From an uncultured Poribacteria bacterium (lineage in GTDB: Bacteria > Poribacteria > WGA-4E > WGA-3G): a stretch of DNA of 64,000 nt. The notes beneath the pieces were generated by a model, which worked only from the letters and a program-made list of their open reading frames with translations, was not told the origin of the DNA and ran no database searches. This document shows, piece after piece, positions 1-64,000 of this stretch. The translations under genes were made by a program, and so were the position numbers. Where the stretch lies: contig OX639973.1 of assembly GCA_951828385.1 (NCBI GenBank), positions 2,657,200 to 2,721,199 on the forward strand, read 5' to 3'. The first letter of the stretch is position 1, and every line of letters starts with the position of its first letter.

Positions 1-55
1 ATGAAATAGCGTTTGACGCCTACGAATACTTAGGGCTTCCTAAGTAAAGAAGTTT

Positions 56-166
56 ATGATGAAAAAATTGACAGCGTTCTTTACGATTGCACTACTCGTT
101 TGTATCGCAACTTTTGTTGCCTTTGCGTCTAACCAAAACCGCGATGTGTCCCATTCCTATTTATAG
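56..166 (+). pseudogene. secreted-peptide ORF cut off by a MITE
   Basis: A 36-residue reading frame opens with two Met codons and looks like a signal peptide: MMKK, a hydrophobic core (LTAFFTIALLVCIATFVAF) and an AxA-like end. Its TAG stop is the first codon of the inserted element at 164. If that element and one copy of the TA target are removed, the frame runs on from position 288 as VVAQPPDDALIPSG and further, so the stop looks supplied by the insertion. The continuation would run into the dnaN terminator and the antisense of dnaN, so the true original end is unknown. The upstream AAAGAAG is only a weak ribosome-binding site. I do not recognise a family. Confidence 0.4.
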
Positions 167-285
167 TAAAGTTTAGAATTAATTGGGCACTCTCAAACAG
201 TCTGAATACCTATAACAGGCATTCAGACTGGCACAAACTGGAAGTTTGTGGTACGAATGTGTCTATTTATTTTTAGGATTCACTA
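164..285 (+). mobile_element. 122-bp MITE, family A copy 1
   Basis: Non-coding element with ends TAGTAAAGTTTAGAAT and (inverted) TAGTGAATCCTAAA, flanked by TA on both sides, as expected for TA-target duplication by IS630/Tc1-type transposases. It holds two internal hairpins: CAGTCTGAAT...ATTCAGACTG (from 199) and the perfect CACAAACT-gga-AGTTTGTG. A second copy in inverted orientation at 27495-27616 has the same length and differs at two bases only. No transposase is encoded, so mobilisation would be in trans. Confidence 0.85.
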
Positions 286-355
286 TAGTAGTCGCTCAGC
301 CTCCTGATGACGCACTTATCCCCTCCGGGCTTTCAGATAAAGACGGTACAGGTAC

Positions 356-395
356 CAAAAACTGGCGAGGTTTCTTAGCAAAAACACCTCGCCAG
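356..395 (-). terminator. rho-independent terminator of dnaN
   Basis: On the minus strand a 10-bp perfect stem CTGGCGAGGT/ACCTCGCCAG with a 14-nt loop is followed directly by TTTTT. It lies 57 bp past the dnaN stop. Confidence 0.85.
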
Positions 396-451
396 GAAAT
401 AAAGGCTTATTTTCCGCGTCAACGGCATGTATGCTATAAGAATCACATCTC

Positions 452-1561
452 TTATTCCGAAGGACCTTCCAGACGCATCGGCATAATGAGGGAAATATAT
501 GTATCATCGCTGACCGGCTTAATAAGAACAGGGTTCAACTCACCTGTAAACTCAATCGCCAAAGACGCGCTTTCAATGTGCGCCAATGCCTCTACCAACA
601 AGCGAGCATCAAAACCGATCCGCACACTCCCGTTCCCAGACTCTACAGGCACTGTCTCGTGTGCTTCACCTAATTCAGGAGTCCTTGCGGAAACCCGAAC
701 CTGTTCCGTGTCAATCTCTAAACAGATCGAATAGTTCTTTGGGTTTGACAACAGTGCCACGCGCCGCGTCGCGCTCAAAATCTGGTCTCTCGAAACGACC
801 GTTCTGCCATCAGTCGATTCAGGAATAATCTTCTCATAGTTCGGATACTCGCCCTCCACGAGCCGCGTCGTCAAGGTAGCATTCCCATCGGTAAAAAGAA
901 TTTGGCTCTCAAAAACGGAGACCTCCACTTCACCAGCATCGGCAAAGGTTTTCGCGATCTCTCGAACTGCCTTGAGTGGGACGATGAACCCGCTGGCTTC
1001 CCCGGCGTTGAGCGGCTCGCAGTGCGTGAGTGCGAGACGATTCCCATCAGTCGCAACGACTTCGGTCCTGTCCGTCTGAAGATTAAAGTAGAGTCCGTTG
1101 AGAAAGTAGCGAACCTCCTCTGTAGACGCAGCAAATTCCGTTTTTTGGATGACATCCACCAACGTCTCTCCGCCGATCGACAACGCTTCGCCTTCAACAG
1201 AAGGCAGCTGCGGGAACTCTTCATCGGGCATCCCGATAATCTTGTAAACACCATCGCCGCACGTAATTTCAACGCGGTCGTTTGCCGTCGTTACCAAGTC
1301 TATCGGTTTATCCACGGGCAACTCTTTGACAATATCCACCAACTTCTTGGCGGAGACAGTGATCGCCCCACCTTCTTTGACTTCCCCATCAACTTTCATT
1401 TTAATTCCGACTTCCAAATCTGTCGCCATACACTCAATCGTGCTATCCTCCGCTCGGATGAGGACATTCGAGAGGATAGGTAAAGTATTCCGCCCCCCTG
1501 CGACCCCTTGCAGTATCTGTAAAGCGTATAACAGGTCATCTTTTTTAAAAGTTAATTCCAT
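452..1561 (-). CDS. dnaN: DNA polymerase III subunit beta (sliding clamp)
   Basis: Beta clamp of 369 residues, the usual length for the family. It is recognised from the N-terminal MELTFKKDDLLYALQ, the segment RNTLPILSNVLIRA, the mid-protein ATDGNRLALTHCE and the C-terminal NPVLIKP...YISLIMPMRL. The homodimeric ring tethers the replicative polymerase to DNA. The ATG follows CGGAGATTTTGGG. Its own promoter (1649-1677) and terminator (356-395) show a single-gene unit. dnaA is not next to it in this window; a membrane-protein gene diverges upstream, so this is not the common dnaA-dnaN arrangement. Identification is firm. Confidence 0.97.
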   Translation of the reverse strand: MELTFKKDDLLYALQILQGVAGGRNTLPILSNVLIRAEDSTIECMATDLEVGIKMKVDGEVKEGGAITVSAKKLVDIVKELPVDKPIDLVTTANDRVEITCGDGVYKIIGMPDEEFPQLPSVEGEALSIGGETLVDVIQKTEFAASTEEVRYFLNGLYFNLQTDRTEVVATDGNRLALTHCEPLNAGEASGFIVPLKAVREIAKTFADAGEVEVSVFESQILFTDGNATLTTRLVEGEYPNYEKIIPESTDGRTVVSRDQILSATRRVALLSNPKNYSICLEIDTEQVRVSARTPELGEAHETVPVESGNGSVRIGFDARLLVEALAHIESASLAIEFTGELNPVLIKPVSDDTYISLIMPMRLEGPSE

Positions 1562-1629
1562 CCCAAAATCTCCGTATTTAAAATTGCGAATTTAATTCAG
1601 AGGCATTCAGCCAATTTGGACAAAAAATC

Positions 1630-1658
1630 TTGACAAGCGTCTCCATTTAGTATAACAT
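1630..1658 (+). promoter_or_regulatory. possible promoter for the 1832 gene
   Basis: TTGACA, 17 nt, TAACAT. It overlaps the -10 of the divergent dnaN promoter. The same -10 (TAACAT) with 17-nt spacing occurs upstream of 56165 and 62385, which supports it. Confidence 0.5.
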
Positions 1659-1677
1659 ATTTGGTGGACACAGTAAA
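1649..1677 (-). promoter_or_regulatory. dnaN promoter
   Basis: Minus strand: TTTACT, 17 nt, TATACT, about 90 bp upstream of the dnaN start. Confidence 0.65.
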
Positions 1678-1831
1678 GAAAAATTTTAGCAATTTCAAAA
1701 CAAATTCTACGATACCGCGTCCACTTTACAACTCAAGTTTCCTAACAAGATATACACCAGAACCCTTAGTTTTTACAGCCCACAACCGAATCGACAAGGA
1801 AACTAACGGGTATCGTTCTTCTCCTTAAAAT

Positions 1832-3763
1832 ATGCACACTACGGACTCACGCGCCTCACAGGCAATTGCGAAACGCGCAGTGCTAATCGGCACCATCCTT
1901 ATCATTGGGAATAGTTACTGGATCGCTTATGTTGAGATGATTTGGCACACCGCGCATCTGACAACCGTCGCGATGTCTGTCAATGTCATGTTCGGCATTT
2001 TGGCGATGACGCTGTTGAACATTGGCGTACGGCGTATCTTTCCACGGATCGCCTTGGAGCCGCGCGACCTCCTTGTGGTCTATAGTATGCTCGCTGTCGG
2101 GAGCGCGTTTTCAGGACACGACTGTATTCCACGCCTGATGGGACTCATCCCGTATGCCTTCCGCTTCGCGACACCGGAAAACGATTGGGAGGCACTCCTC
2201 TTTCACCATCTCCCCGAATGGCTTGTCGTGAAACACCCGAAAACAGTTAACGACTTCTACGAAGGCGAGGTAAACTTCTTCACGGAAGGCTATATGCAGC
2301 ACTGGATTATACCGATCCTCTCTTGGTCTGCAGTGATCTTCCTGCTGATGCTCATCTTTCTCTGCTTGACCTCGCTCCTTCGCAAGCAGTGGATCGAAAA
2401 TGAAAAACTCGCGTATCCGATTATCCAGATTCCGTTAGAAATTACCACCAACCGGAACATCTTCAGGAATCGCTTGCTCTGGATCGGTTTCGGGATAGCC
2501 ATGGGTATCAATCTGCTCAACGGGCTGCAGTACTTCTTTCCTGTTCTTCCGGAGATTCCGGTCCGAAAATACAATCTGAATATCTATTTCACACAGAAAC
2601 CGTGGAACGCCATAGGCAGTACGCCCCTCCGGTTCCATCCGTATCTGATCGGTTTCGCGTTCATTCTGCCGTTAGATTTAGCGTTTTCGTGCACGTTTTT
2701 CTATCTAATGAAGAAGGTACAACTGCTATTCGGGAGTGCCGTCGGTATCGCAACGTTCCCAGGTTACCCATTTCTCGGAGAGCAAGGGGCGGGTGCCTTA
2801 TTGGCACTCCTTGCGATTGCGTGTTGGCATGCGCGAAAGCACTTCACATCTGTGCTGAGACAAGTTGTTCGCCCAAATCGAGCCGAAGAGCGAACCGAGG
2901 CACTCTCATATCGGAGTGCGGTGATAACGCTCGGGGTCTGTCTCCTGCTCCTCGCGGTTTTCTGTATCCGTGGCGGGATGTCGCTGTGGGCATTCGCGAT
3001 TTACATCGGCATCTACCTAACCATCGTCGTCGGATTAACCCGGATGCGAGCCGAATTGGGCCCCCCGATACACGCTATCGGCTATCTCACGCCACAATAT
3101 ATGATGATCTCGCTACTCGGGACACGGCGTTTGCGCCCGGGCAACCTAACGATGCTCTCGCTCATGAATTGGCTCAGTGGTGCGAGCTACGCCTCTTTCC
3201 GAACACACCCGATGCCAGAACAATTAGAGGCGTTCAAACTTGCCGAGCGTACCGGCATCCGAAACCGAACGATGTTCACAGTCTTAGTCATCGCGAGTCT
3301 CGTCGGTATCCTATCCAGTCTGATTCTCTACCCTTACGCGATTTATAGCGAGGGCGTGGCTGCAGGTTCGGAACAGATTCATGCCGGCGGTGCCGACACA
3401 TATAACTTTCTCTCATCGTGGTTAGTGAATCCGAAACCGACGGATTGGCTCGCGACCTCGGTGTTAGGTTTAACGTTTGCAGCGAATTTGGGCATCATGT
3501 TCCTGCGCGCGCGTTTTGTGTGGTGTCCGTTGCATCCAGCAGGATACGTTATCGGTGTCGCGCCAGGGACAACAGACGTCATCTGGTTTCCGCTGCTCCT
3601 CGCGATGGTCGCAAAATGGCTAATCCTAAAGCACGGCGGTATTAATGCCTATCGGAAAGCAATCCCATTTTTCATCGGTCTGGTGTTAGGTGAGGCGTTG
3701 ATGGGATGTTTCTGGCCCCTGCTGAGCCTTGTGCTAAGATCGTCAGTGTATAGTTGGATTTAG
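1832..3763 (+). CDS. polytopic membrane protein, DUF6785/DUF6784-like
   Basis: Integral membrane protein of 643 residues with many hydrophobic helices: a first at about 15-35, several between 140 and 300, and others to the C-terminus. Hydrophilic loops carry conserved-looking stretches such as EPRDLLVVYSMLA and QWIENEKLAYPIIQIPLE. The size and these stretches match what I remember of the DUF6785/DUF6784 proteins common in Poribacteria and Planctomycetes, whose function is unknown; a transporter role is possible because of a loose likeness to oligopeptide-transporter-like proteins. It diverges from dnaN and is separated by 224 bp from the ABC operon, which has its own promoter. No strong Shine-Dalgarno sequence is visible before the ATG. 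Confidence 0.7.
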   Translation: MHTTDSRASQAIAKRAVLIGTILIIGNSYWIAYVEMIWHTAHLTTVAMSVNVMFGILAMTLLNIGVRRIFPRIALEPRDLLVVYSMLAVGSAFSGHDCIPRLMGLIPYAFRFATPENDWEALLFHHLPEWLVVKHPKTVNDFYEGEVNFFTEGYMQHWIIPILSWSAVIFLLMLIFLCLTSLLRKQWIENEKLAYPIIQIPLEITTNRNIFRNRLLWIGFGIAMGINLLNGLQYFFPVLPEIPVRKYNLNIYFTQKPWNAIGSTPLRFHPYLIGFAFILPLDLAFSCTFFYLMKKVQLLFGSAVGIATFPGYPFLGEQGAGALLALLAIACWHARKHFTSVLRQVVRPNRAEERTEALSYRSAVITLGVCLLLLAVFCIRGGMSLWAFAIYIGIYLTIVVGLTRMRAELGPPIHAIGYLTPQYMMISLLGTRRLRPGNLTMLSLMNWLSGASYASFRTHPMPEQLEAFKLAERTGIRNRTMFTVLVIASLVGILSSLILYPYAIYSEGVAAGSEQIHAGGADTYNFLSSWLVNPKPTDWLATSVLGLTFAANLGIMFLRARFVWCPLHPAGYVIGVAPGTTDVIWFPLLLAMVAKWLILKHGGINAYRKAIPFFIGLVLGEALMGCFWPLLSLVLRSSVYSWI

Positions 3764-3807
3764 CATTCTAACCGCTCAGATTACTGCGATTGTATATCAA
3801 TTTTTTC

Positions 3808-3836
3808 TTGACATTCAGCAAATTCTATGCTATTAT
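3808..3836 (+). promoter_or_regulatory. promoter of the Gld-like ABC operon
   Basis: TTGACA, 17 nt, TATTAT, near consensus. The transcript would have a leader of about 145 nt before the ATG at 3988. The leader holds short repeats (AGGTAGGTTTATACCTCC) that could fold into a small hairpin; no known riboswitch was recognised. Confidence 0.75.
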
Positions 3837-3987
3837 TTTAAACAAATATCTATCCCATTTTTTAAGGCACGTTGAGAGGTAGGTTTATACCTCCTAATTA
3901 TCCCTTGAAAAAAGACGGGAACCAACTTTAAAGGAAACCGTTTTTCGACAACGGAGAAAAACGAACAACGGGCCCGTAATTAAAAAA

Positions 3988-4983
3988 ATGATAGAAGTTA
4001 GAGAACTCACAAAATCCTACGGTCCGACGGTTGCTGTCAATAGGGTCTCTTTTGATGCACACGCTGGCGAAGTCTTAGGTTTTCTCGGTCCCAACGGTGC
4101 TGGAAAGACGACGACAATGCGTATCCTCACCTGTTATCTCGCCGCGGATGCGGGCAGTGCTACCGTCGCAGGATACGATGTATTTGAAGAATCCATTGAA
4201 GTCCGTAAACGCATCGGGTACCTACCTGAAAGTGCACCGCTTTACACCGATATGGGTGTCCTCGAATATCTAAATTTCATGACGCAGGTGCGGCAACTCC
4301 CTAAAAGCGATCGGAAAGAGCGAATCCGATCCGTTATTGACACTTGTGGACTTGCGGATGTTATCCAGAAAGACATCGGTGAACTCTCCAAAGGGTACCG
4401 CCAGCGTCTCGGGTTAGCACAAAGCCTCATCCACGATCCGCCTATCCTCATTTTAGATGAACCGACCTCCGGGTTAGATCCGAGCCAGATTATTGAGATT
4501 CGGAACCTGATTAGAGACATCGGGCAGGAGAAATTGGTGCTCTTCAGCACGCACATTTTGTCCGAAGTCTCCGCCACTTGTAGTCGGGTCTTGATTATCA
4601 ACAACGGAAAGATTGTCGCCAACGGCACACCCGAGGAACTCACAAGTCAGGCGAAAGGCGAAGAAATTGTCCATATCGCTATCCGAGGTCCACAAGAGGC
4701 AGTTGAAGCGCAACTCAACGAATTAGACTTCGTTTCGCAGTGGACGCACGTCGAAACGACTGACGGTATCGCCGGCTACCAGATCAACGCGACGCAAGAG
4801 AGTAATGCAGCGGAGGCACTCTTTCACGTCGTTGTGCAAAACGGATGGAGTCTTACAGAACTCCGTCAAGAATCCGCAGATTTAGAAGACGTTTTCCTTA
4901 ATTTGACAGACAAAGAACAAACACAGCTCCAAAACCAACAATCCGCAGAACAAGCGGACGATACTAATGATAATGATGCATAG
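3988..4983 (+). CDS. ABC transporter ATP-binding protein (GldA-like)
   Basis: ATPase of 331 residues. Walker A is GPNGAGKTT near residue 35, the signature LSKGYRQRLGLAQ near 133, Walker B LILDEPTSGLDP, and the H-loop FSTHILSE. A C-terminal accessory region of about 100 residues follows the nucleotide-binding domain, as in ABC-2 export ATPases of the GldA/CcmA/drug-export group. It is the first gene of an operon with an ABC-2 permease (9 bp downstream) and a GldG-like auxiliary protein. In Bacteroidetes GldAFG supports gliding; outside that phylum the substrate is unknown, and gliding should not be assumed here. Confidence 0.92.
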   Translation: MIEVRELTKSYGPTVAVNRVSFDAHAGEVLGFLGPNGAGKTTTMRILTCYLAADAGSATVAGYDVFEESIEVRKRIGYLPESAPLYTDMGVLEYLNFMTQVRQLPKSDRKERIRSVIDTCGLADVIQKDIGELSKGYRQRLGLAQSLIHDPPILILDEPTSGLDPSQIIEIRNLIRDIGQEKLVLFSTHILSEVSATCSRVLIINNGKIVANGTPEELTSQAKGEEIVHIAIRGPQEAVEAQLNELDFVSQWTHVETTDGIAGYQINATQESNAAEALFHVVVQNGWSLTELRQESADLEDVFLNLTDKEQTQLQNQQSAEQADDTNDNDA

Positions 4984-4992
4984 ACAAAGATT

Positions 4993-5709
4993 ATGACGAA
5001 CATAGCAGCTATATTTAAAAAGGAATTCAGAAGTTATTTCAACTCGCCTATCGCGTATATTTTCATCACCTTTTTCCTCGGTCTCTCTTCATGGCTTTTC
5101 TTCCGCGGTTTCTTTTTCGGTAACCAAGCTGAAATGCGCGGGTTCTTTGGGCTCATGCCGTGGATATTCCTGTTTTTCATCCCGGCTGTTACGATGAAAC
5201 TCTGGGCTGAAGAAAAGAAGATCGGTACCATAGAAATCCTGATGACGCTACCGATTCGAGATTATGAGGTTGTCTTAGGGAAGTTCTTCGCAAGTTTCGC
5301 GCTCCTTATCGCGACGGTCCTCCTCTCACTCGTTATTCCCTTTTCAGTCATGTACTTCGGCGACCCGGATGGCGGGACTATTTTTGCCGGATATATCGGG
5401 CTTCTGCTGATGGGCGCAGCATATCTCGCAATCGGACTTTTCGCTTCAACACTGACCGAAAATCAGATTGTCGCCTTCATATTTGGAATTAGTACCTGCT
5501 TCGTGTTACTCATCATCGGTGAAGACTTTGTGCTTTTCAATGCCCCGAACTGGTTGTACCCGATTTTCAGTTATCTTGGGCTTGGTGCACATTACAGTAG
5601 CATTCTCCGAGGCGTGCTTGATTCCCGCGACATCATCTACTACCTGTCGGTGATAGGGTTTTTTCTCTATTTAAGCACATTGGCAGTTGAAAGCCGTAAA
5701 TGGCGTTAG
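4993..5709 (+). CDS. ABC-2 type permease (GldF-like)
   Basis: Permease of 238 residues with about six membrane helices. The N-terminal cytosolic start FKKEFRSYFNSPIAYIF and the loop EEKKIGTIEILMTLPI are typical of ABC-2 membrane subunits. It sits between the ATPase and the auxiliary GldG-like gene with gaps of 9 and 18 bp, so the three should form one complex in the inner membrane. The substrate is unknown. Confidence 0.9.
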   Translation: MTNIAAIFKKEFRSYFNSPIAYIFITFFLGLSSWLFFRGFFFGNQAEMRGFFGLMPWIFLFFIPAVTMKLWAEEKKIGTIEILMTLPIRDYEVVLGKFFASFALLIATVLLSLVIPFSVMYFGDPDGGTIFAGYIGLLLMGAAYLAIGLFASTLTENQIVAFIFGISTCFVLLIIGEDFVLFNAPNWLYPIFSYLGLGAHYSSILRGVLDSRDIIYYLSVIGFFLYLSTLAVESRKWR

Positions 5710-5727
5710 GAAAGGAGGTAAACTATT

Positions 5728-7389
5728 TTGGCTTATAAACGGATCACACAGGGTGGCAACACCCTCGCCTTTGTCGCAATCATTATCGGAATCCTCGTGC
5801 TGATTAATTTTCTATCCACACGTCGTTTCGTTCGGACGGATCTTACCGAGGACAAACGCTATACCATCTCGAAAGCAACCAAAGAGGTGTTGGGGACATT
5901 AGATGATATTGTCACAATCACCGCCTACTTTTCCACAGACCCAGCGGAAGTCGCTCAGATACGCCGCGATGTCAGAGATGTCCTTGACGAATACAACGCA
6001 TTTTCAAATAAACTCCAGATCGATTTTGTGAATCCGGCAAACTTCGACGACGCACAGAAACAGGAACTCCGCTTCAAGGGGATTCCCGAAGTGCAAGTCA
6101 ATGTCCCGAAAAAAGACAAAATGGAAATAGCAAACGTCTATATGGGTATCTCTATCGGCTACAGCGGCAAAGAGGAAACATTGCAGGTTGTGCAATCAAC
6201 GGCAAATCTGGAATATGAACTGACCTCTACGATCCTTAAGGTCACTACAAAGGAAACGAAAACGGTCGGGTTTTTGACAGGGCACGGCGAGTTAGATATC
6301 AACGCTCAAAACTATCAACAGTTCCGCCAACTTTTGGATAAAAATGGACAAGGCCAATATAATGTCACTTCAGTCAGTCTGCAAGGTGGAAAAGCGGTTG
6401 ATGAGACTGTGGCAACGTTAGTCGTCGCCGGTGCACAGCAGCCGTTGACGGAACGTGAGAAATACGAACTTGATCAGTTCATCATGCGTGGTGGTAGAGC
6501 GATCTTCTTAGTCGATCCGATTCAAATACAACCCGGGACAATGCAGGCGACACCCTTAAGTACAGGGTTGAACGACTTGCTGGAACATTACGGTGCCAAA
6601 CTCGGTAATAATCTGCTTATTGATAGGAAATTCCACGACAACGCTCGGTTTCAACAAGGTCGTATGACCATCTTCCAACCGTATCCGTATTTCGTCCAAA
6701 TTAGGAAACCGAATTTCTCGGCAGAACACGCCGTCACAAGCCAGTTGGAGGTATTGACGTTACCCTGGACGAGTTCCTTAGAGGTCACAGCAAAAGAGGG
6801 TGTCACCGCAACGCCTTTAGCAAAGACAAGTGAATTCGGACAGACGATTCAAGGTTATTATAACCTTATGCCAAATTTCCCAATCCCGGATACAGAAACA
6901 CAAGCGTATCCTGTCGCTGTCGCATTGGAAGGCACATTCAAAAGTTTCTACACCAATAAAGAGGTGCCACCGATAGCGACTGACGCCCCTGTGAGTGGAG
7001 AGGACAGCGAGACGCCAGCCTCAGTACAAGCGGAAGAGACCCGAACAACTATAACTGAAAGTGCACAGACACAAATTGCTGTGGTAGGCACCGCCCAATT
7101 TCTAACACAGATGCGCCCCGATGGCGTTAACTTTTTCTTAAACACTGTAGATTGGCTGACGCTCGGCGATGCTCTCATCGGTATCCGCTCACAAACGATC
7201 ACAAATCGACCGCTCCGAGAGGCTTCCGAAATTGAGAAAAACCTCATTAAATACCTATGTATCGTGGGCATCCCGCTGCTGGTAGTTATCTTCGGACTCG
7301 TTCGGTATTTCTTGAAAAGTCGAGCCAAAAGGATGGTAGAAACCTTTAGCACTCAATCTATGACTATGGATTCTACTATAACGGATTAA
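5728..7389 (+). CDS. GldG-family ABC auxiliary protein
   Basis: 553 residues. An N-terminal helix (about 13-30) is followed by a large extracytoplasmic domain that opens with RRFVRTDLTEDKRYTISKAT, the usual start of GldG/ABC_transp_aux proteins, then contains TVGFLTGHGELD and a C-terminal helix near residues 508-530. The start is TTG, chosen because AAAGGAGG lies 8 nt upstream and no better start exists. A low-complexity linker rich in Thr, Glu and Ala (about 415-450) precedes the last domain. It is part of the same operon as the ATPase and permease; a role in linking transport to the cell envelope is inferred. Confidence 0.88.
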   Translation: MAYKRITQGGNTLAFVAIIIGILVLINFLSTRRFVRTDLTEDKRYTISKATKEVLGTLDDIVTITAYFSTDPAEVAQIRRDVRDVLDEYNAFSNKLQIDFVNPANFDDAQKQELRFKGIPEVQVNVPKKDKMEIANVYMGISIGYSGKEETLQVVQSTANLEYELTSTILKVTTKETKTVGFLTGHGELDINAQNYQQFRQLLDKNGQGQYNVTSVSLQGGKAVDETVATLVVAGAQQPLTEREKYELDQFIMRGGRAIFLVDPIQIQPGTMQATPLSTGLNDLLEHYGAKLGNNLLIDRKFHDNARFQQGRMTIFQPYPYFVQIRKPNFSAEHAVTSQLEVLTLPWTSSLEVTAKEGVTATPLAKTSEFGQTIQGYYNLMPNFPIPDTETQAYPVAVALEGTFKSFYTNKEVPPIATDAPVSGEDSETPASVQAEETRTTITESAQTQIAVVGTAQFLTQMRPDGVNFFLNTVDWLTLGDALIGIRSQTITNRPLREASEIEKNLIKYLCIVGIPLLVVIFGLVRYFLKSRAKRMVETFSTQSMTMDSTITD

Positions 7390-7413
7390 AAACAGACAGA
7401 GGAGATTCTAATA

Positions 7414-7440
7414 TAGTAGAATCCATAATTACTTTACTCT
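7414..7440 (+). repeat. solo MITE-like end
   Basis: TAGTAGAATCC...ATAATTAC preceded by TA. The same layout starts the element at 12228 and recurs at 59041. No matching right end was found here, so this is probably a remnant. Confidence 0.4.
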
Positions 7441-7496
7441 TCGGTAAGCGCAGCTTCGTGAAGTTTAAGTATTTAAATCGGTAATTCTAATGCGCT

Positions 7497-7539
7497 CCAG
7501 GCCCGGTAGGTGCGGTTTGCAACTGCACCGGACTTCACC
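7497..7539 (+). repeat. REP-like palindromic repeat copy 1
   Basis: 43-bp unit CCAGGCCCGGTAGGTGCGG... with arms GGTGCGGTT and AAC(T/C)GCACC. It closely matches 18216-18258 and less fully 62211-62248. Copies 1 and 2 are also both followed by AATTTTTTAATCTTCA. It sits between the GldG-like gene and the DUF4340 gene. Confidence 0.75.
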
Positions 7540-7637
7540 GAATTAATTTTTTAATCTTCAACAAATCGCGCCTACGAGGGATGTTCACTTAATCAAAAAC
7601 CACCGTGAAACGGTGCCCAGAGGCCATAGCTAAAAAG

Positions 7638-8603
7638 ATGAAAACGAAACAACTTCTGACTTTAGGCGGCGTTTTTGTTTTCTTACTACTCGTCGTCCTG
7701 ATTTTTGAGAACCCTTTTGGAAAAAGCGAGCATGAGAAGAAACTTGAGACAGCGGCCCCGCTGTTTCCAGACTTCGATAAAGAACAGGTTGCGAAAATAG
7801 AAATCATCGCGCCCGATGGAACGACAACACTCTCAAAACGAGAGGGCGCATGGATAGTCGCCTCAATGGATAACTATCCCGCGGACAGCGAAGGCGTTGC
7901 TGAACTACTGACCAAAGTCGGAGAATTCAAGAATACGCAGCGCGTCTCCAGTAACCCAGAAAAACAGGCTGAGTTTGAAGTAGACAGCACCGGTGTCGAA
8001 GCGAAACTGATGGACGTAAACGATAAAGTGTTAGCACATCTGTTCGTTGGAAAAATAACCCCTGGCTTTCTGAGTAGTTACGTGCGCGCAGCGGATGCCA
8101 ATGATGTCTATGTAGCACAAGGCAATCTCCAATCCGTTTTTAACAAAGGCACGCGCACTTGGAAAGACCGGACCATCTTCGAGTTTAATAAAGGCAATGT
8201 CACCGAACTTAACATCTCTTCACCAGAGGAAACGGTCGAACTGCGTCTTGATGCAGATGGGACATGGCAGATGCTCAAGCCTGAAGCCTCAACTGCTAAT
8301 ACAACCGAGGTCGACAACCTGCTTACAACGCTTAGCGGATTGGATACAGACGACTTCGCTGACGCAAAAGACGACCTCGCTGAATACGGTTTAGACACCC
8401 CGCAATCCGTTATATCCGCTGCGCTGAATGATGGCACAACGGCAACACTGTATATCGGAAGCGAAGCAGAGGGGAAACTTTACGTCAAACGCGACGACAG
8501 CAATACCGTTTTCAGACTCTTCAAATCGAATGTAGATCGGTTAATAAAGAAATCTGATACGCTCAAGGCAGAGGCACCTCCGCCAGAAGTTATAACCGAA
8601 TAG
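7638..8603 (+). CDS. DUF4340 domain protein, membrane anchored
   Basis: 321 residues from the chosen ATG at 7638 (MKTKQLLTLGGVFVF); a longer GTG start at 7605 would put charged residues before the signal anchor. One N-terminal helix is followed by two or three repeats of the DUF4340 type, seen in KIEIIAPDGTTTLSKREGAWIV, NISSPEETVELRL and DDFADAKDDLAEYGLDTP. DUF4340 genes commonly follow GldA/F/G-like ABC genes, so this is probably the fourth component of the exporter although about 250 bp containing a repeat separates them. It ends in a Pro/Glu-rich tail. Confidence 0.8.
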   Translation: MKTKQLLTLGGVFVFLLLVVLIFENPFGKSEHEKKLETAAPLFPDFDKEQVAKIEIIAPDGTTTLSKREGAWIVASMDNYPADSEGVAELLTKVGEFKNTQRVSSNPEKQAEFEVDSTGVEAKLMDVNDKVLAHLFVGKITPGFLSSYVRAADANDVYVAQGNLQSVFNKGTRTWKDRTIFEFNKGNVTELNISSPEETVELRLDADGTWQMLKPEASTANTTEVDNLLTTLSGLDTDDFADAKDDLAEYGLDTPQSVISAALNDGTTATLYIGSEAEGKLYVKRDDSNTVFRLFKSNVDRLIKKSDTLKAEAPPPEVITE

Positions 8604-8613
8604 CGAAATTTTC

Positions 8614-8740
8614 ATAGTTATCAGTTAATACTTTGTGGCGGTTACCTTTCCTGCTACTGCCACAGTATACCTCTTTAACTGAAAACTGAAAGATTTTTTC
8701 GTAGAAAAAAATCGTACTGTTAACTGACAACTATTAAAGC
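8614..8740 (+). repeat. AACTG-type intergenic repeat (empty-site copy)
   Basis: Begins AGTTATCAGTTAATACTTTG and ends with CTGTTAACTGACAACTATTAA. The same sequence recurs at 12211-12436, where a 120-bp element interrupts it exactly at CAGTTA/ATACTTTG. It fills the gap before the SIMPL gene. Confidence 0.75.
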
Positions 8741-8771
8741 GGCACAGCTGCCGCAAGGAAGGGGATTTATT

Positions 8772-9512
8772 GTGAAGATATTAAAATTTTTATGTTTAAG
8801 CCTTTGTTCATTGCTCGTCATAGGCATTACCGGATGTGACCCACAAATTATATCACCGATGGTTCCATCACCGGAGAGCAGGAGTATTCACGTTAACGGA
8901 AGCGGTTCGGTTACAGGTGAACCGGATATAGCGACGCTTTACTTGGGTGTGTCTGTTGAGAAAGAGACGGTCGAGGCGGCACGCGAGGCAGCCGCAAGCG
9001 CGATGACAGCAGTGATAGACTCCCTGAAAGCCAACGATATCGCTGAAAATGACATCCAAACGGAGAATTTTAGCATCTACCCGCAATATGATTATACGGA
9101 AGAGGGGCGTGTTCTGCGTGGTTACAGGGTAAACAATAGCGTCCGCACGAAGGTCCGAGACCTCGAAACGCTTAGCGATATAATTGACGACGCTACCGGA
9201 GCCGGTGGAGATATTGTCGTTGTAAATTCCATCCAATTCATGATTGAGGACCCGACACCCTTACAAGCACAAGCGCGTGCCTTAGCAGTGAAGAACGCCG
9301 AAGCGAAGGCGCAAACCTTAGCGGAGGCGAGTGGTGTTACGCTCGGAAAACCGATCACAATCATAGAAACATCGCATGCTGCGGGGCCCCCCATCGCCTA
9401 TGCTGCGGAAGCCGAGTTCGCTGCTGATGATGGTGGTCGCAGCTCGACCCCTATCCAAGCCGGGGAACTCACTGTCACTATAAACATCACCCTCGTTTAC
9501 GAGTTTGAGTAG
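8772..9512 (+). CDS. SIMPL (DUF541) domain lipoprotein
   Basis: 246 residues with a lipoprotein signal; the lipobox IGITGC puts the lipidated cysteine at residue 22. The rest is a SIMPL/DUF541 domain: RSIHVNGSGSVTGEPDIATLYLG opens it, and ARALAVKNAEAKAQTLAEASGV and the final beta strand TVTINITLVYEF close it. The GTG start has AAGGAAGGGG upstream. Family members are periplasmic or outer-membrane-associated proteins with poorly known roles (oxidative-stress protection is reported for some). It is convergent with the O-acetylation cluster. Confidence 0.9.
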   Translation: MKILKFLCLSLCSLLVIGITGCDPQIISPMVPSPESRSIHVNGSGSVTGEPDIATLYLGVSVEKETVEAAREAAASAMTAVIDSLKANDIAENDIQTENFSIYPQYDYTEEGRVLRGYRVNNSVRTKVRDLETLSDIIDDATGAGGDIVVVNSIQFMIEDPTPLQAQARALAVKNAEAKAQTLAEASGVTLGKPITIIETSHAAGPPIAYAAEAEFAADDGGRSSTPIQAGELTVTINITLVYEFE

Positions 9513-9528
9513 GATTTCCTCAACACCC

Positions 9529-9556
9529 GTAGGGACAGGCTCTACTCTGTCCCTAC
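9529..9556. terminator. possible bidirectional terminator hairpin
   Basis: GTAGGGACAG, 8-nt loop, CTGTCCCTAC: a 10-bp perfect stem exactly between the converging stops at 9512 and 9558. T-tracts on both sides are short, so termination strength is uncertain. Confidence 0.5.
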
Positions 9557-9557
9557 T

Positions 9558-10607
9558 TTATCGGATTATAGGCACCTTCCGCCACCCCTGCCCGTCTGTG
9601 AATTCCCGAACACTCAAGCACCAAACAACAACCCGTTTGCCTTTCATGTTATCGCGCCGCCGATACAGGTTCAAGCGGGACGGCGTTGCGCCGGAACCCC
9701 GAACCGCTACGACATCTACTGGAAATCCGAGTTGATAGGCGAGTTGGTCAGGTAAACCCGCTCCCTGCGCGTGCATATCGGCACCGGCGTGAAAAACAAG
9801 GTTATGGCTATCCCCTAATAGAACAACCGGACTCGCTCGCCACGAAGCACCGACACCGTCCTTGATGTGCGTGAGTCGTAATTGCTCCTTTTGCAGATTT
9901 TCGTCGCCGAGATCCCGCCAAAGATCACCCGTAATTGAAATCGTGCGAGTTTCGGTCTCTATATCACGTTTAGGTATCTCTGCTGTCCACACAGGCGTAC
10001 CGATGGCTTCAGCAATCGCTGCCGCCGCCAACACACACCCCTGTCCAGACCAGTGCGTATCTTGTTTGCAGTAGACGGGACCGGCATCGGTGAACCGATT
10101 TTTGAGAAAAAGCGGCGTTAAGTCAAGCACATTCACGCCCTGCTCTCGCAAAATGTCGTAGAATTTTAGATGGTATTCATCAGCCCGCGCTGTAGCGTCT
10201 CCATGTTCGGAAATCATCTCAGGATAAATCGTGGCTTTTGCCGGTATTGGAACAAAGATTAGTTCAATACCTGCTTTGTCCAATTGCACCTTGAAGTCGA
10301 GGATAGCAGGCAGTGGATCGGCGAATTCAGGATTTGATGCCCGACTGACGCGCGCCGCTGCATCTCCCCAAAATTGCCCAACGCTCATCGCGCGCAGTTC
10401 CGGAGCAAAGAACAACCACCCCTCTTTCCCAGAAACGACTGTTGTCTGTTGTGCCTCTGCTTCGGCAGCCTTTTCAGCCAACGACTGTATGAAAAGTTCC
10501 GTTTCAGCCGCCGTGAAGTTAGAAAACGCCAGCAGTAGCGTAGATAATAACACGTAGATCGTAACTTGTAAGACTCTCTTTATTGAACAACGCCTTCCCA
10601 AAATCAT
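9558..10607 (-). CDS. AlgJ/AlgX-like O-acetyltransferase-associated protein
   Basis: 349 residues from the ATG at 10607, which overlaps the TAA of the upstream gene by one base (TAATG) and has GGGGAGG 8 nt upstream; the longer frame to 10643 lacks such support. A signal anchor is followed by an AlgX/AlgJ SGNH-hydrolase-like domain: GKEGWLFFAPELRAM, then FVPIPAKATIYPEM, the D-x-H motif DTHWSGQG and the serine motif LLGDSHN. In alginate systems such proteins move acetyl groups onto polysaccharide in the periplasm, with AlgI handing acetyl across the membrane. The polymer here is unknown. Confidence 0.85.
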   Translation of the reverse strand: MILGRRCSIKRVLQVTIYVLLSTLLLAFSNFTAAETELFIQSLAEKAAEAEAQQTTVVSGKEGWLFFAPELRAMSVGQFWGDAAARVSRASNPEFADPLPAILDFKVQLDKAGIELIFVPIPAKATIYPEMISEHGDATARADEYHLKFYDILREQGVNVLDLTPLFLKNRFTDAGPVYCKQDTHWSGQGCVLAAAAIAEAIGTPVWTAEIPKRDIETETRTISITGDLWRDLGDENLQKEQLRLTHIKDGVGASWRASPVVLLGDSHNLVFHAGADMHAQGAGLPDQLAYQLGFPVDVVAVRGSGATPSRLNLYRRRDNMKGKRVVVWCLSVREFTDGQGWRKVPIIR

Positions 10608-12160
10608 TACGGTACCTCCCCCCAATAAACATCCAATAACCACGCATCTTCAGTTTCCAATTCCTTGCGATTGTAGCTGCCGTATTCAGTTTCGACTGCT
10701 GTCCATGGACGGAGATGCAACTTAACTTTCTGTCCTACTTTGAAAGTCGCAGCAGCTGTCCACTGATTTTCACGCATGCCCCACAGAAATACAACGAATT
10801 CCTCTGGTAAATTAGATGTCCGAAGATTTTCGAGATGTAGTGCGATGATGCATTCGGAATACGGAACGGTTCGCGGCATCGGCGGCTTTGTCCTCGCCTT
10901 GATAGTCGCTGTGACAGTTAGGTCCTCACTTTGATCGGTAGATGTCGTTTGTAACTGCTCAGCGGTTTGAATCTGTGGTATTGATAATAGTTTCCAGTCA
11001 CCAGAGAAGAGTTCCCGCGTTGCGAATTGATAGACAAGCACGCGTTTCCCAGTGAGGCGATCGCGTCCACGGTTGAGTGCTTGCACAAGTGCTTGACGCG
11101 TCGCATCGGCACCACCAGCGTTGATGACAATTTTATCGATGGGTCGCGCGAGTGCCGCACTGAGGTGTTCAACAAAACCCGAAGAATCACCCCATCCCAT
11201 ACCAGCGAGTGAATAGATGTTGCTGAAACTGTCCCCCAAAAACAGAATCTCTGAATTTTGCGCCGATTGACGATCTATAGAGGTTTCGACAACGCGGCGT
11301 GTGACGCGCTCCTGCGGAAACAACTTTTGACCGGTTGGCAGTTTCAGCATCTTCGCAATATCCCCGATGTTAACAGTATCCTCGGGTGTTTTGACGTAGG
11401 TAAACGATGGTTCTGAGGGCAGTCGAACCTTTTCCTCAATAAATGCAGCCAAACGTTCTGCAACGCGTTCCATCGCTTCCGGTTTCCAGTGCGTATCCGT
11501 TTTGAGATATTGTGGTTCTCGGCGGGCAGCTGCAAAGAGCAGTGGCGCGGGATCGTATGCAAGCACGCCTTCTGCCGTAAGTGTCTCAACAAACGCTGCA
11601 TAGTTAGGGTTCTGTATGGGTGCATTAGGATCAGAATAGCGCGCTGAAAACTTCTCAGGGTGAATTGTTGGTTTAACAGGTGTTGGCACAATGATAAGCG
11701 TGATGTCGCGTGCTTGCAACTGACGATTGAAGTCGATAATGGCTGTGAGTGCTGTACTTGCTGTTTCTTGGGAGTCAGGAGTAATGAGTGAATCTATGTC
11801 GGCACGGTAGAATAACCACCCGTCGCGTCCGAGATAGGCTTGTTCATTGCCGATAAAGAACACCCGCGTTAGAACCGTCTGAACGCTCGGCAACAGCCAA
11901 TGGGTCAGTACAGATTCTTCCTCCAGCGTATCCTCGTACTGCGCAATCTCTGTGAGGTTAGGTACCGGTAACAAATTAATTGCTCGGAAGATGTGAGGTG
12001 GCTCGCCACGCAGGCCATCGGAGATCAACTGGCAGATTGGAACGGACAGAAGCGTCACACTGAAGATGACAAGACCAACAATGCTTACATTTCGTTTGAC
12101 TTGTGTGGAGCCGAGTTCTTTTTCAGCCGTCTCTCGGCGATGTTCAGCTAAGTTTCGCAT
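10607..12160 (-). CDS. AlgJ/AlgX-like protein with C-terminal beta domain
   Basis: 517 residues. An N-terminal membrane anchor (about 24-46) is followed by an AlgJ/AlgX-like domain: GRDGWLFYRADIDSL, IVPTPVKPTIHPEKF, catalytic D-x-H in KTDTHWKPEA and serine motif FLGDSFSN. After about residue 400 a further domain of about 115 residues has the look of a beta-rich carbohydrate-binding or accessory module. It is the upstream partner of the 349-residue paralogue and is translationally coupled to it. Both probably act on the same periplasmic polymer with the MBOAT protein encoded upstream. Confidence 0.85.
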   Translation of the reverse strand: MRNLAEHRRETAEKELGSTQVKRNVSIVGLVIFSVTLLSVPICQLISDGLRGEPPHIFRAINLLPVPNLTEIAQYEDTLEEESVLTHWLLPSVQTVLTRVFFIGNEQAYLGRDGWLFYRADIDSLITPDSQETASTALTAIIDFNRQLQARDITLIIVPTPVKPTIHPEKFSARYSDPNAPIQNPNYAAFVETLTAEGVLAYDPAPLLFAAARREPQYLKTDTHWKPEAMERVAERLAAFIEEKVRLPSEPSFTYVKTPEDTVNIGDIAKMLKLPTGQKLFPQERVTRRVVETSIDRQSAQNSEILFLGDSFSNIYSLAGMGWGDSSGFVEHLSAALARPIDKIVINAGGADATRQALVQALNRGRDRLTGKRVLVYQFATRELFSGDWKLLSIPQIQTAEQLQTTSTDQSEDLTVTATIKARTKPPMPRTVPYSECIIALHLENLRTSNLPEEFVVFLWGMRENQWTAAATFKVGQKVKLHLRPWTAVETEYGSYNRKELETEDAWLLDVYWGEVP

Positions 12161-12227
12161 AATAGTTTTATAAGGGTTATCAGTTTGCTTCGCAGTGAGA
12201 ATACGCTGCGCTTTCAGTTATCAGTTA

Positions 12228-12347
12228 TAGTAGATCCTGTAATTACTTATACACTCGTATCGTTATGTGAGTTTGTGAATGTCAACCTCATGGAGGCACA
12301 GGCTAACAACCTATGCTACAAGTGTAACATATTTTCGAGTTTTACTA
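12228..12347 (+). mobile_element. 120-bp MITE, family B, with preserved empty site
   Basis: Ends TAGTAGATCC and (inverted) TAGTAAAACTCG; TA precedes and follows. The flanks CAGTTA and ATACTTTG are contiguous at 8624-8638, so the insertion and the TA duplication can be read directly. Internal sequence differs from family A but includes CACAGGCTAACA and TATGCTACA, which recur near 33250. No ORF of note. Confidence 0.85.
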
Positions 12348-12449
12348 TAATACTTTGTGTCGGTTACTTTTTGTTTCACTGCTACAATACACCTCTTAAC
12401 TGAAAACTGAGTACTGTTAACTGACAACTATTAAAATAACTGATAACTA
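12348..12449 (+). repeat. AACTG/AACTA repeat tract
   Basis: Continuation of the copy interrupted by the 12228 element: CACCTCTTAACTGAAAACTGA, then TTAACTGACAACTATTAA and a degenerate second unit ATAACTGATAACTATTAA, ending at the stop of the MBOAT gene. No gene seen. Confidence 0.6.
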
Positions 12450-13853
12450 TTAAAAAATAAAATAGATGAACGGATTATATGCCTGCGTTGCCAAAACAGC
12501 GAGAGATAACCAGAGCAGCGTTATGCATATCCCTATTTTGAGAGGGGTCAACTGTCGCGTCCAGTCCCACGTCTGTGGAAAACACCAGACGACAACGCAC
12601 GCTATGCCCATAACCAACAGATAATAAGGTTGATAGAGGATACCAGCAATTAAATCGGTACTGGGTTGAACCTGAACCTTGCTGAACATGCATTGCAGAT
12701 AGGTGATTGCATGTGGAAGTTCACTGATTCTAAAGAAAACCCACGCGATCAGTACAAGTAGGAACGTCGCTACGACCCGTAAGGGTTTCGGTATTGATCC
12801 GTAAAAACTCGCCTTTCCGCGTTTCCTCTCAAGTGCAAGCATGCCGCCGTGGATTCCGCCCCAGATAACAAAATTCCAAGACGCACCGTGCCATAAGCCG
12901 CCGAGCAGCATCACAAGTGCCAAGTTGACGTAGGTGCGGGCAGCACCGCGACGGTTTCCACCGAGCGGGATGTAGAGATAATCGCGCAACCAACTCGAAA
13001 GTGAGATATGCCATCGCCGCCAGAACTCCGTAATAGATTCAGCACGGTAAGGCGCATCAAAGTTCTTGGGGAAAGTAAATCCGAGCATCAACCCCAAACC
13101 GATCGCCATGTCGGAATAACCGCTAAAATCGAAATAGATCTGAAACGCATAAGCGATGACACCATACCATGCCTCAAGTGTACCAACGACACCGACATCA
13201 AAGACTGTATCCGCACATTTGCCGCAAGGGTTTGCTATCAAAATCTTCTTCGCCATTCCGAGCGAAAAGAACGCGATACCGCGAGCGAACTTCTGTAACG
13301 TGTGCGTGCGCTGTCGTAACTGATCGGCAATCTCTGAAAATCGAACGATCGGACCCGCGACGAGTTGTGGAAACATTGACACATAACAGGCGAAGTCAAT
13401 AAAATTCCGAATCGCCTTCGCATCACGGCGATAGACATCTATCGTATAACTCATCGACTGGAAGGTATAGAAACTGATACCGAGCGGCAGCGTTACGTGA
13501 AGAACACCCTCCCATATCGGCAGCCCAAGTCCTCCCATAATAGCGTTTATGTTCGCGATGCCGAAATTGAAGTATTTGAAAAAACCTAAAAGGGACAGAT
13601 TTGAGCAGATCGAAACCGTCAACGCCAATTTACGGTTGCGTTGACGTTCACTTCCTGAGAGCACACGACCACACGTATAATCAATCAGTGTTGAAGCAAA
13701 CATGAGCGGAGCAAACAGAGGGTTTGCCCACCCGTAAAAGATATAACTGAAGATCGTCAACCCGAAGTGTTTTGCCCGGCGCGGAAGCAGATAGTAACTT
13801 ATTAACGCAATAGGGAGGAAGTAATAGACGAAGATGTGCGAACTGAAAACCAT
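12450..13853 (-). CDS. MBOAT O-acyltransferase (AlgI/DltB-like)
   Basis: 467 residues, polytopic. Typical MBOAT features are all present: LPLGISFYTFQSMSYTIDVY, FDFSGYSDMAIGLGLMLGF, FWRRWHISLSSWLRDYLYIP, and the catalytic-His region LGGLWHGASWNFVIWGGIHG. In alginate acetylation AlgI passes acetyl groups to periplasmic AlgJ/AlgX. Here it is encoded upstream of two AlgJ/AlgX-like genes and downstream of a PepSY-SGNH gene on the same strand. The acceptor polymer cannot be told from the sequence. Confidence 0.95.
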   Translation of the reverse strand: MVFSSHIFVYYFLPIALISYYLLPRRAKHFGLTIFSYIFYGWANPLFAPLMFASTLIDYTCGRVLSGSERQRNRKLALTVSICSNLSLLGFFKYFNFGIANINAIMGGLGLPIWEGVLHVTLPLGISFYTFQSMSYTIDVYRRDAKAIRNFIDFACYVSMFPQLVAGPIVRFSEIADQLRQRTHTLQKFARGIAFFSLGMAKKILIANPCGKCADTVFDVGVVGTLEAWYGVIAYAFQIYFDFSGYSDMAIGLGLMLGFTFPKNFDAPYRAESITEFWRRWHISLSSWLRDYLYIPLGGNRRGAARTYVNLALVMLLGGLWHGASWNFVIWGGIHGGMLALERKRGKASFYGSIPKPLRVVATFLLVLIAWVFFRISELPHAITYLQCMFSKVQVQPSTDLIAGILYQPYYLLVMGIACVVVWCFPQTWDWTRQLTPLKIGICITLLWLSLAVLATQAYNPFIYFIF

Positions 13854-13876
13854 CTTTTTATTTAGGACCCCTTGCC

Positions 13877-13902
13877 ATGGTCAATCCCATTGGGTTGACC
13901 AT
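13877..13902. repeat. hairpin between MBOAT and PepSY-SGNH genes
   Basis: ATGGTCAA/TTGACCAT (8 bp) extended inwards by CCC/GGG with a one-base bulge. No T-tract follows on either strand, so it may be an attenuator or processing site and not a terminator. Confidence 0.4.
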
Positions 13903-13959
13903 CGGTTCTTGATGAGATCGGGACGTTACCGGATGGAAGTACCCTCTCTAACAGGTGGC

Positions 13960-15681
13960 TCAGGGATGCTGACCGTCATAGCGTTGCCGAACTTCTTCTA
14001 ACTCCTGCGTCAACTTCGTTGCTCCCAGTGCATTTAGATGGTCGAGGTCTTTGAACATCTCTGGAAGGAAGTCGTGAGTTCCGCCCTGAAGGAGATCAAC
14101 AAAGACGAAGTTAGGGAACTGTGCCGCTAACTGCTTCAATTCATCTACTAATTCCCGATACCCTTCTTGGGTTGTCCCGTCGTCGTCCACGACAGGCTGA
14201 TCGCGCATGATCGGGTGAAGGGGTGACAAATATAGCAACATCTTAACATTCCGCTCGTTCAATGCGGTAATCATAGACGTAAGACGGTTCCATCGCTTTT
14301 CAGAAATCTCCCATCTCTGCTTGAATTTCTTTGTTTTCGGATCATTCCATACCTCAGCGTTGAACTTCCAACCCCACGGACGCTCGTTCCAATATTCCGA
14401 GACATGCGGGACAGAAGTAATCCCAGCAACCATTTTTTTACCTTCATCGGATCTCTGCCAGAGAGTCTCGGCGTGCTTACGATCAAATGCGAAGCCACGA
14501 CTTTTTAACAATTCCCGATCCGCTGAATGCTCAAAATACCGGTTCACCGCGCGGGGCGACATCTGATACACGACCCATTCTAAGTTAGGCATTTTCGTGA
14601 GGTATTTATCAACGACAATTTCTTGGAACTCCAACGGTCCCCCCGAAATTGCGAGGTTATACGCCACCGGAGTCTTTTGGTTTTCCGTGCCATAAAATAT
14701 TTCTGCTCGAACCCCTGCTTCACCTCGCGAGTCCCCTAACGACACAAGTTTGAGTTGATCTTTTATCCGCCAGAAAATCGGCATCTTCTCGGAAAAAATA
14801 CTATCGTAGTCGTACCGTTCCTCAACGGATCGGTTTTCGAGAATCTTTTGCCCGACATCGTGATAGAGTGGAATGTCAGGGTCTAACGTAAGTGTATCGC
14901 TGGTGTAGAGGTTTTTCAGTTCGTTGAATTGTTGGTACGGATAAAGGTGGAGTGTGTGTGAACTTCCTACTTTTGCCTGTCCGATTTTCTGCGGTTGGTT
15001 ATCATAGATTGCCCAATGCGCGACGCGAAGTTTTTTGCCTCTGAATTCGCCCTCAATGCGTTTCCGGACGCTGTACTCGTAAAACACGAGTGCCTCTCGA
15101 TAGGGTGCGATGTCAGCAAGCGTCGGGATTTTGGATTTCGCAAGGAGTTTTACTTTCAGTCGGATTGGATCGCTCATGTCTACATCTAATAATCTACCAT
15201 CCGGAGCGATTTCCAAGTCAATTTCTACGCCGTACGCCTCGGCTTCAACGTTGTAATAAGTCGTCTCGGTTTGCAAACGACTTCCTACAATACTCATGCC
15301 GAGTTCAGTTCTGCGTTCCACGTCACTAATTTTCAGCGTTCCGACCTGCTGATGGACAGTATCTTGAACGGATATCGGCAGTTCTGAGAAAGCGATCTTC
15401 TCTGTAACATCCTTCTCCCTGAATGTGCCATCAGCTGCGATTTCAAGCTCGATGTCAATGCTATCGTCTTTCGCCTCTATATCGTAGACAGTTTCGCCAT
15501 CTTCTCTTTCGCGATCAACATCCCGAATGGGTACATCCCCGATTTCGCGGAGCGCAATTTTCTGGATAGCCTCAGGCACTTCATCAAACGATATGTCCTT
15601 AGCAAATCCGTCAACACTTACAAAAAAACATATTACAATACAAAAGATAAAAAACTCTTTCAAGCACCGGCACTTCTTCAA
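13960..15681 (-). CDS. secreted protein: two PepSY-like domains plus SGNH-like domain
   Basis: 573 residues with a signal peptide (MKKCRCLKEFFIFCIVICFF). The start is TTG, supported by AGGAGG 7 nt upstream. Two PepSY-like repeats follow (from about 30 and about 95; each has a YDIEA or YNVEA strand then IDLEIA.DG). The second half resembles an SGNH/AlgX-type hydrolase: serine block VSLGDSRGEAG, and near the C-terminus DLDHLNALGATKL with a D-x-x-H arrangement. No DTHW motif is present, unlike the two AlgJ-like proteins. Placement just upstream of the MBOAT gene suggests a part in polymer acetylation or de-acetylation. The REase gene ends 12 bp before its start codon. Confidence 0.7.
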   Translation of the reverse strand: MKKCRCLKEFFIFCIVICFFVSVDGFAKDISFDEVPEAIQKIALREIGDVPIRDVDREREDGETVYDIEAKDDSIDIELEIAADGTFREKDVTEKIAFSELPISVQDTVHQQVGTLKISDVERRTELGMSIVGSRLQTETTYYNVEAEAYGVEIDLEIAPDGRLLDVDMSDPIRLKVKLLAKSKIPTLADIAPYREALVFYEYSVRKRIEGEFRGKKLRVAHWAIYDNQPQKIGQAKVGSSHTLHLYPYQQFNELKNLYTSDTLTLDPDIPLYHDVGQKILENRSVEERYDYDSIFSEKMPIFWRIKDQLKLVSLGDSRGEAGVRAEIFYGTENQKTPVAYNLAISGGPLEFQEIVVDKYLTKMPNLEWVVYQMSPRAVNRYFEHSADRELLKSRGFAFDRKHAETLWQRSDEGKKMVAGITSVPHVSEYWNERPWGWKFNAEVWNDPKTKKFKQRWEISEKRWNRLTSMITALNERNVKMLLYLSPLHPIMRDQPVVDDDGTTQEGYRELVDELKQLAAQFPNFVFVDLLQGGTHDFLPEMFKDLDHLNALGATKLTQELEEVRQRYDGQHP

Positions 15682-15692
15682 AATGCAACCTC

Positions 15693-16544
15693 CTATGATA
15701 GATTCGTCTGAAAGATAAGAAATTTTCCGTTAAAATGATGCTGCAGACTAAAAACTTCCACTTGCGAAAATAAATCGGCATATCTCATTTCTTCAAAGGC
15801 ATATCTCATTTTATTCTGTTGTTGATTCTGTTCGGTTCCATCATGACATGGAACGGCAAAATTCAGCGTATTGTCCCCAATTTGAGGGTACTGATTCGGA
15901 TTCAAAATATTCGCTTCGGCTTTAACTCCAGTCATAATACGAAAACGCAACTTTACTGATGCCTCATCTATATCTCTTGTCTTACTGAAAGTTTCCTGTT
16001 CACTGAAGATGTCCAACAATTTCTGCTTCAGAGCCGGTGACAAAGATTCTTCAAGTTGGTTTAATCGCTCCTCTAAAGCTTGACCAAAAGACTCTGAAAT
16101 CAAAGTTGAAACAGGAATCGTTTCAAAAAACTTTCCGTGAACCAAGCAGGCTTTCACGTCTGACTGCCTCCTACCACGAACCAGATAGAAAACTTGACGA
16201 ACAGGTAAAGAAAGTATATTGTTTCCTGCTTCTTGCATCTGTGTTCGGATAGTGTTTGTTTTACCTTCGGTTAACTTCCTAATATCTTTCTCACCTGTCG
16301 GAATCGTTGAATTGAAGGAAGCGACCGAATAGCCCCTTTTACTATCCTTGAGTTCGATCAATTCCCCACCGGTAAACTGTTCATCGCCATCATTGAGTCT
16401 AATGGCTAAATCGGGAAATTTACCATCACCGACACAGGAAAGAATTTGTTTATCAAACGGAAAATCCTCAAGTTTATTTTCCCAGAGGAATTCCTCTTTT
16501 TTCTCGCACAAGTCGGCGAAGAAGTGATAAATAGAGTAAGTCAT
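15693..16544 (-). CDS. putative type II restriction endonuclease
   Basis: 283 residues, not assigned to a named enzyme. A PD-(D/E)xK-like core can be read: PDLAIRL (D45) followed by GGELIELKDS (E64, K66), in a context (C40G...GGEL.ELK) typical for nuclease active sites. It starts directly after the stop of the methyltransferase gene (TAAATG), so the two are translationally coupled, the usual layout of a type II system. The recognition sequence is unknown. The gene order (methyltransferase first) allows protection before cutting. Function is inferred from the motif and partner. Confidence 0.7.
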   Translation of the reverse strand: MTYSIYHFFADLCEKKEEFLWENKLEDFPFDKQILSCVGDGKFPDLAIRLNDGDEQFTGGELIELKDSKRGYSVASFNSTIPTGEKDIRKLTEGKTNTIRTQMQEAGNNILSLPVRQVFYLVRGRRQSDVKACLVHGKFFETIPVSTLISESFGQALEERLNQLEESLSPALKQKLLDIFSEQETFSKTRDIDEASVKLRFRIMTGVKAEANILNPNQYPQIGDNTLNFAVPCHDGTEQNQQQNKMRYAFEEMRYADLFSQVEVFSLQHHFNGKFLIFQTNLS

Positions 16545-17462
16545 TTATTCATTTGATTCAAGGAGAGCTAATTGTTCAGCAGTAAATTCATCAGAGGACG
16601 AGGATTCTCCGTTTAGCCCACGTTCTCCCCAAATTGCTTCTAAATCTGGAGTACATACGTAATCCTTAAAAAAACGTGAGACATCGTCTGCTTCTCTTCG
16701 TTCAGCAAGTCTGTTTTCAATGAGCCTAACATTCTGTGAATCGAGTTCAATCCCGACCGATTTTCGCCCTAATTGCTCTGCTACAACCAATGTAGTTCCT
16801 GACCCTGCGAAGGGATCCAAAACAACATCACTCGGATTTGTCGAAGAGAGAATAATCCGAAGAAGGAGTTGGATAGGTGCTTGCTGCTTGTGTAAGCGAT
16901 TTCCATCCGCATCGCGCAACGCTTCATCGCCTGCGAAATAGCCGGAGGTTAATTCACGGATATCGTCCCAGACATCAGTTACAAACATACCGTTTTCACG
17001 CGCGTGCTTGTAGCCTGCTGGCAGCGGCGGGTCAATGCGCAAACGGTGGAAAACGCGCGGTGTTTTGCCTTTCGTCGCAAACGCAATCACCTGATAATGC
17101 TTGCCGAAACGCTTCACCCCTGGCACTGCTGAGGTCTTCTTTTTCCAGATAATCAGATTTTGGAAAGTCCACCCCGTATCGCGTAGGCATTCCAGAACGA
17201 ATTCGGTGTTCTTCTCGCGCTGCATAAAATAAATCGCACCGCCATCGGAAGTCAACGCATACACCTTTGCGCAGATCTCGCGCATCCATTCCCAATACTT
17301 CTCTGGCGGCATATTATCATCCCAAGCATTGTAAGCCTTATCCTGATTAAAAGGTGGATCGAGAAAGGAGAGGTCTACGCTTGCCGGAAAGTCGTCGCTA
17401 TCCAGAGCAGTCGTGCAATTTTCATGGAGGACGTGGTAGTTTTTTTTACAGGAATTGCCCAT
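16545..17462 (-). CDS. type II DNA methyltransferase, beta class (N6-A/N4-C)
   Basis: 305 residues from the ATG at 17462; a TTG 36 bp upstream is less likely. Catalytic motif IV FLDPPFNQ (residues 33-40) precedes the SAM-binding motif I DPFAGSGTT (216-224), giving the beta-class order; motif X KQQAPIQLL lies just before motif I. The DPPF form is less usual than DPPY but occurs. The target-recognition region is the middle, about 100-180. It forms a pair with the downstream nuclease. Confidence 0.88.
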   Translation of the reverse strand: MGNSCKKNYHVLHENCTTALDSDDFPASVDLSFLDPPFNQDKAYNAWDDNMPPEKYWEWMREICAKVYALTSDGGAIYFMQREKNTEFVLECLRDTGWTFQNLIIWKKKTSAVPGVKRFGKHYQVIAFATKGKTPRVFHRLRIDPPLPAGYKHARENGMFVTDVWDDIRELTSGYFAGDEALRDADGNRLHKQQAPIQLLLRIILSSTNPSDVVLDPFAGSGTTLVVAEQLGRKSVGIELDSQNVRLIENRLAERREADDVSRFFKDYVCTPDLEAIWGERGLNGESSSSDEFTAEQLALLESNE

Positions 17463-17622
17463 GGTGTTTACGCGTTCCCAGAATAGCCCTGAGGGCAAGC
17501 GCAGTTATACCGTGCCAGCATGCAGATGTGCTGAGTAGATCCCACACATGAATGATGAGATCATGCCCTATTTTTCTTCATTACGGGATAGAGTCAGAGT
17601 CTAATGCGGTTGCAATTTCACA
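17463..17622. other. gap between the methyltransferase and DUF151 genes
   Basis: Contains a 9-bp inverted repeat AGTCTAATG (17598) / CATTAGACT (17621) that overlaps the DUF151 stop but has no T-tract on the minus strand. No gene seen. Confidence 0.4.
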
Positions 17623-18144
17623 TTAGACTGTATACTGCTTTAGCGTGTCGTCATCTAAATTCTCTAAAACATCTTTCGGGTCGTGCTGCTCGCCCTGCTC
17701 GAGTTCTTGTTCAGAGAATCCGTGGTCTGCAATCACATCTTCGGCAATATAGATAGGCACTTCGCAGCGCAGCGCAAGTGCGATAGCGTCACTCGGACGG
17801 CAATCCACCTCAATCGTGTTATCATTCACTTCCAAAGCGATGTGTGCATAGAACGTCCAGCGGTTATTCAGCTGTTCAACCGAGTGTACACACACATTGA
17901 TGACCTTTGCCGCAAGCGTCCCAATCATATTTTTCAGCAAATCGTGTGTCATCGGGCGCGGGAGTTCTACATTTTCCAAATGCATCTGAATAGCTGCCGC
18001 CTCCGATTCACCGATCCAAATTAGCAGTATCCGGTTGAGATCGTCCTCTTTCTCCTTCAGGACTACGATGGGCGCGCCTGTCCCCCGATCAATAGAGAGA
18101 AAATGGACTTTAACTTCAGTCTTCGTCTGTTTCTCAGTATCCAT
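17623..18144 (-). CDS. bifunctional nuclease family (DUF151) protein
   Basis: 173 residues from the ATG at 18144, which has GAAAGGA 8-9 nt upstream; the longer frame to 18195 adds an unlikely basic head. DUF151 core: APIVVLKEK, LLIWIGESEAAAIQMHLE, RPMTHDLL, and VDCRPSDAIALALR. Homologues (plant BBD, Thermotoga TM0160) are described as bifunctional nucleases, though the bacterial role is unclear. The C-terminus is acidic. It lies just downstream of the flotillin cluster on the same strand but with a REP-like repeat between. Confidence 0.9.
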   Translation of the reverse strand: MDTEKQTKTEVKVHFLSIDRGTGAPIVVLKEKEDDLNRILLIWIGESEAAAIQMHLENVELPRPMTHDLLKNMIGTLAAKVINVCVHSVEQLNNRWTFYAHIALEVNDNTIEVDCRPSDAIALALRCEVPIYIAEDVIADHGFSEQELEQGEQHDPKDVLENLDDDTLKQYTV

Positions 18145-18215
18145 TATGTGCGTCCTTTCATACGCTCGGCGTTTAAGGCACCGTCGCTGGGTCACCCCGC
18201 CAGTGGCTATTTTCC

Positions 18216-18258
18216 CCAGGCCCGGTAGGTGCGGTTTGGAACCGCACCGGACTTCGCC
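18216..18258 (+). repeat. REP-like palindromic repeat copy 2
   Basis: CCAGGCCCGGTAGGTGCGG..., palindromic arms GGTGCGGTT / AACCGCACC; nearly identical over 43 bp with 7497-7539, including the downstream AATTTTTTAATCTTCA that here forms the 3' end of the flotillin gene. Confidence 0.75.
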
Positions 18259-18280
18259 AAGAAATTATCGAATAAATTTT

Positions 18281-20173
18281 TTAATCTTCATGTGAATCAT
18301 CTGAACTGACTTGAGCATCCACCGCCAATTCGGTATCATGTGAATCATCTGAACTGACTTGAGCATCCACCGCCAATCCGGAAGCATAATCCCGAACAGT
18401 TCGGGCAATCTTTTCGGTGTCTAAACCGCTGAATCCAACAATCTCCTTGAGCAAGGGTATGGCTGCCCCAGCGTTGACAATCGAACTGAGGACACGGTTC
18501 ATACCGCCGCCACCATTGCCGTTGTTTCCGAGGTCAAGTACCCGGATGCTTTCAATGCGTTCCGCGGGTTTCATCAATTCGCCGGTCACCTCAGGGAGCG
18601 ATGCCACGAGTGCCAATATAGCATCACTCACGAGCACTTTGGAATCCGCCTGATTCTTCGCAGCAATAGATGCCTCTTCACCATCAGCCTTCGCTTTTGC
18701 TTCAACGAGCAGTGCCTCTGCAAGAATTCTCTGTGCCTGCGCTTCAAGTTCAGCCGCTGCAAGTGCCGCCTTGGCAGCAGTTTCAACAGCGTATGCTTCT
18801 GCATCCGCATTCCGTTCTTTGGCAATCCGTTCCTCATCGGCTTCTTGCTCGGCACGGATCAGTTCGATTTTGCTTTGGCGTTCCGCTTCCTCAATCGCCT
18901 CGGCTGTTAAAACTGATGCTTCGGCTCTCGCCTTTTGTGCAGTCACCTCCAAGAGTTCAGTGAGCGCTGCCTCACGTTCCTTTTCTTTGATTGAAACTTG
19001 GATTGCGTTTTCGGCTTGCGCCTCTTTTTCCGCACGATCTTTCTCAACCAGAACAATTCTACTGGCGATGCTTGCTTCCTCTACAGCGCGTTGCTGCTCA
19101 ATCTTGGCAGTTTCGACTGAAAGATTACGCTCGATTTCTGCTTCCTCAACCGTCTGTTCTTGTTGCACACGCGCAATTTCGATTGCCTGCTTTTGCGTAA
19201 TCTCTGTCTCTTGGACTTGGCGTTCTTGTTCAAGTCGAGCCGTCTCTAATCGCTGCTTCTGAAGAATCTCCGAAGATTTCACCGCCTCTTCCTGTTTAAT
19301 GCGTGCTTCTTCAACAGCCTGCAGCTGTTCAAGTTTGTGCGCTTCAATCTCGCGTTCCTGCTCCGCTTTATTGGTGGCGATTGCCTTGCGCTGCTCTTCC
19401 TGCGCGAAGTCAAGCCGTTTTTCGACTTCTAAGCCCTCAGTTTCCGTTTCCTCCTCACGCTGTTTAATCTCAAGTTCGGCTTTGAGCCGATCCTCTTCAC
19501 GCTTCACCTTGTTTTCGTGCTCAATCCGAGCCGTTTGCGTCTGCTTGTCTTCAACCTCTTGCTTGATCGTCTGAATCGCAACAACATCAAACCGGTTGTT
19601 CTCGTCAAGTGCATCAAGCGGGGTCTGGTCGAGATTCGTGACGGCAACGCTTTCTAATTTAAAGCCGTTTTGCTCAAGATCATCGCGACAGGCTTCCTGA
19701 ACTTGGTCAGAAAATGCTTGGCGTTTTTCGTGCAGTTCTTGGAGATCCATGGTTGCGGCGACACTGCGGAGTACCCCGACAAGTTTGCCTTCAAGGAGTT
19801 TATTAACTGCTTCCGGCGTTAGGGTTTTATCACCGAGACTTGCGACAGCTTTAAGCACATCTTGTTCGTTTGGTTCAATTTTGACATAGAATTGTGCCTC
19901 TATATCAACCCGTAAACTGTCCTTTGTGATAAGCGCGCCTTGACCGGTGCGCTCAACAGGTAGCTGGAGCGTATTTAGAGAAATGAGTTGGTGCGTGTTC
20001 GTAATTGGGTTGATGAGGGTACCACCGAAGACGACGCGCTTTTTTCGTCCGCCGGAGACGACTAACGCCGCATCTGCTGGTGCTTTTTTGTAGAAAGAAC
20101 GATAGACTAATAGGAAAATTACGACTAAAGCGACAACACTGCCGATAATCGTGATAAACAAATTCGGATTCAT
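18281..20173 (-). CDS. flotillin-like SPFH domain protein
   Basis: 630 residues: an N-terminal membrane helix (about 7-27), an SPFH/band-7 domain to about residue 200 (RVVFGGTLINPI, then EAQFYVKIEPN), and a very long Glu/Ala/Lys/Gln coiled coil to about 520, then a flotillin tail with RIESIRVLDLGNNGNGGG. Flotillins organise membrane microdomains. It is followed upstream by an OB-fold membrane protein, as in E. coli yqiJ-yqiK and Bacillus yuaF-floT. The extreme C-terminus carries a 16-residue tandem duplication (ELAVDAQVSSDDSHD) coded by the 48-bp repeat at 18289-18384. Confidence 0.93.
   Translation of the reverse strand: MNPNLFITIIGSVVALVVIFLLVYRSFYKKAPADAALVVSGGRKKRVVFGGTLINPITNTHQLISLNTLQLPVERTGQGALITKDSLRVDIEAQFYVKIEPNEQDVLKAVASLGDKTLTPEAVNKLLEGKLVGVLRSVAATMDLQELHEKRQAFSDQVQEACRDDLEQNGFKLESVAVTNLDQTPLDALDENNRFDVVAIQTIKQEVEDKQTQTARIEHENKVKREEDRLKAELEIKQREEETETEGLEVEKRLDFAQEEQRKAIATNKAEQEREIEAHKLEQLQAVEEARIKQEEAVKSSEILQKQRLETARLEQERQVQETEITQKQAIEIARVQQEQTVEEAEIERNLSVETAKIEQQRAVEEASIASRIVLVEKDRAEKEAQAENAIQVSIKEKEREAALTELLEVTAQKARAEASVLTAEAIEEAERQSKIELIRAEQEADEERIAKERNADAEAYAVETAAKAALAAAELEAQAQRILAEALLVEAKAKADGEEASIAAKNQADSKVLVSDAILALVASLPEVTGELMKPAERIESIRVLDLGNNGNGGGGMNRVLSSIVNAGAAIPLLKEIVGFSGLDTEKIARTVRDYASGLAVDAQVSSDDSHDTELAVDAQVSSDDSHED
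18289..18384 (-). repeat. 48-bp tandem duplication in the flotillin 3' end
   Basis: Two adjacent 48-bp units starting CATGTGAATCATCTGAAC on the plus strand; the first 41 bases are identical and the last few differ. In frame, so it only lengthens the acidic tail. Confidence 0.9.
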
Positions 20174-20223
20174 ATTTTATTTCTCCTGATATGGAACTGA
20201 AAACTAAAAACGTTGAATTAACG

Positions 20224-20973
20224 CTAATCTACCTCACTCTTTCTCACATCAAAGATCCGCTTTGTGCGATCATAGTTTACAAGAATTACAGTATCTCCTT
20301 TGACAGGAATGGCTTCATCAGATTTGGCACGGCAACTGACGGTTAATTCCGGACCATCTGGAACTTGGACACGAGCCGTTCCAAAAGTTGTGGTAATTTG
20401 TCCGCTAATAACGCGTCCACTTAGACCGAGGAGATGTACATCGCTGACAGCTCTCTCGCTTTCAGGGAATAGTTTTGAAAGCGCAAGAGAGATATAGCGC
20501 GTACACGCAAAACAACAGAAAAAAGCGATAAAACACGATATCCAAACCCACTGTGGGTTCTCAGAAACATTGAGCACTGCATTCGCAATGAGTCCAGTCA
20601 TCCCCCAGGTCCCAAACAGCGACATCAGCACAACCATCAATGGGACTTTTCCAACATTCAGAAACCCAAATACGTCGCCAAAAGAGAAACTCGGCCCTCC
20701 CGTATCTACAGCCACATCCGCATCTATATCGGCATCGACATCCACGTCTACATCAGCATCTATATCCACATCGGCATCTATATCCATATCAGCGTCTATA
20801 TCTACGTCCGCATCTATATCCATATCAGCATCTACATCGGCATCGGCATCCGCATCACCGAAATCCATTGCCCCCATAGCCAGTCGAAAGAGCGCAAATA
20901 TGAACACAATCGCCAACGGTGCTGTAAACCAGACATTATATGAGACTAAGAGATACGTCAGGAATTCTTTCAT
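20224..20973 (-). CDS. OB-fold membrane protein (YqiJ/NfeD-like) with Asp repeat
   Basis: 249 residues. An N-terminal helix (about 14-34) is followed by an alternating Asp tract (residues 40-86), two further helices (about 108-160), and a C-terminal OB-fold-like domain of the NfeD/YuaF/YqiJ type (LSGRVISGQITTTFGTARVQ, then IPVKGDTVILVNYD). Such proteins pair with flotillins and are thought to control their membrane assembly. The gene lies directly upstream of the flotillin gene. The Asp tract is unusual in that 24 Asp occupy every second position. Confidence 0.8.
   Translation of the reverse strand: MKEFLTYLLVSYNVWFTAPLAIVFIFALFRLAMGAMDFGDADADADVDADMDIDADVDIDADMDIDADVDIDADVDVDVDADIDADVAVDTGGPSFSFGDVFGFLNVGKVPLMVVLMSLFGTWGMTGLIANAVLNVSENPQWVWISCFIAFFCCFACTRYISLALSKLFPESERAVSDVHLLGLSGRVISGQITTTFGTARVQVPDGPELTVSCRAKSDEAIPVKGDTVILVNYDRTKRIFDVRKSEVD
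20716..20856 (-). repeat. hexanucleotide-type repeat coding (Asp-X)n
   Basis: Degenerate repeats of GAT-GCN/GTN/ATA units give D-A-D-V-D-I style alternation for 47 residues. Slippage-prone array inside the OB-fold membrane protein gene. Confidence 0.85.
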
Positions 20974-20984
20974 GGCATCCTTCT

Positions 20985-21365
20985 CTACTTTCTGACCTGT
21001 TCAGTGATGCACATATAGGCACAGCGGGCTGAACGGAAGTTAATATTATCAATCCAGTGGACATTACGCAGAACGCTAATTTCCAATTTCGCTTGGTTGA
21101 GGAGCCGATGCTTCAACTGGCGGACCAATTTCACATCACGAATCTCGGTGAATAACAGGTTACACCGGATATTCGCATAAGAGACACCGAGGCTGCCTAT
21201 ATACCGCTCATCTAAAACCAGCACTCGCCGCGTCGTAATAAAAACGAAATCCGGACGCAGCAAATCTGAGCGCCCGAGGATGCACAAACAGACCTCTTCA
21301 TCCTCGCCTATCTGCGCTCGCACAGTCTTTTGGATACGAGGTGGCATGTTCGTAAATTCAGCCAT
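20985..21365 (-). CDS. small PH-domain-like protein
   Basis: 126 residues, no signal peptide. ILGRSDLLRPDFVFITTRRVLV and the beta-rich middle resemble bacterial PH (YokE-like, bPH) domains. It sits immediately upstream of the OB-fold/flotillin genes, 11 bp away, so it is likely in the same operon and may act at the same membrane site. The family assignment is from pattern only. Confidence 0.6.
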   Translation of the reverse strand: MAEFTNMPPRIQKTVRAQIGEDEEVCLCILGRSDLLRPDFVFITTRRVLVLDERYIGSLGVSYANIRCNLLFTEIRDVKLVRQLKHRLLNQAKLEISVLRNVHWIDNINFRSARCAYMCITEQVRK

Positions 21366-21463
21366 TGTATTCCGCGACCAAATCTATCGTCTGCGAAAGC
21401 ATCCCATCACGATGATAATGATCGGATGACTTTCGCTGGCAAGAATAGTATCAATTGTGGAAA

Positions 21464-21814
21464 TGGAGGTGGCGGGAATCGAACCCGCGTCCGAAGGCAG
21501 TTCAATAGAGGCTACTACATGCTTATCACAGGTTCTAAGATTCGCCTATAAGCCTCCCCTGTGCAGGATTCATCATAGGCTATCTCAAAAGTGATTCGCG
21601 GCACGCTCCTTGAGAAAGAGCGAGCGGCTAGCCCGTATTATGGCGCTTTAACTTCCCTGACGGGCAGCAGGTCGGTCAAGCGTAGCCGCGTTTAAGCGGC
21701 TAGTGCTAATTCTTCATCAGCAATTATAAGTGTTCCGCCTATTTAACGAGGCCTGCGGAGACCTCGGCATGCAACCTATATCTCATTTACCTTCGTCGAA
21801 ACCTGGACACCCCC
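21464..21814 (-). ncRNA. ssrA: transfer-messenger RNA (tmRNA)
   Basis: The 5' end GGGGGTG pairs with CACCTCC at the 3' end; next to it is the T-arm GCGGGTTCGATTCCCGC. The CCA is not encoded. The 5' part contains GTTTCGACG and GCATGCCGAGG as in other tmRNAs. The tag reading frame ends ADEELALAA followed by TAA (21692-21721), with the consensus ALAA end recognised by ClpXP and relatives. It rescues stalled ribosomes together with SmpB, encoded 30 bp upstream on the same strand. Confidence 0.97.
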
Positions 21815-21844
21815 ACATTGTAAGGGTACGATTACAAACCGCTG

Positions 21845-22303
21845 TTAGGTATACGTTCGTATCTCATTGGCAGTGGCTTCACGTTCAATCTTATCGCGTT
21901 TATCGTAAAGCTGCTTACCCATCGCAACAGCCAATTCCAACTTCACTCTGCCGTTGCTGAAATACGCACGCGTCGGAACGATCGTCATCCCCTTTGAACG
22001 AATTGAACGTTCAAGTTTCGTGATCTCTCGACGATTTAGCAGTAGTTTGCGTTTGCGTTTCGGTTCGTGGTTGGCGATATTTCCGTGCTCATACGGACCG
22101 ATGTGCGCATCAATGAGGAACACTTCACCGTCTGTTACCTGTGCGTAACTATCTGTCAGGTTAAGCCGTCCCGCGCGAATCGCCTTCACTTCAGTGCCTT
22201 GCAAAACGACACCCGCTTCATACCGGTCACGTAAGTGATAGTCATACCGTGCTTTGCGGTTAACGGTAATCGTTGGGGCTGCAGAATCTTTGGCGCCTTT
22301 CAT
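21845..22303 (-). CDS. smpB: SsrA-binding protein SmpB
   Basis: 152 residues, usual length. TVNRKARYDYHLRDRYEAGV, GTEVKAIRAGRLNLTDSYA, IGPYEHGNI and the C-terminal YDKRDKIERE are SmpB hallmarks. It binds tmRNA and delivers it to stalled ribosomes. Next gene downstream is ssrA, 30 bp away, so the partners may be co-transcribed from the promoter at 22314-22342. Confidence 0.98.
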   Translation of the reverse strand: MKGAKDSAAPTITVNRKARYDYHLRDRYEAGVVLQGTEVKAIRAGRLNLTDSYAQVTDGEVFLIDAHIGPYEHGNIANHEPKRKRKLLLNRREITKLERSIRSKGMTIVPTRAYFSNGRVKLELAVAMGKQLYDKRDKIEREATANEIRTYT

Positions 22304-22313
22304 AGTGATTTTA

Positions 22314-22342
22314 AGTATACCATAGAATTAATGTAGATGCAA
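22314..22342 (-). promoter_or_regulatory. smpB(-ssrA) promoter
   Basis: Minus strand TTGCAT, 17 nt, TATACT, 11 bp before the smpB ATG on the coding strand, giving a very short leader. Confidence 0.6.
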
Positions 22343-22412
22343 GAAAAAATAGCAGAGAAATCAGAACGTACCCGCCGAAAATTTGAAGTTTTTTCTTAAA
22401 ACAGGGTTTTAG

Positions 22413-22441
22413 TTGAAAACTGAAAGTAGATATGATAAACT
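22413..22441 (+). promoter_or_regulatory. possible hflX promoter
   Basis: TTGAAA, 17 nt, TAAACT, about 80 bp before hflX; divergent from the smpB promoter. Confidence 0.45.
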
Positions 22442-22520
22442 ATACGATAGATACCGCGTTGTTGGAAGTGCCAAACACGGTGCTTCGATTGCGCTTCAAA
22501 ACTGAGAAAGGGGTCTCTTG

Positions 22521-23816
22521 ATGCCAGAACTTTACGATACACGTGCACCGAACCCGCCTTCACGTGCGATCTTAGTAGGTGTAAAACTACGAAATACGCT
22601 GATGCACGAAACAGAAGAATCGCTGCAAGAACTCCGGCAACTCACCGAGACTGCCGGTATTGAAGTTGTCTGTGAGACGATTCAATCGCGTAATATGCCA
22701 AATCCGACGTATTTTATCGGTGAAGGAAAGGTTGAAGAACTCAAACCGCTCATTGAAGAACTTAACGCCGACGCAATCATCTTTGACGAAGAACTGTCAC
22801 CGGCACAGACGCGGAACCTTGAGCAGGCGTTCGATATCGCTGCAATTGACCGAACAGGACTTATCCTTCAGGTGTTCGCGCAACGCGCACTCACCAAAGA
22901 AGCACGGTTACAGGTAGCATTGGCACAACTCGAATACGCGCTGCCACGCCTCACTCGGATGTGGACACACCTCTCGCGACTCGCGACAGGCGGTGGCGGT
23001 GGTAGACACCTCCGGGGTCCCGGTGAAACACAGCTCGAAATGGACAGACGCTGGGTCCGTAGGAACATTGGGCAGGTCAGAAAAGCACTTCAAGCCGTTG
23101 AAAAGCAACGCACTGTCCAACGGAGAAACCGCTCCGAAAAAATCAAAGTCTCTCTCGTCGGGTATACCAATGCCGGGAAATCGACACTTTTCAACCGTTT
23201 GACAGGTGAGAGTGTCTTGGTTGAAGATAAACTGTTCGCAACCTTAGATTCAACCACACGGAAAGTAAATTTGCCACAAAAGCAGCAGATTCTCCTCAGC
23301 GATACCGTCGGATTCATCAAGAAGCTGCCACACCAGTTAGTTGCAGCATTCAAGGCGACGCTCGAAGAGGTAACGGAAGCCGACCTTCTCCTTCACGTCA
23401 TTGATGTGAGTCATCCAGAGGCAGAAGCGCAGATCGCCGCCGTAAACGAAGTCCTTGGCGAATTGGATGCTACGGAGATTCCAACGTTTATGGTCTTCAA
23501 CAAAACTGACCGGCTTAAAACGGAAGACGACCTACACCTACTACAGTGCCAACATCCAGATGCGTTTCCAATCTCCGCGCAACGCGGCGATGGCGTTGAG
23601 GCATTAATGGAGACACTCTCAAAGCGGTTTGCTGAACTCGGCACGAACCTCTCCTTCAGTATTCCATACACAGAAGGAAAAACGCTCGATTTACTCTATA
23701 AACACGGCACCGTGCTTAACACGGAATACGCGGACGAAGCCATTCACGTCGAGGCACGCCTGCCGAACCGCTACCTCAAATCGGTCTCCGAATTTTTGGT
23801 AGCTTCTGAAGGATAG
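22521..23816 (+). CDS. hflX: GTPase HflX
   Basis: 431 residues from the ATG at 22521 (GAAAGGGG upstream; a TTG sits just before it). The N-terminal HflX domain ends in the Gly-rich linker GGGGGRHLRGPGETQLE, then the G domain with Walker A VGYTNAGKST, G3 DTVGF and G4 NKTD. HflX splits or rescues stalled/hibernating 70S ribosomes under stress. Lying divergent to smpB-ssrA, it makes a small ribosome-rescue neighbourhood. The gene is followed 9 bp later by a small zinc-ribbon gene. Confidence 0.96.
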   Translation: MPELYDTRAPNPPSRAILVGVKLRNTLMHETEESLQELRQLTETAGIEVVCETIQSRNMPNPTYFIGEGKVEELKPLIEELNADAIIFDEELSPAQTRNLEQAFDIAAIDRTGLILQVFAQRALTKEARLQVALAQLEYALPRLTRMWTHLSRLATGGGGGRHLRGPGETQLEMDRRWVRRNIGQVRKALQAVEKQRTVQRRNRSEKIKVSLVGYTNAGKSTLFNRLTGESVLVEDKLFATLDSTTRKVNLPQKQQILLSDTVGFIKKLPHQLVAAFKATLEEVTEADLLLHVIDVSHPEAEAQIAAVNEVLGELDATEIPTFMVFNKTDRLKTEDDLHLLQCQHPDAFPISAQRGDGVEALMETLSKRFAELGTNLSFSIPYTEGKTLDLLYKHGTVLNTEYADEAIHVEARLPNRYLKSVSEFLVASEG

Positions 23817-23825
23817 CAGACAAAG

Positions 23826-24074
23826 ATGCGATGGCTCGACCAGACTGACATCGGACACGACTTGCAAATCTGCCCGGATTGTGATAGGGAATACGAGGTA
23901 CTCGAACAGTTTATGGGCAGTCCGTCGGAAGACCCATCGCACAACTGGATTGATGCCGTGTTCAACGATGCGTATTATGTCGCTATCCGGTGTCCGCAAT
24001 GCCTCGAAATCCGGCATCTCTGTATACAATCTCTAACCGCTACACAGTTTCACAGCGAAAAGGAAAAGACATGA
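23826..24074 (+). CDS. small zinc-ribbon protein
   Basis: 82 residues with two CxxC pairs (CPDCDRE near residue 16 and CPQC near residue 57), fitting a zinc ribbon. It begins 9 bp after hflX and its TGA overlaps the ATG of the next gene (ATGA), so it is likely translated and coupled. No family was recognised. Confidence 0.65.
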   Translation: MRWLDQTDIGHDLQICPDCDREYEVLEQFMGSPSEDPSHNWIDAVFNDAYYVAIRCPQCLEIRHLCIQSLTATQFHSEKEKT

Positions 24075-24862
24075 AGATAGGTGTTACCCAAATTATACTT
24101 GGAGGCATGTCGTTAGACGATACGCTCTCCCTCTGCCAAGATGCCGGATACGATGCCGTTGAGCTGACTTTCGGTGAAGGAAAAGATACGGACATCAATA
24201 TGAGCGACACGGAACTGGGAGGCATCGCAGCGAAGTGTGAGACGGCAGGCATCGAAATTGGCAGTATCACAGCAGGTTACGCCGATCGTGGTAACCTCCT
24301 GAGTTTGGACGCGACGCAGCGCGAAAAAGGGGCAGTCTCTCTCGCCCGTGGTTTGGAAGTCGCAGGCGCACTCGGTGTCGGCGGGATTCTATTGCACCCC
24401 GGCCAACTCACTGCTGAGGGGACATATCAAGAAGTTTGGGATAACCTCGTCGGTATCCTGAAAGACTTAGCACCTTCCGCAGCAGCACACAAGGTCGCCA
24501 TCGGGCTCGAAAACGTTTGGAACAAATTCTTGCTCAGCCCTAAAGAGATGCGCGATATTGTAGATGAGATAGATAGCGAGTGGGTCGGCACCTATCTTGA
24601 TACAGCAAATATGATGGCTTACGGTTACCCGGAACACTGGATCCGTGAACTCGGGCACCGCATCAAACGGGTACATTTCAAAGATTTCGCCCGCGGCGCA
24701 CACCAGTTCGTTAACCTCTTAGACGGTGATACAGACTGGGAAGCAGTCATGGTGGCGTTCCGAGCCATCGGGTACGACGGTTATGTCATCCATGAAGTCG
24801 GTGGCGACAGGGCAGCTCAGATTGACCTTGCAAAACGGATGCGTAAAATCGTTTCAATGTAA
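24071..24862 (+). CDS. sugar phosphate isomerase/epimerase (TIM barrel)
   Basis: 263 residues from ATG 24071. AP-endonuclease-2-like TIM barrel: KIGVTQIILGG strand, GYDAVELTF, GGILLHPGQL, IGLENVWNK (metal-binding Glu), GTYLDTANM, HIKRVHFKDF (as RIKRVHFKD) and VIHEVG. These belong to xylose-isomerase-like enzymes that act on sugars or cyclitols; the substrate is unknown. The neighbouring gene cluster at 56-64 kb has related catabolic enzymes but is distant. Confidence 0.88.
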   Translation: MKIGVTQIILGGMSLDDTLSLCQDAGYDAVELTFGEGKDTDINMSDTELGGIAAKCETAGIEIGSITAGYADRGNLLSLDATQREKGAVSLARGLEVAGALGVGGILLHPGQLTAEGTYQEVWDNLVGILKDLAPSAAAHKVAIGLENVWNKFLLSPKEMRDIVDEIDSEWVGTYLDTANMMAYGYPEHWIRELGHRIKRVHFKDFARGAHQFVNLLDGDTDWEAVMVAFRAIGYDGYVIHEVGGDRAAQIDLAKRMRKIVSM

Positions 24863-24877
24863 CCGTAACCCGAAAAG

Positions 24878-24945
24878 AACTTACGCAATTCCCTGGTAGG
24901 TGCGGTTTCCTAACCGCACCTACCCCCTGGGAATAGGCGTAAGTT
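24878..24945 (+). repeat. 68-nt composite REP-like hairpin
   Basis: Nested arms pair in order: AACTTACGC/GCGTAAGTT, ATTCCC/GGGAAT, GGTAGGTGCGGTT/AACCGCACCTACC. The inner arms are the core of the REP-like family (7497, 18216, 62211), but this copy pairs perfectly and carries extra outer arms. Short direct repeats GTAACCCGAAAA flank it (24864 and 24974). It may also end transcription of the upstream gene. Confidence 0.8.
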
Positions 24946-24980
24946 CGCGGTTTTGCGTAAGTCCTACAGAAAGTAACCCG

Positions 24981-25019
24981 AAAAAGAGAAGGCGATGGCT
25001 TTCAGAGAAACCATCGCCT
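24981..25019 (-). terminator. rho-independent terminator of tRNA-Leu
   Basis: Minus strand: AGGCGATGG/CCATCGCCT stem (9 bp) followed by TCTCTTTTT, immediately downstream of the tRNA. Confidence 0.85.
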
Positions 25020-25021
25020 GA

Positions 25022-25106
25022 TGCCGGAGGTCGGACTCGAACCGACATGGACCTAGGGCCCGCGGGATTTTGAGTCCCGTGCGTCTACCAATTTCACCAC
25101 TCCGGC
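25022..25106 (-). tRNA. tRNA-Leu(CAA)
   Basis: 85 nt. Acceptor GCCGGAG/CTCCGGC, anticodon stem CGGGA/TCCCG around CTCAAAA (anticodon CAA, decodes UUG), a long variable arm as in class II tRNAs (CGGGCCCTAGGTCC), T-arm GTCGGTTCGAGTCCGAC. CCA not encoded. Confidence 0.95.
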
Positions 25107-25123
25107 TCTGCTCAGCAACATAT

Positions 25124-25152
25124 ATTATAGCACACTCTCAGCAAAAAGTCAA
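25124..25152 (-). promoter_or_regulatory. tRNA-Leu promoter
   Basis: Minus strand TTGACT, 17 nt, TATAAT, 18 bp before the mature 5' end. Confidence 0.8.
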
Positions 25153-25159
25153 ATTTTCA

Positions 25160-25343
25160 ATTGGCCATTAACCGTCAGCCATCAGTGCGTTTTTTTCAAA
25201 AAAACCTTTCAGTTTTGAGTAGTTATCAGTTTTCAGACCGGTTTTTCTGCGAAAACCTTTCAGTTTTCAGTTAAGAGGTTTTCGTTTAACGAGTCCCTCT
25301 TGTAACTAATAACTGACAACTAACAACTAACAACTAAAAAATC
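25160..25343 (+). repeat. AACTG/AACTA repeat tract
   Basis: Variants of AACTGAAAACTGA and AACTAACAACTAACAACTA, including two copies of AAAACCTTTCAGTTTT. The tract runs to the ATG of the next gene and replaces any clear ribosome-binding site. Confidence 0.6.
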
Positions 25344-26195
25344 ATGGCAAACCAACAACAAAATCTTGCACCTGAAAGCATATTCCAACGCTTCTTTACG
25401 AGCGCGATAGCATTCCTTAACCAACTCCGTGAAAGGGAGACATGGCAGACCTTGTGGCATTGGGGACTCTGGCGCGTCATACCCAAACGCCGCCGCATTC
25501 TTAAACGCATACAAGAACTCCAACCGCTTCACGCAAACGCCCCACCTGAAATGCGGGCACTCAGAGATGAAGTCTTCTCAAAAAGCTGCTTAGAACTGAA
25601 ACGTCCAGAACAAGAACAGATTCTCTTAGACACTTTGGCACACGCACATCAACCGCTCGGATTTGAACAAATTTTCTTTGCAGCGATCTATCCCGTCTTA
25701 ATCAAACGCGACATGGTCGTCATCCCAATAACGACTGAAACCGCACACCGGCTTGACGTAGAAATCGGGTATCTCGGACACAATGAAGATTATTTCTTTT
25801 GGGTACTTGAGATTGACAGCACAAAACGCCTCACACTCAATACACCGCTCAATCCGAGATTCGAGGTACGGGACGACAAACGTTATACGATCTATTCACT
25901 CGGAAGTAGTGGACTGGTGGATACAGACTTTACCGAATACGCTGAACAGTGGCTGCTTGATTCTCCGCGTTTGACGATAGCACTTCCGCTGCTTGCCGCA
26001 GCCTATGCCGATCAGTGGATCCTCAATGCACGCCTCTACCTGTTACACATCCTCACAGATCTGAAAAAGCGGAATTATCAGATTACAGCAACGGTAATAC
26101 CTGATTTTGAACGGGAGCGGTTGTCACTTTTACGCCGTCTCTCCCTGGACCGGCTAAGAAAACGTCAACTTCTGTCCGAACGCCGAAATCGGTAA
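25344..26195 (+). CDS. hypothetical protein
   Basis: 283 residues, not recognised. No signal peptide; the sequence is charged with a Trp/Arg-rich segment near the N-terminus (WHWGLWRVIPKRRR) and Arg/Lys-rich C-terminus (RLRKRQLLSERRNR). Codon use and length look real. The last 113 bp overlap, antisense, the 3' end of the peptidase gene at 26083, an unusual tail-to-tail overlap. Position-based function cannot be inferred. Confidence 0.65.
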   Translation: MANQQQNLAPESIFQRFFTSAIAFLNQLRERETWQTLWHWGLWRVIPKRRRILKRIQELQPLHANAPPEMRALRDEVFSKSCLELKRPEQEQILLDTLAHAHQPLGFEQIFFAAIYPVLIKRDMVVIPITTETAHRLDVEIGYLGHNEDYFFWVLEIDSTKRLTLNTPLNPRFEVRDDKRYTIYSLGSSGLVDTDFTEYAEQWLLDSPRLTIALPLLAAAYADQWILNARLYLLHILTDLKKRNYQITATVIPDFERERLSLLRRLSLDRLRKRQLLSERRNR

Positions 26196-27264
26196 GGTAA
26201 ATCCCGGGCTCAATTGAGAAACAGATACCAGAGATTAACGCACGGGCATCCCGCGTCTCTAAGTTATCTAAATTCACGCCGTTGCCGTGGATAACGGTGC
26301 CGATGTTGTGTCCCGTACGGTGAATAAAGAATTGTCCGTATCCTTTTTCAGTGATATAACCGCGGACACAATCATCGACCTCATAACCGTGAATAGGTTC
26401 ATCGACTGCCCATTTTTCTCGGATGAATCGTATGGCTCTATCCCGCGCCTCTTTGACGATATCGAAAATCTCAACGTACCGAGCAGGAACGGTTTCCCCG
26501 GCATAAGCCACCCACGTCGTATCCGCAAAAACGGCATCGCGAGCTTTCTGCTTCGCCCATAAATCAATCAGAATGAAATCGCCTACTTGAATCTCTTGGG
26601 TATCCGTTGCGGAGGGTGCATAGTGCGGGTCGCTGCTTTTGGCATTCACAGCGACAATCGGTGGGTGATCTGTGACCAAATCCATCGCATCAAATTGCCC
26701 GAGAATCTCCTGCTGCACGTCGTATTCTGTAACTGTTTTCCCATCCCGCAGCTGCGAACCGATCCACGCGAAAGCGTAATCTTTGGCTTGCAATACCAAG
26801 TGTGCGGATGTCTGATGTCCTGCTGCCTGTGTATCGCTGAGACGTGCCTCTACCCGTTGCGCGAGTTCCGCAGACGTTTGCACTTCAATCCCGAACGAAC
26901 GAATCCACTCCAGCGTGCCAGCATCTACCCGTGAAATGTAAGGGATTTCGGCATTTGGCGAATACTCCATCGCAACCGTTTTGACACCAGTGAGCAGGGT
27001 ACGGATCGCCGCGTTCAATTCTTCCCAGCCAGCGTAAAGCGCGACCTGTCCTTGCACACGGGTAAAGTTCGATGTCTCAATCCGATGGACCAACCATCGC
27101 GGCTCACCGTGTTTAGGGATAAGGCAGAACCATCGGCGGGTAATATGTGTCTCCGCTAAACCTGCGACGTTCTGTGCAATCGGGTTGATCCCACGAAAAT
27201 CGTATAGAAGCCATGCATCTAACTCTAACGCTGCCAGCGCATTCTGAATTTCAGTTATTTTCAT
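26083..27264 (-). CDS. M24 family metallopeptidase (Xaa-Pro aminopeptidase-like)
   Basis: 393 residues from ATG 27264; a TTG 9 bp upstream has GAAGGA close to it and could also be used. N-terminal creatinase domain (DAWLLYDFRGINPIA) and C-terminal pita-bread domain with metal ligands in ILIDLWA, DTTWVAY and HRTGHNIG, then SIEPGIYL. It probably cleaves Xaa-Pro or acts on related small substrates. The C-terminal end KVTTAPVQNQVLPLL fits the usual M24 ending, so the overlap with the convergent gene is likely real. Confidence 0.9.
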   Translation of the reverse strand: MKITEIQNALAALELDAWLLYDFRGINPIAQNVAGLAETHITRRWFCLIPKHGEPRWLVHRIETSNFTRVQGQVALYAGWEELNAAIRTLLTGVKTVAMEYSPNAEIPYISRVDAGTLEWIRSFGIEVQTSAELAQRVEARLSDTQAAGHQTSAHLVLQAKDYAFAWIGSQLRDGKTVTEYDVQQEILGQFDAMDLVTDHPPIVAVNAKSSDPHYAPSATDTQEIQVGDFILIDLWAKQKARDAVFADTTWVAYAGETVPARYVEIFDIVKEARDRAIRFIREKWAVDEPIHGYEVDDCVRGYITEKGYGQFFIHRTGHNIGTVIHGNGVNLDNLETRDARALISGICFSIEPGIYLTDFGVRTEVDVFLAGPGRDGVKVTTAPVQNQVLPLL

Positions 27265-27265
27265 G

Positions 27266-27474
27266 TCAGTCAAGTTTTCCTTCTTTTTCTAAGTCAGATC
27301 GAATTTCTTGATAGTCCCGGAACTCTGTCGCAGTTTCAACAACTGAATCCATCTCTAAAATGTCCTCTAAGTCCTCAAGACGTTTTATGAGGAGATGATA
27401 TTCTTTTATTGTAAGGACAGCAGCAGTTTTTTCCCTGTGTCATCAACAATATATTTGGGATTGATATCAAGCAT
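27266..27474 (-). pseudogene. frameshifted antitoxin-like gene
   Basis: Reading on the minus strand from the ATG at 27474 gives MLDINPKYIVDDTGKK, then a stop after a few residues. A shift by one base in the AAAAAA run near 27430 continues as TAAVLTIKEYHLLIKRLEDL and ends at 27266 with a C-terminus rich in Glu/Asp/Lys. The combined 69-residue product looks like a Phd/RelB-type antitoxin. One missing A in the homopolymer would explain it. The stop nearly abuts the peptidase start; no toxin gene follows, so it is an orphan. Sequencing error cannot be excluded. Confidence 0.55.
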
Positions 27475-27494
27475 AAAGACGTTCCAATATAATA

Positions 27495-27616
27495 TAGTGA
27501 ATCCTAAAGATAAATAGACACATTCGTAGCACAAACTTCCAGTTTGTGCCAGTCTGAATGCCTGTTATAGGTATTCAGACTGTTTGAGAGTGCCCAATTA
27601 ATTCTAAACTTTACTA
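27495..27616 (-). mobile_element. 122-bp MITE, family A copy 2 (inverted)
   Basis: Reverse complement of 164-285 with two mismatches. Ends TAGTGAATCC and TAGTAAAGTTT (inverted), flanked by TA. It lies between the frameshifted antitoxin and the 3' end of the NTPase gene. Confidence 0.9.
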
Positions 27617-27648
27617 TAATGTCTTTTTTAGGAAAAAGTAAAGCCAAC

Positions 27649-30600
27649 TTAGCGAAAAACCTCATCAAGCCTCCAGACGAGTTTAAGCGCATCCGACCAG
27701 CCTATTTTGGCAAAAAGATCTAACAGATTGAGCAGGTCTTCCAAGGCTTCACCGTCGCGCACTTCATGCCGGTAATCAGCAAGCACAATTTCAACGAATT
27801 CAACAACATCATGAACCGCAATGGAATCGAGATTATAACCGAACGGTTGACTTGATTTTACGACTCCCGTTGCTAAATGCAGAACCTCTTTTGGGTTGCA
27901 ACTGAGAAAACTCGTTAGAACTTGCATGAAATAGTGCGCTGTAGGCGCGAACATCAATCCGTATTCTGGATTTTGCGCGAAAGCAACAACCTGTTTCATC
28001 AAAGGCTTGACTTCATTGTAGAACTCACAGCAGAATTCAAGCGAAATTTCTTTGGCTTGCTTCCCAGATTGATTTTTTCCGTGTGCAATCTCATAGTAAA
28101 GCCGCGTAATAACCGCATCAATCACTGTGTAGATACTGTGTAACTTTTTCACTCCGTCCTCAGTTTCATGTTCCTTGATATCATACAATTCCTTAATTTT
28201 ATTGGAGATCACATTAATCACTTTCTCCAACCATCCAATAGATCGTTTTGTTCTTTCACGTCCATCAGGGGTTTCAAGGTACTTGGGAACAATGTAATCT
28301 TTCATGACCGCGTTCACGGCGCGGGTCAGAATGTTAGCATACCGGATTGGATCTTTGAAAAACCTATCTTTGATTATTTTTAATGCCCACGGATTTTCGC
28401 GTTCAAGTGCCAACCACATCAACAGACCCATAAATGGATCCGAAAGGCCTTGTTTCCCTGGGGGTAATGGTGTGTGTTCAAGTAGTTTTGCCATAACACG
28501 GGTTGTCTTGGTTTCATTCTCCGCTTCCCCTACGGGAACACGGGTCAATGTAAAGTAGAGGTACTCTTGAACGACACGATTCCGTTCATGGATTGCCCTA
28601 TTGTCCATGATGTGCCAGAACCTCTCCGGTGCTTTGACATAAACGTTGGCCAATTCCATCGCCGTTACCATCCGGACAGACGGTACAGGATCACTCGCAA
28701 GCATTTCAATTGCAGCTAATATTTCTGCATCAGGTTGATGAAACGCGAGCCTGAGTAACCCTTTAGCGGCTTTATGTCGTGGAAATGGGGAATAACCCGA
28801 ATGATCAAATTGGGCATCGTGTTCAGGGTCTGGCTTAGGCTGTTCATGTTCTGCTCCGTCTAAAAGCACCTGCCGGCAAAAAGTGAAAGAATCACTTTCG
28901 AGATTATTAGCAACTCGACCGATAATTGCGACACAATCGGTTAGATTATGCCAAAGTAAATTGATTACCGCCTGGTCGGCTTCTGTATCACTCTTTAGCG
29001 CAGTATATACCTTTTGTAACCGCGGTAACATCAACTCAATGGACTCTTGAGTTGGGTCATCATTTCGCCAGTTAGAACTGAATTTATTGAGGTCCTCAGA
29101 GAAACGTTGTAACTCTTGATTTTCAGGCAGAGTCGTGTCAACCCCTTGCCTTTGAAGCCACCTTTCCTCAGTAACAGGTTCTGACCAGGTCCTAAAGCGA
29201 ACCGGTGGTCGATTCTCTGGAATATGGTTTTCACGCTCCATTTCTTCTCGAATTCTTTTTGCTTCATCAGTACATAGTAAATCCACAGGAATTTGTGCAA
29301 GGAGCCGATTTCTATCATCTTCAAGAACGCTACGGTGGTTTTTGTCTCTCGCTTCGCTCGGGAGTACCAAAATGCTCTTTTCAATCTGAAGAAGTTTATT
29401 CGGTGTAAAATCAGCCGCGGCGGCTTTTAAAAACAGACAAAGTTCATAAAGGGTTTCCGAATGCATCTGTATTGGTTTTGCAATGCAAAGTTCAAACAGA
29501 CGTGGTGCGAAAACCTTGGGAAATTGCACAGCTGTCTTCAAAAGCCGTTTCCAGAAGAACGCTACACCCCCCAAATCGCGGAAAATGTCAAGGAGTGATT
29601 CGAGAAGAGGAAGGCGTTCATCCGATATCGCCAATTCTCCGATGAATTCAAATAGTGTATCTGCCATTTCAATTGGTTCATCGGAGGCATTCCGTGCGTC
29701 CCATATATAACTACCGTCTTCCATAAAGTAAGTCGGTTTCCCACGAAAATTGAACGTGCTTATTAAATCTTCAGGTACCACATCCTCCCTGCTATCCTTA
29801 ATGAGATGCGTGCGGATAATAAAGGCGTTAACAATCTGAATCACTGCTTTCGTTGCATCTAAAGGCACTTTTTGAAGAAAATTGTGGAGATGCTTTACCA
29901 ACCGATACTGACACATCCCAAAATCCTGGCTCCGATAAGTCGTTATAGATAAAACAAATCCACCCCGTTGTGTCTCTCCCTCGCTATTGAACTCATGTGC
30001 AAAAACAGTATGATAGATTGAGACAACAAATTCAGGGTCACAGTCCCAAATTTTATTTACATGCTCAGTCAACCGTGACAGAAAACTTATCGGGAAATTA
30101 TCTTCATTCGTCAGTTGGAGAACCTGTTTGAGTAGTAGGCGAGATTCTTCAACATCCGTGTGATATGTTTTGGCAACGAGTGGCACCGCCCAATGTCCCC
30201 CAAACCGATCATACCAATCACTTTCACTTGTTTTTCTTTCTTCCCATACCCACTTTAACAGCCGCCGTCCAATCCGTCCACAAGCGTCTATGATAGATGT
30301 TTCAGTTTTTGGTACTCGCTCAAGAATATCTGAAGTGAGGTTTGCCAAATCCCAAGCAAAGTCACTGTGTAAGTGTTGCGAAACTTGGTCGAAAAAATCA
30401 ATCCAAAGCACGTCATGCTTAATTTGCAACGTTTGAAGTGACTGTAGAAGTCTCGTTATTGCGTCCTTTGCGATTTTTTCTCCATTTTGTAACCTCTCTA
30501 AAAGTGGTGTCAGTTGTTCAATATTACGTGCTTCATTTGCAATAACGGTTGTCGGAATCAAACGCGCGACAAGACGCAAATGTACGGATTGATTGCTTCG

Positions 30601-31710
30601 GAAAATGTGCCAAAACGCCTTCCAGAAACTTTCGGAATCATAATACCAGAGGCGAGTGAAAAAGTAGGTGAGACTAGGCCGGAGAAAGAGAGGCCGCGAT
30701 AGATCATCAGTAATAAAACTTTCAAGATGTTGAGGTTCATCATCAATGAGTAGGACGCTAACTGCGTAGTCAAAGAGAATATTATGAGAAAAAGCAATCC
30801 GTTGTCCACTCGAAGAAACCTTCATCAAGATTTCGTCACTCAAGAGATCCCTAAGGACTCCTTTTATCCCCTGTCCGCTAACATATAATTGCTTTTTATG
30901 AAGGTCGCTTTGTCTAATGCTCAAAGAACACTTTTTAACCATCTGAAGCGCGGTTCCTTCAAGAAAAAATAAGCGGGTATCTCCGTTGTTTTTATCCACT
31001 ATTCGTCGTTGCCAAAACAAGTCGAGTAACTGGACTTCAGAATGAACCTGGCTAAAATCAGGAACCCTGTCTGAACTCTTTAGAATCCTTTCCAATAGCC
31101 AAAGATTGAAGGGGTTTGCGAGGATGTCCTTAAAATCCTGGGAACTATCGTCATAGATAGTTTTCGTACATCCAATCTGGTTAAAGGCTTGTAGAATTTC
31201 ATCCTCATTGAACGGTGGGATTGTGAAATGGCGGCATAAAATTCCTTCGCTTTGATATTCGGTGTTATCAGCGTTACCAAACAGATCCAAGAGTTGCTGT
31301 GATTTTTTGGCATCATAGGTTCGGACTGTAACGATGATATTCCACGACTCGCAGAGCTCAAGAATTGCACGGCGGATGAGGTCCAGAAAACGTTTGCGCG
31401 TCTGTTCATTTCGGGCAGCATCGAATGCATCAAAAAGTAATACTGCTTTCTTGCTCGAAACAGGAACGGACTTCAACCTTTCAATCAGATCGCCTTCGTA
31501 CGACAACTCTTTGCGTAAAGTTTTGTCAGTGCCATCTCCAAGTTGGTCAATAGGGAGTATAAGTTCTGGTATTTCCAGAGATTCTAAACTTTGATAGAGT
31601 TCTTTCAGCAAGTAAGTTTTCCCGACCCCTGGACTTCCAATAATGACCCCGTTTCCCCGCATAGCAAAATCTTGTAAATCATTAAGGAGTTTCTCGCGCT
31701 TAATCTTCAT
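27649..31710 (-). CDS. STAND-like P-loop NTPase with long helical-repeat C-terminus
   Basis: 1,353 residues from ATG 31710 (AAGGAG 8 nt upstream; TTG and GTG codons just before it are less likely). Walker A GSPGVGKT (25-32) and Walker B VLLFDAFDA (near 90) belong to the STAND/NACHT-AAA type; a winged-helix signature FSHNILFDYAV follows near 320. The rest, over 900 residues, is helical and resembles HEAT/TPR-like repeats (AAKGLLRLAFHQ, PSVRMVTAMELANVY), a likely sensor. It overlaps the SIR2 gene by 11 bp. No effector domain is on this chain; the SIR2 protein may serve as its effector. The likely role is phage or plasmid defence, by inference from AVAST/STAND systems. Confidence 0.7.
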   Translation of the reverse strand: MKIKREKLLNDLQDFAMRGNGVIIGSPGVGKTYLLKELYQSLESLEIPELILPIDQLGDGTDKTLRKELSYEGDLIERLKSVPVSSKKAVLLFDAFDAARNEQTRKRFLDLIRRAILELCESWNIIVTVRTYDAKKSQQLLDLFGNADNTEYQSEGILCRHFTIPPFNEDEILQAFNQIGCTKTIYDDSSQDFKDILANPFNLWLLERILKSSDRVPDFSQVHSEVQLLDLFWQRRIVDKNNGDTRLFFLEGTALQMVKKCSLSIRQSDLHKKQLYVSGQGIKGVLRDLLSDEILMKVSSSGQRIAFSHNILFDYAVSVLLIDDEPQHLESFITDDLSRPLFLRPSLTYFFTRLWYYDSESFWKAFWHIFRSNQSVHLRLVARLIPTTVIANEARNIEQLTPLLERLQNGEKIAKDAITRLLQSLQTLQIKHDVLWIDFFDQVSQHLHSDFAWDLANLTSDILERVPKTETSIIDACGRIGRRLLKWVWEERKTSESDWYDRFGGHWAVPLVAKTYHTDVEESRLLLKQVLQLTNEDNFPISFLSRLTEHVNKIWDCDPEFVVSIYHTVFAHEFNSEGETQRGGFVLSITTYRSQDFGMCQYRLVKHLHNFLQKVPLDATKAVIQIVNAFIIRTHLIKDSREDVVPEDLISTFNFRGKPTYFMEDGSYIWDARNASDEPIEMADTLFEFIGELAISDERLPLLESLLDIFRDLGGVAFFWKRLLKTAVQFPKVFAPRLFELCIAKPIQMHSETLYELCLFLKAAAADFTPNKLLQIEKSILVLPSEARDKNHRSVLEDDRNRLLAQIPVDLLCTDEAKRIREEMERENHIPENRPPVRFRTWSEPVTEERWLQRQGVDTTLPENQELQRFSEDLNKFSSNWRNDDPTQESIELMLPRLQKVYTALKSDTEADQAVINLLWHNLTDCVAIIGRVANNLESDSFTFCRQVLLDGAEHEQPKPDPEHDAQFDHSGYSPFPRHKAAKGLLRLAFHQPDAEILAAIEMLASDPVPSVRMVTAMELANVYVKAPERFWHIMDNRAIHERNRVVQEYLYFTLTRVPVGEAENETKTTRVMAKLLEHTPLPPGKQGLSDPFMGLLMWLALERENPWALKIIKDRFFKDPIRYANILTRAVNAVMKDYIVPKYLETPDGRERTKRSIGWLEKVINVISNKIKELYDIKEHETEDGVKKLHSIYTVIDAVITRLYYEIAHGKNQSGKQAKEISLEFCCEFYNEVKPLMKQVVAFAQNPEYGLMFAPTAHYFMQVLTSFLSCNPKEVLHLATGVVKSSQPFGYNLDSIAVHDVVEFVEIVLADYRHEVRDGEALEDLLNLLDLFAKIGWSDALKLVWRLDEVFR

Positions 31711-32854
31711 CACCAATTCTCCTTATCATACGCTGGCCTTCTCGTTTAAGCCAATCCAATATGCTTCTTGACCCACTTGAAACGGATTTCGATTCTTCAT
31801 CTTCAGGACGATCACCATCGCCTGACAGGTCTTGGGTTTCCTCAGTAGATCTACTCATATTCTCACATTGTTTTACGATGTCGATGAAGACATCCTCTAA
31901 ACGTTTATGTGATTTTTCAATAACCTCGTAAAATACAGTGTCAATACCATACTTACTTTTGAGTCTATCCGCTTTATCTTTTGAATCCTGGATATCTTCT
32001 CTGTCTTCGGCAGAGATACCCATAATTGCAAAGTGAATAGATTTGTTCCAGCCCCACAAGTCTGCACTGACGATTTCTAACATCTTGTTAAAATAGGGGT
32101 CCTCCATACTGAAACCGACAAAAACGACTCTACGAGTTGCTAAAACAGCCCACAACAATTTTCGATGGAGCGTCCATCTATCTTCATTTCCTTTGTCCTC
32201 ACTGGTTTGCTCAACGCGCAACCCATATTTCTTAATGTAGTCGTCAGCACTCAAAATAATACTCTCTTGATACCTATATATTCCATGTAGATGTGCAATT
32301 CGCTGCGGTATATGAGGGTCATTATTTCGCGCCAGTAAGAATTCATGGATGAGTCGAGGAGCATCTTGTCCAATTACCAATGGTGATTCATCTATAGGAG
32401 GAATCTCTTTACCTGCCAGTTGTGCTTCAATCTTTTTTCCTGACAATGCTGCTTCAAGAACAGTATCATAATTCGTGGTTAAGATACCTCTGAAAGGGAG
32501 ATCAACAAGCAATCTATGGAATTCATCATAGCCTTGGGCATTAGGTCGAAAAAGTTCATAAAGTAAATCATAATATTTACCTATATCATCCGTTTTCTCA
32601 ATATGTGATTTGATGACTTCAGCGTATGCTAATTCATCACCTTTTCGAGTTTGATCGAGACCGGTACCACATCTATTGGCTAAATCTTCCAATTCTTCCA
32701 GAAGACCGTTCCAAGTCACGTAACCCACACGTGCACTACTTCCTGCTCCCACTATGAGTATAGCTTCTTCCGAAGCAACAAGGTCAATCAGCTCACGCTT
32801 TCGCTCTTCGTTTTCGTCTCGTTCTTCAGGTGTGAAAATTTCTTGATTGTTCAT
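31700..32854 (-). CDS. SIR2-like protein (putative NADase effector)
   Basis: 384 residues. SIR2-fold motifs are intact: GAGSS (36-40), GILTTNYDT with N128 and D130, IAHLHG with H190, and VFVGFSMEDPYF. The C-terminus is acidic with a basic last helix (LKREGQRMIRRI). In bacterial defence, such SIR2 proteins deplete NAD+ when triggered. Its stop overlaps the start of the large NTPase gene by 11 bp, so both are made together from the promoter at 33038-33066. No HerA helicase, TIR or Argonaute gene is near, so this is not Nezha, Thoeris or SPARSA as known. Confidence 0.85.
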   Translation of the reverse strand: MNNQEIFTPEERDENEERKRELIDLVASEEAILIVGAGSSARVGYVTWNGLLEELEDLANRCGTGLDQTRKGDELAYAEVIKSHIEKTDDIGKYYDLLYELFRPNAQGYDEFHRLLVDLPFRGILTTNYDTVLEAALSGKKIEAQLAGKEIPPIDESPLVIGQDAPRLIHEFLLARNNDPHIPQRIAHLHGIYRYQESIILSADDYIKKYGLRVEQTSEDKGNEDRWTLHRKLLWAVLATRRVVFVGFSMEDPYFNKMLEIVSADLWGWNKSIHFAIMGISAEDREDIQDSKDKADRLKSKYGIDTVFYEVIEKSHKRLEDVFIDIVKQCENMSRSTEETQDLSGDGDRPEDEESKSVSSGSRSILDWLKREGQRMIRRIGDED

Positions 32855-33037
32855 GTAAAGCGCAAGAACAATAGCACAAGTAACCAGCGAAAAATCTCCG
32901 ATAACCTTGCAGACGAAGATACTGCTAAACTTATGAATTGCTATCCTAAAAGTCCTTCAATATTATTGTAAAATGACACTGCAAGAGACCAACGGAAATC
33001 CTTTCAAGGGTGCGTCCCTATAATTCACTTTACTAAA

Positions 33038-33066
33038 ATAATAGCATATCTGAGCGAGAGAATCAA
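33038..33066 (-). promoter_or_regulatory. promoter of the SIR2-NTPase operon
   Basis: Minus strand TTGATT, 17 nt, TATTAT. The leader would be about 180 nt before the SIR2 ATG; no gene is seen in it. Confidence 0.7.
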
Positions 33067-33124
33067 GAAAAATCGAGGTGATAGGGTGGCTGTTTAGTTC
33101 TGGGTTTTTAAGTGTTTTGGGTCG

Positions 33125-33330
33125 GCAGATCGCGAGCATAGTGAAATCCCCAAGCAAAAACACTCGCTCCTACAGTGAAAAGCAAGGCATCGCGATCACA
33201 GCTCGCTCCTACATAGGATTTATTTTTACCGCAGAACTACACTCACGATAGCACACAGGCTAACAGTTTGCTATGCTACAGAATACCAACACACGAAACC
33301 AACAGCATATCCCTACAGGATACAGAACTT
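33125..33330 (+). repeat. intergenic repeats between SIR2 operon and RM gene
   Basis: CTCGCTCCTACA occurs twice (33163 and 33202), and CACAGGCTAACA with TATGCTACA (33255-33285) matches motifs inside the 12228 MITE. GATCGCGA/TCGCGATC arms flank the region. No coding sequence is visible. Confidence 0.5.
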
Positions 33331-33354
33331 TTATCAACACAGGCTGAGGTGTGA

Positions 33355-36300
33355 TTATTTTATGGCGGGCAATTTGTTAATGATATCCACCGTCTCCAAG
33401 CTCACTGTAATTACCTTCCCAATCAACTTGACGATATACTGCGGATCGTCGGCACGGTTCGGGTCGTTGATGATACCGCTCCGTTTGTCCGTTTTCACAC
33501 GATATTGATCAATTACCCACTCCAGGGCGGAACGGGTGCCGAGTCGGTAGTCAAAGATTTTTGGCGGGATGCCATCGAGTGTTAGGAAATTGTTATAGAC
33601 GATCTGCGTTTTGTCTTTGGAGAGTTTCATCTTCTCAACACGCCAATCGAGCGGCACATCCGGGGTCTGGATGAACTTCAGTTTATCGTATTCAGGTTGG
33701 GATTCGTAGGTGACGTGGAGATCCGCGAGGTGCGCGCCTGCTTTTGCAAACCCCCAGAAGTCTTTAGCGAAAGGGATATGGGGCAGGTCGCGTTTGAGGT
33801 TCGCCTCGTATTTCTCGCGATATTCAGGATGATGCAGGAGTCCGTAGGTGTAGTGGAAGATGTCCCATTTGGTGATGGTGTCGGCGTTGTAATGGGTACG
33901 GAATGCTGTTAATGCCCAATCGGTGATGTTCTCTTGTCGGTTTGTGCCGTCCTCGTCGTAGATGTAGAACGGGAAGCATTGCGTTCCATCTGTTGAAGTT
34001 ATCGTCAAATTCGGGACTACATTTGTAAAATAGCACCAAAAATCAGTACGCCCACCAATACTTGGAACACAAATCACCCGATTCTCTTTTTCTGCCTCAA
34101 AAGTAGGAAAGATAGAAGAAAAGCGCGAAACTTCGTCATTCATAATGGAATCAAAAAATAGATTAGATTTTGTGAAAGGACGATAGAGTGAATCTCTTAC
34201 CTTGTGTTCAGCATATTCAGCAATTCTGTTTCGTTTCAATTCGCGCTTTAAGTTACGGCTCCACTTGATTTTTTCGTCATCAGATACCACAAAATCGTCA
34301 AGGTTAGCATTTCGATCTGTTCTTTGTCCCCATCGAGCAACTTCAGCATTGTAATTTTCAATCATACCGCTCATATTTTCGGCAAGCCTGTTGCGATTGA
34401 AGTTGTAAACCCATGCATCACGGTTCGTACTGACACCAAGACTATACGTCTTGAAAATTACACCCGTCGCCGTCCCTTTAGCTGCTTTCATCGCTTTATT
34501 CCCCATTGGAATAAAGGTATCAAATTCAGCATGGAGACCTTCGGTGAGCCACGTATTCCGTTTGTCTGGTGTCATTCGCTCCCATTCAACATTTTGGTAA
34601 TGCTGCTTTGAATTGAGGTAGTCATACTTGTCTTCCTTCCACCAGAATTCATCAACACAAGCGTAGAAAATTTGCGCTTGCGAATTTGTGTTGTCAGCCT
34701 TTTTGATGAAAAAATTAATACTCACTCCAACCTGAATGCCAAACACATTGTGCGATGTACCTGAAAGTTTCAGGTTCTTACGAACATTACCACCCAGATC
34801 CAAAATGTAGATAGTGTCAAATTCTTCTGCAAGACGTTTTCGCATCCCATCAAACGCTATACCGTCAAGAAAGCCATTATTCGTCACAAAAGCCACAACG
34901 CCATCCTCACCAATTCTATCAGATGCCCACCGAATCGCCTTGACATACGGATCTGAAAGTTTATTCCTGAGCGTTGCCTTAGAATCTTTTGCGTATGTGT
35001 CCGCAATCCGTTCATCCATCGTCTGATACTTCCGGTTTTTGTTGTTATCGTTCTCGTTAACCTGTCCCATATTGTACGGTGGGTTACCGATGACGACGAA
35101 CATATCGGTCTCTTTCTGCTTTTCGACACGTGCCGTGTTCGCAGGTGTGAGGAGCTGCATCTGCTGGTCCTCTATCATCTCAAACGTATCCACGAGACAG
35201 ATACCTTCGTACGGGAGATACCGGTGCGTTGCGGTGTAGAATTCTTGCTCGATGTTCATACTGGCGATATAGTAGGGTAGGAGCATCACCTCGTTGCACT
35301 GGAGTTCTGGCGGGTCGGCGGTGTATTTGCGTTCCAATGAAATCGGGTCAAGTGCCTGCATAATGCGGACGATGAAGTTACCAGTCCCGACGAACGGGTC
35401 GATGATATGTACGCCACTCTCCGAAAGTGAACGATCAAACGCAGTCTGTAGGATATGCTCGACGCTTTTCACCATGAAATCGACGATCGGTTGCGGTGTG
35501 TAGACGATACCGTGCGTATCTGCAACTTTAACGGAGAAGCCTTGAAAGAACTGCTCGTAGACAGTGTTGAGAAACCCCTGTTTCTGTGAGAAATCAGTGA
35601 TAGTCGCGGCGGTTTTCTCGATCGCAGCGTAGAATGGCTCCAAAGGGCGGAGAAATTCGGACCGATTCAGTGTCCGTTCTGTGAGCACGTCAATAACATT
35701 CTCAATTTCACGGGCGATAATATTTCGGCGCGTAAAGTCAGGATTATCAAAGACCGTGCGGAAGATACGTTCCGTTAGCAGATGCTGGATGAGCATCTCC
35801 TCTATGGCGGCGACGGAGAGGTTCGGGTTAATCGAGGTTTGACACTGTTGATGAAAACGGGTAAACGCTTCCTGAAAATGCGGATTGTTTTGGCGTTCGG
35901 TTTCGATTAACGCCGCCAATTTGTCACCGAGTTCCGGTACCGTGTCTTTGAAGTCAGCGACAGCAGTATGCCATGCGGAGATGTTCTCCTCTTGATAGGT
36001 GAAGAAGGTCTGGAGCACTTGAATGAGGTTTCTCGGCTCGGTGATGTCAAGGTCGAGTTGGAGTCGTCCGTGTTGATAGAGAAGTGCATGGGTCGGAGAC
36101 TGGATGACGATATTGTTCGAGGGGTAACCTGCGGCGAATTTCTTGTCCGCTTCAACATGGAGATCGTCCTGTGTATCTTTTGCCTCCCAGTAGCCGTGTG
36201 GTAAACCGAAGGTATCAACGACTTCACCGTCGGGTATTATTCGCCTTTTCTCCGGCGTGTAGTGTGTCTTTTCACAGAGGAGGGTGAGGTTGGAGCGGTG

Positions 36301-36438
36301 GCAGTAATGCTGGAGCAGGTTTTGGAATGCAGTGCGGACGGTACCTTCATTTTCCTCACCGAGTTGGGCATATCTTTCGAGTTCGGTATAGTAGTTTTGG
36401 ATAGGTTTGTGGGTCGGTTTGATATTGAAATCTGGCAT
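33355..36438 (-). CDS. single-chain nuclease-methyltransferase (type IIG/ISP-like)
   Basis: 1,027 residues. An N-terminal nuclease carries IPDGEVVD (D70) and GYWEAKD (E85, K87). No helicase domain follows; the adenine methyltransferase has motif I DPFVGTGNF (347-355) and motif IV NPPYN (452-456). The C-terminal half is probably the target-recognition (type ISP C-terminal) domain. Type ISP enzymes such as LlaGI carry a helicase, which is missing here, so this resembles type IIG. Its own promoter is at 36480-36508. A neighbour of the SIR2-NTPase operon, it supports a defence island. Confidence 0.82.
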   Translation of the reverse strand: MPDFNIKPTHKPIQNYYTELERYAQLGEENEGTVRTAFQNLLQHYCHRSNLTLLCEKTHYTPEKRRIIPDGEVVDTFGLPHGYWEAKDTQDDLHVEADKKFAAGYPSNNIVIQSPTHALLYQHGRLQLDLDITEPRNLIQVLQTFFTYQEENISAWHTAVADFKDTVPELGDKLAALIETERQNNPHFQEAFTRFHQQCQTSINPNLSVAAIEEMLIQHLLTERIFRTVFDNPDFTRRNIIAREIENVIDVLTERTLNRSEFLRPLEPFYAAIEKTAATITDFSQKQGFLNTVYEQFFQGFSVKVADTHGIVYTPQPIVDFMVKSVEHILQTAFDRSLSESGVHIIDPFVGTGNFIVRIMQALDPISLERKYTADPPELQCNEVMLLPYYIASMNIEQEFYTATHRYLPYEGICLVDTFEMIEDQQMQLLTPANTARVEKQKETDMFVVIGNPPYNMGQVNENDNNKNRKYQTMDERIADTYAKDSKATLRNKLSDPYVKAIRWASDRIGEDGVVAFVTNNGFLDGIAFDGMRKRLAEEFDTIYILDLGGNVRKNLKLSGTSHNVFGIQVGVSINFFIKKADNTNSQAQIFYACVDEFWWKEDKYDYLNSKQHYQNVEWERMTPDKRNTWLTEGLHAEFDTFIPMGNKAMKAAKGTATGVIFKTYSLGVSTNRDAWVYNFNRNRLAENMSGMIENYNAEVARWGQRTDRNANLDDFVVSDDEKIKWSRNLKRELKRNRIAEYAEHKVRDSLYRPFTKSNLFFDSIMNDEVSRFSSIFPTFEAEKENRVICVPSIGGRTDFWCYFTNVVPNLTITSTDGTQCFPFYIYDEDGTNRQENITDWALTAFRTHYNADTITKWDIFHYTYGLLHHPEYREKYEANLKRDLPHIPFAKDFWGFAKAGAHLADLHVTYESQPEYDKLKFIQTPDVPLDWRVEKMKLSKDKTQIVYNNFLTLDGIPPKIFDYRLGTRSALEWVIDQYRVKTDKRSGIINDPNRADDPQYIVKLIGKVITVSLETVDIINKLPAIK

Positions 36439-36479
36439 TTACTTTCCCTATGTGTTGTAGGTGAACGAAACAATGTCAA

Positions 36480-36508
36480 ATTATACAGAGATTAGGGCGG
36501 AATTGCAA
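36480..36508 (-). promoter_or_regulatory. promoter of the nuclease-methyltransferase gene
   Basis: Minus strand TTGCAA, 17 nt, TATAAT, about 40 bp before the ATG. Confidence 0.75.
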
Positions 36509-36535
36509 GGGAAATTTTGTCGTATAGCAGAAACA

Positions 36536-36564
36536 TTGACAATTAAAAACCAACGCCGTATAAT
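36536..36564 (+). promoter_or_regulatory. promoter of the 36594 gene
   Basis: TTGACA, 17 nt, TATAAT, a perfect match to the housekeeping consensus; divergent from the promoter at 36480. Confidence 0.85.
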
Positions 36565-36593
36565 ACCCTCAAATCAACACGAAGGACGCGAAA

Positions 36594-36899
36594 ATGAATT
36601 TTGATATTATGAGCCCAAAGTTCCTGAATTTCCTGAGCGGATGGAGTCAATTGGGCGCACTCTTGGCAATAGCGGTTGCGGTCTTAACAATCCTGATACA
36701 TATCGTCTTTGCGATAGCAGTCTACCGGGATGCAACCCGGTTAGATCGGACACGGAATCTGATTATAGTCGGCCCCGGAATATGGTGTATAGCGACCCTC
36801 GTCGGCGGCGTAATTACAGTGGCGATCTATTGGGCAATGCATCACTCGCGCCTAAACCCAGATATTCCGATCGCTTCTACAGAAAATGAAGAGGCTTAG
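36594..36899 (+). CDS. small membrane protein
   Basis: 101 residues with two membrane helices (about 20-42 and 58-82), a basic loop RDATRLDRTRN between, and an acidic tail. AAGGACG precedes the ATG and a consensus promoter lies upstream. Family not recognised. Placed next to a defence gene but on the opposite strand. Confidence 0.7.
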   Translation: MNFDIMSPKFLNFLSGWSQLGALLAIAVAVLTILIHIVFAIAVYRDATRLDRTRNLIIVGPGIWCIATLVGGVITVAIYWAMHHSRLNPDIPIASTENEEA

Positions 36900-36941
36900 A
36901 CGAAAATATAGATCAGGCGTATTTTGTCTGACCACAAACCC

Positions 36942-37274
36942 ATGAACGCATCCGACAAGCAAGAATACCGCGAGAGATGTCGGCACCCTGAAATCCAAGC
37001 ACTTCGCCCGGAAACAGAAGACACCGACGACGTATGGATACCGACACTCGAACAACTCCTACAACTCTTAACAGAGAAACTCCCGTACCCGGACCGGTCC
37101 GTTTTCCGCCGCACCGCAGACGGTTGGGAATACCAGACCTATTTTCGTGAATGGGCTGCCGATTACGGCACCTATATTGATACACATCGACAGTTTATCG
37201 GACCTGATGCCGAGAGTGTGCTTTTGCAGGTATTGATGGCACTACTCGGCATTGGCGAACGATGGATGGTTTAG
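36942..37274 (+). CDS. hypothetical protein
   Basis: 110 residues from ATG 36942; a TTG at 36924 would add six residues. Soluble and charged, with Trp/Tyr-rich middle (DGWEYQTYFREWAADY). It follows the small membrane protein and precedes the ASRT-like gene by 11 bp, so the three may share the consensus promoter. No family recognised. Confidence 0.55.
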   Translation: MNASDKQEYRERCRHPEIQALRPETEDTDDVWIPTLEQLLQLLTEKLPYPDRSVFRRTADGWEYQTYFREWAADYGTYIDTHRQFIGPDAESVLLQVLMALLGIGERWMV

Positions 37275-37285
37275 CAGAGGAAATT

Positions 37286-37996
37286 ATGACATTTGGAACA
37301 TTACTGGCAACGATTCAAGACTACAAAGGGGCAGGTGTCCCACACCTTGAACCCCTAACAACACTCCTCAACGACGCGTTCGGCGATTGGCTCACATCAC
37401 AAGGCGTTAGTCACCTCATGATGTTAGGAGATAACACAGTATGCCTAAATGTGAGAGGTGAGTTAAAACAGACTACATTCGTAAAGGGAATAAGAACATA
37501 CTCCCGATTTCTTGTGATTTCGCTGGATCAAGTGGATGACAATCCAGAGGCAATAGCAGATGCACTCAAATGCTACACTTCAGAGGGTGATGGTGCTTAC
37601 GTCTGGGTTATTCCGGATGGCTACATGGCAGCACTCACGCCAGCAGAACAGGAGTGGGAACAGCACGGCGGTGGCTATTTCTCGCACGAATCTATCTGTA
37701 TCTCCAACACTGCTGATATAGACACCCGTTGTCTCTTAGAGGTACTTTACGAGGATATTACGCTGGAGAACGTCTCCTGTGAGTTTGACGTGCCAGCGCA
37801 TCGTTCGGTGCATTATCGGCTCGATAAGCTCAAGGATGCAAACGGTGAACCGTTGATTGCCAAAGATGCCCCCGTCAGTTACAAAATCACGAGTCGTGAT
37901 GCACGGGTCGTCGTCCAAGGGTCGCGTATCCTAACGAGCGGTGAAAATAGTGCGTTTGCCAGTTTCGGAACCGTGATGGCGTGGTCGCCACAATAG
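37286..37996 (+). CDS. protein with C-terminal sensory-rhodopsin-transducer-like domain
   Basis: 236 residues from ATG 37286 (GAGGAA 5 nt upstream). The N-terminal half (to about 110) is unrecognised. The second half resembles the ASRT family: YVWVIPDGYMAAL, an ISNTADIDTR turn, FDVPAHRSVHYRLDKL and the final VVVQGSRILTSGENSAF. ASRT was first described as the partner of Anabaena sensory rhodopsin, but relatives also occur in rhodopsin-less bacteria near sugar genes. No rhodopsin gene is present here, so the name only tells the fold. Confidence 0.55.
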   Translation: MTFGTLLATIQDYKGAGVPHLEPLTTLLNDAFGDWLTSQGVSHLMMLGDNTVCLNVRGELKQTTFVKGIRTYSRFLVISLDQVDDNPEAIADALKCYTSEGDGAYVWVIPDGYMAALTPAEQEWEQHGGGYFSHESICISNTADIDTRCLLEVLYEDITLENVSCEFDVPAHRSVHYRLDKLKDANGEPLIAKDAPVSYKITSRDARVVVQGSRILTSGENSAFASFGTVMAWSPQ

Positions 37997-38009
37997 GCAA
38001 TTTTTTCTC

Positions 38010-38024
38010 TATAGTGCTACTATA
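38010..38024. repeat. abutting MITE-like ends
   Basis: TATAGTGCTACTATA: TA-flanked TAGT and ACTA ends with three bases between, perhaps the scar of an internally deleted element. Confidence 0.3.
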
Positions 38025-38057
38025 GGTGGATGCTTACGAGGATAATATCAAAAATTC

Positions 38058-38087
38058 TTGCATTTGAAGGTTTGGATAGTGTATACT
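38058..38087 (+). promoter_or_regulatory. promoter of the TPR-DUF433 gene
   Basis: TTGCAT, 18 nt, TATACT, 20 bp upstream of the ATG. Confidence 0.5.
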
Positions 38088-38107
38088 GAAATCAAAGGAG
38101 CATCCAA

Positions 38108-38626
38108 ATGAAAACTAATCACAAATCACTATCTGCTGAAACTTACTTCACGTGGGGTAACGAAAAGAGCAAGTCAGGGGACTATACAGGTGCTATCGCT
38201 GACTATAATACAGCCATCCATCTAAAACCAGATTTTGCCCGTGCCTATTACAAGCGAGGAAAAGCGAAAAGCGAACTCGGGAATTTCTCCGCAGCAAAGT
38301 CCGATCTCGAAATTGCAGAAAAACTCGTAGCACAAATCGGCGATGCAAGTCTCAAAGTCATCATTGAACAGGAACTTCGATTAAGCCGAATTACTTTTAA
38401 TCCAAACAAGTGTGGCGGACGTCCTTGTATTCGGGACATGCGGATTCGCGTCACGGATGTCCTGGGATTGCTCGCGAGTGGACTTTCTGTTAAAGAGATT
38501 CTTGAAGAAATGCCAGATTTGGAAGCCGAAGATATTCTGGCGTGCCTCCAGTTCGCTGCACATAAGATGGACGCGGGTGAATCCTTAGTAGAAATCCCTG
38601 ATCTCGCTTACACCGGTCTCCCTTGA
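38108..38626 (+). CDS. TPR-DUF433 fusion protein
   Basis: 172 residues. Residues 10-75 form two TPRs (YFTWGNEKSKSGDYTGAIAD and ARAYYKRGKAKSELGNFSAA); residues 93-160 form a DUF433 domain (FNPNKCGGRPCIRDMRIRV, then VKEILEEMPDLEAEDI). DUF433 is usually a short stand-alone antitoxin-like protein next to a DUF5615 PIN-like toxin; here it is fused to TPRs and no toxin gene is adjacent. AAAGGAG precedes the ATG. Confidence 0.8.
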   Translation: MKTNHKSLSAETYFTWGNEKSKSGDYTGAIADYNTAIHLKPDFARAYYKRGKAKSELGNFSAAKSDLEIAEKLVAQIGDASLKVIIEQELRLSRITFNPNKCGGRPCIRDMRIRVTDVLGLLASGLSVKEILEEMPDLEAEDILACLQFAAHKMDAGESLVEIPDLAYTGLP

Positions 38627-38636
38627 TTCAGCGCAT

Positions 38637-41600
38637 CTATTTCACTATTAACATTTTCCGCGTAGCAGTGAAATTACCCGCCGTTAGGGAATAAAAATAG
38701 ACACCACTCGCCACAGGTTCTCCTACCTCGTTCTTGCCATTCCAATACGCCGCACGGGTGCGACTCTGATAGATACCAGCGACTTGATGCCCTAACGCCA
38801 ACGTCCGAACCAAGACACCATCCGCAGCATAGATACGCACCGTCACATCCGCAGCCTCCGCAAGGTCGTACGGTATCCACGTCTCTGGGTTAAACGGGTT
38901 CGGATAGTTCGGCAGCAACGCCGTCTTTTCGGGAAGTAGTACCGCTAAAAGTTGTTGGAGGTTTTCGATGCCTCGCTGGAAAGCAAGCGACCCATCATTT
39001 TCAACCCGTGCCTGCACTATCCAAGCTTGAACGATTGCCGGGTCCAATTCCAAAGTCTCTATCCCAGTAACATAGAAAGGGGCAGCTGCATTAGCGGGTT
39101 CACCGAGATGTTGTGCGACAACGATCAAGTCTAAGACATTAATAGTCCCATCGCCATTTACGTCAGATTGTGGGTTAGCGGATGCATCTTCGCCCAAATG
39201 TTGTGCCACGAGAATCAGATCGAGAACGTTCGTAGTCCCATCGGCATTCACATCCCAAGTAAGGAACGCACCCTCTTCCACAGTGATCACGATTTCAGGA
39301 ACGTCTGAAGGGATCTCCGCACCGCTACTGGCACCAGCAAAGAAATCGCTAAATGTTACACGCGTTTCTCCGGTCGCCTTCGCCCTAAATGTAACCAGGA
39401 GGAGGGTGCCTGTGCCACTTGTACTACTGCCGAACCTTGCTGAACTTAACTTCGTGATCTCACCCACAGTATTATCAATTGTACCTGATAGAAAGAAGGT
39501 AGATGCTTCTTCTGCCTTCAAAAAATTGCCTTCGTTCACCTCAACGGCTTCAAGCACATCCGAGTCAAACGCAATATCAGTTTGCCATCCTGCTAAATCC
39601 GTAACATCATTTGCACTGAGCTGAAGAACGAAAGTATCACCCATGCGAATGGGGTCTGCATCTGTGGAAAGAGAGAATCTATCATCACCCACAACCGAGG
39701 GCGACGGATCTCCGACCGTGATGATAATATCAGGTGCAGGAGACAAAATCGTCTCACCAAGGCTGGAACCGGCTTGAAACTTACGCAGCGACAACCGACT
39801 CTCGCCGTTCGCTTTTGCTGTGAAAGAGACCGACAGCAGTGTGCCTTCACCGTTAGCACCACCTTCGGATATCCGGGCAGCACCTATATCGGCAATTCTG
39901 CCTGTAGTATTATCAATTGTGCCTTCCAGAAAGTGGCTACGTCCACCCCCCTGCTCCAGAAAATTGCCCTTGCTCACACTGTTTGCTTTTAGCACAGTGG
40001 GATCAAAAATAACATCAGATTGCCATCCCGCTAAGTTAGAGATATTTTCCGCTTTGAGTTGAACGGTGAAAGTATCACCAACCTTAACCTGTGTCGCCGC
40101 TGTGGAAAAGGAAAATCTGGTCCCAGGCGGTAATACCGTATATTCAGTATCAGGTGAAAATCCAAAATGACCGCACCACCCCCCACCCCAAGCATGAACA
40201 GCAACCAATAGGACGTTTTTTCCTTGTTTTAGCGTGACAGGGAAGGATTGCTGATAATCGGTTGCCCAATCCCCATCAAGTTTCTCGTTAACTAATTTGC
40301 CATTAAACCAGACTTTGTGATTATTATCGCTTCCGACAAACATTTCTGTTTGTTGTTCCCGAGGGGATTCTAAGGAGACTGAACCATAAACCACGTTGTC
40401 ACTGTCAGTATTCCTTGACATACCGAGAGCATTCAGCATCTCGTTGATGTTGTTTCCACCCGTGGCGGAAATGCTATGGGAAGTCCAGATACTGTCGCCA
40501 ACGGGCTTTCCTTCTGTTGTTCCATTAGTAGCAACCCCCAATTCGGTTACATCACCTCCACTTGACTGGGCAAGCAAATCTGTGTTACGGAAACTCTCAA
40601 ACTGAGCACCTGGCAACAGTAACCACAACCAAGGTCCCGTAATTTTCGGACCTCCTTTTAGGAAAGCACCTGGATTGCCTTGCGCCCTAACAATCGTCTT
40701 CTCGGACAACCCATCTAAAGACGAAAAGTCAGATATTGCATTGTTCCGAAGGTCTAACCGTTCCAAGTTGGTTAACCCCGCAAGTGGCGATACATCTGAT
40801 ATTTGGTTATTTTCAAGGTATAACAACTCCAATCGTGTTAACTTCGCCAGCGGTGATACATCTTTGATAACGTTAGCGTCAAGATTCAAATGTTCCAAAC
40901 TTGTTAGGTTACCCAACGGTGTGACATCCGATATCTGGTTATTGACCAATGATAACCATTCCAACTGTGTTAACTCCGCTAATCCAGAGAGATCTGAGAT
41001 ATTGCAGTTAGTGATTTCCAAACGTTTCAGTGCTTTTAAACCCTTCAGAGAAGGAAGAGCCGATATTGATCTGTCATCGCCAAATTCTATCCAGCTGAGT
41101 CTCGTTAATTTTGCCAAGGGTGAGAAGTCAGAGATGGGCGTACCCCAAGCGTCTATCCGTTCTAAACTGATTAAGTTCGCGAGCGGTGAAACATTTGATA
41201 TGGGATTCCGTGAAATCCCGATCCCGTTTAATTTTACTAATCCGGCAAGCGGTGACAAATCGGTAATCTCATTCTCCTCAAGTCCCAACCAATCCACATT
41301 GATTAACCCAGCAAGCGGGGATACGTCGATGATCCTGTTCCCTCGGAGCTTGATGTTATTCAGCCGTGTCAAGTTTCTGAGTGGAGATAAGTCAGATATG
41401 GAATTATGACGAAACTCTATCCGTTCCAGATTCGTCGCAGCCTCAAGGCCCCTCAGATCACTTATACCCCTTTCATCAACCTCAATGCGCTCTAACCTTG
41501 CCATGTCGCCTGCTGTAATCACCGCACCAGGGGATTTACCGAGCCTCTCCTCAATGGCAGCGCGGAGGTTCGGATCCGGGATAGAAACCAGATCACCAGG

Positions 41601-43307
41601 GCGATAGTCAACCCCCGGATCGACCGGACGCGGTACGGTGGTGTCCGGGGAATGCAGCGCGGAAACCACATCCGTAAAGTGCTTCGTCCATACATCGCGC
41701 TTCACGTTACCGCCTGCATCTTCCAGAACCCCCAAACCCAAATCTCCTAAACTCGGATTCTCACGAATCTTTTCAAGGAACACGCCAGCCTCTAAACCGA
41801 CAGCCGCAGCGGCGTGGGACGCATCAAGAGGCCCTTGAAACGCTTCGTAGAGCCGATGCACCGGTTCAATACCGCCAAATACACCGCCCGTGGCTTCAAG
41901 TGCATCTCTGTAACGCTTTGTATCAGCTGCAATGTAAGCATCCATCTTGGATTGTTCCACATACAGAAGCAACGCTTGTGCTTTCTCCGGACTGTCAGCC
42001 TCCCTTGAAACAAACGCACGCACCTGATCTTCAAACGTTTGCATCCCTTCTGTGTGGCAACCGATGCAGGACAGACCGTTGCGGACAGTCGGATCACTCG
42101 CAGCCTTGTTGGAGACTATCGCGAGCGGAGCCGCATTTATCCGATTCCCTGATCCATCCGAGATATAATACGCCTGCAAACCGTTCGGGAGATGGAAGAC
42201 AACCTCGCCACCGTCATGTTTGAAAGACACTGGATGCGTAAAGATATTTTGGGTGCCGATGTTACCGGCGAAATCGTAACTTTTCCAATACGCGCCGTGT
42301 GGTGATCTGTGCCGTTCTAAAACCCGATTATTCGCCGATACACGCGAGCCGTTGAAACCCGCACGCCAGACGTTCACACCCGGCGCATTTTGAAGATTTC
42401 TTATCACATCTATACCCAATGCTTTTTCAAGTTCATGCTCCGTCTCAGGCAGATCCAAAATCTCGTGATACAGGGGCGGCAGCGATGCCGTCGCCAGAAA
42501 CCAGTCAACATACACGAACGGCACCTCACAGGCCATTTCCGCACGCAAAGCCACCAACTTCTCGTGCAAACCGGCTTGTGTTTCTGGATTGAACGCAATT
42601 TGATACGGGTATGCTTGTTCAATCCGCGTCCATGCTTCATTCCGAAAAACCCAATCGTAGTGCCGCAGGTCAATGTAGAAAATAGTTCTTCCCGGGTCAA
42701 TCGGTTGGGGTTTAATGATTTCGGAGCCCCAAGAGAGACTGTTCACCAGTTTAGAAAGCGCGAGCCGATATGCCTCTAATGCCTCCGGTGTTTCGCCCGC
42801 ATTATAGAGATGTGTAAGTGTAAAATAGCGCGCAGAAGGACGATCAAATGCGGGGAGCGTCTCAAGATGTTTCTCGATTGTATCAAGCATCACATCCGTC
42901 GTAATGAAGTTGACATCATACTGCACCTGCCAATTCGGTGCCCCTGCTTCAATCCAGTGGCGGATTGTCTCAATCAGCTCAGGTGCCATCGGTGGCTGTC
43001 CGAGGGGCATCCGTCTTTCTGGAGCGGTTTCTATTAACCGTCGATAGAACCCAGAACCGTTAGGATCTCCGGGAGCAATCGCGCCAGTTGCAACCAGCCC
43101 TTCCGCGGACTGAATAACGAGGGCGTCCCTAAAAGTGCCGTGTTCTCCGTGGCAACCGAGACAGTGTTTTTGAAGGATGACATACGCCTCTTGCGCGAGT
43201 TCTTGTTGTGCAGCTGCGGTTCCAAATCCCAGCAGAATGAGGGTTAAGATAATTACAGTATAGCACAAACCGTGCATGTGTGGTCCGAGGTATTTTCCGG
43301 TTTTCAT
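38637..43307 (-). CDS. secreted cytochrome-LRR-cohesin-dockerin protein
   Basis: 1,556 residues. Signal peptide (HGLCYTVIILTLILLG), first c-haem site CLGCH near 48, second CIGCH near 415 (both of planctomycete-cytochrome type), then about a dozen InlA-like leucine-rich repeats (ISDVSPLAGLTNLERLDL) from about 600 to 880, a shared beta domain (MFVGSDNNHKVWFNG), two cohesin-like domains, a dockerin with two DVN.DG..NVLDL segments, and a FlgD-like C-terminus with NYPNPFNPETWIPY ending TATRKMLIVK. The last looks like a sorting or anchoring domain. Together with its 22-bp neighbour it is a surface or secreted adhesin-like pair. Function unknown. Confidence 0.82.
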   Translation of the reverse strand: MKTGKYLGPHMHGLCYTVIILTLILLGFGTAAAQQELAQEAYVILQKHCLGCHGEHGTFRDALVIQSAEGLVATGAIAPGDPNGSGFYRRLIETAPERRMPLGQPPMAPELIETIRHWIEAGAPNWQVQYDVNFITTDVMLDTIEKHLETLPAFDRPSARYFTLTHLYNAGETPEALEAYRLALSKLVNSLSWGSEIIKPQPIDPGRTIFYIDLRHYDWVFRNEAWTRIEQAYPYQIAFNPETQAGLHEKLVALRAEMACEVPFVYVDWFLATASLPPLYHEILDLPETEHELEKALGIDVIRNLQNAPGVNVWRAGFNGSRVSANNRVLERHRSPHGAYWKSYDFAGNIGTQNIFTHPVSFKHDGGEVVFHLPNGLQAYYISDGSGNRINAAPLAIVSNKAASDPTVRNGLSCIGCHTEGMQTFEDQVRAFVSREADSPEKAQALLLYVEQSKMDAYIAADTKRYRDALEATGGVFGGIEPVHRLYEAFQGPLDASHAAAAVGLEAGVFLEKIRENPSLGDLGLGVLEDAGGNVKRDVWTKHFTDVVSALHSPDTTVPRPVDPGVDYRPGDLVSIPDPNLRAAIEERLGKSPGAVITAGDMARLERIEVDERGISDLRGLEAATNLERIEFRHNSISDLSPLRNLTRLNNIKLRGNRIIDVSPLAGLINVDWLGLEENEITDLSPLAGLVKLNGIGISRNPISNVSPLANLISLERIDAWGTPISDFSPLAKLTRLSWIEFGDDRSISALPSLKGLKALKRLEITNCNISDLSGLAELTQLEWLSLVNNQISDVTPLGNLTSLEHLNLDANVIKDVSPLAKLTRLELLYLENNQISDVSPLAGLTNLERLDLRNNAISDFSSLDGLSEKTIVRAQGNPGAFLKGGPKITGPWLWLLLPGAQFESFRNTDLLAQSSGGDVTELGVATNGTTEGKPVGDSIWTSHSISATGGNNINEMLNALGMSRNTDSDNVVYGSVSLESPREQQTEMFVGSDNNHKVWFNGKLVNEKLDGDWATDYQQSFPVTLKQGKNVLLVAVHAWGGGWCGHFGFSPDTEYTVLPPGTRFSFSTAATQVKVGDTFTVQLKAENISNLAGWQSDVIFDPTVLKANSVSKGNFLEQGGGRSHFLEGTIDNTTGRIADIGAARISEGGANGEGTLLSVSFTAKANGESRLSLRKFQAGSSLGETILSPAPDIIITVGDPSPSVVGDDRFSLSTDADPIRMGDTFVLQLSANDVTDLAGWQTDIAFDSDVLEAVEVNEGNFLKAEEASTFFLSGTIDNTVGEITKLSSARFGSSTSGTGTLLLVTFRAKATGETRVTFSDFFAGASSGAEIPSDVPEIVITVEEGAFLTWDVNADGTTNVLDLILVAQHLGEDASANPQSDVNGDGTINVLDLIVVAQHLGEPANAAAPFYVTGIETLELDPAIVQAWIVQARVENDGSLAFQRGIENLQQLLAVLLPEKTALLPNYPNPFNPETWIPYDLAEAADVTVRIYAADGVLVRTLALGHQVAGIYQSRTRAAYWNGKNEVGEPVASGVYFYSLTAGNFTATRKMLIVK

Positions 43308-43328
43308 TATTTATCTCCTTACTGACAA

Positions 43329-45605
43329 TTATTTCGCTATCAACATCTTACGCGTTGCCGTGAAATCACCGGCAGTCAACGTATAAAAATAGACACCGCT
43401 GGCAACAGCTTCACCGAGTTGGTTACGACCATCCCAATACGCCGCACGCGTCCGTTGTTGATAGATACCCACAGACTGGTGTCCTAAGTTTAACGTCCGA
43501 ACCAAAGTGCCATTTATCGCATAGATGCCGATCTGCACATCGCTTGCTTGTGAGAGTTGATAAGGTATCCATGTCTCAGGATTGAACGGATTCGGGTAGT
43601 TCGCAAGCAATGCTGTTTGCTCTGGTGTCAACAACGCTAAAAGTTGCTGGAGATTTTCAATACCGCGCTGGAAAGCAAGCGAACCGTCGTTTTCAACCTG
43701 TGCTTGTGCTATCCACGCCTGTACGATTGCTGCGTCTAATCCGATGCTGCGGAGGGCAAGAACAGAAGGTGCAGCAGCAATTCCGCTGAGTTCACCGAGA
43801 TTTTGCGCGACAAGGATAAGGTCAGAGATATTGACAGTCCCATTGCCATTTACATCCGTGCGTTCATTGGTAGGATTGGCTTTTCCGAAGTTTTGCCCTA
43901 CCAGAATGAGATCCAAAATGTTTGTTATCCCATCTTTATTCACATCATAAGCTGGCACTTCAATCGTGACTTTTTTATCCGGGTGGTTCACTGTATATTC
44001 TGCGTCTTTGGCAAAACCAAAAAACCCGCTAAAAGCTCCATGCCCTCGATTGTCAAGGGCAACTAACAGGGCATTTGTCCCCTGTTTCAGCGTGACAGGG
44101 AAGGCATCTTGGAAATCACCAGCTCCCCGTTCCACAGGATTGTAGTGGACCACCTCCCCGTTAAGCCAGACCTTGACGCCATCATCGCTGCCGACGAGCA
44201 TTGTCGTTTCCTGTTTACGGGGCGAATTCAAGGTGAGAGAACCGTAAACGACGTGGTCGTATACCTCCGAACCACTGCCCCAGCCCAGGGCATCTGTCAT
44301 CTCGTTCATGTTATCACCACCTACGGCGGAAAGATTGTGGACGACCCACTTGCTGTCTCCGACGGGTTTGTCTTCGGTTGCCCCGAAGGTAGAGACTTTT
44401 ATTTCTGTAGCCGCCCCCTCGGTCGCTTTTGCCAGCAGGTCCGCGTTAGAAACGCCTGACCCGGGCACGATTGCCCACAACCAGGGTCCCACTATCTTTG
44501 GACCGGCTTCCGGGAATGTGGAGTTAACGAAATTCGCGTGTAAGATAGTTGTTTCGGTGGAAAACCGCTCCAACTGAGCCGGTTCAATGCGTGTGTTTTC
44601 GGCGAGGCCCATCCATGTTAGATTAGGTAAAACAGCGAGCGCGGATACATCTGTTATCGCGCTGTTTTGGCTCAAATCTAACCACCTTAATTGCCTTGAT
44701 GCCGCGAGGGCGGATACGTCCGATATTTTATTGTCACGGAAATCCGCCCAGGTCAAGTTGCTTAGCCCTTCAAGCGGCGAAAGATCCGAGATCTCGTTAT
44801 GTTCAAGACTGAGGTGTGTCAAACCTGTTAATCCCTTCAATGGTGACAGATCCGAGACCTCGTTACCGGGAAGGTAGAGTTCTTTTAAACCCTTCGCGTC
44901 GGCTAAGGCGGAGATATCCGATATCTCTCCGCCACACACATTGATTTCTCTGAGTTTGGGCAATTTCGCTATGGCGGATAGGTTCAATACAGGCGTGCCC
45001 CAAGAGTGATAATTATGCAAGTTTGTTAATCCTGAAAGAGGCGTGAGGTCTGCCACGGGATTATGGCTCATGCCTATCCATTCCAGTTTCATCAACCCTG
45101 CAAGCGGAGACAAATCGGATATGGCGTTGTGATGGAGCGTTATACCTCTCAGGTTGATTAATCCTTCAAGCGGCGAAAGATCAGTTATTAGATTAGTCCC
45201 AAGACGTAACTGATCCGCCGCGATTAATCCTTCAAGCGGTGAGAGATCGGTTATTTCATTCTCTTCCAACTCTATGTGACGCAGTTTTATCAATCCTTCA
45301 AGCGGCGAGATGTTGGATATTGAATTGTTGTTAAGCCTTAAGTCCTCCAGGTTTACTGAGGCTTCAAGACCCGCCAAGCTTCTGATGTCCATGCTCACTG
45401 CCCTAAGCTCCCGCAACCTTGCCATCTCATCGGCTGTAATCCGGGCATTCGGTGCTTTGCCGAGTGCCTCTTCAATCGCAGCACGAAGGTTATCATCGGG
45501 GATATTAACGGTCTGTGCTATTGTCGTCAATGGAAATACAAAGAATAGCGTTACGCAGAAGGTGAGTGTGTAAACGTAAATGTGTTGTTTATTAGTTAGT
45601 TGCAT
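43329..45605 (-). CDS. secreted LRR-dockerin protein
   Basis: 758 residues. Signal peptide (YTLTFCVTLFFVFPLTTIA), InlA-like leucine-rich repeats (about 70-350; SDLSPLEGLTGLTHLSLEHN), the same beta domain as its neighbour (MLVGSDDGVKVWLNG), a dockerin (DVNKDGITNILDLIL, DVNGNGTVNISDLIL) and a FlgD-like C-terminus with the same NYPNPFNPETWIPY motif. AGGAGAT precedes the ATG. It lies 21 bp upstream of the 1,556-residue paralogue and lacks its haem and cohesin parts. It may bind that protein through the cohesin-dockerin pair. Confidence 0.85.
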   Translation of the reverse strand: MQLTNKQHIYVYTLTFCVTLFFVFPLTTIAQTVNIPDDNLRAAIEEALGKAPNARITADEMARLRELRAVSMDIRSLAGLEASVNLEDLRLNNNSISNISPLEGLIKLRHIELEENEITDLSPLEGLIAADQLRLGTNLITDLSPLEGLINLRGITLHHNAISDLSPLAGLMKLEWIGMSHNPVADLTPLSGLTNLHNYHSWGTPVLNLSAIAKLPKLREINVCGGEISDISALADAKGLKELYLPGNEVSDLSPLKGLTGLTHLSLEHNEISDLSPLEGLSNLTWADFRDNKISDVSALAASRQLRWLDLSQNSAITDVSALAVLPNLTWMGLAENTRIEPAQLERFSTETTILHANFVNSTFPEAGPKIVGPWLWAIVPGSGVSNADLLAKATEGAATEIKVSTFGATEDKPVGDSKWVVHNLSAVGGDNMNEMTDALGWGSGSEVYDHVVYGSLTLNSPRKQETTMLVGSDDGVKVWLNGEVVHYNPVERGAGDFQDAFPVTLKQGTNALLVALDNRGHGAFSGFFGFAKDAEYTVNHPDKKVTIEVPAYDVNKDGITNILDLILVGQNFGKANPTNERTDVNGNGTVNISDLILVAQNLGELSGIAAAPSVLALRSIGLDAAIVQAWIAQAQVENDGSLAFQRGIENLQQLLALLTPEQTALLANYPNPFNPETWIPYQLSQASDVQIGIYAINGTLVRTLNLGHQSVGIYQQRTRAAYWDGRNQLGEAVASGVYFYTLTAGDFTATRKMLIAK

Positions 45606-45981
45606 TTAGTCTTATCTCCTTTTCTACTGCTGGCAAGCCAACAAAAGTCGCTGTTCGCACGCCAAAAAAGTTTGATTAGATAACATGGGTCAGTATCCGT
45701 TACCGAACTGTATATTAAAGACACTTTTTTGGGGCAAAAAACGTGCAAAATCCAAAAAAAAATGAAAATCTGCTGCCTCTTTTAAGTCAAGGATACCTTA
45801 ATATTTGGGTGAATGTCAATATTTTTAATTTTTCAAGTGGAAAATATGGATGGGTAGGTACAATTTTCAATCGCTACGCGCAACTAAGCGAAAGGCACGC
45901 AGCCGAAAGGTGTAATGGCGCGGTTAGCATCCTTTCGTATAACAGGGAACCACATCATCGCCACCAAATGCTGACAGCCAA
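45606..45981. other. 376-bp gap
   Basis: Between the LRR gene start and the YibE/F gene end. AT-rich with poly-A/T runs (for example near 45755). The longest frame here (plus, from 45743) runs into the antisense of the YibE/F gene and is not convincing. No promoter of clear quality found. Confidence 0.4.
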
Positions 45982-48564
45982 CTACGTCTTCTGCTTCGGA
46001 TTCCAGAAGGCGCAAATCACCGCTGTAATCGGAATCGCGAGAACTAAACCGAGCGTGCCAGCCAGCAACCGCACAATCTCCGCTGAGACAACACCGATGC
46101 TCAGCAGCTGCGCCGGTGGCGATTTGAAGAAGGACAGATTCGGCGCTGCAATCGTGACGACAAGCAGCAACTCCACACCGAGATAAGCAAAGACCAGTGT
46201 ATTCACCATCGTTCCAAGGATGTCCGTGCCGACGTTGAGACCGGAGGCGATGAGCCGCCAGGTCGGCATGTTCGGGTTCGCCTTGCGAATTTCCTCCATA
46301 CTCGATGCCACCTCAATCGCGCCATCCACAGCGACCCCTAACACACCCATCAACATCCCTGCCAAGAGAATCTGCACGAAATCGAAGGGCGGTGTGCGCG
46401 TCGCCTCTATAATGTCCGCCGAGATCGCGTTCTCTAAGCCAGAGAAATGAAGATGTTGCTGCGCAAACAGCACAATCAGCCCCGCAACCAAGATACCCCC
46501 CATCGTTCCAAGTACGGCTGAAAACGTCTTCCGACTCGGACCGATCACGAACACCAGCGACACAAACGCCACCACGCCCGAAGTCAGCGTCACGATGAAA
46601 ACTGCATTCGCACCCTCCGAAATCAACGGCAGCATGAAAAAATAGATAACGGCAGCAGACATAAGCATCGCACACGCTGTCCGGATGCCTTCAATTCGAC
46701 CGACGAGAATAATCATGAGCAGCATCCCCCCGACCATCCAAATCAGGAAACGGTCTCTACCATAATCTTGGACGATGTTAACGAGGCTGATTTGCTCAGG
46801 ATCCCCGGCGACACGGCACAGAATAACGTCACCCGGCTCCGCGGGGATGCTCAGCAACGGCATATTGTGGTTCACGATATTCCGTAACACCAAGTGTCTG
46901 CCTTTATACATCCCGCTCAACATCTCCACTTCAAGGATATGATGCTCGCTTTTTGATTCATAGACATTAAGGACAATCTTCTCCGCTTGCTCCATTTCAC
47001 GAATACTATAGGTTTGCTCATACTTCTCATCTGAGAGCAGCCAACGACTGTCTTTCCACGGTTTCACTGAGACGGTGACTTCGTCAGAAAACGGGATGTT
47101 CTGATTGTTGAACGCCTCACGTAAAGCGACAGGCACACTACGCTTGTCCAGATCACTTATAGCACTGCTATCAATCTCGAAAAGGAAATTTCCATTCGAC
47201 TCAAGCAACCGAACGACTCTACCTTTCGCGTACTCCGATTGCTCGGAGATCGTCGCGGAGAATCCGTGTGTGCGGTAGTATATAAAGATTGTACCAATCA
47301 GGACGATAACCATAGCGATAGGCACAGCGATACGTGCTTTGCTGCGCGGCGGGTCGGCACGGAACAGCTCCTCTAATTCCTCTTCCGAAGGGAGGTCCTC
47401 ATGAATCTCGGATTTGTCGACCTTCGCGTATTGCGTCAGGAATCCTGCAACGGATGCAGCAATCGGAACTGTCAGCACCAATCCAATCGTACCAACCACC
47501 GCTTGAATAATTGCGACAGCTGTCGCTTCATCGTTAACGAGACGGAGGAACGGGTAGAGGTAACCGACTTCTGGGAATTCAATGCGCGGCAGCAGCATCG
47601 TCATCATGTGCGCACCGAGATACGCAAAGATGAGCGTGTCCGCCATCGTCCCCATAATATCGCGTCCGACATTCAGCCCGGCTCGAATCGCTTGTCGGAC
47701 GGTGATGTTTGGGTTCACCTGTTTGACTTCATGGACACTTGAGGAGATGGACATACTCACATCCATCATTGCACCGACAGCTCCCAAAATGATGCCAGCG
47801 GAGAGAATACCGGTGAAGTTCCAACCATGTGAGGCAGGGGTCCGCCACAAGGCAATCCCCAGTTCAAGGAAACCAAACTCTTGTGCCAACCCTGTCAGTG
47901 CCATCGCCTGTTGACTAATCACCGACAAAATACCGACAGCAGCCAAGCCACCGAGGGTCCCAAGTACCCCGGAGATGACCTTGAAACTAAACCCTGTAAT
48001 GAGGACGAAGGTCGTTAATGTGAGGAGTGCAGCAATGAGGAGGGCAACGCCGATGGGGTTGTAACCGCTGATCGTCAATGGAACAAGCAGGTAAACAACA
48101 GCAAGCGCAGTGACAAAGAGCGTCAGAATCGCACGGACACCTTTCATCCCAGCGACAAGTATCATCAGAACGCCTAAAGTACCCGCCAGATACAACAAGA
48201 ACGGCGTGCGGAAGTACTCGCGCATAGAGACCCGCTCAATTTTCGGGTGCATCGGGTCCCGGAGCGGAATATCGAGGAACAGCACATCGCCTTTGTGCAA
48301 CACCCGGTCCCCGAAGGCGCGGCCTGTCCAGATGTTGTTGACCTTGACGAGCTCGCCGCGAAATTGCCCAGAGAGGATACGGAAGGACAACACTTGGTCG
48401 GCTTCGTCGCTTGTGTCTATTCCAATAACGCGTCCCAAACAGACCAATACTTGCAACGCGCCGTCGTGCGTTACCTCTGCGAACCGATAAAGTTGGACGT
48501 GTAAAACCGCGACGCTCAACAGGATAAGTAAGATCGCAACGATTTTGATGTTTCTTTCTTTCAT
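45982..48564 (-). CDS. double YibE/F-like membrane protein
   Basis: 860 residues from ATG 48564 (a longer frame to 48633 adds an unlikely head). Two YibE/F modules lie in tandem, each a soluble beta region then about six to eight helices. Homologous segments are GRDIMGTMADTLIFAYLG in the first half and GTDILGTMVNTLVFAYLG in the second. Ordinary YibE/F proteins have only one module. YibE/F function is unknown; a transport role is suspected for some. The gene stands alone between repeats. Confidence 0.85.
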   Translation of the reverse strand: MKERNIKIVAILLILLSVAVLHVQLYRFAEVTHDGALQVLVCLGRVIGIDTSDEADQVLSFRILSGQFRGELVKVNNIWTGRAFGDRVLHKGDVLFLDIPLRDPMHPKIERVSMREYFRTPFLLYLAGTLGVLMILVAGMKGVRAILTLFVTALAVVYLLVPLTISGYNPIGVALLIAALLTLTTFVLITGFSFKVISGVLGTLGGLAAVGILSVISQQAMALTGLAQEFGFLELGIALWRTPASHGWNFTGILSAGIILGAVGAMMDVSMSISSSVHEVKQVNPNITVRQAIRAGLNVGRDIMGTMADTLIFAYLGAHMMTMLLPRIEFPEVGYLYPFLRLVNDEATAVAIIQAVVGTIGLVLTVPIAASVAGFLTQYAKVDKSEIHEDLPSEEELEELFRADPPRSKARIAVPIAMVIVLIGTIFIYYRTHGFSATISEQSEYAKGRVVRLLESNGNFLFEIDSSAISDLDKRSVPVALREAFNNQNIPFSDEVTVSVKPWKDSRWLLSDEKYEQTYSIREMEQAEKIVLNVYESKSEHHILEVEMLSGMYKGRHLVLRNIVNHNMPLLSIPAEPGDVILCRVAGDPEQISLVNIVQDYGRDRFLIWMVGGMLLMIILVGRIEGIRTACAMLMSAAVIYFFMLPLISEGANAVFIVTLTSGVVAFVSLVFVIGPSRKTFSAVLGTMGGILVAGLIVLFAQQHLHFSGLENAISADIIEATRTPPFDFVQILLAGMLMGVLGVAVDGAIEVASSMEEIRKANPNMPTWRLIASGLNVGTDILGTMVNTLVFAYLGVELLLVVTIAAPNLSFFKSPPAQLLSIGVVSAEIVRLLAGTLGLVLAIPITAVICAFWNPKQKT

Positions 48565-48741
48565 ATTGTGTTTTAGTTCAGTCCGAAAATGTGATACGTC
48601 TATAAACATGGCCCAAAAGGAGCTCACATTCAATTGAAGTGACAGGCACTACATCCTCAAGTTATGGTATCTCAAAACCTCAAAAACTTCTGAATCAAAG
48701 CAAAGGTAGTGTTAATCTTCCTTTGCAAATAATATGCCAAC

Positions 48742-48871
48742 CGGTAATAGTTAATAGTTGTTAGTTGATGAGTTGATGGTTATAAGTTACTGTGTTGTGG
48801 TGTTCTGCTGTGGACTCCACAAGAGAACTGCCTGCAAGAAGATGTTAACTTATAACTATTAACCATTAACT
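48742..48871 (+). repeat. AACTA-type repeat with large inverted arms
   Basis: GGTTATAAGTTA (from 48778) and TAACTTATAAC (from 48845) could pair across about 55 nt; tandem-like AATAGTTAATAGTTGTTAG sequences surround them. No gene; the rest of the gap (48634-48928) shows nothing else. Confidence 0.5.
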
Positions 48872-48928
48872 ATATTGCCCGATAACGGGCAGAATTTTAG
48901 CAAAAAAGCACAAATTTGTGCAAAACGT

Positions 48929-50803
48929 TCAGAGATGCTTCCGAATATTCTCCGCGACGCTACGGGGAATCCCTTTCACAGAGAGCAACCCGTCTAAACT
49001 CGCCGCTCGGATCGCCTCTATTGAACCGAAATGCTGAAGCAGTGCCTGCTTTCGTTTCGGACCGAGATTCGGAATTTCATCAAGTACAGACACACTCAGC
49101 GACTTCTGTCGGAGTTGTCGATGATACGTAATCGCAAACCGATGCGCTTCATCTCGTAACCGTTGGATCATGTGCAAAGTCGGGTTATCTTCGCGCAACA
49201 CAATCGGTCCTGATTTCCCCGGCACAAAAATCTCCTCAATCCGTTTCGCAAGCGCAATCATCGGAATATCAGGAAGACGGGACGTAGTGAAAGCCTTCAT
49301 AGCTGCTTGTGCCGCGCCCAGCTGACCTTTTCCACCATCAATGAGCATCAGATCCGGCAGTTTATTAAATTTTTCATCGTCTGCGATGGCACGCCGGAAG
49401 CGGCGGGTGATCACCTCTTGCATCATCGCGAAATCGTTCTGCCCCTCAACCGATCGGATCTTGAACCGGCGGTACTCACTTGAAGCAGGCTTCCCACCCT
49501 CCAAAACGACCATTGACCCAACAGCAAACCGATCACCGAGATTAGAAATATCGTACGCCTCAATCCGTCTGAGCGGGTGTTTTAGGTCAAGCAGTTCCTG
49601 CAGTTCAACGAGTGCAGGTTCCACACCACTACTATAAACCACATTTTGTTCACGTTGCGTCAGCAGAATTTCAGCATTTTTCGATGCCAAAGTCTGTAAC
49701 TTCCTGAGCCGCCCCGCTCTCGGTACATGGAACCCAACACGACTCCCGCGCTTCTCGCTCAGCCAATTTTCTATTAGTCCCACAGACTCAATCGGTATCG
49801 GCAAAACAACCGTTTTTGGCACGAAAACCGCGTTTTGATAATACTGCGAAATGAACGCACTTAACGCCGTCGCGAGCGACTCTGGATCAGCATCGTTGAG
49901 GTAGTAGTGCTCACGTTCAAGCAGCTTACCGTCTCGCACCCGCAGCAGCTGCACGCAGGCAATATCAGTCCGCGCCGCAATGCCGATGACATCCTCGTCT
50001 GCCGCGGAGACACTATCCATATTCTGTGTTGTAATCGCCTGTTGAACGTCTTTAAGCGTGTCGCGATACTTTGCTGCTGTCTCAAAGTCGAGTGCCTCCG
50101 CTGCAGCTTCCATCTGCTCTGTCAATTCTTTAACAACAGCGTCCGTATTCCCGCTCAAGAACTGACAGACCTTCCGAACGATCTCGTCGTAATCTGCGAC
50201 ACTGATCTTATCTGCACAGGGGCCCGGACACCGACCAATATGATAATCCAAACAGACCCGGTACTTATTCTCCGTCTCCGTGAGCGGTAGGGTACAGGTA
50301 CGGATCGGAAAGAATTTCGTCAACTGTTTAACGACTTGCCGTGTTGAACGGACGTGAACAAAGGGACCGAAATATCGTGTGCCGTCGTTCTCGGCTTTCC
50401 GCGTAATATGGATACGCGGAAAGGGTTCATTCGTGGTTACGCGCAGATACGGGTAGCGTTTATCGTCTTTTAGCTTCACGTTGTAGCGGGGCTGATGCGC
50501 CTTAATCAGGTTATTTTCCAGAATCAACGCCTCTACTTCCGTCTCTGTGACGATGTAATCAACCTCGGTAACATACCGCATCATCTGCGAGGTGAGTGCA
50601 TGTGCAGACTTCTCACGACTTTCGATAGCAAGTTTCGGCTTGCCAGCTTCGCCGAAATAGGAGCGCACGCGTGTCCGCAAACGGACCGCTTTCCCGACAT
50701 AGATGACAGTGCCATCGGAGGCTTTCATGAGATAAACGCCCGGCGCATTTGGCAGAGATTGCCACAATTCTGGGGTCGCCTTTTCCTGTTGCGCTGTGTT
50801 CAT
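48929..50803 (-). CDS. uvrC: excinuclease ABC subunit UvrC
   Basis: 624 residues, normal length. GIY-YIG nuclease at the N-terminus (PGVYLMKASDGTVIYVGKA), Cys cluster region (CLDYHIGRCPGPC), UVR motif near 235-260, the RNase-H-like C-terminal nuclease (EAYDISNLGD, LMLIDGGKGQLGAA) and helix-hairpin-helix (IPNLGPKRKQALLQHFGS). It makes the dual incisions in nucleotide excision repair with UvrA/B. It follows trmB and the Uma2 gene on the same strand with gaps of 45 bp or less, so one transcript is possible. Confidence 0.97.
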   Translation of the reverse strand: MNTAQQEKATPELWQSLPNAPGVYLMKASDGTVIYVGKAVRLRTRVRSYFGEAGKPKLAIESREKSAHALTSQMMRYVTEVDYIVTETEVEALILENNLIKAHQPRYNVKLKDDKRYPYLRVTTNEPFPRIHITRKAENDGTRYFGPFVHVRSTRQVVKQLTKFFPIRTCTLPLTETENKYRVCLDYHIGRCPGPCADKISVADYDEIVRKVCQFLSGNTDAVVKELTEQMEAAAEALDFETAAKYRDTLKDVQQAITTQNMDSVSAADEDVIGIAARTDIACVQLLRVRDGKLLEREHYYLNDADPESLATALSAFISQYYQNAVFVPKTVVLPIPIESVGLIENWLSEKRGSRVGFHVPRAGRLRKLQTLASKNAEILLTQREQNVVYSSGVEPALVELQELLDLKHPLRRIEAYDISNLGDRFAVGSMVVLEGGKPASSEYRRFKIRSVEGQNDFAMMQEVITRRFRRAIADDEKFNKLPDLMLIDGGKGQLGAAQAAMKAFTTSRLPDIPMIALAKRIEEIFVPGKSGPIVLREDNPTLHMIQRLRDEAHRFAITYHRQLRQKSLSVSVLDEIPNLGPKRKQALLQHFGSIEAIRAASLDGLLSVKGIPRSVAENIRKHL

Positions 50804-50848
50804 CTTTATGCTCCTATGTTGGTTTGTAACACATTCCCGCGGTTACAT

Positions 50849-51436
50849 CTACGCCTGAGAAAACTGAACTTTCGCATAAATCGCCTGCAAGGAGAGTTCA
50901 CACCCGATTGAAGGCAACTGAAAAACATCATCAAGCGAGCGAAACTCCGTCAAATCCCAGTCCTGTTCCTGTCGGAGATAACGTTGAACGCAAACACTAT
51001 CTTGTGAAATAAGCACATATTCACACAAGGAATCCAGTTTCTGATAGGACGTGAATTTCTCACCACGGTCATAGGCTGCCGTTGACGGGGAAAGCACCTC
51101 TATCAACACGGTCGGATTCAAGAGCGTATCAAAATATGTATCGTCAAAACGCGGTTCATCGCAGACCACGATAACATCCGGATAGGTATACAGCCCTGCA
51201 GCACTCACCTTCACCCGCATATCGCTCGGATACACTTCACATGATCGTGTTCTCAATTGTATGTAAAATTCACCCGTGACGTTAACGGTGATAAGATTAT
51301 GTTCACGACTTGCCCCCGGCATTGCATATATCCGACCATCGCGGTATTCACTTTTCCTCAGTGCTTTCCGTTCCCTAACAAGGTACTCTTCAGGTGTTAG
51401 GAGGGTGCGTGTCGCAGTAGTTTCTACAGTTTCCAT
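50849..51436 (-). CDS. Uma2 family (DUF820) putative nuclease
   Basis: 195 residues from ATG 51436, preceded by GGAGAAAATT; a longer GTG start at 51454 is weaker. Uma2 core: LTPEEYLVRERKALRKSEYRDGRIYAMPGAS, then YPDVIVVCDE (catalytic-type D), VLIEVLSPSTAAYDRGEK and YVLISQD. This fold is a PD-(D/E)xK nuclease relative with no established substrate. Such genes multiply in Cyanobacteria and Poribacteria-like genomes. Confidence 0.9.
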   Translation of the reverse strand: METVETTATRTLLTPEEYLVRERKALRKSEYRDGRIYAMPGASREHNLITVNVTGEFYIQLRTRSCEVYPSDMRVKVSAAGLYTYPDVIVVCDEPRFDDTYFDTLLNPTVLIEVLSPSTAAYDRGEKFTSYQKLDSLCEYVLISQDSVCVQRYLRQEQDWDLTEFRSLDDVFQLPSIGCELSLQAIYAKVQFSQA

Positions 51437-51460
51437 AATTTTCTCCGTGCTCACTCGGTT

Positions 51461-52165
51461 TTAAGACAAAACTTTCTCATACACTGCCCGATAGATCGGT
51501 CTACCCTCTAAGATATACTTGGTTTCAAAGTTCGTGGCGATATCGCGATCGGGTTTGAGAGCTGCGTCAATAGGATCAAGTCCCGACAAATCTGCAAGCC
51601 GTTCCTGAATCTCTTGGAAATATGCCGCATAATCTGTCACAATATACAACCTGCCCCCCGCTGCGTTGAGCGTACGCGTCAAGGCTTCCAAAAAATCTTG
51701 ATTCCGAAAAATCCGCCGTTTTTGCTGCCGCTTTCTGGGCCACGGATCTGGAAAGTAGATATGATACGCCTGCACAGATGCCGCAGCGACATATCGGGTC
51801 AAAAAGTAGTTGGCATCCGTCCACGCGAGCCGTACATTAGAAAACGTCCCAGACGCTTTATCGACACCAAAATGCCGCATGTACTTTTCAAACCGCTCCC
51901 GTGTTAATTCGACGTACTTCTGTGCCCGCTCTACGCCGATATAGTTAACTTTCGGATGGCGTTTCGACGCTTCAAGCAGGAAACGCCCCTTACCGAACCC
52001 AATTTCTATTTCCACCGGATGCGTATTCCCGAAAAGTGCTTCCCAATCAATCGGCGCAGCCACCTCACTGAGCGAAACACTGTGTTCTGTGATAATGTCA
52101 ATGATCTGGGAGTGAGAAGTCGTATTCTGATAGTAAAGGTCAGTGTAGTTCGGATTTTCGCGCAT
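51461..52165 (-). CDS. trmB: tRNA (guanine-N7)-methyltransferase
   Basis: 234 residues. SAM-binding EIGFGKGRFLLEAS, substrate-binding YIGVERAQKYVELT, and YHIYFPDPWPRKRQQKRRI, which is the TrmB signature, followed by the C-terminal NFETKYILEGRPIYRAVYEK. It methylates G46 of tRNAs. Upstream of the Uma2 and uvrC genes in one direction. Confidence 0.96.
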   Translation of the reverse strand: MRENPNYTDLYYQNTTSHSQIIDIITEHSVSLSEVAAPIDWEALFGNTHPVEIEIGFGKGRFLLEASKRHPKVNYIGVERAQKYVELTRERFEKYMRHFGVDKASGTFSNVRLAWTDANYFLTRYVAAASVQAYHIYFPDPWPRKRQQKRRIFRNQDFLEALTRTLNAAGGRLYIVTDYAAYFQEIQERLADLSGLDPIDAALKPDRDIATNFETKYILEGRPIYRAVYEKVLS

Positions 52166-52280
52166 TTTTCTTTTTAGGTATTAAAAAAAAACAAAAACAT
52201 AGTTCGTAATGTAATGGAGAACGGATATAAGGAATGAGATGCCAAAGCATCAAACCCATTTGACCGAATCGCAAGGTATA

Positions 52281-53030
52281 TTAAAAAAATTTGTGGAGAT
52301 GCGTTTTAACCAAATTGTCCTGCGGTTGATACCCTAACACCTCAACTGCACCGCTTATATCAAGATAGCTCTGCTGATACCCGTCAGAGTTTGCAGAACG
52401 TCCATACGTAATTAGATATTTTACCGGTCCATCGTAATCAACAGCCAAGCCGAAAAGTTGAACGCAATCTCGTGGCGTTAGGAGCGTGCTACAGTGGCGA
52501 ATGCCGCTCGGTTCGTACGTCCCGTTGAAGCTCCCGATACGGATACTAATGAACCGCATAGCGTGTGCATCCACGAGATACCGTCCGGCAATCTCTGCCA
52601 TCCCCTTCATCGCCCCGTACCAACCGTCTGGACGAAACTGATCACCGGTAGAGAACCGAGGTGGCGAACTCAACCGTTCATTCCAGCCTGAGACGTGATT
52701 CGTGCTGGCGTATACAATCTTCTGGATACCGCCCTCTCGTGCCGCTTCAAACAAAGTCATAGACGCACCGATGTCGCTGACTTCACCCGCCACCTTCCCA
52801 AGCGAATCTTGGCGGATGTATGCCAGATGGACCAATACATCTTGCTCGCGGCACAATTCCTGCATCGCAGCAGAGTCGCGAATATCAGCGATCACCACGC
52901 GCGAATTCGCGTCCGCAATCGGATTGATATCCATCAATGTGAGTGTATAGGTATCCTGTGCTTCCCACGCCTTCCAGAGCGCGGTGCCGACCGTGCCAGC
53001 CGCACCTGTAATAAGTACACGTTGTTTCAT
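52281..53030 (-). CDS. NAD-dependent epimerase/dehydratase (uronate dehydrogenase-like)
   Basis: 249 residues. Rossmann motif ITGAAGTVGTAL at 6-17, VIADIRD, and the extended-SDR YGAMKGMAE catalytic Y-x-x-x-K. Size and the segments STNHVSGWNERLS and GSFNGTY suggest uronate-dehydrogenase-like or related nucleotide-sugar enzymes. The substrate is unknown. Alone on the strand. Confidence 0.82.
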   Translation of the reverse strand: MKQRVLITGAAGTVGTALWKAWEAQDTYTLTLMDINPIADANSRVVIADIRDSAAMQELCREQDVLVHLAYIRQDSLGKVAGEVSDIGASMTLFEAAREGGIQKIVYASTNHVSGWNERLSSPPRFSTGDQFRPDGWYGAMKGMAEIAGRYLVDAHAMRFISIRIGSFNGTYEPSGIRHCSTLLTPRDCVQLFGLAVDYDGPVKYLITYGRSANSDGYQQSYLDISGAVEVLGYQPQDNLVKTHLHKFF

Positions 53031-53150
53031 CTTTTTTTAATTTTCCTTGCGGTTCGGTCAAGTGAGTCTTTTGTTTCAATCGCCTTTACGTATATCCGTC
53101 TTCCATTACATTACAGACTACGGTTCTAACGCTATTTTTCATCGGAGACC

Positions 53151-53216
53151 CGATTTTTTGACCATCAACTCGACTCCAAACATAATATAGAAAGGCACGA
53201 ATTGATGATCAAATCG
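53151..53216. repeat. imperfect inverted repeat upstream of the epimerase gene
   Basis: CGATTTTTTGACCATCAACTCG and CGAATTGATGATCAAATCG form arms of about 20 bp (a 3-nt bulge and two mismatches) separated by 25 bp, between the GlnD-like and epimerase genes. Could be a terminator or operator; no T-tract on the minus strand beyond the arm. Confidence 0.4.
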
Positions 53217-53242
53217 GAAAAATCGGAGCAGAAACCCAATAT

Positions 53243-55957
53243 TTAAAAATTTTCAGCCGCCAACGCCGCCATAATATCAGCGTGCACCGCCTTCGGATCC
53301 GCCACCGGTTGAACATAGAACCGGTCAATCGCCTGTCCACCTAACCCGGAACACTTACACATCTCGACGTTCAATCCGAGCTGCGCCAAGATACCGCTGA
53401 AATAGTGGAGGAACCCCATCTTTTCTTCGCCAACGACGACAATCTCTGAGTAACTCCGTGCCGTCTCAACAGTGACCTCATCAACCTGCCAGGTGTCATT
53501 CTGATTCACATAGTGCCTCTCAAAAATCTGGTCGAGTGTAACCTCCTCTGCAAGGAGACTCCGGATGTCAAAATCGAGGTCCCGTTTGAGATCCTCGTCA
53601 AGTGGCATCGGCTCTCCGCGATGATGGAGCGGTTGATGGACAAGTCGATAGATTTCAAGCTCAATATTCGTGTCCTGTTTTGTATAGACGCGCGCGTCTC
53701 GGACATCTATCCCATTCGCGAAAAAGAGACCGCTGACTCTGTGTAGCTTCCCGATCCGACTCGGACTACAGAGATGTAGTTCGGTAAATCCGGGACGGTC
53801 AACAAATTGAACGATCCCCGCACTCGCTGTCGCATCTGTTTCTGTAGACGCGGCTTCTGCTTGTGTTGTCATCTTGATATGCATAGCGATCTCCTCAGGC
53901 GAAACACTAATACGGTAGGAGACCGGCATGTGATGAAGGAATTGCTGAAATTCTTCAACGGGGGCAAAGGCACCCCACTGCGTCTCCTCTTGACCAACGA
54001 AGCGAGTGCGTGCCACCTCATACAAACTCTTCAAGTTATGCTTAACGACATGGCTGAAGTTCTGTGAACCGTTGGCTTTAGAATCGCAATAGGTGAGCAG
54101 ATATAGTGCCGTTAAACGCTCTAACGAGTTAACTTTCTTACAGAATTCGGCGATCGTACTTTCATCCCAATGATGATAGCGTGCCAAATCTATCATGGCG
54201 AGGTGTTCCCGAATCAAAAAGCAGATATCATCTGTCTGTTGCGAATTAAACCCAAATTCGGGGGCGATGCGTTCCGCTTTCTCCGCACCGGTCATCGGAT
54301 GCGTCGGATCTGGCTTATCTATATCGTGTAGGAAGAGTGCCATATACAGCGGACTCGGATCCGAAAGCGCGCGAAATGCGGTGTTGAGCTCCTCTAATTC
54401 GGAAGTCGGGGACGGTGACACCGGTGCACCCAAACCGCCTGCCCCACCAAAGGGACTACTCGGCTCCGTCTGCCGGATCTCATCCAGATAGCCAATCGCA
54501 ACGAGCGTATGTTTGCCAACCGTATACGGATCAAGGCTCCGTTCGCTCCGTGTCATCATCGCCCTCTCAAAAAGGGCACCCCCTTCTCCGAGATGCGATA
54601 GGATATTGAGTCTATGCAACCGTGTAAGCGTCTTCGCGACATCACCCGGTATATTCATCAACTCCGCCATTCGCTTCTGGAAAACCCCCCAATCAAACGC
54701 GTGAACGTAGCGGGAGATGAATGTGGAAAGTGACGCATCGATTTCAAAATCGTATTGCTGGAAGTAGGTGAACAGTGTAAACAGCTCGGCTGCATCCAAC
54801 TCACCGAAATTATTATCCATGCAATAGAGCATATCTGTCCTGACGGCGAGCACATCCGAAATCGGGATACCGTTCGCCAACATCTTCCGAATTAACAATT
54901 CTGCTTTGAAATGCAGATATTTCGCCTTCGCGTAGTATTCCGCCATGAACGCGTAACGCCCTTCGTCGGTTTCATCTGTTAATCCAAGGACGCGAGCGAT
55001 CTGCGCCTGCAGCATATCCTCTTTTTCAGGATGATAGGTCAGATCGTCATGCGGCGCATCGGCAAATACATGCAGCAGATTGCGCACCTTGAACATGAAA
55101 TCAAGGGACGGCATGAGCTGCTCATCGTCGTAGCGTTGGTAGATTTCAGGGATGGATATAAAATCCGGAAGCCCACATATCCAGAGTGCGTACTGAAGCG
55201 TCCGGAGTCCACCGCGTCCGGTTTTTACATTCGGTTGGTTGAGATAGATGGTATCCTCAGAAGCCTTGAAAGCGTCCGCTTTGGATTTCAGCAGATCCAA
55301 CACGAGTGATATATCTGATTTTTCGGAGTGCACGGCTTTTCGGAAACGTTCCGTCAACGTAGCGTCCCCCGCAATAAACCGCATATCAATCAACGCAGTC
55401 ATATCTTGGTAGTTCCACTGCGCTATATCCGCCAGCGGCCGATAGATAAAGCTGAACTCGAACCCGGGAATCACGGAGTGGAGGCTGTCAAAAAAATCGT
55501 AGAACCATCGGATCAGTTCAAGCGTGCTCTCATCGTAAATATCCTCTAAATCCACAGAGGAGGTATAAACAACGTCCACATCCGAAAAATAGCAGAGTTC
55601 ATTTCTGCCGTAACTGCCAACCCCATAGAGTGCGACATCCGGCTTCCATCCTTCAAATTCTGCTTCTAAGTCGGCGGTGTCAATGTCTGGAAGTTCTTTC
55701 AGCACGTCAATCTGCTTCTGGTATTCGTCCCGAATCTGGAAGGCGGCAACCTCATAAACCTTCTGAATCGCGACATCCCACACCTGTGTATGTATGCCAC
55801 AAGCACCAAAACCGCTTTCACCGTTCAAGATACGGGCTTTTAGCTGCTCCCGCTCGGATTGGATGAAAGCAGCAAGTTGTTTCTGAAACGCTTCAAAAGG
55901 CACATCTAAGTCAGGCACGTATGTATTGAGTCGTTTTTTGATCTGTGTGTTATCCAT
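53243..55957 (-). CDS. GlnD-like nucleotidyltransferase-HD-ACT protein
   Basis: 904 residues with the GlnD layout: nucleotidyltransferase with GSYGRNELCYFSDVDV (catalytic SDVD) near 110-130, GlnD-specific middle, HD hydrolase (LFLHDIDKPDPTHP) near 520, and two ACT domains at the C-terminus (EFQQFLHHMPV onward, then VVVGEEKMGFLHYFSGILAQ). GlnD uridylylates and de-uridylylates PII nitrogen proteins. No PII or glutamine synthetase gene is near. A Pro/Gly/Ser-rich insert (SPFGGAGGLGAPVSPSPTS) precedes the HD domain. Its partner protein here is unknown. Confidence 0.85.
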   Translation of the reverse strand: MDNTQIKKRLNTYVPDLDVPFEAFQKQLAAFIQSEREQLKARILNGESGFGACGIHTQVWDVAIQKVYEVAAFQIRDEYQKQIDVLKELPDIDTADLEAEFEGWKPDVALYGVGSYGRNELCYFSDVDVVYTSSVDLEDIYDESTLELIRWFYDFFDSLHSVIPGFEFSFIYRPLADIAQWNYQDMTALIDMRFIAGDATLTERFRKAVHSEKSDISLVLDLLKSKADAFKASEDTIYLNQPNVKTGRGGLRTLQYALWICGLPDFISIPEIYQRYDDEQLMPSLDFMFKVRNLLHVFADAPHDDLTYHPEKEDMLQAQIARVLGLTDETDEGRYAFMAEYYAKAKYLHFKAELLIRKMLANGIPISDVLAVRTDMLYCMDNNFGELDAAELFTLFTYFQQYDFEIDASLSTFISRYVHAFDWGVFQKRMAELMNIPGDVAKTLTRLHRLNILSHLGEGGALFERAMMTRSERSLDPYTVGKHTLVAIGYLDEIRQTEPSSPFGGAGGLGAPVSPSPTSELEELNTAFRALSDPSPLYMALFLHDIDKPDPTHPMTGAEKAERIAPEFGFNSQQTDDICFLIREHLAMIDLARYHHWDESTIAEFCKKVNSLERLTALYLLTYCDSKANGSQNFSHVVKHNLKSLYEVARTRFVGQEETQWGAFAPVEEFQQFLHHMPVSYRISVSPEEIAMHIKMTTQAEAASTETDATASAGIVQFVDRPGFTELHLCSPSRIGKLHRVSGLFFANGIDVRDARVYTKQDTNIELEIYRLVHQPLHHRGEPMPLDEDLKRDLDFDIRSLLAEEVTLDQIFERHYVNQNDTWQVDEVTVETARSYSEIVVVGEEKMGFLHYFSGILAQLGLNVEMCKCSGLGGQAIDRFYVQPVADPKAVHADIMAALAAENF

Positions 55958-56114
55958 TTTCGATCACCCTAATATATTAGCGTAGTCTAATCGTCGCGTA
56001 GCTACCTCCAAACGATGAAATGACTAAAGGTTTCATTTAAACGCATTATACATCAAATAGAAAAAAAAAACAACTGTTGTTTCAATCGTGCTGCCTAAGA
56101 ACGCTACTTTTTCC

Positions 56115-56143
56115 TTGACAGACTTTGACAATATTGTTAACAT
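56115..56143 (+). promoter_or_regulatory. promoter of the oxidoreductase/dioxygenase cluster
   Basis: TTGACA, 17 nt, TAACAT, 21 bp before the ATG at 56165; AGGAG precedes the start. Confidence 0.75.
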
Positions 56144-56164
56144 GCAAAATCAGGAGTTCTGAAA

Positions 56165-57226
56165 ATGAGCGACACCAAATATCGGGTAGCCATTATCGGG
56201 TGTGGTCGGATGGGGCAGCACTATGCTGAGGCATACACCACCTACCCGGACACAGAGATTATCTCAATCGCCGATGCCAACACAGAACGGCGAGTTGTTC
56301 TCGGCGCGCGCTTCGGTGTTGATGCACTCTACGCAGACGTAGAGGCTCTATTGCACGGCACCGTGCCAGACATCGCTGTTGTCGTCACGCCGACCCAGTA
56401 TATGAAAGATGTTGTGATTGCATGCGCCGAAGCGGGTGTCAAAGGGATCTCCACGGAGAAACCCATTGCCGCGCGGCTCCAAGATGCCGATGCCATGGTC
56501 GATGCGTGTACCGAACGCGGCGTAGTTTTTGCTGGCGGTAACCTACAACGCGCAATGAACGAGGTCCAAGAAGCCGCATCCCGACTCCATAACGGTGAAT
56601 TTGGGGATATCAAAGGCGCGAGCGTTCACGGGTTTGGTGGCGAGATTTCTGGGGGTGGTTGCCAACATATCTCGGTCCTAAGGCTTTTCACGAACGCTGA
56701 AGTCGAAGAAATCGTCGCGTGGGGAACACCACCTGAAGCGTTAATCGCGGAAACCGATGAAGGCTTAATCATCAATGGGCACTTCCGACTCACGAACGGA
56801 CTGGAATGTAGCGTTTTCGGCGCACCGACCCCGTGCCGCGGTGTAGATGTCTGGACAGATGAATGCCTCGTCCGCTGGGATTGGAACCCACCAGAGATTT
56901 TCAAAGGTTATGACCCACACGGTAATCGCATCCGATTTGATCCGAATTACAGTCCGTACCCGTGGCACGAATTCAGTTATCTGACAGGCTCAATCCGTTC
57001 CTTTTTGGCAGCAGTTGATGGCAACGGACACCCGTGGATCACTGGTGCAGATCTCCGCCAGGCACTGGAGGTGGCTATCGCTGCAAAGCTCTCCGCCACC
57101 CGAAACAGCGCGCCCGTCAAATTACCACTTGAAGACAGATCCCTAACACTCTACCCACGTCCCTACCGATGGCTTGGAGGCGACGCAACCGGCAGTCCTC
57201 AAAGCCTCGAAGAAGCGAAATCGTAG
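56165..57226 (+). CDS. Gfo/Idh/MocA family oxidoreductase
   Basis: 353 residues. Rossmann motif IIGCGRMGQHYAEA at 10-23, then the family's TPTQYMKDVVIACAEAGVKGISTEKP segment (KP motif), and the C-terminal GGGCQH (His-containing) domain. It probably oxidises or reduces a sugar or cyclitol with NAD(P). First gene of a plus-strand cluster of related oxidoreductases and dioxygenases. Confidence 0.92.
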   Translation: MSDTKYRVAIIGCGRMGQHYAEAYTTYPDTEIISIADANTERRVVLGARFGVDALYADVEALLHGTVPDIAVVVTPTQYMKDVVIACAEAGVKGISTEKPIAARLQDADAMVDACTERGVVFAGGNLQRAMNEVQEAASRLHNGEFGDIKGASVHGFGGEISGGGCQHISVLRLFTNAEVEEIVAWGTPPEALIAETDEGLIINGHFRLTNGLECSVFGAPTPCRGVDVWTDECLVRWDWNPPEIFKGYDPHGNRIRFDPNYSPYPWHEFSYLTGSIRSFLAAVDGNGHPWITGADLRQALEVAIAAKLSATRNSAPVKLPLEDRSLTLYPRPYRWLGGDATGSPQSLEEAKS

Positions 57227-57260
57227 GCACACGGCGTGTGCCGTAACAGGAGTACCACCG

Positions 57261-58049
57261 ATGAACGAAGATCAGAAATATCTATTCGATTTGACCGGAT
57301 TCCTCATCGTCGAAAACGCTTTGACACCTGAAGAAGTCGCACAATGCAACGCAGCTATTGATCACCACATCGACGGCCTCAGAGAACGCGAGAACTCACT
57401 GGCAGGAGGTTCACCGGCACTTGTCGGCACCGCAAACCGGATGGACATGGGAGGGATGCTCTCATGGGAGAAACCGTGGTGTGAACCGTTCCGCAACCTC
57501 CTCGTGCATCCGAGTGTTAAACCCTACCTTGAAGAGGTATTAGGTAAAAAATACCGACTCGACCACGGTCCAGGATTAATCGCTATGGAAAAAGGTACCG
57601 AAGGCGGCACCTTACACGGCGGCGGGATTGAGCGTCCTAATTTCTCCGAAGCCTATTTCTTCAAATACGGAAGAATATACACAGGCTTGACTGTTATTGA
57701 ATACATGCTTGCTGATGAAGGTCCCGGTGATGGCGGATTAGCGATCATCCCCGGAAGCCACAAAGCGAACCTTCCGTGTCCAACCAATATGAGGCGGTAC
57801 GAGGAATATCAGCAGCTGGTGCTTGAAGTCAACGCTAAAGCCGGCGATGCCGTCATCTTCACTGAAACCTTGACACACGGCACACTCCCGTGGAAAGGCG
57901 ATCATCAACGCCGCGCCCTACTCTACAAGTTCAGCCCCGGATTCCAAGCGTACAGCGCAGGCGCGCACCAAATCACATATCCCGATTATATTGAGGACAT
58001 GTCCCCAGAACAACGAGAAGTTATGGAGGCACCCCACATCCGACACTAA
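57261..58049 (+). CDS. phytanoyl-CoA dioxygenase family protein
   Basis: 262 residues from ATG 57261 (the longer frame from 57174 overlaps the previous gene and lacks a ribosome site). PhyH-type double-stranded beta helix: N-terminal DLTGFLIVENALTPEEV, mid region with THGTLPWKGDHQRRALLYKFSPG (distal His and 2-oxoglutarate Arg). The usual proximal H-x-D reads here as LHGGG, so iron binding by that site is uncertain. It probably uses Fe(II) and 2-oxoglutarate on an unknown substrate. Confidence 0.85.
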   Translation: MNEDQKYLFDLTGFLIVENALTPEEVAQCNAAIDHHIDGLRERENSLAGGSPALVGTANRMDMGGMLSWEKPWCEPFRNLLVHPSVKPYLEEVLGKKYRLDHGPGLIAMEKGTEGGTLHGGGIERPNFSEAYFFKYGRIYTGLTVIEYMLADEGPGDGGLAIIPGSHKANLPCPTNMRRYEEYQQLVLEVNAKAGDAVIFTETLTHGTLPWKGDHQRRALLYKFSPGFQAYSAGAHQITYPDYIEDMSPEQREVMEAPHIRH

Positions 58050-58089
58050 ACCGTATCGGAGAAAACCCATTGCGTTGAAGGAGAAAATC

Positions 58090-59037
58090 GTGTCAAAATT
58101 ACGCGTTGCTGTTATCGGCTGCGGCAGCAGAGGCCGCGGTCACATGAAAATCCTCTCACAATTTGACGACACTGACCTCGTCGCTGTCTGCGATCCGGTT
58201 GAAGCCGCACGAAACGATGCCGCGGACCGGTTCAACGTCTCGGCACGTTACGAGAGCATTCAGGAACTATTGGATAGTGAAACCTTAGACGCTATCTTTG
58301 TGGCGACACCTGCACACCTTAACGGCGAGGCAGCGCTCCCGTGCTTTGAACGCGGGGTCCACACGCTTTTAGAAAAACCACCGGGCATGAGTGTCACAGA
58401 AACAGCCGCTTTGCGGAGTGCCGCAGAACAGACGGGCGCGAAAGGAATGGTAGGCTGGAACCGGCGCTTCCATCCGATCATCCTTGAAGCGAAACGCCAA
58501 GTTACCGCACGCGGCCCCGTGACACAAATTGTCGGGGAATTCCACAAGAGCATCACCCGATTGGCACAATCCGGCAAATTCCCTGAACACCTGATGGACA
58601 ACATGTTTCTGGAGACACCGATCCACGCCCTTGATGCGATCCGCGCCATCGCCGAAGCCGATGTCCAAGAAGTACATAGCGTCGTCCAGCGCACAATTTC
58701 AGATTACAAGGACGTTCACGCTGCTCTCATCCTGTTTGACAACGGCTGCGTCGCGCAACACATCGCCAATTATACAACAAATGCGCGTCTCGAACGCTAC
58801 GAAATTCACGGTAGAGACATTTCCGCTTATCTCGAAGGTGTCTCCCACGGCACGGTTTTCTGTGACGGGACGCAACATAAACTGACCGAAGCTGGCACCG
58901 GTGGTACCGTTGAACAAGATCGGTATTTCTTGGATTGCGTCAAATCCGATACACCTGTTTCGTTGCCTGCCGCGAATCTTGATGAGGCTGTTAAAACGAT
59001 GCAACTCGCTGAAGATATTCTAAACGGACTGCGCTAA
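58090..59037 (+). CDS. Gfo/Idh/MocA family oxidoreductase
   Basis: 315 residues from a GTG at 58090 with AAGGAG 7-8 nt upstream; the longer frame overlaps the preceding stop. Rossmann motif VIGCGSRGRGHM, DLVAVCDPVE, and the VATPAHLNGEAALPCFERGVHTLLEKPP segment. It sits between two PhyH-family genes and likely acts in the same catabolic route. Substrate not known. Confidence 0.92.
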   Translation: MSKLRVAVIGCGSRGRGHMKILSQFDDTDLVAVCDPVEAARNDAADRFNVSARYESIQELLDSETLDAIFVATPAHLNGEAALPCFERGVHTLLEKPPGMSVTETAALRSAAEQTGAKGMVGWNRRFHPIILEAKRQVTARGPVTQIVGEFHKSITRLAQSGKFPEHLMDNMFLETPIHALDAIRAIAEADVQEVHSVVQRTISDYKDVHAALILFDNGCVAQHIANYTTNARLERYEIHGRDISAYLEGVSHGTVFCDGTQHKLTEAGTGGTVEQDRYFLDCVKSDTPVSLPAANLDEAVKTMQLAEDILNGLR

Positions 59038-59040
59038 TTA

Positions 59041-59070
59041 TAGTAAAGTCAATAATTACGGAGAACCGCG
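59041..59070 (+). repeat. solo MITE-like end
   Basis: TAGTAAAGTC...ATAATTAC preceded by TA, right after the oxidoreductase stop; the right end was not found before the next gene at 59117. Confidence 0.35.
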
Positions 59071-59116
59071 TTAAATATCTAACCTGTCTGATCGAACCGC
59101 AAGGAAAAATTAAAAA

Positions 59117-59941
59117 ATGCCGACACTTGATGAACGCTTTGAAGCCTATAAAACCGATGGCTTTACAATCTTTGAGAAGGTCTTTGACGAACCCCAAATG
59201 CAAAGTTGGCGAGAGAAACACGCGGAACTCTCCGCCGCCAACGACGGGCAAACGTGGTTCGGAAATACCCTCGAATTGGCACCCGAACTGATGTGGCCCG
59301 CCGTCTCACATCCGACACTCCTTGGGTTTATTGAAAAAGTGATGGGGCCCTTCGTGCAATTAGATAATCTCACGCTCGCCGCGTTTCAACCGATGGAAAA
59401 AGAGAAAGCGGAAGGTAAGGTCTCCGGCTGGCACCGCGACCGGTGGGCACACGTACCCTATACCGATGCCTACCACCGCCCGAACGCCATCAACGCCATC
59501 TCCTATCTGCAAGACCTCACAGACGCATTCGGGCCGCTGCGTGTCATTGTCGGTTCACATCGGAAACCGATTACGCTGGAAGACTCAGAGCGTGGGATAC
59601 CACATCCAAACGAAACACTGATCCACATGGGTGCTGGGGATGTCGTCATCACACATAACGGACTCATTCACTCCGGCACACCGAATACTTCTGACAAGTT
59701 ACGCTATTTCTTCAGCATCTATTATAATCTGACATGGCTGAAACACACCGACCATCACACGGGTCCACACACCCAAAAGTTGTTGGAAACCGCAAGAGCC
59801 GCGAATAACCATCAACACATGCGGCTTCTCGGTGTGGATGAGCAACTGCAACCGCGATGCAACTCTGGTTTCCTCCGCTCCGACGAAGAACGCTGGGAAG
59901 AATGGGCAACCGCCGATCGCGACGCAATCAAGGAGGGGTAA
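59117..59941 (+). CDS. phytanoyl-CoA dioxygenase family protein
   Basis: 274 residues. Iron site WHRDRW gives H106 and D108, and IHSGTPNTSDKLRYFFSIYY gives distal H185 and the Arg for 2-oxoglutarate; all three metal ligands are present. An Fe(II)/2-oxoglutarate hydroxylase of unknown substrate. Next gene starts 4 bp after its stop. Confidence 0.9.
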   Translation: MPTLDERFEAYKTDGFTIFEKVFDEPQMQSWREKHAELSAANDGQTWFGNTLELAPELMWPAVSHPTLLGFIEKVMGPFVQLDNLTLAAFQPMEKEKAEGKVSGWHRDRWAHVPYTDAYHRPNAINAISYLQDLTDAFGPLRVIVGSHRKPITLEDSERGIPHPNETLIHMGAGDVVITHNGLIHSGTPNTSDKLRYFFSIYYNLTWLKHTDHHTGPHTQKLLETARAANNHQHMRLLGVDEQLQPRCNSGFLRSDEERWEEWATADRDAIKEG

Positions 59942-59944
59942 CCG

Positions 59945-60688
59945 ATGGCAAACCCTGTAGTACCATCAACGCTCAACGTTGAACTGGATCACCAATTGCA
60001 ACAGGAAGTCAACTTCTTTGTTAATTGGGGGTATCTCATCGTTGACAACGCCGCGACACCGGAACAGATTGAATCGTTACGAGAGGCACTCGATGAAAGC
60101 TACGAACGCAAAGACAAAAGTCAATTCATCGGTGAGCTGCTCGAAGAGGACGACCGGTTCGCCTTCCTGCTCGACAACCCACCGGTCATGAAACGGATGG
60201 AAGCCATATTAGGCACCTGTGTCCAACTCCACAGCGCGACAGCACGCATCACTGAACCCGGAACACCAGACCAACATTGGCACCGCGACGGTCCCTGGCC
60301 CGTCGCACCGAACGGAACGCCTTATGGAAGTCTACCAGCACAGATCAACTGTGGCTATTATCTCGATGAAGTGACTGACGACAACGGGCCCACGGTTATC
60401 CAACCCGGTAGCCATAGAGCTCCCTTCCGTCCACCGCCAACGCCTGTAGAACTACCGGACGAAAAAAGAGTACTCGTCTCCCCTGGACAAGCGGTTATGT
60501 TCGACGGATGGACATGGCATCGGGGTGCCGCTAACAATTCCTCACAACGGCGTCGCGTCTGTCTGATGTGCTACCAAAACGCGTGGATGAAATCCAGAGA
60601 ACCCTTTGATGGACCGCGCGTCACCAAACTCCGAGAAGAAGGCACACCGCAGCAGCAACTCTTGCTCGGCGCAATCCCAAAGTGGTAA
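59945..60688 (+). CDS. phytanoyl-CoA dioxygenase family protein
   Basis: 247 residues. Proximal motif HWHRDGPWP (H113, D115) and distal WHRGAANNSSQRRRVCLMCYQ. Closely coupled to the preceding PhyH gene with a 3-bp gap. Two complete iron sites in two adjacent, divergent members suggest sequential or parallel hydroxylations. Confidence 0.9.
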   Translation: MANPVVPSTLNVELDHQLQQEVNFFVNWGYLIVDNAATPEQIESLREALDESYERKDKSQFIGELLEEDDRFAFLLDNPPVMKRMEAILGTCVQLHSATARITEPGTPDQHWHRDGPWPVAPNGTPYGSLPAQINCGYYLDEVTDDNGPTVIQPGSHRAPFRPPPTPVELPDEKRVLVSPGQAVMFDGWTWHRGAANNSSQRRRVCLMCYQNAWMKSREPFDGPRVTKLREEGTPQQQLLLGAIPKW

Positions 60689-60741
60689 AATTGTAGGGGC
60701 GAGGTCTCCTCGTCCGATTCCAAACCAATGGAGAACCCTAT

Positions 60742-62196
60742 ATGAATCTTGCTTACATTGTTATTGACACACTTCGCTACGACTACATCAGCGCAAACGG
60801 CAACGATTGGATAGAAACACCGAATATTGACCGGTTCGCTTCCAAAGCCTGGGCTTATGACCGCGCCTTCTGCGCCAGTTTCCCAACCATCCCCTACCGA
60901 ACCGATGTCATCACCGGACAATACGGCGGGCCCTTCCACGCATGGAAACCGCTCCGTCACGAACGCCAAACCTTACCGTGGACACTCGCACAAAACGGCT
61001 ACGCAACACAACTCATCCACGATACACCGCACCTTGTCAACGGTGGACACAACTTCGACTGGCCCTTCCACGCCTGGACATTCGTCCGCGGCGCAGAGGT
61101 TGACCGAGATTGGATTATGGACACCGTTCCGTGGCCCGATAACTGGACACGTCAGCCACTTTTTGATTGCATTGATGACAAAGCCGCTGAATCTGGAATG
61201 CTCCGTAGCTACGCGCGCGCAAACAGAAACCGCAAAAAACCAGAGGATTGGAACTGTGCAAAACTTTTCAATACCGCCGCACAATTCCTTAAAGATAACG
61301 CCAACAGAGATAACTTCTTCCTCTGGGTAGACTGCTTCGATCCCCACGAACCGTGGGATTCACCGCTTGAGTTCATGAAAAAATACGACAAGCGACCCGG
61401 TTACGATGGACGCGTTGACCCGCGCAGCCTCGGCGCACGGGGTAATGCGAAACTCTCAGATGAAGCGAAACAACACATCAAAGCGCAATACGCCGCTAAA
61501 ACGACATGGATGGACCACTGCTTTGGACAGTTCCTTGATGCGCTTGAATCCACGGGACTTGACAAGAACACCGCTGTCATCTTTACGGCTGACCACGGCA
61601 CAAATGTCGGTGAAAGAGGCAGGTTTGGTAAAGGACAACCTGTCCGTCAGCAGGAAGCACACGTCCCCCTCTTTATCCGTCTCCCTGAAGGTGATACTGG
61701 ACGGAGCAACGTCATCGTCCAACCGCAAGACTTCTTCCCGACGATTCTCAATATCTTGGGAGAGGCGCGCCCTGACGGACTTGAAGGACACGACATTTTA
61801 ACGCCTGCACGCGACGGAGAATCCGGCGAAAGGCAGCTTGCCCTCTCAGGCGGAAGTATTGAGCGTTGGCAGCAAGCATCACAAAACGAAAATGCTGTCC
61901 TCTTCACTGCATTCGACCAAGAGTGGAGTTTAGAGGTCGCTGCGAAACCTGAAAATTCTAAGCTCGTAGGGCTTGGTGAGTTAGCATACGTTCAGGACAA
62001 GCACCCGGACATCGTTGCGAAACTCCACGCCGCTGCCGTTGATGAGATTGAACGCCGCGGCACAGACCCCGCACTGATGGCATGGCTCCGAAGCGGTGGT
62101 GAAGACGCATTCCCCGCCGCAGCCAATTACTGGAACGGCTTCCCCGGACCCGAAGGTTACCGCCCCTACTTCGGTAAACTCTACACCGGCGAGTAA
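60742..62196 (+). CDS. sulfatase-family protein with Thr active site
   Basis: 484 residues. Alkaline-phosphatase-superfamily fold: metal site VIDTLRYDY, TADHGTNVGERGRFGKG near 290. The usual sulfatase signature C/S-x-P-x-R-x4-TG reads PTIPYRTDVITG, so the position of the formylglycine-forming Cys/Ser is Thr49. Such enzymes may be phosphodiesterase-like, using Thr directly, or sulfatases working by an unmodified nucleophile. It comes after the dioxygenases in the plus cluster and probably works on the same compound. A small AGG-type ribosome site (TGGAGAA) precedes the ATG. Confidence 0.85.
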   Translation: MNLAYIVIDTLRYDYISANGNDWIETPNIDRFASKAWAYDRAFCASFPTIPYRTDVITGQYGGPFHAWKPLRHERQTLPWTLAQNGYATQLIHDTPHLVNGGHNFDWPFHAWTFVRGAEVDRDWIMDTVPWPDNWTRQPLFDCIDDKAAESGMLRSYARANRNRKKPEDWNCAKLFNTAAQFLKDNANRDNFFLWVDCFDPHEPWDSPLEFMKKYDKRPGYDGRVDPRSLGARGNAKLSDEAKQHIKAQYAAKTTWMDHCFGQFLDALESTGLDKNTAVIFTADHGTNVGERGRFGKGQPVRQQEAHVPLFIRLPEGDTGRSNVIVQPQDFFPTILNILGEARPDGLEGHDILTPARDGESGERQLALSGGSIERWQQASQNENAVLFTAFDQEWSLEVAAKPENSKLVGLGELAYVQDKHPDIVAKLHAAAVDEIERRGTDPALMAWLRSGGEDAFPAAANYWNGFPGPEGYRPYFGKLYTGE

Positions 62197-62210
62197 GCCT
62201 CCCTTGATCC

Positions 62211-62248
62211 CCAGGCCGGTAGGTGCGGTTTGCAACCGCACCGGATCC
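62211..62248 (+). repeat. REP-like palindromic repeat copy 4
   Basis: CCAGGCCGGTAGGTGCGG... with arms GGTGCGGTT/AACCGCACC. Shorter than copies 1 and 2; located right after the sulfatase stop. Confidence 0.65.
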
Positions 62249-62297
62249 TACGCGAAAACCTTCTCGCCACATCTTTGTGTTTCCAAAAGATACAGAC

Positions 62298-62326
62298 TTG
62301 ACAAGGACTTTAGGTTTTGATAACAT
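62298..62326 (+). promoter_or_regulatory. promoter of the toxin-antitoxin pair
   Basis: TTGACA, 17 nt, TAACAT, 59 bp before the antitoxin ATG. Confidence 0.7.
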
Positions 62327-62384
62327 ATTAACATTGAACAAGGCGTGCAACCCAGGAAAGATAACCCTTTTAAGGAGTTCTGTG

Positions 62385-62615
62385 ATGAAGAATGCAAAAC
62401 TGCAAAAGCAAGCGATGATGTTAATCGAGCGACTCCCAAAGAAAAAACTCAAAGCTGCTATAGATTATATGACTTATCTCCATGACAAGGAAGCGTGGGA
62501 AGCAACTTATGAATTGGCATGCAATCCTGAAATTGCCAAGGACCTAGAAGAAGCTGAAGCCGATATGAAGGCTGGTCGGCTTAAAAGTTGGGCTGATGTT
62601 AAGCGTGACGTTTGA
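62385..62615 (+). CDS. antitoxin (RelE-type module)
   Basis: 76 residues from ATG 62385, with AAGGAG 8 nt upstream; the longer frame from 62223 overlaps a repeat. It has a basic N-terminus (MKNAKLQKQAMML) and an acidic C-terminus (DLEEAEADMKAGRLKSWADV) typical of antitoxins that wrap a RelE/ParE toxin. It overlaps the toxin gene by 20 bp. Sits between the sulfatase and the last oxidoreductase; likely a recent insertion. Confidence 0.75.
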   Translation: MKNAKLQKQAMMLIERLPKKKLKAAIDYMTYLHDKEAWEATYELACNPEIAKDLEEAEADMKAGRLKSWADVKRDV

Positions 62616-62871
62616 AATACAATTCACCAACAAGGCACAAACACATTATAACAGCCTTGATGCGAATATGACACGCCGAATCAACAGAGCAATCGATCAG
62701 TTAGTCCAGAACCCATTCTTTGGACCCAATATCGCCAAACTCAAAGGGTCCAACACGAGACGATATCGCTATCGTGTTGGAAACTATAGGATCATCTATG
62801 AAGTAGATACACAACATCAAAAATGCTTTGTCATAAGTATCTCCACGCGTGGAAGATCATATCATCCTTAA
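62596..62871 (+). CDS. RelE/ParE-family toxin
   Basis: 91 residues. Core ATRRINRAIDQLVQNP-like segment (MTRRINRAIDQLVQNPFFG), KLKGSNTRRYRYRVGNYRIIYEVD and the terminal VISISTRGRSYH are typical RelE/ParE-like. Such toxins cleave mRNA at the ribosome or poison gyrase. Encoded downstream and overlapping its antitoxin, the usual order. Confidence 0.88.
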   Translation: MLSVTFEIQFTNKAQTHYNSLDANMTRRINRAIDQLVQNPFFGPNIAKLKGSNTRRYRYRVGNYRIIYEVDTQHQKCFVISISTRGRSYHP

Positions 62872-63006
62872 TCCAACACCATAGGATCCGAGCATAGACC
62901 TAACTTCTTAGAGGCATCATGTCAAGAACACGCAGTTACTAACATCTCCCGCTTTCAAAACCTCTCTGAGCTTTCAAACGTGTCTCTGACACAGGAGAAA
63001 TTACTT

Positions 63007-64000
63007 ATGCCACGCACATACAAAGCCTGTCTCGTCGGATGTGGACGGATGGGCGCGACCATCGACGATGAAGTCGCAGGACGACCCGACAGTTTTATAT
63101 GGCAACCCTTCTCACACGCCGCTGCAGCCGTCGCATGTGAGCGGACTGACCTCGTTGCTGTTTCCGATGTCTTTGAGGAGAAAGCTGAAGCCATCAGAAA
63201 ACGCTACGGCGCCGAACGCGCCTATACAGATTATCAAGAGATGATTGAAAAAGAGAAACCCGACATCATCTGTCTCGCCACGCGTCCCGGTCCACACGCC
63301 GACATTACTGTTTTTGCTGCCGAGAACAACGTCAAGGGTATCTACTGCGAAAAACCGCTCTGCTGCTCTATGGAAGAGGCAGACATCATGGTAGATGTCG
63401 TCCAAAAGCACGGTGTCAAATTCAACTACGGCACGCAGCGTCGCTATATGCCGATCTACCGCAAGGTACGAGAACTCGTCGATGCCGGCGAAATCGGTAA
63501 TGTGCTCTGCACCATCGCCCAGTACGGTGCCGGTTCTGCGCTCTGGGGCTTAACGCACGCCGCCGATATGCTCCTCTTCCTCGCCGGTGACCCAGAGGTA
63601 GACTTCGTTCAAGGCGCGATTATATGCAATGATTCAGATTGGGATGGCAACCGTCTCAATGCCGATCCGGGTATTGCTTGCGGCTACATCCGCTATTCCA
63701 ACGGGGTTCACGGCTATAATACCGCAGGCACCGGCCCCGAATATGAGGTCTGCGGTACGAGTGGCAAGATCCGTATCCAGAACAACAGCAGAGAAATCCA
63801 ATTCCGTAAAAAGGACGGCACCTTCTTTGAAGAGGTACCCTTTCCAGAGACATCCCGCGCGACAGGCACCGTGATGGGTATCACAGACATTGCCGAAGCA
63901 CTCGACGAAGACCGCGAAACCAAGGGACCCGTTCATCTTGCGCGTCGTAGTCAGGAAACGCTCATGGGCATGATTGAATCGCATCGACTCGGTGGCAAGC
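63007..64000 (+). CDS. Gfo/Idh/MocA family oxidoreductase (runs off the window)
   Basis: Opens at ATG 63007 (CAGGAG 8 nt upstream) and is open to the end (331 codons visible). Rossmann motif LVGCGRMGATIDD, then VSDVFEEKAEA, LATRPGPHADI, YCEKPLCCS. The family's C-terminal domain begins RRYMPIYRKVRELVDAGEIGNV. A third member of the family in this cluster; the 3' end is outside the window. Confidence 0.9.
   Translation, partial: MPRTYKACLVGCGRMGATIDDEVAGRPDSFIWQPFSHAAAAVACERTDLVAVSDVFEEKAEAIRKRYGAERAYTDYQEMIEKEKPDIICLATRPGPHADITVFAAENNVKGIYCEKPLCCSMEEADIMVDVVQKHGVKFNYGTQRRYMPIYRKVRELVDAGEIGNVLCTIAQYGAGSALWGLTHAADMLLFLAGDPEVDFVQGAIICNDSDWDGNRLNADPGIACGYIRYSNGVHGYNTAGTGPEYEVCGTSGKIRIQNNSREIQFRKKDGTFFEEVPFPETSRATGTVMGITDIAEALDEDRETKGPVHLARRSQETLMGMIESHRLGGK

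Follow-up and report, generated by a model that had tools for sequence, protein, structure and literature searches.

A probable IS630-derived MITE with a REP-like interior hairpin in Candidatus Poribacteria

Results

The window analysed here, a stretch of 64,000 nucleotides from the genome of an uncultured Poribacteria bacterium (G000), contains an AlgX-like gene at 10607-12160 (Pfam ALGX, PF16822) and an MBOAT gene at 12450-13853 (PF03062), both on the minus strand. These two cell-surface-sugar genes of Candidatus Poribacteria bacterium bound a spacer in which a host intergenic repeat is interrupted by a short element (Table 1). Read directly, the element at 12228-12347 (TAGTAGATCC...TTTTACTA) is flanked by ATCAGTTA on the left and by TA plus ATACTTTGTG on the right, and no ORF of at least 80 aa lies in it. 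Its terminal inverted repeats are imperfect (the 21-nt arms are 71% complementary), and one T present in the rest of the family is missing from the right terminal repeat. The interior hairpin has one inner pair disrupted in this copy, with AAC in place of AGC, and the element folds only modestly better than shuffled sequences (z -1.8 on the plus strand and -2.75 on the minus strand). Rfam returned no match to the element, and its matches across the whole window were a tmRNA and one tRNA only.

Table 1 Features of the insertion locus, related elements in the window, and orthologous empty sites in congeners
Feature	Position or genome	Strand	Sequence or remarks
MITE, 120 bp	12228..12347	+	TAGTAGATCC...GTTTTACTA; without coding capacity
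Target duplication, left TA	12226..12227	.	Two TAs here against a single one in empty orthologues
Target duplication, right TA	12348..12349	.	From comparison with empty orthologues
Left terminal repeat, TA included	12226..12254	+	TATAGTAGATCCTGTAATTACTTATACAC; corresponds to the 3' (transposase-distal) end of the parent IS630
Right terminal repeat	12320..12349	-	Reverse complement TATAGTAAAACTCGAAAATATGTTACACTT; corresponds to the 5' (transposase-proximal) end of the parent IS630
REP-like hairpin	12295..12319	-	GGCACAGGCTAACAACCTATGCTAC; reverse complement begins GTAGCATAGG
AlgX-like/MBOAT spacer	12161..12449	.	Holds the host repeat hit by the MITE; from ORFs and Pfam
Host intergenic repeat, paralogous copy without MITE	8616..8745	+	The 'empty site' of the earlier note
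Sister MITE, 126 bp	162..287	+	TATAGTAAAGTTTAG...CACTATA; own hairpins
Sister MITE, second copy	27493..27618	-	Opposite orientation; hairpin GTAGCACAAACTTCCAGTTTGTGCC
Empty orthologous site	G004 (L239)		ATCAGTTA|TCCGCTTGTGGCGG
Empty orthologous site	G006 (L242)		ATCAGTTA|CTCACTTGTGGCGG
Empty orthologous site	G008 (L244)		ATCAGTTA|CCCACTTGTGGCGG
Window locus with element and one TA taken out	G000		ATCAGTTA|ATACTTTGTGTCGG

An earlier note on this DNA had read the sequence at 8620 (ATCAGTTA|ATACTTTGTGGCGG) as the empty site of this insertion and had taken the exact ends of the element from that internal comparison. Homology between the two loci does extend beyond a few bases, the right flanks aligning over 64 bp at 83% identity (E 5.9e-10 within the window) and over another 25 bp at 100%. 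The left flanks share 12 bp (AGTTATCAGTTA) of CAGTTAT-type heptamers, and because this stretch is short and a heptameric repeat the left junction stays ambiguous from the comparison with 8620 alone. The host repeat has 61 matches genome-wide in G000; we therefore rejected 8620 as the pre-insertion allele and regard it as a paralogue. The repeat is a mosaic, seen in the window at 8616-8745, 12350-12455 and 25174-25322 and at about 60 places in the genome, with CAGTTAT-type heptamers and hairpins such as TTGTGGCGGTAACG..GGTAACTGCCACAA and GGTTTTTCGCAGAAAAACC. Across congeners its position is kept and its content is highly variable.

Orthologous sites were located with a 1-kb piece of the adjoining MBOAT gene, which matched 12 of the 38 genomes of the genus, the window's own included. 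Three congeners (G004, G006 and G008) keep the AlgX/MBOAT spacer and the host repeat with one TA and without the element. Their spacers read ATCAGTTA followed by 14 bases, the length of the G000 sequence once the element and one TA are subtracted. These empty sites fix both junctions and the TA duplication, and the insertion in this spacer, its borders and its duplicated TA are in that sense demonstrated by comparison; that it is an insertion here instead of several separate losses is a matter of parsimony. It is extremely improbable that the 120 bp are no insertion at all and that the spacer diverged or the homologues lost the segment. Such a history would suit a fast-changing repeat region, and in three further genomes (G029, G013 and G032) the element is absent from a spacer that is rearranged, but the same sequence with the same ends recurs at many unrelated sites, nearly always as T-TA / TA-A, and three orthologues lack exactly the element plus TA. 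The target duplication given in the earlier note is thus upheld, the three empty orthologues having a single TA where the window has two.

The element is one of many copies of a family whose ends are constant, and this, together with the empty sites, supports its original designation as a MITE. Neither outcome that the earlier note had named as refuting it was seen, the flanks being homologous and copies with these ends numerous. BLAST and pattern searches found at least 11 full-length copies in the single-contig, 6.66-Mb genome of G000. The left end is present in 35 of the 38 genus genomes, in six other genomes of the family and in two of the order, with 80 matches in G033; the sampled more distant genomes had none, and a reversed-pattern control gave 0 matches in every genome. 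We read 73 full-length copies from several genomes in their entirety, selected by TATAGT/ACTATA at both ends, and their ends fit the consensus past these selecting bases too. The copies are 93-234 bp long. A T stands before the element's TA in 69/73 copies and an A comes after it in 68/73, which points to T-TA-A as the preferred target. An apparent half MITE of the main family lies at 7412-7440 of the window, where a left end (TATAGTAGAATCCATAATTACTT) without a right end nearby adjoins a GGTAGGTGCGG palindrome.

Two sister MITEs in the window, which the earlier note left unmentioned along with the hairpin cassette, are identical at 124/126 positions and carry their own GTAG-tagged hairpin. Their ends are closer to a second IS630 clade, with 5 and 8 mismatches per 29 positions against the element of G026. 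The near identity of the two copies suggests that they moved recently, though no helper was found. Elsewhere in the window, at 38638-45504, there are long direct repeats that have diverged, one of 625 bp at 71% among them; they probably represent paralogous genes in tandem.

Full-length IS630 elements of 904-916 bp in relatives have TATAGTR..YACTATA ends around a transposase with HTH_Tnp_IS630 and DDE_3 domains, in keeping with the IS630-type source proposed earlier. The element of G034 is 916 bp long, ends in TATAGTAGATTCCGAAAATAAGTTTACAT and TATAGTAAAATCCGTAATTACTTATACAC, and uses two frames to encode the HTH_Tnp_IS630 and DDE_3 parts (PF13358, E 6e-32; PF01710, E 3e-11; NF033545 above cut-off). 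In a related, G005-type element the frames of 112 and 188 aa overlap, which suggests a frameshift product. The two ends of the IS are unlike each other. Each differs from the MITE consensus at 3/29 positions, and each MITE end is nearer to its own IS counterpart than to the other end (3 vs 7 and 3 vs 5 mismatches). Many Candidatus Poribacteria genomes contain similar IS630 elements that share these terminal bases, and in the named collection all sequences with at least 60% identity to the G034-type transposase come from Candidatus Poribacteria, except one record labelled Latescibacterota.

The search for a transposase, which the earlier note had proposed, was thus successful in relatives and found no helper in the window's own genome. 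When the whole IS was compared with G000 (completeness estimate 95%), only its terminal 28-36 bp matched (IS positions 1-36 and 881-916), and the cognate transposase had 0 matches at E<=1e-15. The G000 copies are therefore ends without an engine, probably stranded in a genome from which the helper is absent. Two DDE_3 transposases encoded by G000 were considered as helpers and rejected, their borders not being TATAGTA. A 1444-bp TATAGTA..TACTATA interval in G045 (L111:1246-2689) was likewise dismissed as an autonomous copy; it encodes an IS701-family transposase and is apparently another IS nested between MITE-type ends. In G058, several contigs (L106, L108-L110) stop just within an element with TATAGTAAAACCTGTAATTACTTATACAC ends, a pattern expected from a recent multicopy IS breaking the assembly.

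Across the 73 copies surveyed, hairpins of at least four different families lie between the same ends. The cassettes comprise GGCACAGG..CCTATGCTAC hairpins in 1, 2 or 4 copies, GGTGCGGTTAGGAAACCGCACCTACC (with extra inserts in the loop of some copies), GGCGAGGATACAATCCTCGCC and GGGAATCGGAGTTCCCTCCTAC, besides other types. In most of them CTAC lies at or just past the palindrome, i.e., GTAG ahead of the palindrome on the other strand, which is the hallmark of GTAG REP sequences (PMC3733652). An automatic scan of the 73 best hairpins placed CTAC on the 3' side in 39 and GTAG on the opposite side in 2. The CTAC tag is missing from one cassette class (L277, L098, L303); the GGCGAGG..CCTCGCC class is not GTAG-tagged. 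The hairpin of the window MITE, whose reverse complement starts GTAGCATAGG, is also found free-standing at about 30 places in G000. Free-standing GGTAGGTGCGGTTT..ACCGCACC palindromes, of a hairpin family that is also found as one MITE cassette, lie in the window at 7497-7560, 18213-18290, 24877-24946 and 62208-62245.

Two G033 copies at different sites, L249 and L121, share 70 identical bp on the left and 41 bp on the right, their sole difference being the hairpin core, CTAACAG in one and AGACCAACGGTTT in the other; in G025, the right hairpin arm is the only difference between copies L286 and L284. Left and right arm types are associated, with 42 short-short, 21 long-long and 8 hybrid copies (42/5/3/21; Fisher p 1.8e-10, a value that overstates independence because the copies are related by descent). 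This table is a hand tally from the printed copy list plus the GAGACTGACAGCC copy. The association of arm types indicates that hairpin pairing is largely kept; the compensating change GGCT..AGCC to GCCT..AGGC is frequent (31 and 9 copies), and part of the hairpins are broken or hybrid. Pairing thus appears to be largely conserved while the hairpin sequence is exchanged, exchange here meaning differences between copies.

Discussion

The element at 12228-12347 is very probably a non-autonomous IS630-type MITE of a family that arose from an IS630 element of about 910 bp by replacement of the gene with hairpin cassettes, and its REP-like hairpin is apparently exchanged between copies. An IS630 transposase, acting as is typical of its family, would recognise the two unequal ends of about 29 bp. 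It would have joined the MITE into a T-TA-A site of the host repeat and duplicated the TA, the target and the duplication being demonstrated by comparison. The ends of the presumed parental element survive in relatives, its gene having putatively given way to hairpin cassettes here, and the GTAG-tagged interior palindrome, which also occurs outside the MITE, may be swapped between MITE copies.

How cassettes are exchanged can be explained in several ways. Homologous recombination, gene conversion or template switching during replication could exchange the cores with no dedicated enzyme, an explanation for which we see the chances as evenly balanced. The constant outer stem (GCACAG/CTATGC) and the YAAC loop are possible crossover points, hybrids combine one short with one long arm, and copy L070 contains four successive hairpins; yet the CTAC tag and its position, common to unrelated cassettes (GGTGCGGTTAGGAAACCGCACC, GGGAATCGGAGTTCCC), are left unexplained. 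That tag, found beside several unrelated hairpins and on the right side in 39 copies vs the left in 2, would instead fit REP elements moved independently by a RAYT (HUH) transposase and inserting into, or replacing sequence within, MITEs. Free-standing hairpin copies and the core swap between L249 and L121 are in line with such movement, and two G000 proteins score above the NCBIfam threshold for a REP-associated tyrosine transposase. GTAG REPs are frequently located near RAYT genes (PMC3733652), whereas no such hairpins lie within 1.5 kb of either RAYT-type gene of G000, at 1235 kb and 476 kb, and the arm hybrids at the AAC loop resemble recombination or template switching more than clean insertion; we consider RAYT-driven movement unlikely.

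A regulatory RNA comparable to BOX, with hairpins that function in a transcript between the two genes and transposon ends of secondary importance, is quite improbable. The position of the element between two co-directional genes and the mostly retained pairing of its hairpins would agree with such a role, but Rfam contains no matching family, the fold is little better than that of shuffles, and the orthologues manage without the element.

Returning to an IS630-derived MITE with an exchangeable interior, we tentatively propose, with slightly less than even confidence, a two-layer mobile element in which the IS630 ends serve as a shuttle and the REP-like payload is replaced in place, as a whole core or a single arm. 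One transposon family would in this way spread several palindrome families over Poribacteria genomes. If payload exchange is real, MITEs and REPs, which are usually treated apart, become linked, and REPs gain a route of spread without a RAYT of their own. For MITEs, ends and target rules are commonly guessed by aligning copies; in the present case they come directly from empty orthologues, a parent IS and a large family.

The literature searched turned up no MITE description for the Poribacteria phylum, nothing on Poribacteria together with IS630 (weak evidence, as only open-access literature was covered) and no description of one IS630-end family with several exchangeable GTAG-hairpin families. 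Derivation of a MITE from an IS630 element is already established for RUP and IS630-Spn1 in Streptococcus pneumoniae (PMC3049150). RUP is likewise a small interspersed repeat of about 107-130 bp, present in high copy number and sharing its ends with an IS630 element (PMC3049150). It differs from the Poribacteria family in sequence and phylum and is simple, whereas the interior described here is a swappable hairpin cassette and the helper is missing from G000. A partial precedent for the hairpin payload is provided by GTAG repeats in TATA-ended palindromes (PMC3733652): in Anabaena variabilis, GTAG-tagged REP dimers lie in TATAGGA...TCCTATA, that is, tagged palindromes inside longer TATA-bounded palindromes. 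In that cyanobacterium a single REP family was described and the outer palindrome was not linked with a transposase (PMC3733652), whereas the outer ends in Poribacteria are matched to IS630 and several unrelated hairpin families lie within. The pneumococcal BOX element (boxA-boxB(n)-boxC; PMC3049150) is similarly modular, with constant ends and middle modules that vary in number and kind, as are the Poribacteria elements with their 1 to 4 hairpins; this likeness is one of architecture by description only, and the parental transposon is clearer for the Poribacteria MITE. In Porphyromonas gingivalis, the MITE BrickBuilt contains a minisatellite and likewise has a repeated unit inside it, but this unit, of 23 nt, is arrayed in tandem head to tail, unlike the exchangeable palindromes of the Poribacteria family (PMC4596501).
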